From a virus, in the IMG/VR virus record IMGVR_UViG_3300025137_000079, positions 1 to 42,074 of that record: a stretch of 42,074 nt of DNA. One strand, 5' to 3'. Shown here piece by piece: positions 1 through 42,074 of this stretch. A program made the position numbers and the translations under genes. Positions within the stretch are counted from its first letter, which is position 1; every line of letters begins with the position of its first letter. The notes below the pieces were generated by a model, which saw only the letters and a list, made by a program, of their open reading frames with translations, did no database searches and had not been told where the DNA came from.

Positions 1-1
1 T

Positions 2-85
2 ATGCAACCGCCTATGCAACCGCCTATGCAACCGCCTATGCAACCGCCTATGCAACCGCCTATGCAACCGCCTATGCAGCCACCT
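2..85 (+). repeat. 12-bp tandem repeat, seven copies, coding for MQPP
   Basis: Unit ATGCAACCGCCT is repeated head to tail. Six copies are perfect and the seventh has two substitutions. Base 1 fits the end of a further copy, so the array probably continues left of the window. In frame it encodes Met-Gln-Pro-Pro. Confidence 0.95.
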
Positions 86-2164
86 ATGAGTCCTGCTCCG
101 GAACAACAAGCTATGGAGATCGAAGAACGGGGCGAGATGGAAGGCGAACAAGTAGGTCTGGATTACCTAGCACAAACAATGGACGGTATTGACGCGGCAG
201 AAGATGTTGAAGAAATGATCAACGCCATTCGGGGCAATCAAATGCCTCTAGAAACACGGCGCATGGAACTTGCTGAGTTTGTTGGTCAGGATGACGCAAT
301 GGCAACTCCCGAAACTGTACTGGCAATGGTACAACCAACCATTATGATGAGCGAAGAAGGCGCTATGAACAGCGGTATTGGCGATTTAATGCGTCAAATG
401 ACCGAGGACGTAGACATGTCTACGGAAGTTGGAATGCCTACTGATATGGGAGAAGGTGTGGGTTCCTTGATGGCTGCGGGCGCACCAATGATACAAGAGC
501 CGGTGCAAGGATTTGCCCAAGGCGGTGCTGTAAAAAAGTTTGAAGAGGGCGGGGGTGCCACTTCGGGTTTAACCGGGCTTTATGACGAATACCTGCCTTT
601 TTTTCAAAACATAGCAGGTGCTACAGACGACGAACGTAAAAAAGATTTTGGTTTAGCAATGGCTAAAGCGGGCTTTCAATTTGCCTCGGGCCGTGGGCCA
701 AAAGGCGAAAACATTTCGGGTCAGCCTATTTTGTCTCAACTAGGTTCTGTCGGCACTCAATTTGCAGACGACGTTGGTGTAATAGAAAGAGATCGCCGTA
801 AACAAGGTATTGGACTTCGCACGTTAGCGGCTCAATCAGCTATTACCACAAAAACGGCGGAAACCTCCGCACGAGCAGAACTGCTAAGAGATCGCCGTAA
901 AGCTCAGTACGCGATGGCTCTCGAAAGAGCTAAATTGCTATATAAACCCGGTGACTTTGAAGTAAGCCAAACGGGCGAAGACGTGGATGGAAGAAAAATT
1001 TTTCAGGTTGTAAACAAGCAAACAGGAAAGGTTTCGACCATTACGCCCGGTAATGACCCCAAGAGTAACGCCGAATACGATTTTTTTGTGGATCAAGGGA
1101 GTATAAACGGAGCAATTATAGGGCCAAACGGTTCCCGCGACAGTACGCCAGAAGGTTCCGGCGACAGAACGCCAGAAGATCCCAGCGTCAGTACGCCAGA
1201 AATTTCCAGCGACAGAACAATTAGTCTTGGTGGAGACACTGAGCAAGGTCGTTTATTTAGAGGTGTTATGATTCCTTTAGATGAATACAAAGTTGGGTCG
1301 TTGAACGAGCGGGATACCAATATTTACGAAACTAAACTACAGAAATATTTAGGAACTAGCGTTGACCCAACTACGGCAACGTTAACATTTGAAAACAAAC
1401 CCAGCCATTACATATTAAACTCTATTGCGGGCCGATTTAAAAAGGGCCTTCCAATAGGTTTGAATGAAGACTTGGTTCAATACGCGGTAGAGTACGCTAA
1501 AGACCCTTCAAAAAGTATTTTGGAGCAATTAGCCGTCCAAACTGCAGAAATTGAAAAATTGTCAGTAATTCCAAGAGATTTTGTCGCGTCGGAAACTTAT
1601 GGACCTGCTGAGTCTGCCCTAGCAGCTTTGTCTCATGGCGCAGAACTTTTCCGCGAATTAAACATGCCGTATTTTTCTAACATGGATTCAATGCAACGCG
1701 GAAGAAAAATCTCTCAGCAAAAAAGATACTTAGACACCCTTGCTAACGTAACTTTAAAAGCTATGCTATCTGAACTTGATACCGGGCGTCCTTTGGCAAG
1801 CGTAGTTGAGGTTATTAAAAGGCAGACCGATAAAGTTAAATCAGGTGCGTTTTCTACAGACCTTGCTGCCGTTCAAAACATGAACGCAATTATTTTAGAA
1901 TTAAAAGCCGGTAAAGAAAAAGTAAACTTTTTCTTAAATAATAAAAAAGGGATAGACCCGGAAAAAGTAAGCCTTGCTAAAGGTTTAAACCTTGAATTAT
2001 CGCAATTAATTAATTCATATGAATTTATTATTTCAGGGCTAAACCTTGAATTGGAGAACATTGAAGACTTAGGAGTTCCTGTTCAAGACCCGGAAAAAGT
2101 AAACTCAACTAATCCGGCAGAAGACGCGGCACGAGAGATGTTAGAAAGATTGAGGAAAAGATAA
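2..2164 (+). CDS. Virion-associated-type repeat protein, 5' end probably outside window
   Basis: At least 720 codons. The first in-frame ATG in the window lies inside a tandem repeat encoding Met-Gln-Pro-Pro (seven copies, the last imperfect), so the true start may lie upstream. Residues about 30-170 are acidic and Met-rich. Near residue 170 comes FAQGGAVKKFEEGG, a Gly-rich motif that recurs in the 25020 gene. Residues about 185-310 look helical and charged. Residues about 376-405 carry a Ser/Thr-Pro-Glu repeat. I recognise no enzymatic domain. The stop lies one base before the ATG of the next gene, so the two are co-transcribed. Position beside another large virion-type gene suggests a structural or ejected protein, which is inference. 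Similar Gly-rich motifs are, from memory, common in marine phage structural proteins. Confidence 0.75.
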   Translation: MQPPMQPPMQPPMQPPMQPPMQPPMQPPMSPAPEQQAMEIEERGEMEGEQVGLDYLAQTMDGIDAAEDVEEMINAIRGNQMPLETRRMELAEFVGQDDAMATPETVLAMVQPTIMMSEEGAMNSGIGDLMRQMTEDVDMSTEVGMPTDMGEGVGSLMAAGAPMIQEPVQGFAQGGAVKKFEEGGGATSGLTGLYDEYLPFFQNIAGATDDERKKDFGLAMAKAGFQFASGRGPKGENISGQPILSQLGSVGTQFADDVGVIERDRRKQGIGLRTLAAQSAITTKTAETSARAELLRDRRKAQYAMALERAKLLYKPGDFEVSQTGEDVDGRKIFQVVNKQTGKVSTITPGNDPKSNAEYDFFVDQGSINGAIIGPNGSRDSTPEGSGDRTPEDPSVSTPEISSDRTISLGGDTEQGRLFRGVMIPLDEYKVGSLNERDTNIYETKLQKYLGTSVDPTTATLTFENKPSHYILNSIAGRFKKGLPIGLNEDLVQYAVEYAKDPSKSILEQLAVQTAEIEKLSVIPRDFVASETYGPAESALAALSHGAELFRELNMPYFSNMDSMQRGRKISQQKRYLDTLANVTLKAMLSELDTGRPLASVVEVIKRQTDKVKSGAFSTDLAAVQNMNAIILELKAGKEKVNFFLNNKKGIDPEKVSLAKGLNLELSQLINSYEFIISGLNLELENIEDLGVPVQDPEKVNSTNPAEDAAREMLERLRKR
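1130..1217 (+). repeat. 24-bp tandem repeat, about 3.7 copies, in coding sequence
   Basis: Units start at 1130, 1154, 1178 and 1202 (partial). Each holds GCGACAG or GCGTCAG followed by ACGCCAGAA. The encoded unit is roughly Gly-Ser-x-Asp-x-Thr-Pro-Glu, giving a hydrophilic, probably unstructured linker inside the first CDS. Confidence 0.9.
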
Positions 2165-2165
2165 A

Positions 2166-5100
2166 ATGCCAACAGCGGTATACCCCGGCTCTCCAGCGTA
2201 CTTTTCGGAACAGTACCCGGCAAAAGAAGTTGCCGAAACTACTGTTCCGCCTCAAAAATTAATTGATTTTGAAGCTGATTTTGCGCCTTTAATTCGCCAA
2301 TACGGTTTGTCTAACAGCGTAAAAGCGGTGGTGGATTTAGAAGAGGGTCCTGGGGTTTATGAAGATTTAAGAAATTCAGCAAAGCTTAACGACTTAGAGA
2401 TTATGCAAAGACATTTGCAGATAGAAAAGTCAGACATCCCTATTGCTTCTATGCGTAACGAGGGTCTTGGCCGAGATGAAATTACTAAAGTTTTTCTTCA
2501 AAACTTGGGTTTAACCGAAATAGAACTGGCTAAAACCGGGATTGATTCGCAAGAATTTTTAAATACCTTCGCTAAAGGCCGTGATTTAGCAATGACCGAA
2601 GGAGTTTCAGAAGGCGGGGCTCGTAGTGTTGTAGCAGGTGCTCCTGCTGTTGCGGGCATGATAGCCGGTGCAGCAGCCGGTGCTCCGTTTTTTCCCCCTT
2701 ATGGGGCAATAATTGGAGGAGGAGCCGGTTTAATTCTTGGCGCTGTTGGAGGATCGTTTGCGGAACAAGCTGTGTTTGATGACTCCCCTATTTTAGACGA
2801 AGGCGTCAATGCTGCGATGGAATCAACGAAGGTTTTTGGCGAAGCAATTATTGGTTTATCCGCCCCCTACGCTTTTAAAAAAATCGGCAACTATGCGTTG
2901 ACGAAACAAGCGGGTTTCTTCAAAACAATGGCGGATTCTATTCGGCTTCGTTCCTTCAACAACACGGTAAACCCGGTGTTTCAAGCAGGAGTTACTCCTC
3001 GACATTTAGAGTATTTTGAAAAAACAGACCCGGTGATGTTTAGGTATTTGCAAGACTACATAGGTAGGAAACGCGCTGCCGCGTCCTACGCTACTGAGGC
3101 TACCAGCGCCACAGGATCGGCCGCCGCAGTTGCTGCTGCAGAAATCGGCGACCCCGGTTCCGCTATTACGCGAACAGCTGCGGAAATAGGTGGCGCTGTT
3201 GTTATTTCTCCTTTTAATGTCCTGGGTTGGGTTCCTTACTTTGTAGCCGCAAAAGACGGTTTGGAAGCAGATGCGGCGGCGTTAGCTTCCGGGCTTACGG
3301 ATCAATCCACAAAAGAATTGCGAGTTGGTACTGCTTTACGGGAATATTTACTTTCTCGGGGGGAAGACCCCGACGATATGGTAGAACAACTTCGAAATCC
3401 CACGTTTACGAAACTAATAGACGAAGCCGCTCTTGCACAAAGTCAAGGATCAGTAACAACGTTTCCCGAAAACCGCCGGTTTGATTTGACTGATAGGGTT
3501 TTGCCGGATGAAAAAGGAAACGTTGAGGGTTTTGATCGTCCTTTGGCTCGTTCCGAAAGTGAAATACAAGCTCCTAATTCCAGGGCGCTTACAAACAGCG
3601 CAACGTTAGAGTTAATCGAAGGACAATTAAGAGCTTTAAACGGTCGTTTTGGCGCGGATATTCAAACCGCAATTGACAAGCAAGCACAAGACATAAACAG
3701 CGTGATTAGCGCGTTAAGAATAACGGGCGGCAAAAATGCTTTACACACCGCCGCAGTGTTGCGGGAAAGACGGTTTGAAGAGCTAGTAACGCAACGTTTT
3801 GAGCACGCCATGAACCAAGCGAGTTTAGCGACAAAAAACCTACAACTCGACGACCCCGAAGCAGTTAACGAAGCTAGTAAAAAAATTGACGCGATTATTA
3901 ATAACATGTTTATAGCGGTAAAAGCCCAAGAAAAAAAGCTATACGATCTTGTGCCAAAAAACATAAAAGTTCCTCAAACCGCTTTAGTTGCAGAAATTCA
4001 AGAGCAAATGAAAACTAACGTGCCGGAAGTGGTAAACGAATTGTTTCCTAAAGTAGCAAGAGCTACCGAGGCTAAGTTTTCAGAAGCAACCAAAGTGGCT
4101 GCTTTAGACTCTCGAATTAATTTCTTACAAGAATTTAATAACGCCATAAAACCGGATTACACAAAATCTATTGGTGAAGGTCCTAAGTGGACTGAAGAAA
4201 TGAAAACGGCAACCGGTTTAGAAAAATACCAATTAGAGCCTGAGTTAAGAAGGTTAAAAGAAGAACGGGCCGAGTTGGGAGAAGTAGAGGAACTTGTTCC
4301 CCCGACTATGGAACAAATGAAAAACTACCGTACTTTTTTACTAGGACAGGCACAAGTTTCAAAAGCTGGTAAGACCCCGGATTTGATAGATCATCGGGTT
4401 TATTCTTCTTTGGCGGAAGCCATCCGCGTAGACATGAACAACATAGAAGAAATTCAAGCGTTAAACTCGGACGTTATTTCGGGTAATGACTTAGAGGCTT
4501 TAGACAAAGCGCGAGCATACGGAAAGGCGATGCGTGACGTATTTCGTCGTGCTTTCCCAAACGACTTGATTGTACAAAAATCTAGTGGCGAAAAGTTTGT
4601 TGATCCGGAATTAGTGTTTAAACAAGTAATTAAAGGAACAGACTCCGAAACTAAAATAAAACTTAAACAACTTAACGATGCAGTTAGCTTTTTGACAGAC
4701 CCCAACACTCCTGGGGGGTTATCCGGAGATCCTTTAACAAGCGCAGTTGTTGAGGGTGGTTTAGACGATTTAAACACCGCTTACGATTTGATTTTTCGTA
4801 ATATGGTGGATAACCCTACATACATCGATGAATCAGGAAACCTTAAAGACGTTGCAGTAGACCGGTTTTTACGAACAAACGAACAATCTTTGAATTTAAT
4901 TCCCGGTTTAAAAGACGATTTATTAAACGCTAAAAAACGACGAACTTTGTTTCTTCAAGCGCAAGAAAGAACAAAAAACAATACTCTTGCGAAGAAGTTT
5001 TTTGCTTCTAACTTTTTCCAAAATGTACTTGGTGAAAAACCTTTTGCCGCTATAGACACCATTGTAAAAGGAAGAAACACTCACCGGGATTTCCGGGAGT

Positions 5101-6134
5101 TTGTAAAAAAAATGCGGGTAGCAGCTACTCGCTCTGAAACTAGTGGGGTCACCGAGCAAGAATATAAACGCGGTTTGCGGCCCGTTACCGTAAATCAAGT
5201 GGATACAGAAATACGAGACGCTGTTTTTGAGTCTGCGGTGAACTACGCAAGCGCCACGGGTGACGCTATCAGTGACATGCCGAACTTTAAAAAAATGCAT
5301 TCGTACTTTTTTGAGGCGGGCGGTAAAAACCCTCCGTTTGTTGATGTTTTAGTAAAAACAGAAATAATGACTGTTGCAGAAAGACTTCGGTTAGAAAAAC
5401 TTTTACTAGCCGGGGAAGGTGCCCAAAAAAGAATAACTGCCCCCGGTTTTAACGCGGTAGAAGAAGTAGAGACAGGAACGGATATCTTAACGAACCTTTT
5501 AGTACGGGCAGGAGGAGCGGGAGTCGGCGGTAAAATAGGTAAAGCTTTACCGGGTGATTCTACTTTGATTGCCAATAGTGCGGGCGCACAAGCCGCGTTA
5601 AGGTTACTAGACGCAATCCCTGTCAAAGACACCAATAAGATTTTGCAGGAAGCCATTAAAGACCCGGATTACTTAGCTTTGTTGCTAGATCGCACTATTG
5701 TTGCGGGTGAACCGAAAACAAAACTGGGCAGACTTTTACAGATATTTAAAGTTAAAAAGTTAAACGCTTACTTTAAAAACGCGTTAGGAATACCGGCAGG
5801 TCAGGCTTTAACTCAAGATGATTTTTCCGAAGAAGACGAGCAACAATTCCGAGCAAATCCTTTTTCAGGAGGACGTTCTTTAGGCGACGACCCGTCTTTC
5901 GATGCTATAAAACAAAGTAATTACCCCGGTTTTGGTTTTGAAAGAAAAAACCAAAGCAACAGCGCACCTATTGATCCGCCTCAACCGGCCGCCGCTCCAC
6001 CGCCGCAAGCGCAAGCTGCTCCACCAAACCCGCAGCTTAGACAACGCTACGCGGCTATGTACCCTAACGACCCTATTTCAGGGCTCATTGAGCAACAGGC
6101 TATGCAGACGGGTATCGGGACCCTTCCGACTTAG
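2166..6134 (+). CDS. Large putative internal virion or DNA-ejection protein
   Basis: 1322 residues. Residues about 150-205 form a Gly/Ala-rich hydrophobic stretch with glycine-zipper spacing (AGMIAGAAAGAPFFPPYGA, then GGGAGLILGAVGGS). A second Ala-rich, partly hydrophobic region lies near residues 305-360. Most of the rest is charged and helix-like, and the last 35 residues are rich in Pro, Ala and Gln. No catalytic motif was found. Size, a membrane-active-looking segment and position next to another large virion-type gene fit internal core or ejection proteins of short-tailed phages; that role is inference. It starts one base after the preceding stop. Its stop overlaps by four bases the stop of the convergent helicase gene. 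Confidence 0.8.
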   Translation: MPTAVYPGSPAYFSEQYPAKEVAETTVPPQKLIDFEADFAPLIRQYGLSNSVKAVVDLEEGPGVYEDLRNSAKLNDLEIMQRHLQIEKSDIPIASMRNEGLGRDEITKVFLQNLGLTEIELAKTGIDSQEFLNTFAKGRDLAMTEGVSEGGARSVVAGAPAVAGMIAGAAAGAPFFPPYGAIIGGGAGLILGAVGGSFAEQAVFDDSPILDEGVNAAMESTKVFGEAIIGLSAPYAFKKIGNYALTKQAGFFKTMADSIRLRSFNNTVNPVFQAGVTPRHLEYFEKTDPVMFRYLQDYIGRKRAAASYATEATSATGSAAAVAAAEIGDPGSAITRTAAEIGGAVVISPFNVLGWVPYFVAAKDGLEADAAALASGLTDQSTKELRVGTALREYLLSRGEDPDDMVEQLRNPTFTKLIDEAALAQSQGSVTTFPENRRFDLTDRVLPDEKGNVEGFDRPLARSESEIQAPNSRALTNSATLELIEGQLRALNGRFGADIQTAIDKQAQDINSVISALRITGGKNALHTAAVLRERRFEELVTQRFEHAMNQASLATKNLQLDDPEAVNEASKKIDAIINNMFIAVKAQEKKLYDLVPKNIKVPQTALVAEIQEQMKTNVPEVVNELFPKVARATEAKFSEATKVAALDSRINFLQEFNNAIKPDYTKSIGEGPKWTEEMKTATGLEKYQLEPELRRLKEERAELGEVEELVPPTMEQMKNYRTFLLGQAQVSKAGKTPDLIDHRVYSSLAEAIRVDMNNIEEIQALNSDVISGNDLEALDKARAYGKAMRDVFRRAFPNDLIVQKSSGEKFVDPELVFKQVIKGTDSETKIKLKQLNDAVSFLTDPNTPGGLSGDPLTSAVVEGGLDDLNTAYDLIFRNMVDNPTYIDESGNLKDVAVDRFLRTNEQSLNLIPGLKDDLLNAKKRRTLFLQAQERTKNNTLAKKFFASNFFQNVLGEKPFAAIDTIVKGRNTHRDFREFVKKMRVAATRSETSGVTEQEYKRGLRPVTVNQVDTEIRDAVFESAVNYASATGDAISDMPNFKKMHSYFFEAGGKNPPFVDVLVKTEIMTVAERLRLEKLLLAGEGAQKRITAPGFNAVEEVETGTDILTNLLVRAGGAGVGGKIGKALPGDSTLIANSAGAQAALRLLDAIPVKDTNKILQEAIKDPDYLALLLDRTIVAGEPKTKLGRLLQIFKVKKLNAYFKNALGIPAGQALTQDDFSEEDEQQFRANPFSGGRSLGDDPSFDAIKQSNYPGFGFERKNQSNSAPIDPPQPAAAPPPQAQAAPPNPQLRQRYAAMYPNDPISGLIEQQAMQTGIGTLPT

Positions 6135-7576
6135 GACAACCAATCTCGGGTTTCTTCGCCCAGCACTTGTTGAGCCAGACTGACTTTGTTCTTTAACGCC
6201 TTGATAATCTTTTCATCGACGGTGTTTGGACTGACCAAATCTACATATAAGACGTGATGTTCCTGTCCAATTCGATGGGCACGGTCCTCGGACTGCAGTC
6301 GTATCTCAAGATCGTAAGAGTTATTGTAATAAATGACGTTCGTTGCTTCCGTCAAAGTTAGCCCATAGCCCCCTGTCTTGGGGTTTGCTACCAGAAAACG
6401 TAACTCAGACTCCGGTTCTTGAAACAAACGAACAATTTCGTCCCGGTCGCCCTGAGAAGTTTGCCCGTAGAACACGGCCGACGAGTCGTGGCCGTACCGA
6501 GTAGCCAAAGCGTCCGCAATGCGACGAATATCCCATACATAAGACGCCCAAATAATAACTTTTCCAATCATTTCATCAATTACATTGAGCATTTCATTCA
6601 TTCGGTTGCTGTCTAACGCTTGTATGTCGCCGTCGTCCGTCCGTAAATGCCCGCAACAAATCTCCTGAAGACGCATAATCTGGGTCAAAACGCTCTGGGT
6701 TGTGGATAACTCGCCCTTTTCAAGCAACGCAAGCGCATATTCCTTCATTTGTTTGTAAGCTTTGTCCTGTTCATTCGTTAACTCTACGTTACGGGTCATA
6801 TAAACTTTTTTAGGCAGATCTAAACAATCTTCTTTCAACACTCGATTAGAAAACGTCTCTAGTTTTTTGTTTAACTCCTCCAGGTTCCGGTAACCGGTAA
6901 TCTGTTGAAAGCTTCTTGCGCCAAACTGGCGTTGTTGCACCACGGCATAACGGCCTTGAAAGCCGTAATAAGACTCAAACCCTAAGATGTCCGGGCCTAA
7001 AAACTCACATTGCGAGTACAAATCCATTGGATTCTTGGTAATCGGAGAACCTGTCAGTATTCGTTTGTATTTTGCAACTTTACCCAATTTGATTATGTTT
7101 TTAGTGCGTTGAGCACTGCGGTTTTTAATCGAGGTGCTTTCGTCCACTACCACAAAATTGTCTTTATTAATTTCTAAAAACCGCTTGGAAACTAACGTGC
7201 CTTTCTTCGTTGAAAGAGCTTCTGTGTTCATCACTAAAATACGAAGAACCTTTTTACCGGTGCCGCGGGCTACTTCTGTCAGTCTTTTCTTAAACTTTTG
7301 TGTTTGATTCGGTTGCCACAACAATATATCGGTTTCTACTTCGTCCGAAAGATGTTGTGGAATCTCTTTGTTTACCCAATTAGAGTACACGCCTTTCGGA
7401 GCAATGATTAGAGCAACTTCAATCTTCCCTTCGACAAACAACGACCCCATTGTGTCGATGGCAACTTTGGTTTTTCCAGTCCCCATCTCCATAAACAACG
7501 CGTAAGCTGGTTTTTTCCAAGATTCGTCATACGCCGTCAATTGGTGTTGATAGGGCACCGTTTTAAAGTTATACAT
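6131..7576 (-). CDS. SF2 helicase, SNF2/DEAD-like
   Basis: 481 residues from the chosen start. N-terminal motif I is ALFMEMGTGKTKVAIDTM (GTGKT near residues 32-36), motif II is VVVDEST (a DEAH variant), and motif III-like RILTGSPITKNP follows. C-terminal helicase motifs are NPKTGGYGLTLTEATNVIYY (V) and QSEDRAHRIGQ (VI), the QxxxRxHRxGQ signature of SNF2-family ATPases. It should be an ATP-driven DNA translocase or helicase for replication, recombination or remodelling. An ATG eight codons upstream (7600) is also in frame. I prefer 7576 because a TATACT -10 box ends only three bases before 7600, and an A/G-rich stretch lies just before 7576. It is the only leftward gene in the left 14 kb and converges on the previous gene. 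Confidence 0.9.
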   Translation of the reverse strand: MYNFKTVPYQHQLTAYDESWKKPAYALFMEMGTGKTKVAIDTMGSLFVEGKIEVALIIAPKGVYSNWVNKEIPQHLSDEVETDILLWQPNQTQKFKKRLTEVARGTGKKVLRILVMNTEALSTKKGTLVSKRFLEINKDNFVVVDESTSIKNRSAQRTKNIIKLGKVAKYKRILTGSPITKNPMDLYSQCEFLGPDILGFESYYGFQGRYAVVQQRQFGARSFQQITGYRNLEELNKKLETFSNRVLKEDCLDLPKKVYMTRNVELTNEQDKAYKQMKEYALALLEKGELSTTQSVLTQIMRLQEICCGHLRTDDGDIQALDSNRMNEMLNVIDEMIGKVIIWASYVWDIRRIADALATRYGHDSSAVFYGQTSQGDRDEIVRLFQEPESELRFLVANPKTGGYGLTLTEATNVIYYNNSYDLEIRLQSEDRAHRIGQEHHVLYVDLVSPNTVDEKIIKALKNKVSLAQQVLGEETRDWLS

Positions 7577-7603
7577 TTCTTCTCTTTGTGGTTGACACAT
7601 GAG

Positions 7604-7632
7604 AGTATATGGGAGTAGTCTTTGCTTGGGAA
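7604..7632 (-). promoter_or_regulatory. Candidate leftward promoter for the SF2 helicase
   Basis: On the minus strand TTCCCA (7632-7627) and TATACT (7609-7604) are 17 bases apart. The -10 is good and the -35 weak. A transcript would begin near 7597, inside the longer ORF form, which supports the 7576 start. Confidence 0.45.
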
Positions 7633-7648
7633 GTGTCGAAAGGCACTT
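7631..7648 (+). other. Short hairpin with GAAA loop upstream of replication block
   Basis: AAGTGTC, GAAA, GGCACTT form a 7-bp stem (one G-T wobble) capped by a GNRA-type tetraloop. It lies 30 bases before the ATG at 7678 and would sit in the 5' leader of the rightward block. Role unknown. Confidence 0.4.
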
Positions 7649-7677
7649 AATTTACTAAAAACGAAAGAGGAAGCACG

Positions 7678-8253
7678 ATGGGTGACCCCCTTGATAATCT
7701 GATCGCAGAGATCGAAGGCGACAGTGAAAGTAGTCTTGATCTGCCCGAAAATGATGGGATTTCCAGTATTGCGAAGATTGCGGAACAGATCTTAGCAAAA
7801 CAGCAGGAAGTTGAAAACCTCACCGAAAACCTAAAGAAAGTGAAAGCGAAACTGCTCAAGCTCACGGACGAAGAATTACCGTCTGCGATGCAGGAGTTGA
7901 ACGTCAGCAGCTTTTCCTTGGGCGACGGCAGCCAAGTAACCTTGAAAGCGACTTACGGCGCTCGCATCAGCGAGGATAACCGTGATGACGCCTTTGAGTG
8001 GTTACGGGTGCGAAACGAGGCCGACATTATCAAAAATACGGTGACAGTACGTTTTAATCGGGAGCAGGACAACGAAGCGCAAGCTTTGGTGGATGACTTA
8101 GTTCAAAGACAAATGTCTCCAGAGCAAAGATCCGAAGTACACCCCCAGACTTTGAGGTCATGGGCAAAGACCCGTATCGAAGAGGGTAAGGAGCTAGACA
8201 TGACTTTGTTTGGCGTTTGGGTCGGTCAACGAGCGGAAATTAAGAGGACTTGA
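7678..8253 (+). CDS. Conserved-looking phage protein, unknown function
   Basis: 191 residues, ATG start preceded by an A/G-rich Shine-Dalgarno (AGAGGAAG, 8 bases away). Residues about 1-30 are acidic. Residues about 32-65 are heptad-like (KQQEVENLTENLKKVKAKLL), probably a coiled coil. The rest has alternating beta/alpha character (LGDGSQVTLKATYGARI, then ALVDDLVQRQMSPEQR). I recognise no family. It is the first gene of the rightward replication block and its stop is three bases before the SSB-like ATG, so a DNA-replication accessory role is plausible by context only. Confidence 0.8.
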   Translation: MGDPLDNLIAEIEGDSESSLDLPENDGISSIAKIAEQILAKQQEVENLTENLKKVKAKLLKLTDEELPSAMQELNVSSFSLGDGSQVTLKATYGARISEDNRDDAFEWLRVRNEADIIKNTVTVRFNREQDNEAQALVDDLVQRQMSPEQRSEVHPQTLRSWAKTRIEEGKELDMTLFGVWVGQRAEIKRT

Positions 8254-8255
8254 TA

Positions 8256-9035
8256 ATGGTTAAAGAAGTATCTGAAACAGCGCCAAAAGGCGTGGCAGAA
8301 ATGAACACATCTTTGTTCGAGGAAGATGCGGGTATTGGTATGGCGATGGACCAAGAGGATTTGGCATTGCCCTTTTTGAAAGTATTGTCGGCGATGGACC
8401 CCGTGATTCAAGAGGGGGAGATCGATGCGAAGCCGGGGGACTTGTTTAACACGGTCACCGGGACCGTATACAGGGGCAAGGACGGTTTAAAAGTGATACC
8501 GTGCCATTACGAGCGCAGATTTTTGATGTGGACTCCACGGGGCTCTGGTCAATCGGCACCGTTGAACATGTACGGGCCGGGCGACGAACGACCTGAGACC
8601 AAACGGGACGAAAACGACAACAAGGAGTACGTTGTTGGCGGGGAAGGCGAGTACATCGAAGAAACTCACCAACATTATGTGGTGATCATAGAGGACGATG
8701 GTTCCTATAACACAGCTTTGATTCCGATGAAGAGCACGCAACTTAAAAAATCTCGGAAATGGAACAGCATGATTGCTTCTCGGACCATGCTAAACGGCAA
8801 GGGGGAGGCGTTTCAGCCCCCACGTTTCTCACATGTTTACAAGTTGTCTACTTCGCAGGAGAAGAACGACAAGGGTTCTTGGCATGGGTGGAACATTGAA
8901 CTGGACGGTCAGGTTGGAGACGCGAACCTTTACCGAGCAGCGAAGACTTTCTACGAATCCATAAAAGGTGGAGAAGTAACGGTCAAGCATACTCAAGAAG
9001 GTTCAACCCAGAGCGAGGAAGATACCCCGTTCTAA
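8256..9035 (+). CDS. Probable single-stranded DNA-binding protein
   Basis: 259 residues from ATG 8256, with AAGAGGA about 8 bases upstream; a TTG at 8250 is less likely. The body has beta-rich segments (VTGTVYRGKDGLKVIPCHYE and YVVIIEDDGSYNTALIPMKS). It ends in an acidic tail closing TQSEEDTPF. An acidic tail with terminal Pro-Phe is the hallmark of bacterial and phage SSBs, where it docks replication partners (E. coli SSB ends DDDIPF). Placement directly before the primase fits. No OB-fold can be proven by eye. The downstream primase ends in almost the same tip. Its translation appears coupled to the preceding gene. Confidence 0.65.
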   Translation: MVKEVSETAPKGVAEMNTSLFEEDAGIGMAMDQEDLALPFLKVLSAMDPVIQEGEIDAKPGDLFNTVTGTVYRGKDGLKVIPCHYERRFLMWTPRGSGQSAPLNMYGPGDERPETKRDENDNKEYVVGGEGEYIEETHQHYVVIIEDDGSYNTALIPMKSTQLKKSRKWNSMIASRTMLNGKGEAFQPPRFSHVYKLSTSQEKNDKGSWHGWNIELDGQVGDANLYRAAKTFYESIKGGEVTVKHTQEGSTQSEEDTPF

Positions 9036-9060
9036 CCGAATCGGCGCGGTGGCGTCGAAA

Positions 9061-9090
9061 GGCCCGGCATCCGTCTTCAGCCGCCGGGCC
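9061..9090 (+). other. GC-rich hairpin between SSB-like and primase genes
   Basis: GGCCCGGC (9061-9068) pairs perfectly with GCCGGGCC (9083-9090) across a 14-base loop in the 78-base gap. No T-run follows, so it is not a standard intrinsic terminator. It may attenuate, stabilise or separate the two messages. Confidence 0.55.
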
Positions 9091-9113
9091 ATCCACCGGC
9101 TCCGAGAAATATT

Positions 9114-10646
9114 ATGATACAAAAATTTAGTACAATTTTCGATGGTTTACGTGCGGCATACGGCACTTTTAAGATCGAAAAGCGCAACGAAAAAGGCAAA
9201 GCTACCGGCAAAGCCATGATTATTCGCGAACCACGCACTGAGTTGACGTGGGAGGGCCATCTAAGTGGCAAAGGCCAGTCTGTTGGCATTATTCCAATCA
9301 ACGAAAGCAACGAGTCCCGGTGGGGTTGTATTGACATCGATGTCTACAATTTTGACCATCAGGCTTTCATTAAACGGGTTCAGGCGGCGAAGCTGCCATT
9401 AGTGGTTTGCCGAAGTAAATCCGGTGGGGCTCACGTCTTTCTATTTACGTCCGACTTTATTCCGGCGAAGGACATGCAGGACGTGTTGACTCGGTTATCG
9501 GTGTCCTTGGGACACGCGGGCTGCGAGATCTTTCCGAAACAGGTTGTGTTGAACCTAGAGCGTGGTGACGTGGGAAACTTCCTGAACATGCCTTATTACG
9601 ACCATGAGAATGGTCTTCGCTACGCGTTTAAGGCAGATGGAACCGCCGCAAACATTGAAGAATTCTTTGAGCTTGTTGACGAGAACGTCCAGACCCACGA
9701 GCAAATGTTAGCTTTAAATTTGGAAGAGGACTCAGCAAGCCCTATTGTGGACGGCCCACCCTGTTTACAGATCCTGTGCCGGGAAGGCATAGGCGAGGGC
9801 GCGAGAAATAATGGACTTTTTAACGTTGGGGTCTACCTTCGTAAAGCTTACCCCGAGACCTGGGAGTCTGAGATCCTTACCCACAACATGCAGTTTATCA
9901 ACCCACCGTTGCCGCTAGGCGAGGTCAACGCGGTGGCGAAACAGTTGGAGCGAAAAGATTACACGTACAAATGTAAGGACGCGCCCATCAACAGTTATTG
10001 CAATAGCGAGCTTTGTCGAACCCGGAAGTTTGGCATTGATGCGTCCTCCGCTGCGGCGAAAATCGCTAACTTGAGGAAATACAATTCGATACCGCCAGTG
10101 TGGTTTCTGGACGTCGAGGGAAAACCCCTTGAGATGCAGACCGACGATCTATTGAACCAAGCTGCTTTTCAGAAAGCGTGTGTCGATCAGTTGAACTTTT
10201 TGCCACGGACCATGCAAAAGGCCGTTTGGGAAACCCGTATCAACACTTTGTTGGTCGAGATGTCTGAAACCGAAGGGTCGATTATAGAGGTTTCGAGGGA
10301 CGTTTCGGTTAACGGCATATTTATGGATCATCTGGAAGAATTTTGTACGGGCCATCAGGCGGCCGAAGAAAAAGAACAGATACTGCTCAAGCGACCTTGG
10401 ACCGACGAGGATGTAGAAGAAACGTACTTTAGGCTGAAGGATCTGGAAGCTCATCTGGTCAAGGCAAATTTCAAGCATTACAAGACGCACCAGATTGCAC
10501 AGCGATTGCGAGAGATGAACGGTGAGGCTGCACAGATTAAGATTGCCACCAAGAACGTCAGGCTTTGGAAGATACCCGCCTTTAAAATTAATAGGGTGGT
10601 TGTTGCCGAGCCACAATTTACTAGCGAGGAGGACATACCGTTTTGA
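9114..10646 (+). CDS. Archaeo-eukaryotic-type (AEP) primase
   Basis: 510 residues. The catalytic DxD lies in GCIDIDVYNF (about residues 72-80). The S-G-G-x-H motif is CRSKSGGAHVFLF (about 100-112). EIFPKQ follows near residue 139, as in the AEP primases of TOTE-type and phage prim-pols. The central region (about 220-265; GIGEGARNNGLFNVGVYLR) resembles PriCT helical domains. A Cys cluster C-x8-C-x4-C (CKDAPINSYCNSELCRTRKFG) near 287-306 probably binds metal. The C-terminus ends TSEEDIPF, an SSB-like acidic tip. It should make primers for the phage polymerase. No strong ribosome site precedes this ATG; I kept it because homology-like content starts immediately. It shares a TTGA overlap with the next gene. 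Confidence 0.85.
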   Translation: MIQKFSTIFDGLRAAYGTFKIEKRNEKGKATGKAMIIREPRTELTWEGHLSGKGQSVGIIPINESNESRWGCIDIDVYNFDHQAFIKRVQAAKLPLVVCRSKSGGAHVFLFTSDFIPAKDMQDVLTRLSVSLGHAGCEIFPKQVVLNLERGDVGNFLNMPYYDHENGLRYAFKADGTAANIEEFFELVDENVQTHEQMLALNLEEDSASPIVDGPPCLQILCREGIGEGARNNGLFNVGVYLRKAYPETWESEILTHNMQFINPPLPLGEVNAVAKQLERKDYTYKCKDAPINSYCNSELCRTRKFGIDASSAAAKIANLRKYNSIPPVWFLDVEGKPLEMQTDDLLNQAAFQKACVDQLNFLPRTMQKAVWETRINTLLVEMSETEGSIIEVSRDVSVNGIFMDHLEEFCTGHQAAEEKEQILLKRPWTDEDVEETYFRLKDLEAHLVKANFKHYKTHQIAQRLREMNGEAAQIKIATKNVRLWKIPAFKINRVVVAEPQFTSEEDIPF

Positions 10647-10858
10647 AAAAAGCAGATGGCTTAGATGAGGCTATTTTGGGGACGGCCACACGTCCTGATC
10701 TTCCCGAAATTTTGGTGTACGACTATTACAAATGCGTAGACATTTTCATGGAAAATAATGAATGGACGGAAGAAGAAGCACTTGAGTGGATGGATTTCAA
10801 TGTGATCAACGCTTACGTCGGAAAGGACACCCCTATTTTTGTTATAATAGAACGCTAA
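10643..10858 (+). CDS. Small acidic protein, unknown function
   Basis: 71 residues with a TTG start that overlaps the primase stop (TTGA). A strong GAGGAGG Shine-Dalgarno about 10 bases upstream supports this unusual start. The sequence is acidic and aromatic (VYDYYKCVDIFMENNEWTEE, then ALEWMDFNVINAY). I recall similar short proteins in other phages but no function. It sits between primase and helicase, and its stop directly abuts the helicase ATG, so it is part of the replication operon. Confidence 0.75.
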   Translation: MKKADGLDEAILGTATRPDLPEILVYDYYKCVDIFMENNEWTEEEALEWMDFNVINAYVGKDTPIFVIIER

Positions 10859-12382
10859 ATGCAACGCATCTTTGGCCCCCCCGGAACCGGCAAAACGACC
10901 ACACTATTGAATCTAGTAGACCGCTCGCTATCGGACGGCACACCCCCCAACAAGATCGCGTTCTTTGCCTTCACTCGAAAAGCCGCTTCAGAGGCGAAGG
11001 AGAGGGCCTGTGAGCGGTTTGGACTCGATCCGCGACAGGACTTACCTTATTTTAGAACTATCCACTCACTGGCGTTTTATTTGACCGGGTTGAAATCGGA
11101 CCAGCTAATGACTGCCCAACATTACAGAGAGGTTGAAAAAAAGATTGGAATTTCTTTGGTGAGTGGCGAAACCTCTTTATATGAAGTCGAATCCGATTTG
11201 TCCAACAGTTTGAAAAAAGAGTCCGACCTGTTGCGGTTGATTACGCTGTCCCGGTTGAAAAAGACCTTGCTCAGAACAGAATACAACTTTAGCGACCTTG
11301 ATTATGAGTGGGTCGAGGTGGACTACGTTGCACGGTGCTTGGTTCAGTACAAAAAAGCGCATGGCCTGTATGATTACACCGACATGCTGGAATTGTTTGC
11401 CCAGTCGGCACATCAAACCTGTCCTCGTTTTGAACTGGCAATGTTGGACGAGGCGCAGGATTTAAGCCCACTGCAATGGGACATAGCCCACGCTATCGAG
11501 GAAAAATCGGAGCGCATGTACTGCGCGGGGGACGATGACCAAGCAATTTACAAATGGTCTGGGGCCGACGTGGAGCACTTCATCAACCTGCCGGGCGGTA
11601 GTGAGGTACTGGAGCAAAGTTACCGAGTACCCCGAAAGGTACACGAGGTGGCAGAACGCATCTGTAATCGCATCAAACGGCGGTTTCCGAAGAAGTATTT
11701 GCCTCGGCAAGAAGAAGGAAAGCTAGAACGCATCACCGGGTTTGAAGAACTCGACTTGAACCACGGCACTTGGTTATTTCTATCCCAGGCGCAGTATTTT
11801 TTAAACTCAATCAAGAGTCATTGCAAATCCCAAGGTTATTTTTACGAATCGCAGTCCGGCCACAGTTTGCGGTTAAAAATCAGAGAAGCGTTAGAGGGCT
11901 GGAAAGCCTTGCAGCGCGGGCATCCGGTCACTTACGATTTTGCCAAGACGTTGTATTCGTACATGTCGGGCAACGGAGGCCGGGTTGAAAGAGGCTTTAA
12001 AAAAATTCTTGGGGAAGAAGACGATACGTTTACGTTTGAAGATCTGAGGGACAACAACGGTTTGTTGGCGACTCTCGACATGTCATGGCAACAAGCCTTG
12101 GATAAGGTTCCAGACGTTGATGTAGCTTACATCAACGCACTGTTGCGCCGGGGCGAAGACCTCACGGCCCTGCCCCGCATTAAACTGAGCACGATCCACG
12201 GGGCGAAGGGCGGCGAGGCAGAGAACGTGGTGCTTTATACCGATTTGACCGCAGCAGCCGAACAGTCGATGGAAAAGGACCCGGATTCTTTGCATCGTGT
12301 GTTTTATGTGGCGGTGACCAGAACAAAGCAGAATTTATACTTGGTTGAACCAGAAAACTTTTACCGGAGTTACCCATTGTGA
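10859..12382 (+). CDS. SF1 helicase, UvrD/PcrA/Rep-like
   Basis: 507 residues. Motif I is GPPGTGKTTTLL (residues 5-16) and motif Ia FFAFTRKAASEAKERA (about 36). Motif II is LDEAQDLSPLQWD (about 196), motif III AGDDDQAIYKWSGAD (about 223) and motif IV VLEQSYRVPRKVHE. Motif V is LSTIHGAKGGEAENVVL (about 442) and motif VI FYVAVTRTKQNLYLV (about 482). This is a complete UvrD-type ATPase but shorter than bacterial UvrD (about 720 residues), lacking much of the accessory subdomains. It probably unwinds at the phage fork or in recombination. Its ATG follows the previous TAA directly, and its stop overlaps the next GTG. Confidence 0.92.
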   Translation: MQRIFGPPGTGKTTTLLNLVDRSLSDGTPPNKIAFFAFTRKAASEAKERACERFGLDPRQDLPYFRTIHSLAFYLTGLKSDQLMTAQHYREVEKKIGISLVSGETSLYEVESDLSNSLKKESDLLRLITLSRLKKTLLRTEYNFSDLDYEWVEVDYVARCLVQYKKAHGLYDYTDMLELFAQSAHQTCPRFELAMLDEAQDLSPLQWDIAHAIEEKSERMYCAGDDDQAIYKWSGADVEHFINLPGGSEVLEQSYRVPRKVHEVAERICNRIKRRFPKKYLPRQEEGKLERITGFEELDLNHGTWLFLSQAQYFLNSIKSHCKSQGYFYESQSGHSLRLKIREALEGWKALQRGHPVTYDFAKTLYSYMSGNGGRVERGFKKILGEEDDTFTFEDLRDNNGLLATLDMSWQQALDKVPDVDVAYINALLRRGEDLTALPRIKLSTIHGAKGGEAENVVLYTDLTAAAEQSMEKDPDSLHRVFYVAVTRTKQNLYLVEPENFYRSYPL

Positions 12383-12594
12383 AATCGTTAGAAGAACAGG
12401 TAGCCGGGGCACATTACAAGAACCAGAAGATTCAACCGATTGAATACATTCTGGCAAATGAGTTGCCTTTCATTGAGGGCAACATCGTGAAATACATCAC
12501 GCGATGGCGGGAGAAAGGGGGAATCGAAGACTTGAAAAAAGTTAAGCATTACGTTGAAATCCTCATGGAGTACGAAGATGGAAAAAGAAACTAG
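12379..12594 (+). CDS. DUF3310 family small protein
   Basis: 71 residues, GTG start overlapping the helicase stop (GTGA). The pattern HYKNQKIQPIEYILAN, then EGNIVKYITRWREKGG and DLKKVKHYVEIL matches the DUF3310 signature (H-Y, I-Q-P-I-E-Y-I, G-N-x-V-K-Y-x-x-R, K-G-G, D-L-x-K). The family is widespread in phages; T7 gp1.7, which acts in nucleotide metabolism, is reported to carry this region. Placement between helicase and polymerase fits a replication or nucleotide role, but the function here is not shown. The polymerase ATG lies inside its 3' end. Confidence 0.8.
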   Translation: MKSLEEQVAGAHYKNQKIQPIEYILANELPFIEGNIVKYITRWREKGGIEDLKKVKHYVEILMEYEDGKRN

Positions 12595-14488
12595 GTTGCA
12601 ATTCCCCTTGTTCACGCCGGAATCAGAATGGACGGCCCCGTTTGAATTAAAAGATCTTACGGACGCGAAAGAAATTGCCATTGACCTCGAAACACGAGAC
12701 CCGCATCTGAAAGAAAGTGGTCCGGGCTGGCCCAGAGGTGACGGGGACGTGGTCGGTATCGCCGTGGCGACAGAAGGATTTGAAGCTTACTACCCAATCG
12801 CTCACGCCGGGGGCGGTAATCTGGACAAAACAATCGTGCTGCGCTGGCTCGAAAAACAAATGTCCACCAACTGTCCAAAGATCATGCACAACGCGCCCTA
12901 CGATTTGGGCTGGATGAAGGCATTGGGGGTGCCGGTCAACGGGCCCATTATCGACACGATGGTCATGGCGGCGCTGTTAGACGAGAACCGATTCTCCTAT
13001 TCGCTCAACGCCCTCTCTTACGATTATTTGGGCCTCGCAAAGTCGGAAAAGCTCTTGACCCAGGCGGCAGTAGATTTTGGTGTCGATCCAAAAGCCGAGC
13101 TGTGGAAACTGCCGAGCCAGTTTGTGGGGCCTTATGCCGAGCAAGACGCAAGGTTAGCTTTTGATTTATATAAGTTTTTTCGTTTAGAACTCAACAAGGA
13201 AAGCTTGGAGACTGTCTTTGATTTAGAAACTCGATTGACTCCGTGCCTGATTGACATGACATTTCGTGGCATCCGCGTGGACATGGAAAAATGTGAGAGA
13301 ACCAAGCAGGATTTGATTAAAAAAGAAAAGGTAATACTCAAGCAAATTAAAGCAATGATTGGGGTCGATGTGGAAATCTGGGCAGCGTCGTCACTTTCAA
13401 AGGCGTTTGATAAGCTCAAGATCAAGTATGCCCGGACGACTACGGGTCAGCCGTCTTTTACCAAGTCTTTCTTGTCCGATCACCCGCACGAGTTTGCCAA
13501 ACTTGTGGTGCAAGCGCGTAGCCTGAACAAAATTCAAGGGACGTTTGTCACGTCGATTATGAAGCACGTGTCCAAAAAAGGAAGGATTCACGGCCACATC
13601 AACCAACTGCGCTCCGACCAAGGCGGCACCGTCTCCGGCCGGATCTCGATGAGCAATCCCAATTTGCAACAGATCCCGGCACGTGACCCGGAACTCGGCC
13701 CCTTGATCCGCAGCTTGTTTCTCCCTGAAGAGGACGAGCAGTGGGCGGCCATTGATTTCTCGCAGCAGGAGCCACGCATCTTGGTCCATTACGCCAGTGT
13801 CTTTGGCGAATGGAAGGGTTCACAATTGGGCGGGGCACAAGAATTTGTAGACGCGTACACCAACGATCCAGCTACCGATTTCCACACAATGGTGGCTGAA
13901 ATGGCACAGATCCCACGCAAACAGGCAAAAACTATTAACCTGGGAATGATGTATGGAATGGGAGTTCGCAAACTTGCGGAGCAACTGGATCTGGAAATCG
14001 ACGAAGCGAAAGGGCTAACCGAGCAATACCATGCTCGCGTGCCTTTTGTGCGACAATTGATGCAAGGCGTGTCACGGTCCGTGGACAAAAAAGAAGACGG
14101 CTCCATTCGCTCGCTCAAAGGACGTAAATGTCGTTTTGATATGTTCGAGCCCCTTGGCTACGATTTGAAGAAAGCGTTGCCGAAAAAGGAAGCAAAGATC
14201 GCTTACGGGGACACGACTCCTCTGCGCCGTGCATTCACGTATAAGGCCCTTAATCGATTGATTCAAGCCAGTGCAGCGGATATGACCAAACAAGCTATGG
14301 TGGACCTCTACGAGGCTGGAGAACGACCGTTGCTACAGGTTCACGATGAACTGGGATGCAGTGTGCGCGACGAAGACCACGCCCGGCGGATCAGAGAAGT
14401 GATGGAGAACGCCATCGAACTGCGGGTTCCGAACAAATGTGACATCGACATGGGCCCCAGTTGGGGCGAAACGAAAGAAATAAAATAA
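12578..14488 (+). CDS. polA: Family A DNA polymerase with 3'-5' exonuclease
   Basis: 636 residues from ATG 12578, with TGGAG 7 bases upstream; a TTG at 12554 is also in frame but less likely. Exo I is AIDLETRD (D36, E38), Exo II HNAPYDLGWM (about 104) and Exo III YAEQDARLAF (about 186), so proofreading looks intact. Polymerase motif A is AIDFSQQEPRILVHYAS. Motif B is KQAKTINLGMMYGMG, with Leu (codon at 13940, residue 455) where E. coli Pol I has Phe762. Motif C is QVHDELG (about 588). There is no 5'-3' exonuclease domain. This is the replicative polymerase. It overlaps the DUF3310 gene by 17 bases and ends just before a new promoter. Confidence 0.95.
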   Translation: MEKETRLQFPLFTPESEWTAPFELKDLTDAKEIAIDLETRDPHLKESGPGWPRGDGDVVGIAVATEGFEAYYPIAHAGGGNLDKTIVLRWLEKQMSTNCPKIMHNAPYDLGWMKALGVPVNGPIIDTMVMAALLDENRFSYSLNALSYDYLGLAKSEKLLTQAAVDFGVDPKAELWKLPSQFVGPYAEQDARLAFDLYKFFRLELNKESLETVFDLETRLTPCLIDMTFRGIRVDMEKCERTKQDLIKKEKVILKQIKAMIGVDVEIWAASSLSKAFDKLKIKYARTTTGQPSFTKSFLSDHPHEFAKLVVQARSLNKIQGTFVTSIMKHVSKKGRIHGHINQLRSDQGGTVSGRISMSNPNLQQIPARDPELGPLIRSLFLPEEDEQWAAIDFSQQEPRILVHYASVFGEWKGSQLGGAQEFVDAYTNDPATDFHTMVAEMAQIPRKQAKTINLGMMYGMGVRKLAEQLDLEIDEAKGLTEQYHARVPFVRQLMQGVSRSVDKKEDGSIRSLKGRKCRFDMFEPLGYDLKKALPKKEAKIAYGDTTPLRRAFTYKALNRLIQASAADMTKQAMVDLYEAGERPLLQVHDELGCSVRDEDHARRIREVMENAIELRVPNKCDIDMGPSWGETKEIK

Positions 14489-14489
14489 C

Positions 14490-14518
14490 TTGCGATAATT
14501 CGCATAGGGTCCTATACT
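14490..14518 (+). promoter_or_regulatory. Sigma70-type promoter upstream of RHH-like gene and hairpin region
   Basis: TTGCGA (14490-14495), 17-base spacer, TATACT (14513-14518). A palindrome TGCGA-TAAT-TCGCA (14491-14504) covers the -35, and ATAGG-GT-CCTAT (14504-14515) runs into the -10, so operator control is likely. The expected start falls at or next to the A of ATG 14526. Confidence 0.75.
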
Positions 14519-14525
14519 GCACGTC

Positions 14526-14693
14526 ATGGATACAGAAAAATGGAAATCAGTCCTTGTGCCAGTCCCGGTTTACCGGGAAATTAAGGCAATTGCAAGCATG
14601 GAAGAACGAAGTATCTCTGGACAATTGCGTAAAATTTTTAAAGAATGGCAAGAAGATCGCGTTGCCGAAGCACGGCAATTGGATCAACACTAG
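14526..14693 (+). CDS. Small ribbon-helix-helix-like protein, possible repressor
   Basis: 55 residues. A short strand-like segment (WKSVLVPVPVYREIKAIA) is followed by ERSISGQLRKIFKEWQED. This beta then helix-helix arrangement, with a Ser-Gly turn before the second helix, resembles the Arc/MetJ ribbon-helix-helix fold. RHH proteins dimerise and bind operators; the palindromes over its own promoter would suit autoregulation, which is inference. No Shine-Dalgarno is visible, because the ATG is 7 bases after the -10 box, suggesting a leaderless message. The ORF is too short to stand on length alone; support comes from promoter, fold pattern and intergenic position. Confidence 0.6.
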   Translation: MDTEKWKSVLVPVPVYREIKAIASMEERSISGQLRKIFKEWQEDRVAEARQLDQH

Positions 14694-15135
14694 GTTCATT
14701 ACTGGTGGCGCTGTTAGAACGATCCTCCAACAGCGCCGCTATTACGGGGGGCCTGTTAGCCCAGGTTACCCCCGACTTTTAAATCCAAGACGTAACAGGT
14801 CGGTATCCGGTTACGTTTTGTAGGTCAAGGCAACAAAACAAAGTCATTTTTGTTTCCGAGCCTTGTTGGCTCGTTCCCGTCCGAGTGGCCGAAAAGGCGG
14901 GTAACTTTATTTAGTTGCACACTTCTTTTTCTTTTGCTACGGTTCTTATCGAACCAACCCCTAGCTGGTTCACCTCAAACCAACCCACATTCCCCGTGGG
15001 TCCCCTTTACTGCGCCTTCGGGCGCAGTATCTTTTATGCAGTAAATTTTTTACACTAAAAGAGACTAAGGATATTTAAGACTGTCCTTTCGGACTCGCTT
15101 GGCCCACGAGTAGTCAAAACGGGCTTTACTTTTTT
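14694..15135 (+). other. Non-coding, hairpin-rich region; candidate structured RNA
   Basis: No convincing gene. It holds a run of perfect inverted repeats: 14707-14737 (9-bp stem), 14745-14774 (6 bp plus inner 4 bp), 14790-14816 (7 bp plus inner 3 bp), 14826-14865 (6 bp plus inner 7 bp), 14857-14873 (6 bp, competing with the previous one), 14941-14955, 14966-14982, 14983-15001 (6 bp), 15008-15029 (9 bp, TTCG loop), then 15083-15094 and 15093-15111. It lies downstream of the 14490 promoter and could be transcribed rightward. Chance would give the 5-bp stems but hardly this series of long and nested ones. Confidence 0.6.
15008..15035 (+). terminator. Probable rightward intrinsic terminator with TTCG loop
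   Basis: TACTGCGCC, TTCG, GGCGCAGTA form a perfect 9-bp stem with a C(UUCG)G loop, followed by TCTTTTA. The T-run is short and interrupted, so termination may be partial. It would end transcripts from the 14490 promoter. Confidence 0.6.
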
Positions 15136-15639
15136 TCAGTAATCCGCAAATAAGTGATCTGGTTTTTTTAAGTCGTTTCTGCTTATTTTCAAAAAAGCTT
15201 TTTGTTTTACGCTTAAATACCGTCCTTCTTTCTTTGCAAACTTTACTTTTTTAAGTTTTTCTTGGTGTTGCGTTACATTTTGTTGAAGAGGTTGTTTTGA
15301 AAGCCGAAAATATTCTTGGTTTAAAATGGTAAGTACCCTATGAGTGTCTTCCACAACCCTGTGAGAAACGTTGCTTTCAAAATAAAGCTGGTGTTGATCT
15401 TCCCATTGTTCCGCTTTCTTTAAAATTTTCGGGTCCACTACATGCCACGTCATTCCGTCGCAGACTTCTGAATTTCCGGTGGTGTTTTTGTTGGGTAATT
15501 CTTGGCTACGGTCTTCGCGCCAAGGCGTTCGATGCCAAGTTTCTACGCAAAAATTACAACTCTTTCTTCTCCCATGCCAATTAGACGATACTTTTCTTAC
15601 CCCGCAAGTCTCACAGATTAAAAGAGCGTCAATCCCCAT
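15136..15639 (-). CDS. Putative zinc-ribbon protein, unknown function
   Basis: 167 residues from ATG 15639 (a GTG one codon upstream is possible). The N-terminus holds two Cys pairs, CETCG and CNFC, about 17 residues apart (LICETCGVRKVSSNW, then KSCNFCVETW), a likely treble-clef or zinc-ribbon metal site. The remainder is basic and helical, with a Lys-rich C-terminal third (EKLKKVKFAKKEGRY). HNH-type endonucleases often start with such Cys pairs, but I see no H-N-H core. It is the last gene of the leftward operon, 67 bases from its neighbour. Nucleic-acid binding is a guess from charge and Cys pattern. Confidence 0.65.
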   Translation of the reverse strand: MGIDALLICETCGVRKVSSNWHGRRKSCNFCVETWHRTPWREDRSQELPNKNTTGNSEVCDGMTWHVVDPKILKKAEQWEDQHQLYFESNVSHRVVEDTHRVLTILNQEYFRLSKQPLQQNVTQHQEKLKKVKFAKKEGRYLSVKQKAFLKISRNDLKKPDHLFADY

Positions 15640-15705
15640 CACATAAACCCCAAGGTGTAATCCCAGTCCACACCCAACAACACAAAAACAGCTACCACTG
15701 TTATG

Positions 15706-15906
15706 TCATACCGGTATTTTTGTAAGAAAACTAGCATTTACTTCCTCCAACACACAAATTGTGCAACTCGGAGCGTCCGTTTGCGTTTGTTTTGCAAAAA
15801 CCTCCTCGTGATAATACCTGTTTGCTTCTGCCCGAGTGGAAAAGGGACCAATGACCTTGGTCCCCTTCGGCTCGACGTAAAACACCAAGACATAAGAATC
15901 GGTCAT
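15706..15906 (-). CDS. Small protein, unknown function
   Basis: 66 residues. Its ATG overlaps the upstream stop as ATGA, indicating coupled translation. The pattern YVLVFYVEPKGTKVIGPF then STRAEANRYYHEEV suggests a compact beta-beta-alpha unit, similar to short phage proteins in which a strand pair is followed by an F-S-T-x-x-E-A helix. No function is known to me. It is part of the leftward operon and lacks Cys or catalytic patterns that would suggest an enzyme. Confidence 0.65.
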   Translation of the reverse strand: MTDSYVLVFYVEPKGTKVIGPFSTRAEANRYYHEEVFAKQTQTDAPSCTICVLEEVNASFLTKIPV

Positions 15907-16424
15907 GCGTCGTCAGTCCAGTACATCTCGTTAACCGATGCCTCGATGTGGACAATGGCTTCGTCCGATTTGTTGTACGCCGACCGCAGCCCACGCACCA
16001 GCGGTTCCAATACCTCGGCCCGCCGCTCAAACGACATGCGCTCGTATACGTCATATTCAATGTTGATCGGAATGCGGGTCAGCAACAGCTTCTTGTCGTC
16101 CGTGCGGTCCCGGTGACCGTATACAGGGGTATGCCGCTCGACATAGACGTCTACACCCAAGTCCCGGCGTTTGTGCATGCCGTGCAACGACGGGTCACAG
16201 ATCTGGAAGACCGGGCCTTTGGTTTCCTGTGCGTCAACCTGCTGCTCAAGCTCAAAAATCTTGCTGCGAAGTTCTTCTTTTTCCTGATTCCCACGCACCA
16301 AATGTTTGACGCGAAACTCTTCCATTTCACTGGAAGTCTCAATGTCAGCCTTCAACTTCACGATTTTCTTTTCCAACCGCTTGATTTTCTTCTCAAGCTT
16401 CACTCTCTCGTCTTTTAAAATCAT
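15903..16424 (-). CDS. Coiled-coil protein, unknown function
   Basis: 173 residues, with AGGAG about 8 bases before the ATG. Residues 1-70 are a long Lys/Glu-rich heptad region (KLEKKIKRLEKKIVKLKADI), a probable coiled coil. Residues about 75-170 form a mixed globular part containing VDVYVERHTPVYGHRDR and RIPINIEYDVYERMSFERRA. I recognise no family. Oligomerisation through the N-terminus is likely. The gene belongs to the leftward operon, 16 bases after its upstream neighbour. Confidence 0.7.
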   Translation of the reverse strand: MILKDERVKLEKKIKRLEKKIVKLKADIETSSEMEEFRVKHLVRGNQEKEELRSKIFELEQQVDAQETKGPVFQICDPSLHGMHKRRDLGVDVYVERHTPVYGHRDRTDDKKLLLTRIPINIEYDVYERMSFERRAEVLEPLVRGLRSAYNKSDEAIVHIEASVNEMYWTDDA

Positions 16425-16439
16425 TTCCTAGCTCCTTTT

Positions 16440-16601
16440 TTAGTTGCGTTTCGGTTGGCGCTTCGCCACGACCGATACGATTTTTGCGCCTCGCGGCACG
16501 TGTTTTTGAATGTCTGAAAGAAAAATTCCCCTCAATTCCGCTGATTCAACGCCGTCGCTTGTCTGGTACAGCACGCTAACGTTAAAAATTCCCCGCTCCA
16601 C
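16440..16601 (-). CDS. Small protein, paralogue of the 16798 gene
   Basis: 53 residues from a GTG start at 16601, two bases after the upstream stop, with GGAGGGGGAG about 8 bases before it. A longer ORF form would overlap the upstream gene and lacks the paralogue's homology. GIFNVSVLYQ, then LSDIQKHVPRGAKIVS and VAKR match GKFDITVVYK, LSEIQTHVPPGAEIVS and VAKR of the 16798-16968 gene. The shared pattern begins right at the chosen start. Function unknown. Confidence 0.65.
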   Translation of the reverse strand: MERGIFNVSVLYQTSDGVESAELRGIFLSDIQKHVPRGAKIVSVVAKRQPKRN

Positions 16602-16603
16602 GG

Positions 16604-16795
16604 CTAAGGCTCCCCCTCCGTAGGAGAACCTTTGATCTCTTCGAGCGCCGCCAACCATGAGGATTTCACTACCGCGTCCAACCGTTCACGGTCCGCGGCA
16701 CTCAAGTGCTTCTCCAAATTTGGGATCGACATACCCAGCGCATCAATCCCATACTTTTCGGCAAATTCCTCCAGAAGGGTTAACAAAGTCGGCAC
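16604..16795 (-). CDS. Small helical protein, unknown function
   Basis: 63 residues, GTG start at 16795 with AGGGGAA upstream, starting two bases after the previous stop. Predicted mostly helical and acidic (LLTLLEEFAEKYGIDALGMS, then AADRERLDAVVKSSWLAALE). It is sandwiched between two paralogous genes, all tightly packed, implying one transcript. No family recognised. Confidence 0.6.
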   Translation of the reverse strand: MPTLLTLLEEFAEKYGIDALGMSIPNLEKHLSAADRERLDAVVKSSWLAALEEIKGSPTEGEP

Positions 16796-16797
16796 CG

Positions 16798-16968
16798 CTA
16801 TTCCCCTAATTGAGGATTTAAATGTCGCTTGGCTACCGCCGACACAATCTCAGCCCCAGGCGGCACGTGCGTTTGAATCTCAGACAGGGGTATCTGATTT
16901 ATGGCGCGTTGTTTGATCTCTTCCCCAACTTTGTAAACGACTGTGATATCAAATTTCCCCACCTTCAT
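16798..16968 (-). CDS. Small protein, paralogue of the 16440 gene
   Basis: 56 residues from ATG 16968, which overlaps the upstream stop as ATGA. A longer ORF to 17001 adds basic residues absent from the paralogue. GKFDITVVYKV, IPLSEIQTHVPPGAEIVS and AVAKRH align with the 16440-16601 product at about half of positions, so the two arose by duplication. The V-P-x-G-A-x-I-V-S turn and flanking strands suggest a small beta-alpha-beta fold. Function unknown. Confidence 0.65.
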   Translation of the reverse strand: MKVGKFDITVVYKVGEEIKQRAINQIPLSEIQTHVPPGAEIVSAVAKRHLNPQLGE

Positions 16969-17156
16969 ACTCCGTCTACTCCGACGTTGATCTGGATACA
17001 CGCGCCGTTCATCGTGGCGTCTTGCACCCGATCACCACCATCGGGAACAAACACCCAAAGCCTGTGGCTTTGCTGCGTGATCAACTCTGCAAGCTCCGCG
17101 TTAGATAACGAGTTGCCAAGCTCTAGAATTTCTTTGTGGTCAATTTCTTTGTTCAT
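16965..17156 (-). CDS. Small protein, unknown function
   Basis: 63 residues, ATG at 17156 with a G-rich ribosome site (AAGGGGGA) about 5 bases upstream. Helical N-terminal half (DHKEILELGNSLSNAELAEL) and a strand-like second half (HRLWVFVPDGGDRVQD). Stop overlaps the next ATG. Member of the leftward operon; no recognised family. Confidence 0.6.
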   Translation of the reverse strand: MNKEIDHKEILELGNSLSNAELAELITQQSHRLWVFVPDGGDRVQDATMNGACIQINVGVDGV

Positions 17157-17446
17157 TTTTCCCCCTTGGTTAATTTGCCATAAAGCATATCAGCGATCTG
17201 GTTTCCAAAATCCGCTTGCTGCATGGCTTTCAACGCCATCAGTCCCGCTGCTGCGTTGGATAACTCCGGAAATGACCTGTCAAACGCCTCGGTATCTTCT
17301 TCCGCAGCCTCGCCGTCCAAGAACGACTTGGCGTCCTGCATTGCCTCAATTAGATCTTTCGTCCGGCAATCCTCGGACACGTCCGCATCGACCTGCATAA
17401 ACAGGTCAGCCAAACGGTTCCTTGCTTCTTTTAGTTGTTCTTCCAT
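17153..17446 (-). CDS. Acidic helical protein, unknown function
   Basis: 97 residues. Its ATG overlaps the upstream stop as TAATG. Acidic and helical throughout (MEEQLKEARNRLADLFMQVD, then EAAEEDTEAFDRSFPELSNA). Such acidic small phage proteins sometimes mimic DNA or inhibit host enzymes, but nothing in the sequence proves this here. Overlaps the next gene by four bases (ATGA-type). Confidence 0.65.
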   Translation of the reverse strand: MEEQLKEARNRLADLFMQVDADVSEDCRTKDLIEAMQDAKSFLDGEAAEEDTEAFDRSFPELSNAAAGLMALKAMQQADFGNQIADMLYGKLTKGEK

Positions 17447-17856
17447 TACACAGCCTCCTGTAACGCAGTGACGTTGATCTCGTCAGTGGTTAGATGAGAG
17501 TACTCGGGGTTGCGGGTCACATTGGCACACAACATGACATTCCCCGACGCATCGCGCTTAAAGGTGAACGCGACGGTGTCACCCTCGGCAGCTTGCTCAC
17601 GTAGGACAGGAGCGGGGATGTTGTACCGCTTGTCCTTGCGTCCGTTCTTGCCTGTCACGACATAGAACTTGATTGTCGTTTCGGTGCCGTCCGGAAAATG
17701 CAAAGGCAGTTCTTTCTTGTTGCCATTCGTCATGGCGTCAAAATCAACGCCGAGCAACCGCGCCAAGCGGACCAGCTCTTTAAAGCAGTCCGGGTTTCCT
17801 TTGTCGATCATAGTCTTGGTCAGCGTCTTGCTGACCGGTGGTATCAATAGATCCAT
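17446..17856 (-). CDS. Unknown phage protein
   Basis: 136 residues, AAGGAAGAC about 5 bases before the ATG. N-terminal helix region (SKTLTKTMIDKGNPDCFKEL, then VRLARLLGVDFD), then a beta-rich part (TETTIKFYVVTGKNGRKDKR, VAFTFKRDASGNVMLCANV). I recognise no domain. It is the largest product in the first half of the leftward operon, and tight coupling to the 17153 gene (TAATG) suggests they work together or need matched amounts. Confidence 0.65.
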   Translation of the reverse strand: MDLLIPPVSKTLTKTMIDKGNPDCFKELVRLARLLGVDFDAMTNGNKKELPLHFPDGTETTIKFYVVTGKNGRKDKRYNIPAPVLREQAAEGDTVAFTFKRDASGNVMLCANVTRNPEYSHLTTDEINVTALQEAV

Positions 17857-17877
17857 TTCAGTCTTCCTTTTGTTGAT

Positions 17878-18099
17878 TTAGCAAACCTGCATTTCTACCA
17901 GTTTGCATTCGTTATCTTTCGCCCAGTTCGATACCTTCTTCACGGCATCGGTCCAATTGACCGCGCCATCCGCGAAGATTTCATCAAAACTGTAGCCGTC
18001 CTTGTCCTCAAAAATACATACCGCGTTTGAGTCTTCTTCCCACTTGCCAAAACACGAGATCTCCTGACCGTCGTGCTTGATTTCAGTTCTTTTCATCAT
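17878..18099 (-). CDS. Small protein, unknown function
   Basis: 73 residues, ATG at 18099 (a second ATG follows directly), AAGGAC upstream. Acidic and aromatic (EISCFGKWEEDSNAVCIFED, then YSFDEIFADGAVNWTDAVKK). Its start overlaps the stop of the 44-codon gene before it (ATGA), so translation is coupled. No family recognised. Confidence 0.65.
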   Translation of the reverse strand: MMKRTEIKHDGQEISCFGKWEEDSNAVCIFEDKDGYSFDEIFADGAVNWTDAVKKVSNWAKDNECKLVEMQVC

Positions 18100-18230
18100 T
18101 TGTCCTTTTGTTGTAGCTCATCGAGCTTGGTGTTAACGTCTTGGAGAGTGGACTGGATGTCACGGATCACGGACCAGAGTTCTTTGACTTCTTCTTCTGA
18201 CAACGTCACTTTGATCTCGATCTTTTCCAT
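18096..18230 (-). CDS. 44-residue helical protein, first gene of leftward operon
   Basis: MEKIEIKVTLSEEEVKELWS opens the protein, followed by an amphipathic helix (VIRDIQSTLQDVNTKLDELQ). GGAGAAAGGT precedes the ATG and the stop overlaps the next start as ATGA. The strand-then-helices outline and heptad-like second half suggest a small dimeric or coiled-coil protein, perhaps regulatory as the first gene after an operator-bearing promoter. That role is inference. Confidence 0.65.
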   Translation of the reverse strand: MEKIEIKVTLSEEEVKELWSVIRDIQSTLQDVNTKLDELQQKDK

Positions 18231-18254
18231 ACCTTTCTCCAAAAACTTCAACCG

Positions 18255-18283
18255 ATAGTAACGGCATATAAGAAAGGATGCAA
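18255..18283 (-). promoter_or_regulatory. Leftward promoter of the small-gene operon
   Basis: Minus strand: TTGCAT (18283-18278), 17-base spacer, TACTAT (18260-18255). The start would fall near 18248, giving an 18-base leader with a ribosome site before ATG 18230. Confidence 0.75.
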
Positions 18284-18296
18284 CCCCTCTTATATG
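18265..18296. promoter_or_regulatory. 9-bp inverted repeat over the leftward promoter, probable operator
   Basis: CATATAAGA (18265-18273) and TCTTATATG (18288-18296) are perfect inverted copies 14 bases apart. The -35 box of the leftward promoter sits exactly between the arms. This is the expected geometry for a dimeric repressor site. Confidence 0.65.
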
Positions 18297-18318
18297 AAAA
18301 ACCTTTGATTACTCAGGG

Positions 18319-18347
18319 TTGACCTGTATAAGATGATATGTTAAAAT
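18319..18347 (+). promoter_or_regulatory. Rightward sigma70-type promoter
   Basis: TTGACC (18319-18324), 17-base spacer, TAAAAT (18342-18347). It drives the 18450 gene through a leader of about 95 bases and is divergent from the leftward promoter, whose -35 is 36 bases away. Confidence 0.75.
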
Positions 18348-18449
18348 ATGGGACGGCCATGAAACCTTTGTCGAAACCGACCTTTTCGATTGTTCTTTGA
18401 CCAGCGGCAGCCCCGGCAGCCGATACAACTAAATCTAGCGAGGAAAGAG

Positions 18450-18953
18450 ATGAGTTTAGAACGATTAAATGATTACTTTAAAATCCTAACACCAAAAGCC
18501 ACAACTATCCCTGCGTTCGTTCACAACGACGGAGGCCGAAAGGCAGCCGGGTATAAAGGCGAAACAGGCGACTGTGTTTGCCGGGCCGTGGCCATCGCAG
18601 CAAGGCTACCCTACCAGCAAGTCTACGACAGACTGGCAGAAGGAAACGCCAAGCAGCGTAAATCAAAACACGATAAAGGTGAAAGAACCCGGACAGCACG
18701 TAATGGGATTTCTACCACCCGAAAGTGGTTCAAGGATTACATGGTCGAACTCGGATTTGTCTGGACTCCAACCATGCAAATCGGCAGCGGGTGTCAAGTT
18801 CACCTCAAAGCCGACGAGTTACCATCCGGGCGTCTGATCTGTAACGTGTCCAGACACCAAGTGGCAGTAATAGATGGAGTTATTAACGACGTCTTTGACT
18901 GCTCCAGAGAGGGAACCCGATGTGTGTATGGGTACTGGCAAATTTTAAACTAA
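18450..18953 (+). CDS. Putative papain/C39-like cysteine protease or transglutaminase-like protein
   Basis: 167 residues from ATG 18450, preceded by GAGGAAAGAG; an upstream in-frame start at 18390 has no good ribosome site. Candidate catalytic residues are Cys42 in GETGDCVCRAVAIA, His136 in SRHQVAVIDG and Asp150 in INDVFDCSR, in the Cys-His-Asp order of papain-like folds. The G-D-C helix start and the H-x-x-x-V-x-D-G strand are typical. The middle is basic (KQRKSKHDKGERTRTARNG). It is a single-gene unit between a promoter and a strong terminator, suggesting early or regulated expression. Substrate unknown; an inactive relative cannot be excluded. Confidence 0.65.
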   Translation: MSLERLNDYFKILTPKATTIPAFVHNDGGRKAAGYKGETGDCVCRAVAIAARLPYQQVYDRLAEGNAKQRKSKHDKGERTRTARNGISTTRKWFKDYMVELGFVWTPTMQIGSGCQVHLKADELPSGRLICNVSRHQVAVIDGVINDVFDCSREGTRCVYGYWQILN

Positions 18954-18961
18954 AACAAACC

Positions 18962-18983
18962 AAGGGGCTTCGGCCCCTTTTTT
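18962..18983 (+). terminator. Rho-independent terminator
   Basis: GGGGC-TTCG-GCCCC with a C(UUCG)G loop, flanked by A bases and followed by six T. Ends the transcript of the Cys-protease-like gene. Confidence 0.9.
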
Positions 18984-19257
18984 GTTAATTCGCCTATCTA
19001 TATAGTACTTTCTGAGTAAATTACTTTTTTAAAAAACAAAAAATGAAAAATGGCGGTACTGGTGGGGCCAGCGGGACAGCCCAGTAAAACCGCGGCTTTC
19101 AGCGGTCCCGGTGCCGTCCCGGTGAGTTTTATCGCGGGACTATTTTGTTAAATCGCGTATTCACATAGGAGTTTTCAGGAGATCTTGTTTTTTTATTTTT
19201 TATTTTTGTAGAAAAGTACTATATGGGAAGCCGTTTAAGTAGGGTAAGATAACCCGC
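18984..19257 (+). other. Intergenic region with long inverted repeat upstream of small terminase
   Basis: No gene seen. ATATAGTACTTT (19000-19011) and AAAGTACTATAT (19213-19224) are perfect inverted repeats at its two ends. Between them are GC-rich direct repeats (GTCCCGGTG twice near 19116-19138) and inverted GTCCCG/CGGGAC pieces. A degenerate direct repeat TTTGTTAAWTCGCSTAT occurs near 18981 and 19146. The position just before the small-terminase gene is where many phages keep cos or pac. Confidence 0.55.
19245..19250 (+). promoter_or_regulatory. Candidate -10 box for small terminase, possible leaderless start
   Basis: TAAGAT ends 7 bases before ATG 19258, the same distance as at the 14526 gene. 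No convincing -35 lies 17 bases upstream and no Shine-Dalgarno precedes the ATG. GGGT-AAGATA-ACCC frames the box. Confidence 0.35.
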
Positions 19258-19803
19258 ATGGCTAAAAACATAAAAAAAGTAGAAACTCGGGGCCGCCCTT
19301 CGGTCAGCGAGGCCACCCGACTGACCGGGAAGCAGTTCAAGTTTGTTGAACTGGTTGCGACGAGGGAGGGTCAGGACACCTTGCAAAATTTGGCCGTGGA
19401 AGCTGGGTTCAGTGTGAAAGGTGCCAACACCCGAGCCTATGAACTGCTAAACCCCAAAATTTGTCCACACGTGGTCAAAGCTTTGCGCGAGCGCAGGGAG
19501 CAGTTGGCGGTTAAATACGAAGTCAATTATGCGAGGCACATCAAAGATCTCCAGAAGATTCGAGACGAAGCTTTAGTCAATGGCGCGTACAGTGCCGCAG
19601 TTCAGGCCGAAAAGGCCCGAGGGTTGGCTCAAGGCAATATCTATGTGAATAAAAGTGAGGTCCGACATGGGTCGATTGATTCCATGAGCAAAGAAGAAGT
19701 TCAAAAAGCCTTGGTTGAGCTTAAGAAACAGCTTGGGGAGAAAGTGATTGAAGTTGAGCCAGAACGAGTCGAAGTTTTGGAAAACGCTCAAGTGGCACAT
19801 TGA
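19258..19803 (+). CDS. terS: Putative terminase small subunit
   Basis: 181 residues. TRLTGKQFKFVELVATREGQ, then AGFSVKGANTRAYELLNPKI and HVVKALRERREQLAVKYEVN match the pattern of Terminase_2/XtmA-type small subunits (T-x-K-Q-x-x-F-V, helix-turn-helix with A-G-[FY]-S, N-x-x-x-A-x-x-L-L-N). The middle is helical (DLQKIRDEALVNGAYSAAVQ) and the C-terminus is charged. The small subunit recognises phage DNA and loads the large subunit. It lies 3.7 kb upstream of the large terminase gene rather than next to it. A replicative or transcriptional HTH protein is the alternative. The downstream nuclease gene starts within its 3' end. Confidence 0.65.
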   Translation: MAKNIKKVETRGRPSVSEATRLTGKQFKFVELVATREGQDTLQNLAVEAGFSVKGANTRAYELLNPKICPHVVKALRERREQLAVKYEVNYARHIKDLQKIRDEALVNGAYSAAVQAEKARGLAQGNIYVNKSEVRHGSIDSMSKEEVQKALVELKKQLGEKVIEVEPERVEVLENAQVAH

Positions 19804-20158
19804 AAAATCAGGTGCGGACGTTGTTCTGACTCGCATTGAAAACTCCCAAACCCCTGGCATTCCCGATTTACTTTTTTGTGACACGAAACGCAACCTTCAT
19901 CTAATCGAACTAAAAGTGACCTCCGGATGGAAGGCCAAGCTCAGTCCTTTCCAGATTAGTTTTGCCGTGCGGCACCGCGGCGCTAAGGTGTGGACGCTGG
20001 TGCAACAGAACTTAGCGGCTGATCCGGAAATTCATCTGTATAGTTCTGATCAAACACTGCGACTGGTGGAGCGAGGCATGAAAAAAACAACCCCTTATTT
20101 GACTTTCACTTTGCCGTCCGGAATCGATAATTTTTTAAAAGCGATTGAAGGGTATTAG
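19748..20158 (+). CDS. PD-(D/E)XK-type nuclease, VRR-NUC or resolvase-like
   Basis: 136 residues with a TTG start at 19748, supported by GGGGAGAAAG upstream; a TTG two codons later is equally possible. The core is TRIENSQTPGIPDLLFC followed by LHLIELKVTSGWKAKLSPFQ. The G-x-P-D and E-x-K elements are the metal-binding signature of PD-(D/E)XK nucleases, and the Q-x-x-F-A-x-R-H-R-G-A helix and VWTLVQ strand follow as in VRR-NUC proteins. It may cleave branched DNA before packaging. It overlaps the small-terminase gene by 56 bases in another frame. Confidence 0.75.
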   Translation: MKLSQNESKFWKTLKWHIEKSGADVVLTRIENSQTPGIPDLLFCDTKRNLHLIELKVTSGWKAKLSPFQISFAVRHRGAKVWTLVQQNLAADPEIHLYSSDQTLRLVERGMKKTTPYLTFTLPSGIDNFLKAIEGY

Positions 20159-20173
20159 AATTTAGTATAGGAT
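20145..20173 (+). promoter_or_regulatory. Candidate promoter with inverted repeat at start site
   Basis: TTGAAG (20145-20150), 17-base spacer, TAGGAT (20168-20173). ATAGGA-TAAC-TCCTAT (20167-20182) is a perfect inverted repeat covering the -10 and the expected start. Confidence 0.5.
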
Positions 20174-20217
20174 AACTCCTATCTCAGAAACTTAGGTAAT
20201 TATGGTATGGACAATCA

Positions 20218-20388
20218 ATGTTTTGGTTATTAAAAAAGGTAGAGGAGTTTTTTTCTGGTGAAAAAAAACGTATAGAAGATCTGGCTCAGCTGAAAAATGC
20301 AGAAAAATTGCAGCATTACGAGGAAAATAAGAAAATGTGGAAAAATTACGTCTCTGATCGCAAAAAAGAACTGCACGAGCTTTCCTAG
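20218..20388 (+). CDS. Small charged coiled-coil-like protein, tentative
   Basis: 56 codons from ATG 20218. Begins MFWLLKKVEEFFSGEKKR and continues as a Lys/Glu-rich helix (AEKLQHYEENKKMWKNYVSD). It follows a candidate promoter by about 45 bases, but no clear Shine-Dalgarno is present. The amphipathic N-terminus followed by a charged helix could suit a membrane-associated small protein; unproven. Confidence 0.4.
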   Translation: MFWLLKKVEEFFSGEKKRIEDLAQLKNAEKLQHYEENKKMWKNYVSDRKKELHELS

Positions 20389-20467
20389 TGTGCCGCCAAG
20401 CCGTAGCCGATGCCGACAACGCTTGGATGAAGTCGGCCGGGTGGGGAGAAATTTAAACGGTTAGCAC

Positions 20468-20496
20468 TTGATTTGGGCGGGGTCTAGGTATACGAT
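20468..20496 (+). promoter_or_regulatory. Promoter for the GP88-family gene
   Basis: TTGATT (20468-20473), 17-base spacer, TACGAT (20491-20496). Lies 32 bases before ATG 20528. Confidence 0.6.
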
Positions 20497-20527
20497 AGAT
20501 CCCACACCAATAAACACGAGTGTATAA

Positions 20528-21235
20528 ATGAAATTGCTTGATACTGGTTTGGGAAACACCAAAATAAAAAAGACCCAAAACTTCAAAAATCCTTTCGGGA
20601 AACCTTTTAGACTTGCGTCTTTATCCCTATGGCCCGATGACAGAATCTGTGCGGGCAGCTTGCTTGCGGATTGTCGCGAGGGTTGCTTGCGATTAGCCGG
20701 GCGGGGTCGTATGCGTAATGTGATCGCCGGTCGGCAAGCTAAAACCGAATTGTTTCATAACGACCCGGAATTATTTCTTGCAACGTTCGAAAACGAATTA
20801 GAAAATTTTCAGAAAGTTTGTGATCGTGATGGGTTGTTGGCCGTGGTTCGTCCGAATACGATCTCGGATATTCCGTGGGAGAAATACGACCTCCCACAGA
20901 AATTTCCCGAAATGATTTGGTACGATTACACGAAGATTGCGCACAGACTTGGCCGCACTCCGGAAAACTATAAACTGATGTTTAGTTATAGCGGGGTCGA
21001 GCGATATCAGAACCAAGTTAAAAAAGCTTTGAAAACCGAGGTGCCCTTATCGGTAGTTTTCAATGGTCCGTTTCCTAAAACCTTTTTAGGTCGTGACGTA
21101 ATCGACGGCGACCGATCCGATCTGGTTAATCTATACGCGGGTCCGGTTATCTTAGGATTGAAAGCGAAAGGCCCAGCGAAACAAGATACTACTGGTTTCG
21201 TGGTTCACACTAATTTGGCAACGATGGCCGCCTGA
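20528..21235 (+). CDS. GP88-family phage protein
   Basis: 235 residues. It matches, from memory, the family named phage gene product 88 (Pfam PF17338): N-terminal [11 protein letters not shown], a Cys motif [20 protein letters not shown] (Cys41, Cys49, Cys53), [25 protein letters not shown], and a C-terminal block with [13 protein letters not shown] then VILGLKAKG. The biochemical role of this family is not known to me. The Cys set and conserved acidic/basic residues suggest a metal site. It stands alone between its own promoter and a strong terminator, so it is probably regulated separately. Confidence 0.75.
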
Positions 21236-21273
21236 CAATTTATGCCCAGGTGCTAAAACCTCTCCGTTTATTC

Positions 21274-21296
21274 CCCGGTTCGCCGGGCTTTTTTTT
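21274..21296 (+). terminator. Rho-independent terminator after GP88-family gene
   Basis: CCCGG-TTCG-CCGGG stem-loop followed by C and eight T. Confidence 0.85.
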
Positions 21297-21324
21297 GTCT
21301 GCTAAGTATGCGATGATCTTATAT
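21295..21324 (+). promoter_or_regulatory. Weak candidate promoter for the repeated-leader operon
   Basis: TTGTCT (21295-21300) and TTATAT (21319-21324) with an 18-base spacer, overlapping the end of the terminator T-run. A new transcript is needed here because the terminator precedes the next genes. Confidence 0.4.
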
Positions 21325-21348
21325 CCAAACAACAAAACGGAGAATCAA

Positions 21349-21528
21349 ATGGAATTAACCGAAGCTAAGAAAATAACCGGGAACCAACCAACTTGGGCAT
21401 TAAAGAACATGGTCAAAGCTTTAAAAATGTCCTCATGGTTAAACACCCCGGAAGAAAACCAGCGACTAATTGCCGCACAAATAATTCTATCCAATCAACT
21501 AAACGGAGAAACAAATGGAATTAATTAA
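21349..21528 (+). CDS. Small protein, unknown function
   Basis: 59 residues from ATG 21349 behind leader copy 1; a longer ORF form crosses the terminator and is rejected. [20 protein letters not shown], then [20 protein letters not shown] is helical. The last residues NGETNG come from leader copy 2 read in this frame. Starts with MEL, like the next gene. No family recognised. Confidence 0.7.
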
Positions 21529-21826
21529 AGGCGGCCGCGAATATCAAGGATATCGAGCGGGGTACCAACAGTTAATAGTTTTAGATGACGGCGTGAAATT
21601 GGTGATGATTTCGCGACCCGGATACAACGGAGACCCAAACCAGTACCACAAAGATTTATTCGCCTTTTGTGATACCGGGGAAATTTATAGCGTACATCCG
21701 GCCGAAGATGGCTTGGCCGGGGTGCGCTGGGAAGTAGACGAAGACGAACGAAACGAACTATCAAGCGTTTCGACTAGTTTTCAAAAACACGTAGAACAAC
21801 AAAACGGAGAAACAAATGGTAGCTAG
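21515..21826 (+). CDS. Small protein, unknown function
   Basis: 103 residues behind leader copy 2, overlapping the previous gene by 14 bases. Beta-rich outline ([20 protein letters not shown], then [20 protein letters not shown]) with an acidic, helical tail. C-terminus NGETNG derives from leader copy 3. No recognised family; position and control place it with four other small genes of one operon. Confidence 0.7.
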
Positions 21827-22031
21827 AACCGCGCAGGAAGAAATAAGAGATTCGGAAACTTTCGAATTGATCGAAGCCAAAATAATTGAATGCGAGTGCA
21901 AAGCGCACATACAACTATGGGATAGTTGGGCGAATGGTTGCGAGACGTGCGGCCGCGAGTATAACGGATCTGGCCAAGAGCTGGCCCCTCGGGAATTCTG
22001 GGGAGAAGAAACGGGTGAAACCTTTGTTTGA
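21816..22031 (+). CDS. Small protein with possible zinc site
   Basis: 71 residues behind leader copy 3. Two Cys pairs, CEC (in IIECECKAHIQLWDSW) and CETCG, lie about 15 residues apart and could bind zinc; His in KAHIQ is another candidate. The rest is acidic. Overlaps its upstream neighbour by 11 bases. Function unknown. Confidence 0.65.
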   Translation: MVARTAQEEIRDSETFELIEAKIIECECKAHIQLWDSWANGCETCGREYNGSGQELAPREFWGEETGETFV

Positions 22032-22057
22032 TAAATAAGCGATTAGTCCTATATACT
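22028..22057 (+). promoter_or_regulatory. Candidate internal promoter
   Basis: TTGATA (22028-22033) and TATACT (22052-22057) with an 18-base spacer. The sequence GTCCTATATACT resembles GTCCTATACT of the 14490 promoter. It precedes leader copy 4 and the TTG start at 22088. Confidence 0.55.
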
Positions 22058-22087
22058 GAAGACCTCAACAACAAAACGGAGATTCGC

Positions 22088-22267
22088 TTGGAAGAAACAA
22101 CAAAAATAAACATCACCCCGAACTGGCAAACTGTTGCCCGCATTTATACTGCGGTTATGGAAAATAACGATAAAACCACAAAACAAGGCAGAGCCGCCGT
22201 GGTAAACGCCCGCGAAGAATTGATTCGAATGGGCGCGCTGTTGGATAAACTTGAGGGTCAAAAATGA
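22088..22267 (+). CDS. Small phage protein, unknown function
   Basis: 59 residues from a TTG start at 22088, chosen because leader copy 4 places GGAG at normal distance and because the promoter lies inside any longer form. NITPNWQTVARIYTAVMEN then AAVVNAREELIRMGALLDKL is helical, a pattern I recall in other short phage proteins without known function. Stop overlaps the next ATG. Confidence 0.65.
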   Translation: MEETTKINITPNWQTVARIYTAVMENNDKTTKQGRAAVVNAREELIRMGALLDKLEGQK

Positions 22268-22638
22268 ATAGATCAGTTTTGTTTCGAGAATTGGACGATA
22301 CCGAGGTCCAAGAATTTCAAGAGTGGGCCCGGGCAAATCACAAGCCCGGCGATCCTATCGAGCGCGAAATCTGGCACCCTGTCCTTGTGGCCGAATGCGA
22401 TCTGATCGACTCTGGCACTTTCACGATATGGTTTCAAGATGGCCATGCTCGACAGGAGTTTTTGAGTGAAGACCAAATGCGAAAGCAATCAGAGTTTTTT
22501 AGTTTTGATGCGGACGAGGTCATCATTACGGGTGAAACGTGGATCTGGGAAAACGGGGTCGAGCCTTACGACAACCCCGCAGACAACTCAGAAGATATTT
22601 GCGGCGGATGCTTTGGGGGTCAAAAATGGAACCAATAA
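22264..22638 (+). CDS. Unknown phage protein
   Basis: 124 residues, ATG overlapping the upstream stop as ATGA. Acidic; contains a strand-like stretch HPVLVAECDLIDSGTFTIWF and an acidic C-terminal part with CGGC (DICGGCFGGQK). No signal peptide or known domain. Same operon as the repeated-leader genes. Confidence 0.7.
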   Translation: MNRSVLFRELDDTEVQEFQEWARANHKPGDPIEREIWHPVLVAECDLIDSGTFTIWFQDGHARQEFLSEDQMRKQSEFFSFDADEVIITGETWIWENGVEPYDNPADNSEDICGGCFGGQKWNQ

Positions 22639-22928
22639 CCAGAAAAGATTACACCGATTCTGCATGGTCCCTGCGAGCGATTAATCGTAAATATCAAAAG
22701 CTAGTGGTTGGTTGGGGGAAGGCGTCGCGGCTCGTTGATTATTGGGTTGATGAGGGAGTCGTCGCGGACGATGGAATCGGCTCTAATTCGTATTTAAAAC
22801 TTGCGCTTCGAAACGAAGAAAAGTTTTTTAACGATATGCTCGCAGTCGAGCGCGATTTACCCCAGCGCGAAATCGTAAATGCTCGACGCCAACTTCAACG
22901 CATCCTCGAGGAGCAATTCGCATCCTAA
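22626..22928 (+). CDS. Unknown helical protein
   Basis: 100 residues from ATG 22626, overlapping the previous gene by 13 bases with GGGGGT upstream; the longer ORF form adds an Arg-rich shadow of the previous gene. Helical throughout (SAWSLRAINRKYQKLVVGWG, then LPQREIVNARRQLQRILEEQ). Last gene before a strong terminator. Confidence 0.65.
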   Translation: MEPITRKDYTDSAWSLRAINRKYQKLVVGWGKASRLVDYWVDEGVVADDGIGSNSYLKLALRNEEKFFNDMLAVERDLPQREIVNARRQLQRILEEQFAS

Positions 22929-22946
22929 CCGGTCCGGTCCAAACGA

Positions 22947-22972
22947 GCCCGGAGCGATCCGGGCTTTTTTTT
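22947..22972 (+). terminator. Rho-independent terminator with GCGA loop
   Basis: GCCCGGA-GCGA-TCCGGGC, a perfect 7-bp stem with a GNRA loop, followed by eight T. Ends the small-gene operon. Confidence 0.92.
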
Positions 22973-23519
22973 GTATATCTTTTATTAGTGCAACTTTCCG
23001 AGGCCCACCGTCCGCCCGCAGCCTGAAACCTACGGAGCCGCAGCCCGCTGCAGGCGCGTTTCCTGCAACAAACGCCGCGGACAGTTCGCTCGTGAGCGGT
23101 TCTCGGGACCTAGACCCGCAAAAATGCACGCTAGACGCGGTTCTCGGGCCAATTTCCGCGGATTTTGTTCCCGCAGCGCGGACAATAAGTCACGCGCAGC
23201 GCCCGGCATTTTGCCGCGAGCCGCAGCCTGGGCACCAAGATTTGAAAGCTAACCACCTGGCAATTGATTCCCGAAATGTCAAAATATGTCCCAGCGATCC
23301 GCGAGCCGCAGCCCGGTCACCGAGTTTCGAGGTCCGAGTTTCAGCGCCCGCCGCCCGGGTCCCCCGGCCAATTGAGGCTAAACCGCGGGCCCGAAATCTG
23401 CCGCCGAGCGCCGCGGCCCGAGCGCCGCGCAGCGCGGTCTGGCGAACGTGTAAAGGTGCAGGTTCACCGCAAACAATTACCGTAAAAATCAAACAGCTTT
23501 CACTGATTAAAAAAAGTGC
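22973..23519 (+). other. GC-rich non-coding region with iterated motifs; candidate packaging or replication site
   Basis: About 540 bases, clearly more GC-rich than its neighbours. CCGCAGCCYG occurs at 23016, 23038, 23221 and 23306; three copies extend to GAGCCGCAGCCYG. GCGGTTCTCGGG occurs at 23096 and 23137. CGAGCGCCGCG occurs at 23405 and 23419. Open frames across it are Pro/Ala/Arg-rich, cross the terminator, and look like composition artefacts. It directly precedes the large terminase gene. Confidence 0.6.
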
Positions 23520-23525
23520 TATTCT
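23498..23525 (+). promoter_or_regulatory. Candidate promoter for large terminase
   Basis: TTTCAC (23498-23503) and TATTCT (23520-23525) with a 16-base spacer. Supports a start downstream of the in-frame GTG at 23516. Confidence 0.35.
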
Positions 23526-23554
23526 TCGCCCTTAAAACGCGTTTAGGGACCCCT

Positions 23555-25027
23555 TTGAACCTTAGTCTAGACACTCCCGACGAAACTCAAAAACTACGCT
23601 TAGAGTTACGTTTAAAACAGCTTGAGAAGCTGGAATCCTGTAAAAATGAATTCATTCCCTTTGTCCGTAGCATGTGGCCCGGGTTCATTGCAGGTCGGCA
23701 CCATTACATTATTGCCGAGAAGCTTGAACAAATTGCGAGCGGCAAGTTAAAGCGTTTGATCATCAACATGCCCCCGCGGCACACGAAGAGTGAGTTTGCA
23801 TCTTTTCTCTTTCCTGCGTGGATGATAGGCCGTGATCCGTCGATGAAGATCATACAGGCGACTCACACGACCGAGTTGGCGGTAAACTTTGGTCGAAAGG
23901 TTAAAAATTTATTAGAAACGGACGAATACCACGATATTTTTGAAGGTACGCAGTTATCGGTGGATAGTAAGGCGTCTGGTCGGTGGGACACGAAGTCTGG
24001 TGGCATGTACTACGCGGTGGGTGTGGGTTCGAACCTCGCGGGCCGTGGTGGAGATTTAATTATTATTGACGATCCTCACTCGGAGCAGACGGCGATGTCG
24101 GCGAGTGGCTTTGAAAATGCGTGGGAATGGTACACGGCGGGTCCCCGGCAGCGTTTACAGCCGGGAGGGGCGATAGTTCTGGTACAAACCCGGTGGTCCG
24201 AGAAGGACATGACGGGAAACTTGGTGCGTCAGATGACCCGAGACGCTAATGCGGATCAGTGGGAGGTAGTGGAATTACCGGCTATTTTGCCTTCAGGGGA
24301 CCCCACTTGGCCTGAATTTTGGAAAAAAGAAGAATTAGAGTCTGTTAAGGCGTCGATTCCGCCGTATCAGTGGAACGCGCAGTATCAACAGTCGCCCACA
24401 TCTGAGACGTTAGCGATTTTAAAGCGAGAGTGGTGGAAGGTTTGGGAAGGTGAGACGATTCCTAATCTTCAATATGTCATTCAAAGTTATGACACGGCTT
24501 TTAGTAAAAGGCAGACTGCGGATTACAGTGCTATTACGACTTGGGGTGTTTTTTACCCGGAAGAGGCGGGTGGACCGGCTAATCTTATTTTGTTAGATGC
24601 CAAGAAAGGTCGTTGGGATTTTCCAGAATTGAAGGAGATTGCGTTAGAATCTTATCAATATTGGGAACCGGAGACGGTTATCATTGAAGCAAAGGCGTCT
24701 GGGACCCCTTTGACGCAGGAATTACGTCAAGTTGGAATACCGGTAGTAAATTTTACGCCGAGCCGTGGGAATGATAAACTTTCGAGGGTTCATGCTATCT
24801 CTCCGTTATTTGAAGCTGGTATGATCTGGGCTCCGGATGAATCTTGGGCGCATGAGGTAATTGAAGAGTGTGCGGCGTTTCCTAACGGGACGCACGATGA
24901 CCTGGTAGATAGTACGACACAGGCTTTGATGCGATACCGGCAAGGGAATTTTGTAAGTTTGCCCAGTGACGACTGGGAGGATCACGGTAACGGACAACTA
25001 ATATCGGCGGCATCTTACTATGGCTGA
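23555..25027 (+). CDS. terL: Terminase large subunit
   Basis: 490 residues from TTG 23555 (GGGA upstream); an in-frame GTG at 23516 would add 13 residues. ATPase: adenine-site region, P-loop-like NMPPRHTKSEFAS (about 71-83), Walker B GGDLIIIDDPHSEQ (about 165-178). Nuclease: QSYDTAFSKRQTADYSA (about 310), VIIEAKASGTPL (about 375) and HDDLVDSTTQAL (about 447), giving the acidic residues of the RNase H-like fold. It cuts and pumps phage DNA into the prohead through the portal. The small subunit gene lies 3.7 kb upstream. The next gene overlaps its end by eight bases. Confidence 0.93.
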   Translation: MNLSLDTPDETQKLRLELRLKQLEKLESCKNEFIPFVRSMWPGFIAGRHHYIIAEKLEQIASGKLKRLIINMPPRHTKSEFASFLFPAWMIGRDPSMKIIQATHTTELAVNFGRKVKNLLETDEYHDIFEGTQLSVDSKASGRWDTKSGGMYYAVGVGSNLAGRGGDLIIIDDPHSEQTAMSASGFENAWEWYTAGPRQRLQPGGAIVLVQTRWSEKDMTGNLVRQMTRDANADQWEVVELPAILPSGDPTWPEFWKKEELESVKASIPPYQWNAQYQQSPTSETLAILKREWWKVWEGETIPNLQYVIQSYDTAFSKRQTADYSAITTWGVFYPEEAGGPANLILLDAKKGRWDFPELKEIALESYQYWEPETVIIEAKASGTPLTQELRQVGIPVVNFTPSRGNDKLSRVHAISPLFEAGMIWAPDESWAHEVIEECAAFPNGTHDDLVDSTTQALMRYRQGNFVSLPSDDWEDHGNGQLISAASYYG

Positions 25028-28000
25028 ACAAGTAGACTTAACCCCGGCAGAGATTCTGGCACGTCAGCGAATGTTTGAGGAAGCGTTAGCGCGGCAAAAT
25101 GCGGATGCCGAGCTTTTTGGCAGGGTAAACGACCCACGGCCTCCGGAACAACCGGCGGACCCATCAAAAGTTGCTCGTGGCATACCGGAAGCTGAAGAAA
25201 ACCCCATTACACAGATTTTAAGTCCTTTCATGCCCTTTGAGCGTGACGTAATCAAAGAGCCCCAGTCTACTTTTGAAACGATTCAGCGGTATAACCCCGG
25301 TGGTCTGGATGGTGAAGCGTTCGTTGAGGAAGACGTTCGTACCAGTTACAAACCCGGTGAGTACGGTCCCAGACGGTTCGCAACGCCTCCGATTGTTGAT
25401 TCGATCAGTGGTGGGTTAAAGTTTGGTGACCGCCTGTTGTTCGGTGACGACAAAGAACAGACCGAGGCTCGTGAAACAGTACGTCAGGGCATAGGTTCTT
25501 TACCGGAGTTACCCAAGGCGATTGTTGAAAGTGTGATGGGCGGCGCAGAAAACGTGGCCCGCGGAAACATCACTACGAGGGATGCAGAAGGCAACATTAC
25601 CCGTCCCGGCCAGTTTGCCGAGGGCCTTGCCATGTTCCCCGCAGCACGGATGCTCACTAACGTACCAGAGAACTCCTTTAGTGTTTTTGGCGGTCCTGGT
25701 TCTGTTACGGGTAGACAAAAGATAAAAGAACACGAAAGAATTATTTATGAAGACGGTATGCCAGAAGAACTGGCGTCAAAATCGACTGGGGTATTTATTG
25801 GTGCGGATGGTCAACCTCGCGTTTATTTAGGTTCTATTGAAATAAATAATTCAGCCTTAAACAAAGCAGCGGGTTTGACTGGAAGCATTCGCAATAGTCG
25901 TGTAGACGAACCCATCGCCCTGTTGCCTTTAAAACAGGCTTTGGACCCCGAAAGATCTCAAGTGTTGTTGGAATACCCGGAACTACAAGATGTAAATTTA
26001 GTATTGGTTCCTACTAAAGAAGGGATTGCTCCAAACGCAAAAGCGGTTATGGATGGATATCAACAGGCGGCCGCAAGACTTTATGGAATGCCCGACATAA
26101 AGTTGGCAGGACGCAGGGATTTAATCACCGATAATTTTTACGACCCGGTTTCGAATACTATTTATGTTCGCCATGACTATGAAAGACGTGCAGACGGCGT
26201 GGAAAGTTTCGAAGGTTTAGCTGATCACCAAATACTCCGATTTGAACAACAGGAGGTAGCGTTAAACCAAAAAATAGGGGAGGGGATTCAAAACTATATA
26301 CAACAAAGAGAAGGGTTTGCCCCCGTAGAAACCGTTCCGGAGGTTATGAAGGAGTTATCTGGAAATTTAGTTTATAGAGATCGGTTGGAAGCTTTGGTTA
26401 GTGAACTAGATCCAAAAGTCGCACAAACAATTTTAAACGATAAAAACGAAGCTATTGAAACTTTTAAACGTTCAATCTTTAACCCTTTAGAAAACGATTA
26501 TAGCGAAAAAGTAAGAGACCTTAATAAAAAATCAAACCATGAAAAGGTATATGCGTCCCACAACCCTTTCCGTGCTGAAACCCTAGCCGACAAATTTTCT
26601 GCGATGTTTGTTGGTTCGCCAAGAAATCGCGAGTACATGAATAAAGAAACATCTTTAGAAAATTTATACGGGACAAACTTTTGGATAGACAATTTTAGCG
26701 ACGAAACAACCAATAAATTAACTGAAATTTTTGCAGGGTCCCCTAACCACGTTTTAAGGTTATTAAACAACAACACTTTTGGAGCCAATTCTTCCGCAAA
26801 ACTTAGAGCCGCCGCTAAAATAATTCGAGAAGCCCCTGAGTTTCGTAGACCTGGGTCTGACTCTTCAACGGCCCGGCTAAGTCCGCGTCAGTTTAAGACT
26901 TTAGAATCTTTTTTTCCAAAAAAAGTTGACAACAAACACCTTACAGAAGACGCAGCAAGAAGAGTAATTGAATTAGAAACTGCGGCAGATTTGTATTTAG
27001 AAGTACCGGAACAGTCTTTTAAAGATCTTTTTGATACGGTCGTAAAAGCAGATGAGCAGACGTTTTTGTACCGACAAGCGTTATCATCTTTGGGTAGGAC
27101 CAATACAGGGGTAAACGTTTTATCTACATCAGGTAGTGTGTCAACACCGAAAACCTTTGCTCCCGGCGCAGAAGAAATTAGGTTAGCGTCTGATCTTTTA
27201 AGTCCAAAAAGGAAACAAGAGTTGTTTGGAGATGCTGAACCGTCGGCAGCGGCGTTGGAAATGTCTTTGCGTGATCCCGGTTTAATTTCAAATCAGATGC
27301 AACTTTTAACCCCTGCGGCAAAACAAGCGTACAGAAAAGGAGAACAATATTCCGAGGATTTAGCTACGCAAGCCAGAGAACGGGGGATAGATCGTTATGA
27401 CCCGAATAACCCGTTCTTTTCCCGGTTAGATAAATCGTTGGAAACTATAAAACGAGACACTGGAAACGCAAAAGAATGGGTAAAAGATTTGCGAAAAAAA
27501 GCAATGGGGCAAGGGGTCACTGAGAGAGAATTCGAAATTTTAGGAATAGACGAAAAAATAAAAGAAATTGGCCGTGTATTAGAAACTCATACTAACGGTA
27601 AAATAGATAAAACAGATGTATCTTTACTTTTACAAACTATTGATCGCCCTATTGAAGTTGTTGATTTGTCAAAGACAGACCCTTCTTTAAACCGCGACTA
27701 CCGAACAACGCTTTTAGGCGGTGGACCTGCGACGCAAAACAGCAAAACGATTATTTGGAAACAACCTCCAAAAGAGGGCGATAAAACGTTTTTTGGTGAA
27801 CACCACTGGAACGCGGGCCCCACATATTCAAAAGTATTTGATTTGACTCCAATCATCCTGGCTGGAAAAGACCCGGAATTTAAACATCCAAATACTTTCA
27901 TGCACGCTAGAACTACCCTGCGAAAAGATAGAGATGAAGAACATTTTTTACTAGAAGAGTTACAATCGGAGGCGTTGCAAAAATCAGGAAAATCTGGCGA

Positions 28001-30881
28001 CGTTCCATTGTTAAAAGATTTAGACGCTGCGCGAATGCTTGCTGTTGAAACCCTGCTGTTAAAAGCAGCGGAAATGGATTCTGATACATTCTCTATCGTG
28101 CCGGGCTACGCGCAACAATATATACAAAGACAAGACTATGACGAAATCACAGAAAAAGGTACAAACTACGGGCCACAGTACGACGAGAAGCTACCTGCTG
28201 TTTTGAAAAAACTTGCAAAAAGATACGGAGCGAAATACGAAGAAAAGGTTCCTATTCTTGTAGAAGACGGTCGGGGAAAACCCCTTTCTAAAGACGCCCT
28301 TGAGGCAGGAACCGATATTGAAAGAAAGTTTTTAAATGCCGCAGAAATAATGTTTGACGAAAACACAGGCGAAGGTGTTTATGTTATGGCTAGGGGTATT
28401 AGACTGGACGCGGACCTAAAAGAAAAAATAATAAAAACACAAATTGGTCGGGCATACGGTGGCGAGGTACATAGCTACGCAAAAGGTGGTATGGTATCCA
28501 ACATGAGACGACCTGTTATTTCCCGTGGGCTATCTAGTTTAATCCGCAATTACAGTCAGGGACCCCTGTCCCGGCAAGATGTTCCACGTGAAACATTGCC
28601 GGTTGGTATGCGGACCGGTGGAAGAGTAGATGGTGGTTTAAGCAGAGCCCAACAACGAGCAATAGCGGCGGGTGTGTTGCAGAGGGACGACTTGAATTAC
28701 ACAAACCCCAATAATTCAGAGTTTGCTTTTTTTGGTGATACGGATGCTTCGGCCGGGTTAATGCGGGAAAGTGACGCTTTTACCGGGGAACGAAGCAATC
28801 CTACGCAACAACGAATTGAAGATTCGCCCGCGAGTCCTCCTATACAAGAAAAAGTAGAAGACGTAGTGGTTCCGGCTAACGAGCCTTTTGTCACTACAGC
28901 AGACCCTGTTGTTATTCAGCCAGACCCTGTTGTTATTCAGCCAGACCCTGTTGTCACTACAGCAGACCCTGTTGTCACTACAAACTTTGCAACACCGCAA
29001 CCTCCGCCGCCACCCATTACTACCGGAGAGCGCGGCACACCGCCGCAAGAAATGGCCCGAAGAGCCGCGGAAGCTGAAGCAGAAAGAATTAGAGTAGCGC
29101 AATTGGCGGAACAACAACGAATACAAGCCGAGCAAGCGGCAGCCGCGGAAGCCCAGCGTGCCGCAGCGGTTGCTGAACAAGACCGGTTAGCGGCAGAACA
29201 GTTGGCGGCAGAACAATTGGCCGAAGAACAAGCTAGACAGCAACAACAAGAGCAGATTGCTTTACAACAAATGCAGCAGCAACAACTGGCGGAACAAGAA
29301 GCCGCTCAGTTAGCGGCGCAACAAAACATAGATTCGCAGGTTTCTGCGGCGGAACAACTAGCAAATCAGCAAGCCGCGGACCGTGCGGCAAACGAAGCCG
29401 CTATTTTAGCAACTCCGGACCCTACGCCCGTGTTCCAGCCGCCAGCACCGAGCACGGTAGATCGTGGCAGTTACGGAGTACCCCCAGAAGAAGGGACTCA
29501 GGTAGTCGATCCTAACGCGCCTAATTTCTTGGTAGCGGACATGATTGACGACTACACTAGCGGATACAGTTCTTCGCAAAACTTGAAAATTAAACCGACG
29601 GTTTATCCTTATCAGGAAGGGGCGGGAGGCGCAGACGTTTACACGGCTTCTGTGTTCCAGCCGATGCCTAAGTTAGATTTTGGATCGAGCACTTCTGAGG
29701 AAGGTGAGGGGGACGATTCCCAGGCTTCCGGTGGCGGCCCTGAAATAAACTGGGACATTGGTTCTCAAGGGGGTCGGACAAACGGGTCGTATGTTACCCT
29801 GCCTACCGGTCAGAGAATTTGGGTACCTGATTATGCAACTTCTGCGGCAAACACCCAGAACGCAGAGTCTGCGGTGGGTGAATTTGGGCTAACGGAAAAC
29901 CAACGATACCAATGTCCTGCGAATTACAACCTAGCTTTTGAGGGCGGTAAACCTTATTGTGCCAGAATTGATAAGTCTCAGTGGCCCTCGGGCGGTAGAG
30001 AACGCGCTATGGTAAGTAATCTTCCTTCGCGGACCGAGGTACAAGTTGTTGAAACTAATCTACCGGGGACAGAAACTCACGAATACGCGCAGGGCGGCCC
30101 TGTCCAAAACTTCAATTATGGAGGGTTTGTAAATAGGTCGTCGCTGCAACAACAACGGCAGCAAGCGCCCCGGGGACCTTTTGGACAACCGGCGTTCCAG
30201 AGGTTCGGGCAGTATCAACAACCTCAACAGCAACTAATGCCTCAACATCGACCTCAACAACCTCAATTTATGCCGCAACCTCATCAACTTCAGCCTGGTC
30301 ATCAAGGGCATATGACTGTTGGTCGTCCCATGCCACCTCCGCCACAGTTGAAATTAGGCAACCTCACACCCACGCCCGGCGGCCCGCTGGATACGCAACC
30401 GGGATTTCTAGGAGGCGGCGACGATAGGTTTATGCCCATGGTGTCTAGTGCAGATATGGGTCTAAATGGACGGCCCTCTGTAGACAACACCGGCAAGTTC
30501 ATGGACAACGTAACCGGGGAGATTGTAGATCGAAGGGCTGGACCCGACACTTTTACAGCCGGGTTTCAGGGCGGTCAAATGGGACCCCCCCAACAAATAG
30601 GGCAGGTAGCCGAACCCAACACGCAACAACTGGCTAGTCAGTTACAGAACGTGACACAGCAGGTTAACCAGTTAAGCTCACACTTGGGCGTAAGTGGAGG
30701 GGGTATGACGCAAGGCCCGTCTCAACAGTATATGGGAAGTGGCGGTTCTCAAGGTTATCCACAGGCTGTTATGCAAGGCGGCATCGGCAATCTTTTGGGT
30801 AATTTGCGGCCGGGACCGCCTCCTCCTCAAGTAAAAGCAACGGGTCCAGCACGTCCTCCTATGTTTCAACATTTTAGGTAA
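25020..30881 (+). CDS. Giant polyvalent-type virion protein (1953 residues)
   Basis: ATG at 25020 overlaps the terminase end. Parts in order: acidic N-terminus (1-240); a globular region with YPELQDVNLVLVPTKEG (about 320) and a degenerate protease-like helix where others have H-E-x-x-H; a long helical middle; a region near 925-1070 (FFGEHHWNAGPTYSK, FLLEELQSEALQ, then KLPAVLKKLAKRYGAKYE) resembling large-polyvalent-protein-associated domains of phages; AKGGMV near 1155; a 7-residue V-V-x-x-x-D-P repeat (1290-1320); a Gln/Ala/Glu-rich coiled coil (about 1340-1460); and a Gln/Pro-rich end (1690-1770). It lies between terminase and portal and may be injected with DNA. Functions are inferred. Confidence 0.8.
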   Translation: MAEQVDLTPAEILARQRMFEEALARQNADAELFGRVNDPRPPEQPADPSKVARGIPEAEENPITQILSPFMPFERDVIKEPQSTFETIQRYNPGGLDGEAFVEEDVRTSYKPGEYGPRRFATPPIVDSISGGLKFGDRLLFGDDKEQTEARETVRQGIGSLPELPKAIVESVMGGAENVARGNITTRDAEGNITRPGQFAEGLAMFPAARMLTNVPENSFSVFGGPGSVTGRQKIKEHERIIYEDGMPEELASKSTGVFIGADGQPRVYLGSIEINNSALNKAAGLTGSIRNSRVDEPIALLPLKQALDPERSQVLLEYPELQDVNLVLVPTKEGIAPNAKAVMDGYQQAAARLYGMPDIKLAGRRDLITDNFYDPVSNTIYVRHDYERRADGVESFEGLADHQILRFEQQEVALNQKIGEGIQNYIQQREGFAPVETVPEVMKELSGNLVYRDRLEALVSELDPKVAQTILNDKNEAIETFKRSIFNPLENDYSEKVRDLNKKSNHEKVYASHNPFRAETLADKFSAMFVGSPRNREYMNKETSLENLYGTNFWIDNFSDETTNKLTEIFAGSPNHVLRLLNNNTFGANSSAKLRAAAKIIREAPEFRRPGSDSSTARLSPRQFKTLESFFPKKVDNKHLTEDAARRVIELETAADLYLEVPEQSFKDLFDTVVKADEQTFLYRQALSSLGRTNTGVNVLSTSGSVSTPKTFAPGAEEIRLASDLLSPKRKQELFGDAEPSAAALEMSLRDPGLISNQMQLLTPAAKQAYRKGEQYSEDLATQARERGIDRYDPNNPFFSRLDKSLETIKRDTGNAKEWVKDLRKKAMGQGVTEREFEILGIDEKIKEIGRVLETHTNGKIDKTDVSLLLQTIDRPIEVVDLSKTDPSLNRDYRTTLLGGGPATQNSKTIIWKQPPKEGDKTFFGEHHWNAGPTYSKVFDLTPIILAGKDPEFKHPNTFMHARTTLRKDRDEEHFLLEELQSEALQKSGKSGDVPLLKDLDAARMLAVETLLLKAAEMDSDTFSIVPGYAQQYIQRQDYDEITEKGTNYGPQYDEKLPAVLKKLAKRYGAKYEEKVPILVEDGRGKPLSKDALEAGTDIERKFLNAAEIMFDENTGEGVYVMARGIRLDADLKEKIIKTQIGRAYGGEVHSYAKGGMVSNMRRPVISRGLSSLIRNYSQGPLSRQDVPRETLPVGMRTGGRVDGGLSRAQQRAIAAGVLQRDDLNYTNPNNSEFAFFGDTDASAGLMRESDAFTGERSNPTQQRIEDSPASPPIQEKVEDVVVPANEPFVTTADPVVIQPDPVVIQPDPVVTTADPVVTTNFATPQPPPPPITTGERGTPPQEMARRAAEAEAERIRVAQLAEQQRIQAEQAAAAEAQRAAAVAEQDRLAAEQLAAEQLAEEQARQQQQEQIALQQMQQQQLAEQEAAQLAAQQNIDSQVSAAEQLANQQAADRAANEAAILATPDPTPVFQPPAPSTVDRGSYGVPPEEGTQVVDPNAPNFLVADMIDDYTSGYSSSQNLKIKPTVYPYQEGAGGADVYTASVFQPMPKLDFGSSTSEEGEGDDSQASGGGPEINWDIGSQGGRTNGSYVTLPTGQRIWVPDYATSAANTQNAESAVGEFGLTENQRYQCPANYNLAFEGGKPYCARIDKSQWPSGGRERAMVSNLPSRTEVQVVETNLPGTETHEYAQGGPVQNFNYGGFVNRSSLQQQRQQAPRGPFGQPAFQRFGQYQQPQQQLMPQHRPQQPQFMPQPHQLQPGHQGHMTVGRPMPPPPQLKLGNLTPTPGGPLDTQPGFLGGGDDRFMPMVSSADMGLNGRPSVDNTGKFMDNVTGEIVDRRAGPDTFTAGFQGGQMGPPQQIGQVAEPNTQQLASQLQNVTQQVNQLSSHLGVSGGGMTQGPSQQYMGSGGSQGYPQAVMQGGIGNLLGNLRPGPPPPQVKATGPARPPMFQHFR
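28887..28982 (+). repeat. 21-bp tandem repeat in the giant gene
   Basis: Units begin at 28887, 28908, 28929, 28950 and 28971 (partial). Units 2 and 3 are identical (GTTGTTATTCAGCCAGACCC plus T); units 1 and 4 carry ACTACAGCAGACCCT. Encodes a Val-Val-x-x-x-Asp-Pro linker. Confidence 0.92.
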
Positions 30882-30887
30882 ATAATT

Positions 30888-33323
30888 ATGGCAAATGGTG
30901 ATAGACCCCCAGTTTCGTTGATGGACCGTGAAGGCGGTATGCTGTCCGAGGAAGACGTTGAAGCAGTAGAAATAGAAGCATTACCTAATGAAATGGCACG
31001 TATTACCGACGTAGAAGGTATAGAAATAATCCAAGAAGACGACGGCGGCGTTACGTTAGACTTTGATCCGTTCACGAATCGAGAACGCGAAGACGATTTT
31101 TACGATAACTTAGCCGAGTTTGTGCCCGATAGCGTGCTACAACGGGTTTCTAACGATCTTTTAGAGCAATACCACTCCAACAAAGCGTCAAGGCAGGATT
31201 GGGAAGATGCGTATTCCAAGGGTCTTGAACTGTTGGGTTTTAGTTACGAAGAAAGAACAGAGCCTTTTAGGGGCGCAACAGGGGTCACTCACCCTCTTTT
31301 AGCCGAAGCAGCCGTGCAGTTTCAAGCACAAGCTTTTAACGAGTTGCTGCCTTCTCAAGGACCTGTACGAACCGCAGTTATGGGCGCACAGACTAAAGAA
31401 AAAACAGAACAGGCGTCTCGTGTTAGAGATTTTATGAACTACTACATTACTACCGTAATGCAGGAGTACACCCCTGAAGTTGATCAAATGTTGTTTTATT
31501 TACCGTTGGCGGGTTCTACTTTTAAGAAAGTTTACTTTGACGACGCATTAGGCCGCCCTGTTTGCAAGTTCATACCGGCAGAACATCTGATAGTCCCTTA
31601 CGAAAGCAACGATTTAGAAACTTGTCCTAATATTACTCACGTTGTCCGCATGTCGTTAAACGATTTGCGTAAGCAACAAGTCAGTGGTTTTTATCGAGAC
31701 ATAAAAGTTCTTCCGTCTCAGTCAGAAAGCACAGGTTTGTCCAGTGAAATTGATTATATTGACGGTGAAACAGCTTCTGGCGTTGATTACGATTGCACTT
31801 TGCTCGAATGTCATGTGGATTTAGACCTTGAGGGGTACGAAGAGGTTGACGAAGATGGCGAGGAAACCGGTATTAAGGTGCCTTATCTCGTTACTATTAG
31901 TGAAGATAACGGAAAAGTGCTGTCTATTCGTCGAAATTACCTTGAAGAAGACCCTTTAAAGGTAAAAATACAATATTTTGTTCATTATAAGTTCCTTCCC
32001 GGGTTTGGTTTTTATGGTATGGGCTTAATTCACACGATTGGCGGCCTCTCTAGGACTGCAACTGCGGCGTTAAGACAATTAATTGATGCCGGAACGCTTT
32101 CTAACCTTCCCGCGGGATTCAAAGCTCGTGGATTACGCATTAGAGACGATGATGACCCGTTACAACCGGGTGAGTTTAGAGACGTGGATGCCCCCGGAGG
32201 GGTTATACGGGATAGTTTGATGCCGTTGCCTTTTAAAGGCCCGGATCAGACGTTGTTTCAACTGTTAGGATTTGTAGTAGAGGCTGCACAACGTTTTGCC
32301 ACGATTACAGACATGAAAGTAGGGGATGGCAACCAATCAGCGGCGGTAGGAACTACTATAGCCATGATTGAACAGGGTGCCCGAGTAATGAGTGCGATCC
32401 ATAAACGCCTACATTACGCCATGAAAATAGAATTTAAGATACTAGCGCGAGTTATGGGAGAAAGTTTACCGCCTGTTTACCCCTACGAGCTTCCAGGGGT
32501 TGATCAATCGGTAAAAGCGACTGATTTTGACGATAGGGTTGATGTATTGCCCGTATCCGACCCGAATATTTTCTCGCAGAGTCAACGTATTGCTTTAGCA
32601 CAAACCGAATTACAAATGGCGATGCAAGCCCCTGAAATACACAATATACCGGAGGTTTACCGGCGAGTTTATGATGCATTAGGCGTTAAAAACGTTGATC
32701 AAATACTTCGAGCGGACACCCCCGATGAAATAATTCCAAAAGATCCTGCTAGAGAAAACATGGATACTTTGGAAAACGTACCTTTACAGGCTTTTAAAGG
32801 TCAAGACCACATGGCGCATGTTCAAGCCCACTTGATCTTTGCTACTGGGGGAACGGCAGCGGCGATGCCTCAAGTTGGATTATCTATCCAAAAGCACATT
32901 TTAAATCATGTGCAGATAATGGCGGAAGAACAAGCGGAGCAAGCTTTTGCCCAGCAAAACCCCAACGTTGCATTACAAAACCAAGAAACAAACCAGCCTT
33001 TCCAGTCAATGGTAGCGCAATTTATAGCGCAAACGATGCAACAAGTAGTTCAAATGGGTCAACAGCTGCAACAGGCAGGGCAGCCGCAAGAACCACAAGG
33101 GCCCGATCCGTTGATTGCTTTGAAAGAACAAGAATTGCAATTAAAAGCTCAACAAGAACAAAACGACGTTTCTCGCGAGCAACAGGAGATAGAACTAGAA
33201 AGGCAGAAACTCGCGCAGCGTGAATCTAATTTCCAGCAACGGTTACAAAGCCAAGAGGGGCAAACCGAGGCTAGAATACAAGCCGGTATAGAAAGAGAAC
33301 GAATGAAACAACGAGGTAATTGA
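30888..33323 (+). CDS. Portal protein
   Basis: 811 residues. The N-terminal 75 residues are acidic. The core starts with YSKGLELLGFSYEERTEPFR and continues with GATGVTHPLLAEAAVQFQAQ, FNELLPSQGPVRT and LAGSTFKKVYFDDALGRP, patterns I associate with portals of P22/HMO-2011-like podoviruses. MGLIHTIGGLSRTATAALRQ then GTLSNLPAGFKARGLRI is typical of the clip/stem part. The C-terminal 150 residues are Gln-rich coiled coil. Twelve copies should form the DNA channel at one capsid vertex. It follows the giant gene by six bases. Confidence 0.85.
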   Translation: MANGDRPPVSLMDREGGMLSEEDVEAVEIEALPNEMARITDVEGIEIIQEDDGGVTLDFDPFTNREREDDFYDNLAEFVPDSVLQRVSNDLLEQYHSNKASRQDWEDAYSKGLELLGFSYEERTEPFRGATGVTHPLLAEAAVQFQAQAFNELLPSQGPVRTAVMGAQTKEKTEQASRVRDFMNYYITTVMQEYTPEVDQMLFYLPLAGSTFKKVYFDDALGRPVCKFIPAEHLIVPYESNDLETCPNITHVVRMSLNDLRKQQVSGFYRDIKVLPSQSESTGLSSEIDYIDGETASGVDYDCTLLECHVDLDLEGYEEVDEDGEETGIKVPYLVTISEDNGKVLSIRRNYLEEDPLKVKIQYFVHYKFLPGFGFYGMGLIHTIGGLSRTATAALRQLIDAGTLSNLPAGFKARGLRIRDDDDPLQPGEFRDVDAPGGVIRDSLMPLPFKGPDQTLFQLLGFVVEAAQRFATITDMKVGDGNQSAAVGTTIAMIEQGARVMSAIHKRLHYAMKIEFKILARVMGESLPPVYPYELPGVDQSVKATDFDDRVDVLPVSDPNIFSQSQRIALAQTELQMAMQAPEIHNIPEVYRRVYDALGVKNVDQILRADTPDEIIPKDPARENMDTLENVPLQAFKGQDHMAHVQAHLIFATGGTAAAMPQVGLSIQKHILNHVQIMAEEQAEQAFAQQNPNVALQNQETNQPFQSMVAQFIAQTMQQVVQMGQQLQQAGQPQEPQGPDPLIALKEQELQLKAQQEQNDVSREQQEIELERQKLAQRESNFQQRLQSQEGQTEARIQAGIERERMKQRGN

Positions 33324-33526
33324 TGAGAACTGTAAAATTTAATGGTAGCCCACCACCCGAGCCGCCAAAGCCTACAAAAAAAGCTGAGATAAAGGGGCAA
33401 GGAAGCATTCCGTATGCCCAAGCCAAGGAAGAAAAAACCCCTAACACGGAGTTTGCTAAGATTACTCATGGTAAAAAACGTGGAATGGGCGCAGCTTTAC
33501 GTGGTGGACGCTTTACTATTGCTTAA
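33323..33526 (+). CDS. Small basic protein, unknown function
   Basis: 67 residues from ATG 33323, overlapping the portal stop by one base (TGATG), with ACGAGG upstream. Pro-rich N-terminus (SPPPEPPKPTKKAE) and a basic end HGKKRGMGAALRGGRFTIA. I recall this short C-terminal pattern beside portals in marine phage genomes; function unknown. Confidence 0.7.
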   Translation: MRTVKFNGSPPPEPPKPTKKAEIKGQGSIPYAQAKEEKTPNTEFAKITHGKKRGMGAALRGGRFTIA

Positions 33527-33539
33527 AAACTGCGATAAT
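33512..33539 (+). promoter_or_regulatory. Weak candidate promoter
   Basis: TTTACT (33512-33517), 16-base spacer, GATAAT (33534-33539). The TGCGATAAT string also occurs at the 14490 promoter. Confidence 0.3.
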
Positions 33540-33576
33540 ATCAGAGTTGCTCAGACAGTAAACGATAGGTAAATAG

Positions 33577-33774
33577 TTGGACGATCTGGATGTTGTGCAG
33601 TTTGTACAAAAAACGTTAAAGGGTCGCAAAACCCAAATTCAACAACTCATGGTTGATGGCGGGATTAAAGATATGGAACATTACAGAGAATGCATGGGTG
33701 AGATCAGGGCGTGTGATTACACTTTGGTTGAACTCTCTGAAATGCTAAAAAAACAGGAAGAATTAAATGCCTGA
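33577..33774 (+). CDS. Small helical protein, unknown function
   Basis: 65 residues with a TTG start and AGG about 10 bases upstream. Helical (LDVVQFVQKTLKGRKTQIQQ, then CDYTLVELSEMLKKQEELN). Overlaps the GroES-like gene by eight bases. Short proteins of this outline often sit after portals in marine phages; function unknown. Confidence 0.65.
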   Translation: MDDLDVVQFVQKTLKGRKTQIQQLMVDGGIKDMEHYRECMGEIRACDYTLVELSEMLKKQEELNA

Positions 33775-34213
33775 AACGAATGAAGCGTCAGAATTATCTG
33801 ATTGTTACGTCGCAGAAGAAGAACGGGTTTTAGACCCTTCTTTAGTAGATGTTAGTGTCATTGAACGTCTTCCACAACCTACGGGATGGCGTATTCTAAT
33901 TGCTCCTTTTAAGCCTGCTCAAAAAAGTGCGGGCGGTATTCTTTTAAGCCAAAAAACGCTAGAAGAAGACGTTGTTCAAACTCAAGTAGGCTACGTGCTC
34001 AAAATGGGTCCGTCTGCTTATTTGGATAAAAAACGATATCCGACCGGAGCGTGGTGCAAAGAACGCGAATGGGTGATTTTTGCCCGTTATGCGGGTTCCC
34101 GGTTTCGTTTAAATGGCGAAAAAAAGTCAGCGTTTGGCAGCGAAATACGCATATTAAACGATGACGAGATACTAGGAACTATTTTGGACCCTAATGACAT
34201 ACATTTTAACTAA
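33767..34213 (+). CDS. GroES-like co-chaperonin
   Basis: 148 residues. QPTGWRILIAPFKPAQKSAG then GILLSQKTLEEDVVQTQVGY matches the Cpn10 pattern (strand, mobile loop with G-G-I-x-L, E, then G-x-V). WVIFARYAGSRFRLNG and FGSEIRILNDDEILGTI fit the remaining barrel strands. An acidic extension of about 35 residues precedes the core. Phage co-chaperonins such as T4 gp31 work with host GroEL to fold the capsid protein; position between portal and scaffold genes supports the same role. Confidence 0.82.
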   Translation: MPETNEASELSDCYVAEEERVLDPSLVDVSVIERLPQPTGWRILIAPFKPAQKSAGGILLSQKTLEEDVVQTQVGYVLKMGPSAYLDKKRYPTGAWCKEREWVIFARYAGSRFRLNGEKKSAFGSEIRILNDDEILGTILDPNDIHFN

Positions 34214-34224
34214 GGAGCGGTTTT

Positions 34225-35127
34225 ATGGCAGAGGTAACCCCTAAACACCAAGCCGACGACGGCCAAATCGATTTGGAATTCACGGAAGAGGCGCAAGACG
34301 TTATAATAGAAGAAGAGGAAGGAACCACTTCTTCGGAGCAAGAGGTTGTTCTAGAAACCGAAGACGAGCGCGAAACGTATAGTAAAGGCGTACAAAAACG
34401 CATTAATCAACTAACTAAACGAGCGAAAGACGCTGAAAGAGAAAGAGAAGAAGCTGTTCGTTTTGCTCAAACTGTTCAAACGGAGAACAGTTCGGTTAAG
34501 CAAAGGCTTCACAATTTAGATAAAAGTTACATTGACGAATATGGTAACCGGGTAACTTCTGAAGCAGAAAGAGCGAAAGAAGATTTAAAAACAGCCATAG
34601 AAACTGGCGACACAGATCGTCAACTTAACGCCCAAGAAAAGATTTCGCAACTTGCGGTAGCAAAAGATCGCCATGCCCAAGCTAGGGCGCAACGAGAAAC
34701 TCAAGCGGCCCAGTTTCAACAAGAGCTACAGCAACAGCCTGTTTATCAACCGCAGCAAGCTCCGCAACAACAAAGACCGGACCCTAAAGCAGAGGATTGG
34801 GCGGAAAACAATAGTTGGTTTGGTCAAGATTCTGCTATGACCTTTGCTGCTTTCGGTGTTCATAAAGAACTGATAGAAGAAAAAGGTATGGACGGAACCA
34901 GCGATGAATACTATGATGCATTAGATTCGAGGATGAGGACGGAGTTTCCCCATAAATTGGGAGAAGAAGCACCGCCCGCATCCCGCCGCACTTCGCAGAC
35001 AGTTGCGGGTGTATCTCGTCCTAGTAAAGGACGCGGCAAACAGGTTCGACTCTCCCCGAGCCAAGTAACAATTGCCAAAAGACTGGGAGTGCCACTTGAA
35101 GAATACGCTAAATACGTGAAGGAGTGA
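34225..35127 (+). CDS. Probable scaffolding protein
   Basis: 300 residues, AAGGAG 9 bases before the ATG. Acidic N-terminus (EEAQDVIIEEEEGTTSSEQE), long charged helix (about 60-100), Gln/Pro-rich hinge (about 165-190), and a basic C-terminus with KGRGKQVRLSPSQVTIAKRL. An acidic, helical, non-enzymatic protein just before the capsid genes with a basic C-terminal hook is typical of capsid scaffolds. Role inferred from this and position. Confidence 0.7.
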   Translation: MAEVTPKHQADDGQIDLEFTEEAQDVIIEEEEGTTSSEQEVVLETEDERETYSKGVQKRINQLTKRAKDAEREREEAVRFAQTVQTENSSVKQRLHNLDKSYIDEYGNRVTSEAERAKEDLKTAIETGDTDRQLNAQEKISQLAVAKDRHAQARAQRETQAAQFQQELQQQPVYQPQQAPQQQRPDPKAEDWAENNSWFGQDSAMTFAAFGVHKELIEEKGMDGTSDEYYDALDSRMRTEFPHKLGEEAPPASRRTSQTVAGVSRPSKGRGKQVRLSPSQVTIAKRLGVPLEEYAKYVKE

Positions 35128-35129
35128 AA

Positions 35130-35615
35130 ATGACAGATTCTACAGATAACGAAATGGAAGCTATCAAGAAAACTTCTCGCGCTAAGTCATCTAGAGCACA
35201 ATCGGCTAGGCGTAAGCCGTGGGCTCCCCCGTCTAAGTTAGACGCTCCTGACCCGCCGCCGGGATTTAAACATCGCTGGATACGTGCAGAAACTCGTGGA
35301 TTCCAAGATACGAGTAACATCACTGGACGTTTAAGAGAGGGCTACGAGTTAGTTCGCCGCGATGAATATCCGGATTTTGAAGCTCCAACTATGGAGTCGG
35401 GTAAATACGAAGGAGTGTTTGGAGTTGGCGGATTGCTTCTGGCTAGGATTCCAGAAGAAACAGTTGCAGAAAGAAACGCGTATTTTGCTTCAAAACACGC
35501 AGATCAAGTAGAAGCTGTTGAAACGGACATCCTACGTGAGAATGCACATTCCACGATGCGGATTGACAAACCAGAACGTCAATCGCGTGTTACTTTTGGT
35601 GGTCCTCGTAAGTAA
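35130..35615 (+). CDS. Conserved head-module protein, unknown role
   Basis: 161 residues from ATG 35130, with AAGGAG about 6 bases upstream; a GTG at 35124 is in frame but closer to the ribosome site. Basic N-terminus (SRAKSSRAQSARRKPWAPPS), then FKHRWIRAETRGFQDTSN, LREGYELVRRDEYPD and GVGGLLLARIPEETVAERNA. I recall this pattern in marine podovirus-like head modules without a proven function. Between scaffold and capsid-type genes it may aid head assembly. Confidence 0.7.
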   Translation: MTDSTDNEMEAIKKTSRAKSSRAQSARRKPWAPPSKLDAPDPPPGFKHRWIRAETRGFQDTSNITGRLREGYELVRRDEYPDFEAPTMESGKYEGVFGVGGLLLARIPEETVAERNAYFASKHADQVEAVETDILRENAHSTMRIDKPERQSRVTFGGPRK

Positions 35616-35639
35616 AGTTTTTTAAGGAGACTTTAAAAA

Positions 35640-36290
35640 ATGGCAAATCAAGAAACTGCTTACGGTCTACGTCCTATTGGACTAGTAGGGAGTGCTACAA
35701 ATTCTAACGGTTTAACGAAGTATGAAATTGCTTCGGATAATTCCGATCCTATCTATCAATTCAGTTTGGTTGTTCCGCTTGCTGCGGGCGTAATTGCCCA
35801 CGCTGGTGACACGGCTGGCGGCACTACCGCTGCGCTGGGTGTTTTGGTAGGTGTAGAGTATGTAGACTCTGGTACTAAAAAGACCGTATTTAAAAACTAT
35901 TGGCCCGGATCTAACAGCGCAAGCATTGACACGAATTTTCCTGTCAAAGCTCTCGTTGCAGATAATCCGATGCAAACTTTCCAAGTTGCAAGCGATGCGT
36001 CTCTGACTAATCGCGCCACAGCACTAGCGGCTGTGTTTGCTAACGCAAGCCTGGGAACGTCTGCACGGACGGGTTCTACTGACACGGGTCGATCTAATTC
36101 AGCGTTGGGTGTTTCTACCATAGCAACTACGGCAACTCTTCCGCTTAAAGTCATGGGTATCGTCGATGACGACGCCAACAGTGATTTTTCTGCGGCAGGT
36201 ATTCCGTTGATTGTGAGGATAAATTCACATTACAACTCGCCGAATGCAAGATTCGATTCACAAACCACTGCCACGACAACTGGCATTTAA
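35640..36290 (+). CDS. Putative capsid decoration or structural protein
   Basis: 216 residues, AAGGAG upstream. Begins MANQETAYGLRPIGLVGSAT, then Ala/Thr/Gly-rich beta-type sequence (VIAHAGDTAGGTTAALGVLV, VKALVADNPMQTFQVASDA). The A-Y-G-L-R-P opening is common in abundant marine phage virion proteins. Placement directly before the capsid gene suggests a head-surface or minor capsid role. Confidence 0.65.
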   Translation: MANQETAYGLRPIGLVGSATNSNGLTKYEIASDNSDPIYQFSLVVPLAAGVIAHAGDTAGGTTAALGVLVGVEYVDSGTKKTVFKNYWPGSNSASIDTNFPVKALVADNPMQTFQVASDASLTNRATALAAVFANASLGTSARTGSTDTGRSNSALGVSTIATTATLPLKVMGIVDDDANSDFSAAGIPLIVRINSHYNSPNARFDSQTTATTTGI

Positions 36291-36305
36291 GTCTAGGAGT
36301 TAATC

Positions 36306-37211
36306 ATGCCTATTACTCGCGCACAATTGGCGAAAGAGCTTGAACCCGGCTTAAATGCTTTGTTCGGGCTGGAATATGATCGTTATGAGCAAGAGCATTC
36401 TGAAATCTTCGACGAAGAGTCTTCGGACAGAGCGTTTGAAGAAGAGGTTATGCTTTCCGGTTTTGGAACTGCCCCTGTGAAAGCAGAAGGCAGTGCGATA
36501 TCGTTCGACGACGCGCAGGAGACCTTTACTGCACGTTATACGCACGAGACAATCGCGCTTGCTTTCTCAATAACTGAGGAAGCTATTGAAGATAATTTGT
36601 ACGACCGCCTAGCTGCACGCTATACACGTGCTCTGGCTCGTTCAATGTCTCAAACCAAGCAAATCCGGGCTGCGACGGTCTTGAACAACGCGTTTAGCAC
36701 AGGTTCACCAATAGGTGACGGTGCGGCTCTTTGTTCTGCTTCTCATCCCTCTATATCGGGCAACCAACGTAATCAACTAAGCACTGCTTCGGATCTCAAC
36801 GAGACTTCGCTAGAGCAAATGCTAATTGATATTGCTGGTATGACTGATGAAAGAGGACTAAAGATTGCTGTCAGGGGAACTAAGTTAATAATTCCCAAAG
36901 AACTGCAATTTATAGCAGAAAGAGTTTTGAACTCTAACCTGCGTCCTGGAACTGCGGATAATGACATTAACGCTAGTAAAGCTATGGGAATGCTACCTGA
37001 CGGTGCAGTAGTCAATCACTTCCTTACGGATACTGATGCCTTCTTCATCAAGACGGATGCGCCTAACGGCTTTAAATTGTTCCAAAGAACTCCCATCAAA
37101 ACAGCGATGGAAGGGGACTTTGACACTGGTAACATGCGGTTTAAGGCTCGCGAAAGATATTCTTTCGGTGTGTCTGACTGGCGTGCGGTGTTTGGAACTG
37201 CAGGAGCATAA
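36306..37211 (+). CDS. Major capsid protein
   Basis: 301 residues, AGGAG 8 bases before the ATG. ITRAQLAKELEPGLNALFGL, then FTARYTHETIALAFSITEEA, GAALCSASHPSISGNQRNQL and ERYSFGVSDWRAVFGTAGA resemble Mu gpT-type HK97-fold capsid proteins (S-I-T-E-E, S-x-x-H-P, C-terminal D-W-R). Many copies form the head shell. It follows scaffold-type genes and is followed at once by a strong terminator, as expected for a highly expressed capsid gene. Confidence 0.8.
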   Translation: MPITRAQLAKELEPGLNALFGLEYDRYEQEHSEIFDEESSDRAFEEEVMLSGFGTAPVKAEGSAISFDDAQETFTARYTHETIALAFSITEEAIEDNLYDRLAARYTRALARSMSQTKQIRAATVLNNAFSTGSPIGDGAALCSASHPSISGNQRNQLSTASDLNETSLEQMLIDIAGMTDERGLKIAVRGTKLIIPKELQFIAERVLNSNLRPGTADNDINASKAMGMLPDGAVVNHFLTDTDAFFIKTDAPNGFKLFQRTPIKTAMEGDFDTGNMRFKARERYSFGVSDWRAVFGTAGA

Positions 37212-37229
37212 AACAAACTTTTGTTTGTT
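37212..37229 (+). other. AT-rich hairpin after capsid gene
   Basis: AACAAAC-TTTT-GTTTGTT, a perfect 7-bp stem directly after the capsid stop and just upstream of the terminator. It could protect the 3' end or support termination. Confidence 0.5.
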
Positions 37230-37239
37230 AATTGTAGAG

Positions 37240-37268
37240 AGAAAGGGCGCACGTCGCCCTTTCTTTTT
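37240..37268 (+). terminator. Rho-independent terminator after capsid gene
   Basis: AGAAAGGGCG-CACGT-CGCCCTTTCT, a perfect 10-bp stem followed by a run of T. Separates capsid expression from the next virion genes. No clear promoter was seen in 37269-37345. Confidence 0.9.
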
Positions 37269-37345
37269 GCCTGTTAAATAGGTATTCTTCATTGATCCTG
37301 ACAGGGGCATACCGCGCCTGACACTAGCCACGACAGGAGATAATC

Positions 37346-38251
37346 ATGGCGAACACAACCTTTAACGGCGCAGTCCGTTCAGAAAATGGTTTTAAGACCA
37401 TTGATAAAAATTCAACAACAGGTGCCGTTACAGACGGTCTGGTAATCAACGCAGATGGTAATATCTATACTGATGATGGTGGGCATATTCAATATGCAGC
37501 AGCAACAGGGTATGGACCAGCTGATTCTATCGTAGGTAAAGGCGGGAGCCAATACGGCACAGTAGACCCATTTACTTCGGGGCTTACTCAATTATTTCCA
37601 TTAGGCAGTAGATTGCTTTACGGTAATACTGTTTATGCTTATGGTAGACTAGCCGCAGTCGCTGTAACAGCGGGTAAATGTGTAACTCACGCTGCATCAA
37701 TCGCACATCACTTCGACTTGACACCTACGGCTGGTGTAGCTGCTGGTGAAACTGCAATATCGGTTGAAACCGCTGGTACTGACATAACGCTTAATCAATA
37801 CGCGGGTGGGTACCTGTATGTAAACGACGCTGCTGGCGAAGGCCAAATGCTTCGGATAGAGTCTAACCCAGCACACGATCACTCAGCAGACCCTTCAATC
37901 GTGATTACTTGTTACGATGATTTGGCAACAGCAATAACTACAAGCTCAAGAATAACTTTAATTCCTGATCCTCGCAGTGCTCAAATTGTTCAAGCCGCGA
38001 CAACTACAGGTGCTACACTAGGTGTAACAGTTGTTGATATGGCAGCTAGTGCTTACGGTTGGTTTTCTGTTTCAGGCCCAGCTACAATATTAACTTCAGG
38101 AACTCTGGTTGTAGGTAACCACGCAGTACCACTAGGTGCTGCAGGTGCTGTTGGCCCAGCCGCAGGAGATGTTATACAAGTCATTGGTACGGTAATGATT
38201 GTAAACGTAACTACTGATTATTCGTTAATCAACCTTACGGGTATTATCTAA
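37346..38251 (+). CDS. Putative virion protein
   Basis: 301 residues, AGGAG 8 bases upstream. Beta-rich, Ala/Thr/Gly-rich: MANTTFNGAVRSENGFKTID, NADGNIYTDDGGHIQYAAAT and VIQVIGTVMIVNVTTDYSLI. The N-terminal T-F-N-G-x-V-R-S-E-N-G-F pattern is one I associate with marine phage structural proteins. Its stop overlaps the next ATG (TAATG). Decoration, fibre or adaptor roles cannot be separated by eye. Confidence 0.65.
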   Translation: MANTTFNGAVRSENGFKTIDKNSTTGAVTDGLVINADGNIYTDDGGHIQYAAATGYGPADSIVGKGGSQYGTVDPFTSGLTQLFPLGSRLLYGNTVYAYGRLAAVAVTAGKCVTHAASIAHHFDLTPTAGVAAGETAISVETAGTDITLNQYAGGYLYVNDAAGEGQMLRIESNPAHDHSADPSIVITCYDDLATAITTSSRITLIPDPRSAQIVQAATTTGATLGVTVVDMAASAYGWFSVSGPATILTSGTLVVGNHAVPLGAAGAVGPAAGDVIQVIGTVMIVNVTTDYSLINLTGII

Positions 38252-38865
38252 TGTCTGGGTCTGACGTAAAACCGGTTACTATTACTGCAGACACAGTAGC
38301 CTTGGATGCCGATGGAATATCCGTAGCAGCGTCAGTTGGTAATAACGCAGCACTTACAATAGGTGGTGCGTTAGCTTCTGGCGGTTCTGTCACACTTAGT
38401 CACGGGAGGATAGTAACTATCCTCTCTGCTGGGGATGATTCTGCTAAATCTTTTACCGTCACAGGTACTGATGTTAATGGTGATTCTCAAACTGAATCAA
38501 TCACAGGGGCTAATGCTGGCACAGCTACTGGGTCCAAATATTTTCTAACAATATCTGGTATTTCAGCAGTAGGTAATCCTGCGGGTAATGTCTCCGCGGG
38601 GGTTAACGCTTCTGCTGCGGATGTCATTTTTGCGGGTAGGGCTAGGTTAAAAGGATCTTTCTTAACGAGTACGGCAACTGCTGGAAATGTAGATTTTTTG
38701 ACTACGTCCCCTAGCGGAACTAGTTTAATGAAGATTAGTTCGGTTAGTGATGCCGATGCGACAAGGGATGTAGTTATTCCAGAAGATGGGGTGTTGTTTA
38801 CAGCGGGTATTTACATTGAATACACCGTGTCCACTTTTCTGACGATGACAGCGTTCCACGCGTAA
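38251..38865 (+). CDS. Putative virion protein, beta-sandwich-like
   Basis: 204 residues. KPVTITADTVALDADGISVA, then GRIVTILSAGDDSAKSFTVT, TDVNGDSQTESITGANAG and DGVLFTAGIYIEYTVSTFLT alternate strands and turns as in Ig-like phage surface domains. Translationally coupled to the previous gene. A head-surface or tail role is inferred. Confidence 0.65.
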   Translation: MSGSDVKPVTITADTVALDADGISVAASVGNNAALTIGGALASGGSVTLSHGRIVTILSAGDDSAKSFTVTGTDVNGDSQTESITGANAGTATGSKYFLTISGISAVGNPAGNVSAGVNASAADVIFAGRARLKGSFLTSTATAGNVDFLTTSPSGTSLMKISSVSDADATRDVVIPEDGVLFTAGIYIEYTVSTFLTMTAFHA

Positions 38866-38885
38866 CAACTTATAACGGAGTACTT

Positions 38886-39041
38886 ATGTCAGGTTCTAGG
38901 GTAAATTTAGGTAACGGGGGCGGCAAAAAAAAGTCTAAAGGCGGTTCCGTAATGAAAAAGTCTAAAGGCGGGTCTTTGATGAAAAAGTCTAAAGGCGGTT
39001 CCGTAATGAAAATGTCAAAGAAGAAGCCTATTGATTCTTAG
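38886..39041 (+). CDS. 51-residue Lys-Gly repeat microprotein
   Basis: ATG 38886 follows CGGAG by about 7 bases. After MSGSRVNLGNGGGKK comes a nine-residue unit KKSKGGSVM repeated three times, then KMSKKKPIDS. The stop overlaps the GTG of the next gene (TAGTG). It is strongly basic, with no predicted fold, and could bind DNA or the acidic capsid interior. Clean coupling at both ends supports expression. Confidence 0.65.
   Translation: MSGSRVNLGNGGGKKKSKGGSVMKKSKGGSLMKKSKGGSVMKMSKKKPIDS
38928..39008 (+). repeat. 27-bp tandem repeat, three copies
   Basis: Units at 38928, 38955 and 38982. Units 1 and 3 are identical and unit 2 has four changes (AAAAAGTCTAAAGGCGG is common to all). Encodes KKSKGGS-V/L-M. 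Confidence 0.93.
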
Positions 39042-39715
39042 TGGCGTATTTACTTAGCAACACTCCACATTTTAAATGTTGGGTGAGACGAGAATTTACG
39101 CACAACCATGAAAAGTATCATGGGGAGTTTTTGCATTGTTTGGTAATAGCCGTAAACACAGTACCTGACCGTTCTTTAAGTTTTCAGGTTGTTTTTACAG
39201 GGTGTGAGTCGGATTGCGAGGATAATGATGAAGGCAACATTCACGGTGGCGCTATGTGGGCTAGAATGCCTATCCAGGGTTTAGTTTGTGACATGCCTAT
39301 GGAGGATTACCCGGAACCTATGGAAGACCATGTGGCTCAACCGTGGGACTGTGAATCTCGTAACCATTCCGTAGTTGTGCTGGATCGCGTAAGTTCTTCG
39401 CCGTGGGTTTCAAAGATTGATGGTGAATTTTATACGTCTAAGTATCTTTTTACGGTAGATTACACTGAATCAAACATTGCGGACGACTCGGCGCAGCACA
39501 AACAATCGCATGTATTGTGCATTACGGAGGAAGGCAAGTGGAAAGGAAATATAGTGGCATTACCTAACAATAGAGTTCGAGCGACTAGCCCGGCTTTGTG
39601 GGTGACTGGTGAAGGAGCCCCTGATTTTAAGCCGTCTCAATGGACTCATTCAGCGGAAGGACATCAAAGTTATTTAGATCCTTCTGTAACTTTTAACAAT
39701 TTGTATGAAGAATAA
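39041..39715 (+). CDS. Conserved-looking phage protein, unknown function
   Basis: 224 residues with a GTG start overlapping the previous stop (TAGTG). Rich in His, Cys and Trp: CWVRREFTHNHEKYHGEFLH, FTGCESDCEDNDEGNIHGGA and GMPM-like acidic turns, then GKWKGNIVALPNNRVRATSP. The Cys/His content would allow metal binding. Stop and the next ATG overlap (TAATG). Its position among virion genes suggests a structural or assembly protein. Confidence 0.7.
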   Translation: MAYLLSNTPHFKCWVRREFTHNHEKYHGEFLHCLVIAVNTVPDRSLSFQVVFTGCESDCEDNDEGNIHGGAMWARMPIQGLVCDMPMEDYPEPMEDHVAQPWDCESRNHSVVVLDRVSSSPWVSKIDGEFYTSKYLFTVDYTESNIADDSAQHKQSHVLCITEEGKWKGNIVALPNNRVRATSPALWVTGEGAPDFKPSQWTHSAEGHQSYLDPSVTFNNLYEE

Positions 39716-40599
39716 TGGCAACTTCAGGATCTAAAGATTTTGAACTAGATGTGGCTGAATACATTGAAGAAGCTTTTGAAAGGTGTGGGTTAGAAGTACG
39801 CACCGGTTATGACTTGAAGTCGGCAAAGCGTTCTTTAAATCTTTTGTTTGCCGATTGGTCAAACAGGGGGTTAAACCAGTGGACGATTGAACAAACTTCG
39901 GTGTCGTTAGCTGATGGAATTACGGATTATCCAGGCGGCACCCTTTCTATGACCGTAGGGGCTTCCACTAGTTTTTCAATCGCAGAAACCATTACAGGCG
40001 GAACTAGCGGAGCTACGGCTAGTATTACCAGCAAACCTTCAAGCACTTCCTTTGCTATTACGGTCCCCACGGGTACTTTCAGTAACGGAGAAACCATTAC
40101 AGGCGGAACTAGCGAAGCCACTACCACTTTGTCTGCTGCCTTAGATTTATCAGATGTACAAAGTACAATAGATATTTTGTCCGCGGTAGTTACCCGAAGC
40201 GGCACAGACTTTGAAATACAACGACTAAGTCGCTCGGGTTATTTAACTATTCCCAATAAATCTCAAACAGGTCGTCCTAATCAGTTTTTTTTAAATAGGC
40301 AAATAACGCCTATTTTACAAATATGGCCCGCTCCTGAGAATAACACGGACGTTGTTACGTTTAACCGATTGACGCGTATTATGGACGCTGACGGGTATAC
40401 CAATACGATGGAAGTTCCTTTTCGGTTTTACCCCTGTTTGACTGCGGGTTTAGCGTATTATATTTCTATGAAGAGAAATCCTCAATTAATGGGTGCGTTA
40501 AAAACAATTTATGAAGAAGAAATGCAACGTGCAATGGACGAAGACCGGGACCGAGCGTCTCTTCGCATTACTCCGTCTTTGACGAGTTATAGGTCTTAG
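39715..40599 (+). CDS. Putative head-tail connector or tail tube protein with inserted repeat domain
   Basis: 294 residues. Outer parts: VAEYIEEAFERCGLEVRTGY then LKSAKRSLNLLFADWSNRGL, and later YLTIPNKSQTGRPNQFFLNR, PILQIWPAPENN and PFRFYPCLTAGLAYYISMKR. These fit the gp11/gatekeeper-like connector proteins of short-tailed phages as I recall them. Residues about 80-145 look inserted: ETITGGTSGATASITS and ETITGGTSEATTTLSA are two copies of one motif. The insertion interrupts the usual D-Y-P to D-I-L-S-A-V-V transition. Confidence 0.7.
   Translation: MATSGSKDFELDVAEYIEEAFERCGLEVRTGYDLKSAKRSLNLLFADWSNRGLNQWTIEQTSVSLADGITDYPGGTLSMTVGASTSFSIAETITGGTSGATASITSKPSSTSFAITVPTGTFSNGETITGGTSEATTTLSAALDLSDVQSTIDILSAVVTRSGTDFEIQRLSRSGYLTIPNKSQTGRPNQFFLNRQITPILQIWPAPENNTDVVTFNRLTRIMDADGYTNTMEVPFRFYPCLTAGLAYYISMKRNPQLMGALKTIYEEEMQRAMDEDRDRASLRITPSLTSYRS
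39985..40114 (+). repeat. 25-bp perfect direct repeat in connector-like gene
   Basis: Copies at 39985-40009 and 40090-40114, sharing ATTACAGGCGGAACTAGCG, 105 bases apart and in the same frame. Encodes the ETITGGTS motif twice. Confidence 0.93.
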
Positions 40600-40601
40600 T
40601 T

Positions 40602-40904
40602 GTGGCGTATGCAACTGGGAAAAACGCTTACGGTATATCGGACCGGTCTGGGGTTAGGTATAAATTAAACCGGATGCAAAAAGAATGGACCGGTTCTTTG
40701 GTCGGTTTTGATGAATATGAACCAAAGCAACCTCAACTGTACCCCACGCCACGGGCGGCAGATCCTCAAGCATTGAGGAATGCCAGACCAGATCGAAAAG
40801 AGCCGTTTTTTGTTTTTGTAGGCGTTCCCGTAGTGGAAATAAACCCGTTTGTTGCTGTTAGAGCAACCGGCCAAGTAGGAAATGTCACGGTGAGTACAGC
40901 ATGA
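40602..40904 (+). CDS. Conserved-looking phage structural-module protein
   Basis: 100 residues with a GTG start two bases after the previous stop. KNAYGISDRSGVRYKLNRMQ then KEWTGSLVGFDEYEPKQPQL and ADPQALRNARPDRKEP is a pattern I recall from connector regions of marine podovirus-like phages. A Pro-rich middle and hydrophobic end (FFVFVGVPVVEINPFVAVRA). It overlaps the next gene by four bases (ATGA). Function unknown. Confidence 0.7.
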   Translation: MAYATGKNAYGISDRSGVRYKLNRMQKEWTGSLVGFDEYEPKQPQLYPTPRAADPQALRNARPDRKEPFFVFVGVPVVEINPFVAVRATGQVGNVTVSTA

Positions 40905-41539
40905 GTTTTACCCTAGCCACGTTAAAAACAGCCGTCAAAGACTACTGCGAAACGTCAGAAACTACGTTTGATTCTCAATTAGACACTTTTATAAAAGAGT
41001 CGGAAGAGCGAATTCTAAAAAATATTGAACTTCCTGTTTTTAGAAAAAACGTTACCGGAACAGCAGATGCGGATAACAGTTACTTACAAACTCCATCTGA
41101 CTTTTTAGCGCCTTATAGTCTGGCGGTTATTAATAGTAGCCAATATGAATACCTTCTTTTTAAACATGTGTCGTTTATACGTTCATACACCCCCAACTCG
41201 TCTACGACTGGGGCTCCTAAGTATTATGGGTTGTTCGATGACGCTACTTTTATTTTAGCGCCTACCCCGGATAGTGGTTATACGTTTGAACTTCATTATA
41301 AATACAGACCCGCCTCGTTAACAGCGGGAGCGGATAGCGCCACAACGTGGTTGTCGGATAATGCCCCCGATGCTTTGTTGTACGGAACTTTAGTAGAATC
41401 GGCTACTTTTTTAAAAGCTCCAGAAGAAATTGCTCAATACGAGCAAAGGTTCGGACAAGCCATAGCTGCTTTAAAAGATTTGGGAGAGGGTTACGGAGCA
41501 AAAGATGAGTATAGATACGATATTTCGAAGGGTAGGTGA
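40901..41539 (+). CDS. Putative head-tail adaptor protein, SU10-adaptor-like
   Basis: 212 residues. FDSQLDTFIKESEERILKNI, LQTPSDFLAPYSLAVINSS, GAPKYYGLFDDATFILAPTP and FELHYKYRPASLTAGADSAT, then WLSDNAPDALLYGTLVESAT match the outline of short-tailed phage adaptor proteins (helical N-terminus, P-x-D-F strand, P-x-Y-Y, W-L-x-x-N-A-P-D-x-L-L-Y-G). It would bind under the portal ring. The next ATG overlaps its stop. Confidence 0.72.
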   Translation: MSFTLATLKTAVKDYCETSETTFDSQLDTFIKESEERILKNIELPVFRKNVTGTADADNSYLQTPSDFLAPYSLAVINSSQYEYLLFKHVSFIRSYTPNSSTTGAPKYYGLFDDATFILAPTPDSGYTFELHYKYRPASLTAGADSATTWLSDNAPDALLYGTLVESATFLKAPEEIAQYEQRFGQAIAALKDLGEGYGAKDEYRYDISKGR

Positions 41540-41829
41540 TGTTTAATGCAGCCGTTGAATCAACCGTAGGCGATGTTGTTGTAAAAACAACAGATCATAG
41601 GGGGTTGTCTCCAGAAGAATTGGCGCAACGAGCTACTGATCAGATCGTTACAGTGTCTTCTGAAGCGGAACCTATAGTTCGACAACAAGCTGAAGCATTT
41701 AAAAGTCGCATTTATCATGTGGTTTTAGGTATTATTAAACAAGCAATTAAAAGCGACAGGACTACACTGTGTAACGAATTTACACAACAAGGTCATTCAG
41801 ACGTTGCTAATATTTTAAGGAGGCTATAA
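41539..41829 (+). CDS. Small conserved-looking phage protein
   Basis: 96 residues from ATG 41539, overlapping the previous stop (TGATG). RGLSPEELAQRATDQIVTVS, EAEPIVRQQAEAFKSRI and GIIKQAIKSDRTTLCNEFTQ form helices; the pattern is one I recall as a short protein in cyanophage and pelagiphage structural modules. Function unknown. The next gene starts on its stop (TAATG). Confidence 0.7.
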   Translation: MFNAAVESTVGDVVVKTTDHRGLSPEELAQRATDQIVTVSSEAEPIVRQQAEAFKSRIYHVVLGIIKQAIKSDRTTLCNEFTQQGHSDVANILRRL

Positions 41830-42074
41830 TGGCTATTACAACTGCACTATGCACTAGTTTTAAAGTAGAGATTTTAAAAGGGGTCCATAATTTTACGGCT
41901 GATGATGACCAATTCAAACTTGCTTTGTACACTAGTAGCGCAACTCTAGCCGCATCGACCACAGCTTACACCTCATCTAACGAAGCAAGCGGTACGAATT
42001 ATACTGCGAAAGGAGCTTTTTTAACTTCGGTAACTCCTGTTGCTTCGGGAACTACCGCACTCGTAGATTTTAGC
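41829..42074 (+). CDS. Phage structural-type protein, 3' end outside window
   Basis: 82 codons are visible and the frame is open to the edge. MAITTALCTSFKVEILKGVH, then DDDQFKLALYTSSATLAAST and EASGTNYTAKGAFLTSVTPV match a common phage protein type (A-L-x-x-S-F-K, F-K-x-A-L-Y-T-S-x-A, G-T-x-Y-T-A-x-G). Usually a virion-associated protein of unknown role. Confidence 0.7.
   Translation, partial: MAITTALCTSFKVEILKGVHNFTADDDQFKLALYTSSATLAASTTAYTSSNEASGTNYTAKGAFLTSVTPVASGTTALVDFS

Follow-up and report, generated by a model that had tools for sequence, protein, structure and literature searches.

Aquatic phage genomes are known to carry structured RNAs such as GOLLD. STAXI (RF01728) is a tandem pseudoknot, usually present in 2 to 3 copies near DNA-handling genes, and the glnA and Downstream-peptide riboswitches, structured RNAs of small size, occur in marine microbes, at times in tandem upstream of genes (PMC2864571). 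The HK022 putRNA, a phage RNA of about 70 nt from early operons, consists of two stem-loops near promoters (PMC9378689), and class 1 flaviviral exoribonuclease-resistant RNAs (xrRNAs) combine a P1/P2/P3 junction with a long-range pseudoknot and occur in tandem (PMC8571300). Here, we describe a pseudoknotted RNA family of many marine phages, new to Rfam 15 and almost certainly real, which is compared with these systems below.

The window analyzed is a stretch of 42,074 nucleotides covering positions 1 to 42,074 of the IMG/VR virus record IMGVR_UViG_3300025137_000079, and the original prediction was that positions 14694 to 15113 contain a candidate structured phage RNA. These positions form the noncoding tail 3' of a 55-aa open reading frame (ORF) that comes after the DNA polymerase A gene, with convergent genes beyond. 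No conserved protein is encoded across them, and none of the Rfam 15 families matches them. Two other contigs (L425 and L426) are near-identical to the window here, almost letter for letter, so an assembly error is unlikely. The plus strand folds at -156 kcal/mol, compared with -113 ± 6 kcal/mol for dinucleotide-shuffled controls (z -7.2; 0 of 100 shuffles), which places the hairpins far beyond chance, and the minus strand also folds better than its shuffles (z -5.9). The individual stems were located as predicted at 14707-14737, 14745-14774, 14826-14865, and 15008-15029, while the one proposed at 14790-14816 was found as 14786-14820. When the entire window was scanned coarsely in 200-nt tiles, those of 14694-15113 ranked with the greatest outliers on both strands, and the positive control, a tile with an Rfam-matched Mu-gpT-DE RNA, was an outlier as well. 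The Mu-gpT-DE RNA lies at 37296-37348 on the plus strand (65.8 bits), and further fold-energy outliers on the minus strand, each judged against 12 shuffles, were 17801-18000 (z -6.7) and 38401-38600 (z -5.4).

Features of the window in and around positions 14694 to 15113
Feature	Positions	Strand	Basis and remarks
Promoter-like TTGCGA-N17-TATACT	14490-14518	+	Consensus match only; upstream of small ORF; relatives have similar sites
55-aa ORF, weakly Arc/ribbon-helix-helix repressor-like	14526-14693	+	Conserved in the 80 viral loci retained
Hairpin, 13 bp, lineage specific	14703-14741	+	Extends the 9-bp stem 14707-14737 by folding; 14697-14782 z -5.0
Two-part hairpin, lineage specific	14745-14774	+	Folding; relatives compared
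Two-part hairpin, 11 bp plus 2 bp, lineage specific	14786-14820	+	z -4.3
Type A element (copy A)	14820-14905	+	Model R1, 47.1 bits, E 1e-9; in seed
Copy A, P1	14823-14826/14887-14890	+	
Copy A, P2	14827-14831/14860-14864	+	
Copy A, P3	14869-14873/14882-14886	+	
Copy A, P4	14876-14881/14896-14901	+	
Hairpin, CCCCUAG loop	14951-14971	+	Loop sequence common to close relatives
UUCG hairpin, 9 bp, terminator-like, weak tail	15008-15029	+	Relatives have stronger terminators here
Type B element (copy B), divergent	15079-15124	+	Found by eye; fewer sequences than copy A
Copy B, P1	15079-15082/15112-15115	+	
Copy B, P2	15083-15086/15091-15094	+	
Copy B, P3	15095-15097/15107-15109	+	
Copy B, P4	15102-15105/15121-15124	+	

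Most of the striking perfect hairpins do not belong to the conserved part. The three at 14703-14820 are confined to near-identical contigs: the first was not found in L003, L004, or L433, the two-part hairpins were not found in the closest nonidentical relatives, and the middle hairpins of the window are shared with relatives only partly. Since the relatives have only modules in common, a single large GOLLD-like RNA is ruled out. Of the predicted structured RNA, its presence and covariation stand, but it is composed of at least two copies of a recurrent module plus lineage-specific hairpins rather than being one RNA of 420 nt, and the conserved unit is a pseudoknotted element of about 65 to 85 nt. 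The UUCG hairpin, put forward as a terminator, does score as terminator-like, but its tail is weak. In close relatives (L003 at 5320-5500, L004, L433, L428, and L430-L432), a further multihairpin region between copies A and B contains a CCCUAG loop, a CCYGAG/CUCGGG hairpin, and a terminator, and the loop of the CCYGAG/CUCGGG hairpin may pair with an upstream GUUAG. In the window, positions 14718-14737, covering the loop plus the 3' arm of the hairpin at 14703-14741, are a perfect 20-nt reverse complement of 2739-2758, a site inside a 1,322-aa ORF (2166-6134; chance roughly 5e-5). This complementarity could reflect antisense pairing or be the relic of a template switch.

The promoter anticipated upstream of the hairpins is present as a consensus match, and the position of the ATG (14526) points to a leaderless mRNA. 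A palindrome, TGCGATAATTCGCA, at 14491-14504 overlaps the -35 hexamer of the promoter-like site and is similar in relatives; from its position, TGCGATAATTCGCA is a candidate autoregulatory operator of the small repressor-like gene. The 55-aa protein matched a PHROG Arc-like repressor with an E value of only 0.026 and had no Pfam match.

The conserved element was found by comparing relatives. A search with the polymerase yielded 80 viral contigs, and in the regions downstream of this gene, the same short motif recurred, often in tandem, on the polymerase strand in the closest relatives and on the opposite strand in others. An initial scan, which looked for two crossing helices, detected 26 copies, and many more were obtained from viral contigs with a pattern that fixed only the CCCGUC and GGCGGG strands plus a few flanking bases. 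Because this pattern does not ask for P3, the pairing of P3 is the cleanest control. Of the 111 distinct viral matches, 76 had a completely paired P3, with 14 strand combinations among them; in bacterial genomes, where the pattern matches by chance (negative control), this held for 1 match in 116. An alignment of 53 sequences (A1) was assembled, and a covariance model of P1 to P3 (R1) was built with the window's copy A in the seed; the copy in L004, outside the seed, scored 38.7 bits with R1.

The element consists of an outer helix P1, hairpins P2 and P3, and a pseudoknot, P4, formed between the P3 loop (CCCGUC) and a GGCGGG that lies 3' of P1. In A1, P1 has 4 pairs, P2 varies in length, and P3 has about 5 pairs and a loop of 8 nt; P1 is separated from the 3' strand of P4 by a short linker, frequently GAA, and there are invariant bases in the loop and linker. 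All four helices are formed in copy A of the window, with CCCGUC/GGCGGG as P4. The minimum free energy of copy A folded alone is unremarkable, since its defining helix is a pseudoknot and lies beyond the model of RNAfold. The P2 strands in A1 (columns 12-15 and 45-48) are biased beyond what pairing alone requires, the 5' strand being strongly purine (Shine-Dalgarno [SD]-like AGGG) and the 3' strand pyrimidine (anti-SD-like). Two further ideas were dropped: a pairing of the 5' flank UUAG with a 3' CUAA, because the flanks change without compensation, and stop codon readthrough, suggested by the UAG that often borders the element, because the upstream stop is found at varying distances.

Covariation among the relatives was strong. 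Every pair of P1, P2, and P3 has double-sided changes in A1, and all five summary measures exceeded those of all 500 shuffles, in an alignment biased toward P1 and P3 in that its members were picked with their pairing in mind. In two further sets fetched by a neighboring protein and not by an RNA pattern, P1-P3 covariation again exceeded all shuffles, with figures leaning toward the model since the alignments were fitted to R1. P4 could not vary in A1 because the search pattern had fixed it, but R1 retrieved copies with other P4 strands, including CCCACC/GGUGGG, CCCAGC/GCUGGG, CCCGCA/UGCGGG, CCUGUC/GGCAGG, UCCGUU/AACGGA, GCUGUC/GGCAGC, and GCCGUC/GACGGC. Read by hand, 11 of 11 P4 combinations pair fully, versus 16 of 106 swapped combinations, and P4 covaries at five of its six positions. 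Covariation was found in each of the helices P1 to P4, by shuffle statistics that ignore the relatedness of the sequences. The fifth pair of P4 is U-G in 48 of 53 sequences and otherwise U-A, the outer P3 pair is usually G-U, and one P3 pair is U-G or G-U in 39 of 53; since such pairs would be mismatches on the complementary strand, the plus strand is the RNA.

The P3 of copy B can be extended at the expense of P2. Homologues of copy B are present in L003, L004, L026-L028, L336, L388, L396, and L404, and those of L003, L004, L336, L388, L396, and L404 lie at the same place. The type B subtype was recognized in L026, where two tandem copies (P4 AGCCC/GGGCU and GGUCC/GGACC) are followed by a ribosome-binding site and an ATG.

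The element is present in many viral contigs and absent from the bacterial genomes sampled. R1 matched 48 and 103 times in two contig sets (about 150 copies), corresponding to about 90 viral arrays of 1 to 4 copies each, some on overlapping or near-duplicate contigs, with a tightest spacing of 0 to 1 nt between model ends. All copies lay at one place in 19 of the 20 matched viral records of at least 20 kb. In the clade of the window, the array was found in all 34 untruncated loci whose repressor-like protein is 77% or more identical; the 43 loci with a more distant one gave no R1 match. With stricter filters, none of 563 alpha- and gammaproteobacterial genomes had a confirmed copy, and their only two matches were in coding sequence and lacked P3 and P4. 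There was no convincing blastn match in named phage or plasmid records and no confident copy in the parts read of the polymerase relatives 023Pt_psg01, HTVC023P, and DSL-LC04. A separate recurrent motif, GAACCTTCCCGTCG..AGGCGGGCTCGGCTGCTGATT, was seen in seven contigs (L087, L091, L096, L120, L124, L155, and L157); GAACCTTCCCGTCG..AGGCGGGCTCGGCTGCTGATT looks like a simple extended hairpin in which the inner stem varies.

The element is located at cistron boundaries of early or replication operons. The upstream ORF often ends directly before the first copy (frequently within 10 nt), and in 37 of 58 detected downstream ORFs, the next start is 12 to 29 nt after the last copy. The elements adjoin more than 15 unrelated gene families, mostly early or DNA handling (DUF3310, DUF669, SNF2 helicase, ERF, and HTH-like proteins). 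Their direction is fixed relative to the flanking genes, while that relative to the polymerase varies among relatives. No same-strand gene directly follows the element in the window and its close relatives; in the latter, it is in the 3' tail before the terminator. A strong terminator separates copies A and B in relatives, and copy B lies downstream of a terminator in some.

We tentatively favor, at somewhat less than an even chance, an RNA knot acting in cis to protect or insulate the phage mRNA. P1, P2, and P3 meet in a junction, and the pairing of the P3 loop just 3' of P1 makes each copy a compact knot, which may halt exonucleases or separate neighboring cistrons on the mRNA that carries it and would thereby determine how stable the flanking message is. 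In the window, the element would cap the noncoding tail of the gene for the small repressor-like protein, immediately ahead of a terminator. We infer an action on the transcript itself from the position at cistron ends, the indifference to gene identity, the tandem use, and the knotted fold; the adjacency to stop codons, the spacing to the next start, and the unrelated neighbors suit a gene-independent role in cis. The 3'-tail position in the window's close relatives, with no same-strand gene following, and the xrRNA-like layout also count in its favor. Against it count the single array per genome, unlike a general stabilizer, the regular start codon distance, which would also fit a leader, the failure to see a second pseudoknot of xrRNA type, and the copies B found 3' of a terminator in some relatives. 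The single array and the regular start spacing keep the leader, sponge, and single-stranded DNA readings alive. A bolder extension by analogy, in which the knot of these marine double-stranded DNA phages would block a host exoribonuclease and protect early messages in tandem as an independent prokaryotic counterpart of xrRNAs, is rather improbable.

The least unlikely of the alternatives is a leader responsive to a ligand or protein (a riboswitch or translational operator), whose pseudoknot would switch access to the ribosome-binding site of the next cistron. The regular gap to the next start, the SD- and anti-SD-like P2 strands, and the tandem copies known for riboswitches such as glnA point this way, but the downstream genes are unrelated and share no pathway, and no same-strand gene follows in the window and close relatives; we consider a leader possible but unlikely. 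A trans-acting RNA or sponge, titrating a phage or host RNA-binding protein, is a quite unlikely explanation: it would accommodate the usually single array of 1 to 4 copies, the variable orientation toward the polymerase, and the invariant loop and linker bases, but the copies lie between genes of apparent operons and not in separate transcription units, and the bases of the invariant loop are taken up by P4 pairing. That the element modifies RNA polymerase during its own transcription, as an antiterminator of putRNA type, is doubtful. Its size, phage origin, and early operons recall putRNA, but putRNA has two stem-loops without such a junction or pseudoknot (PMC9378689), and the copies often lie at transcript ends or 3' of terminators, not near promoters. 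Equally doubtful is the reading, proposed for STAXI, of a DNA site that folds as a single strand when DNA is replicated, transferred, or packaged. The single locus per genome, close to DNA-handling genes and independent of which genes these are, would agree with it, but the frequent U-G pairs at fixed positions in P4 and P3 favor RNA, and the fixed direction relative to flanking genes also counts against a DNA site. Ordinary hairpins or chance, to which the z of only -1.3 for the element alone might point, is hardly credible against covariation in independent sets, the P3 control, and the bacterial genomes without the element.

If the nuclease-blocking reading is true, DNA phages would, like RNA viruses, be using knots to guard their messages; if a switch or antiterminator is, there would be a layer of phage early-gene control tied to no known protein. 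The alignment and helix coordinates permit direct tests by compensatory mutations.

The element has no match in Rfam 15, and no paper describing it was found among openly licensed papers, in which motifs shown as figures are not searchable. GOLLD is much larger, and its Rfam model, in line with the original prediction, gave no match. Nor did the glnA and Downstream-peptide models, and there are no nitrogen metabolism genes beside the element. The length and early-operon setting are like those of putRNA, but the element has a junction and a pseudoknot where putRNA has two stem-loops. At the level of secondary structure, class 1 xrRNAs are alike in the junction, the pairing of the P3 loop with the 3' side, and the tandem use. 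For the ring-forming, interwoven second pseudoknot PK1, the columns of the 5' flank were compared with those of the P2/P3 junction and none were complementary, a comparison that could miss a short or noncanonical contact, and the element differs in belonging to DNA phages and in having no Rfam match. The STAXI Rfam model gave no match at the gathering score or at E ≤ 10. STAXI is nonetheless the nearest described kind, likewise a tandem pseudoknot near DNA-handling genes, whereas here each unit is built as a junction of three helices, with the P3 loop paired to bases 3' of P1.
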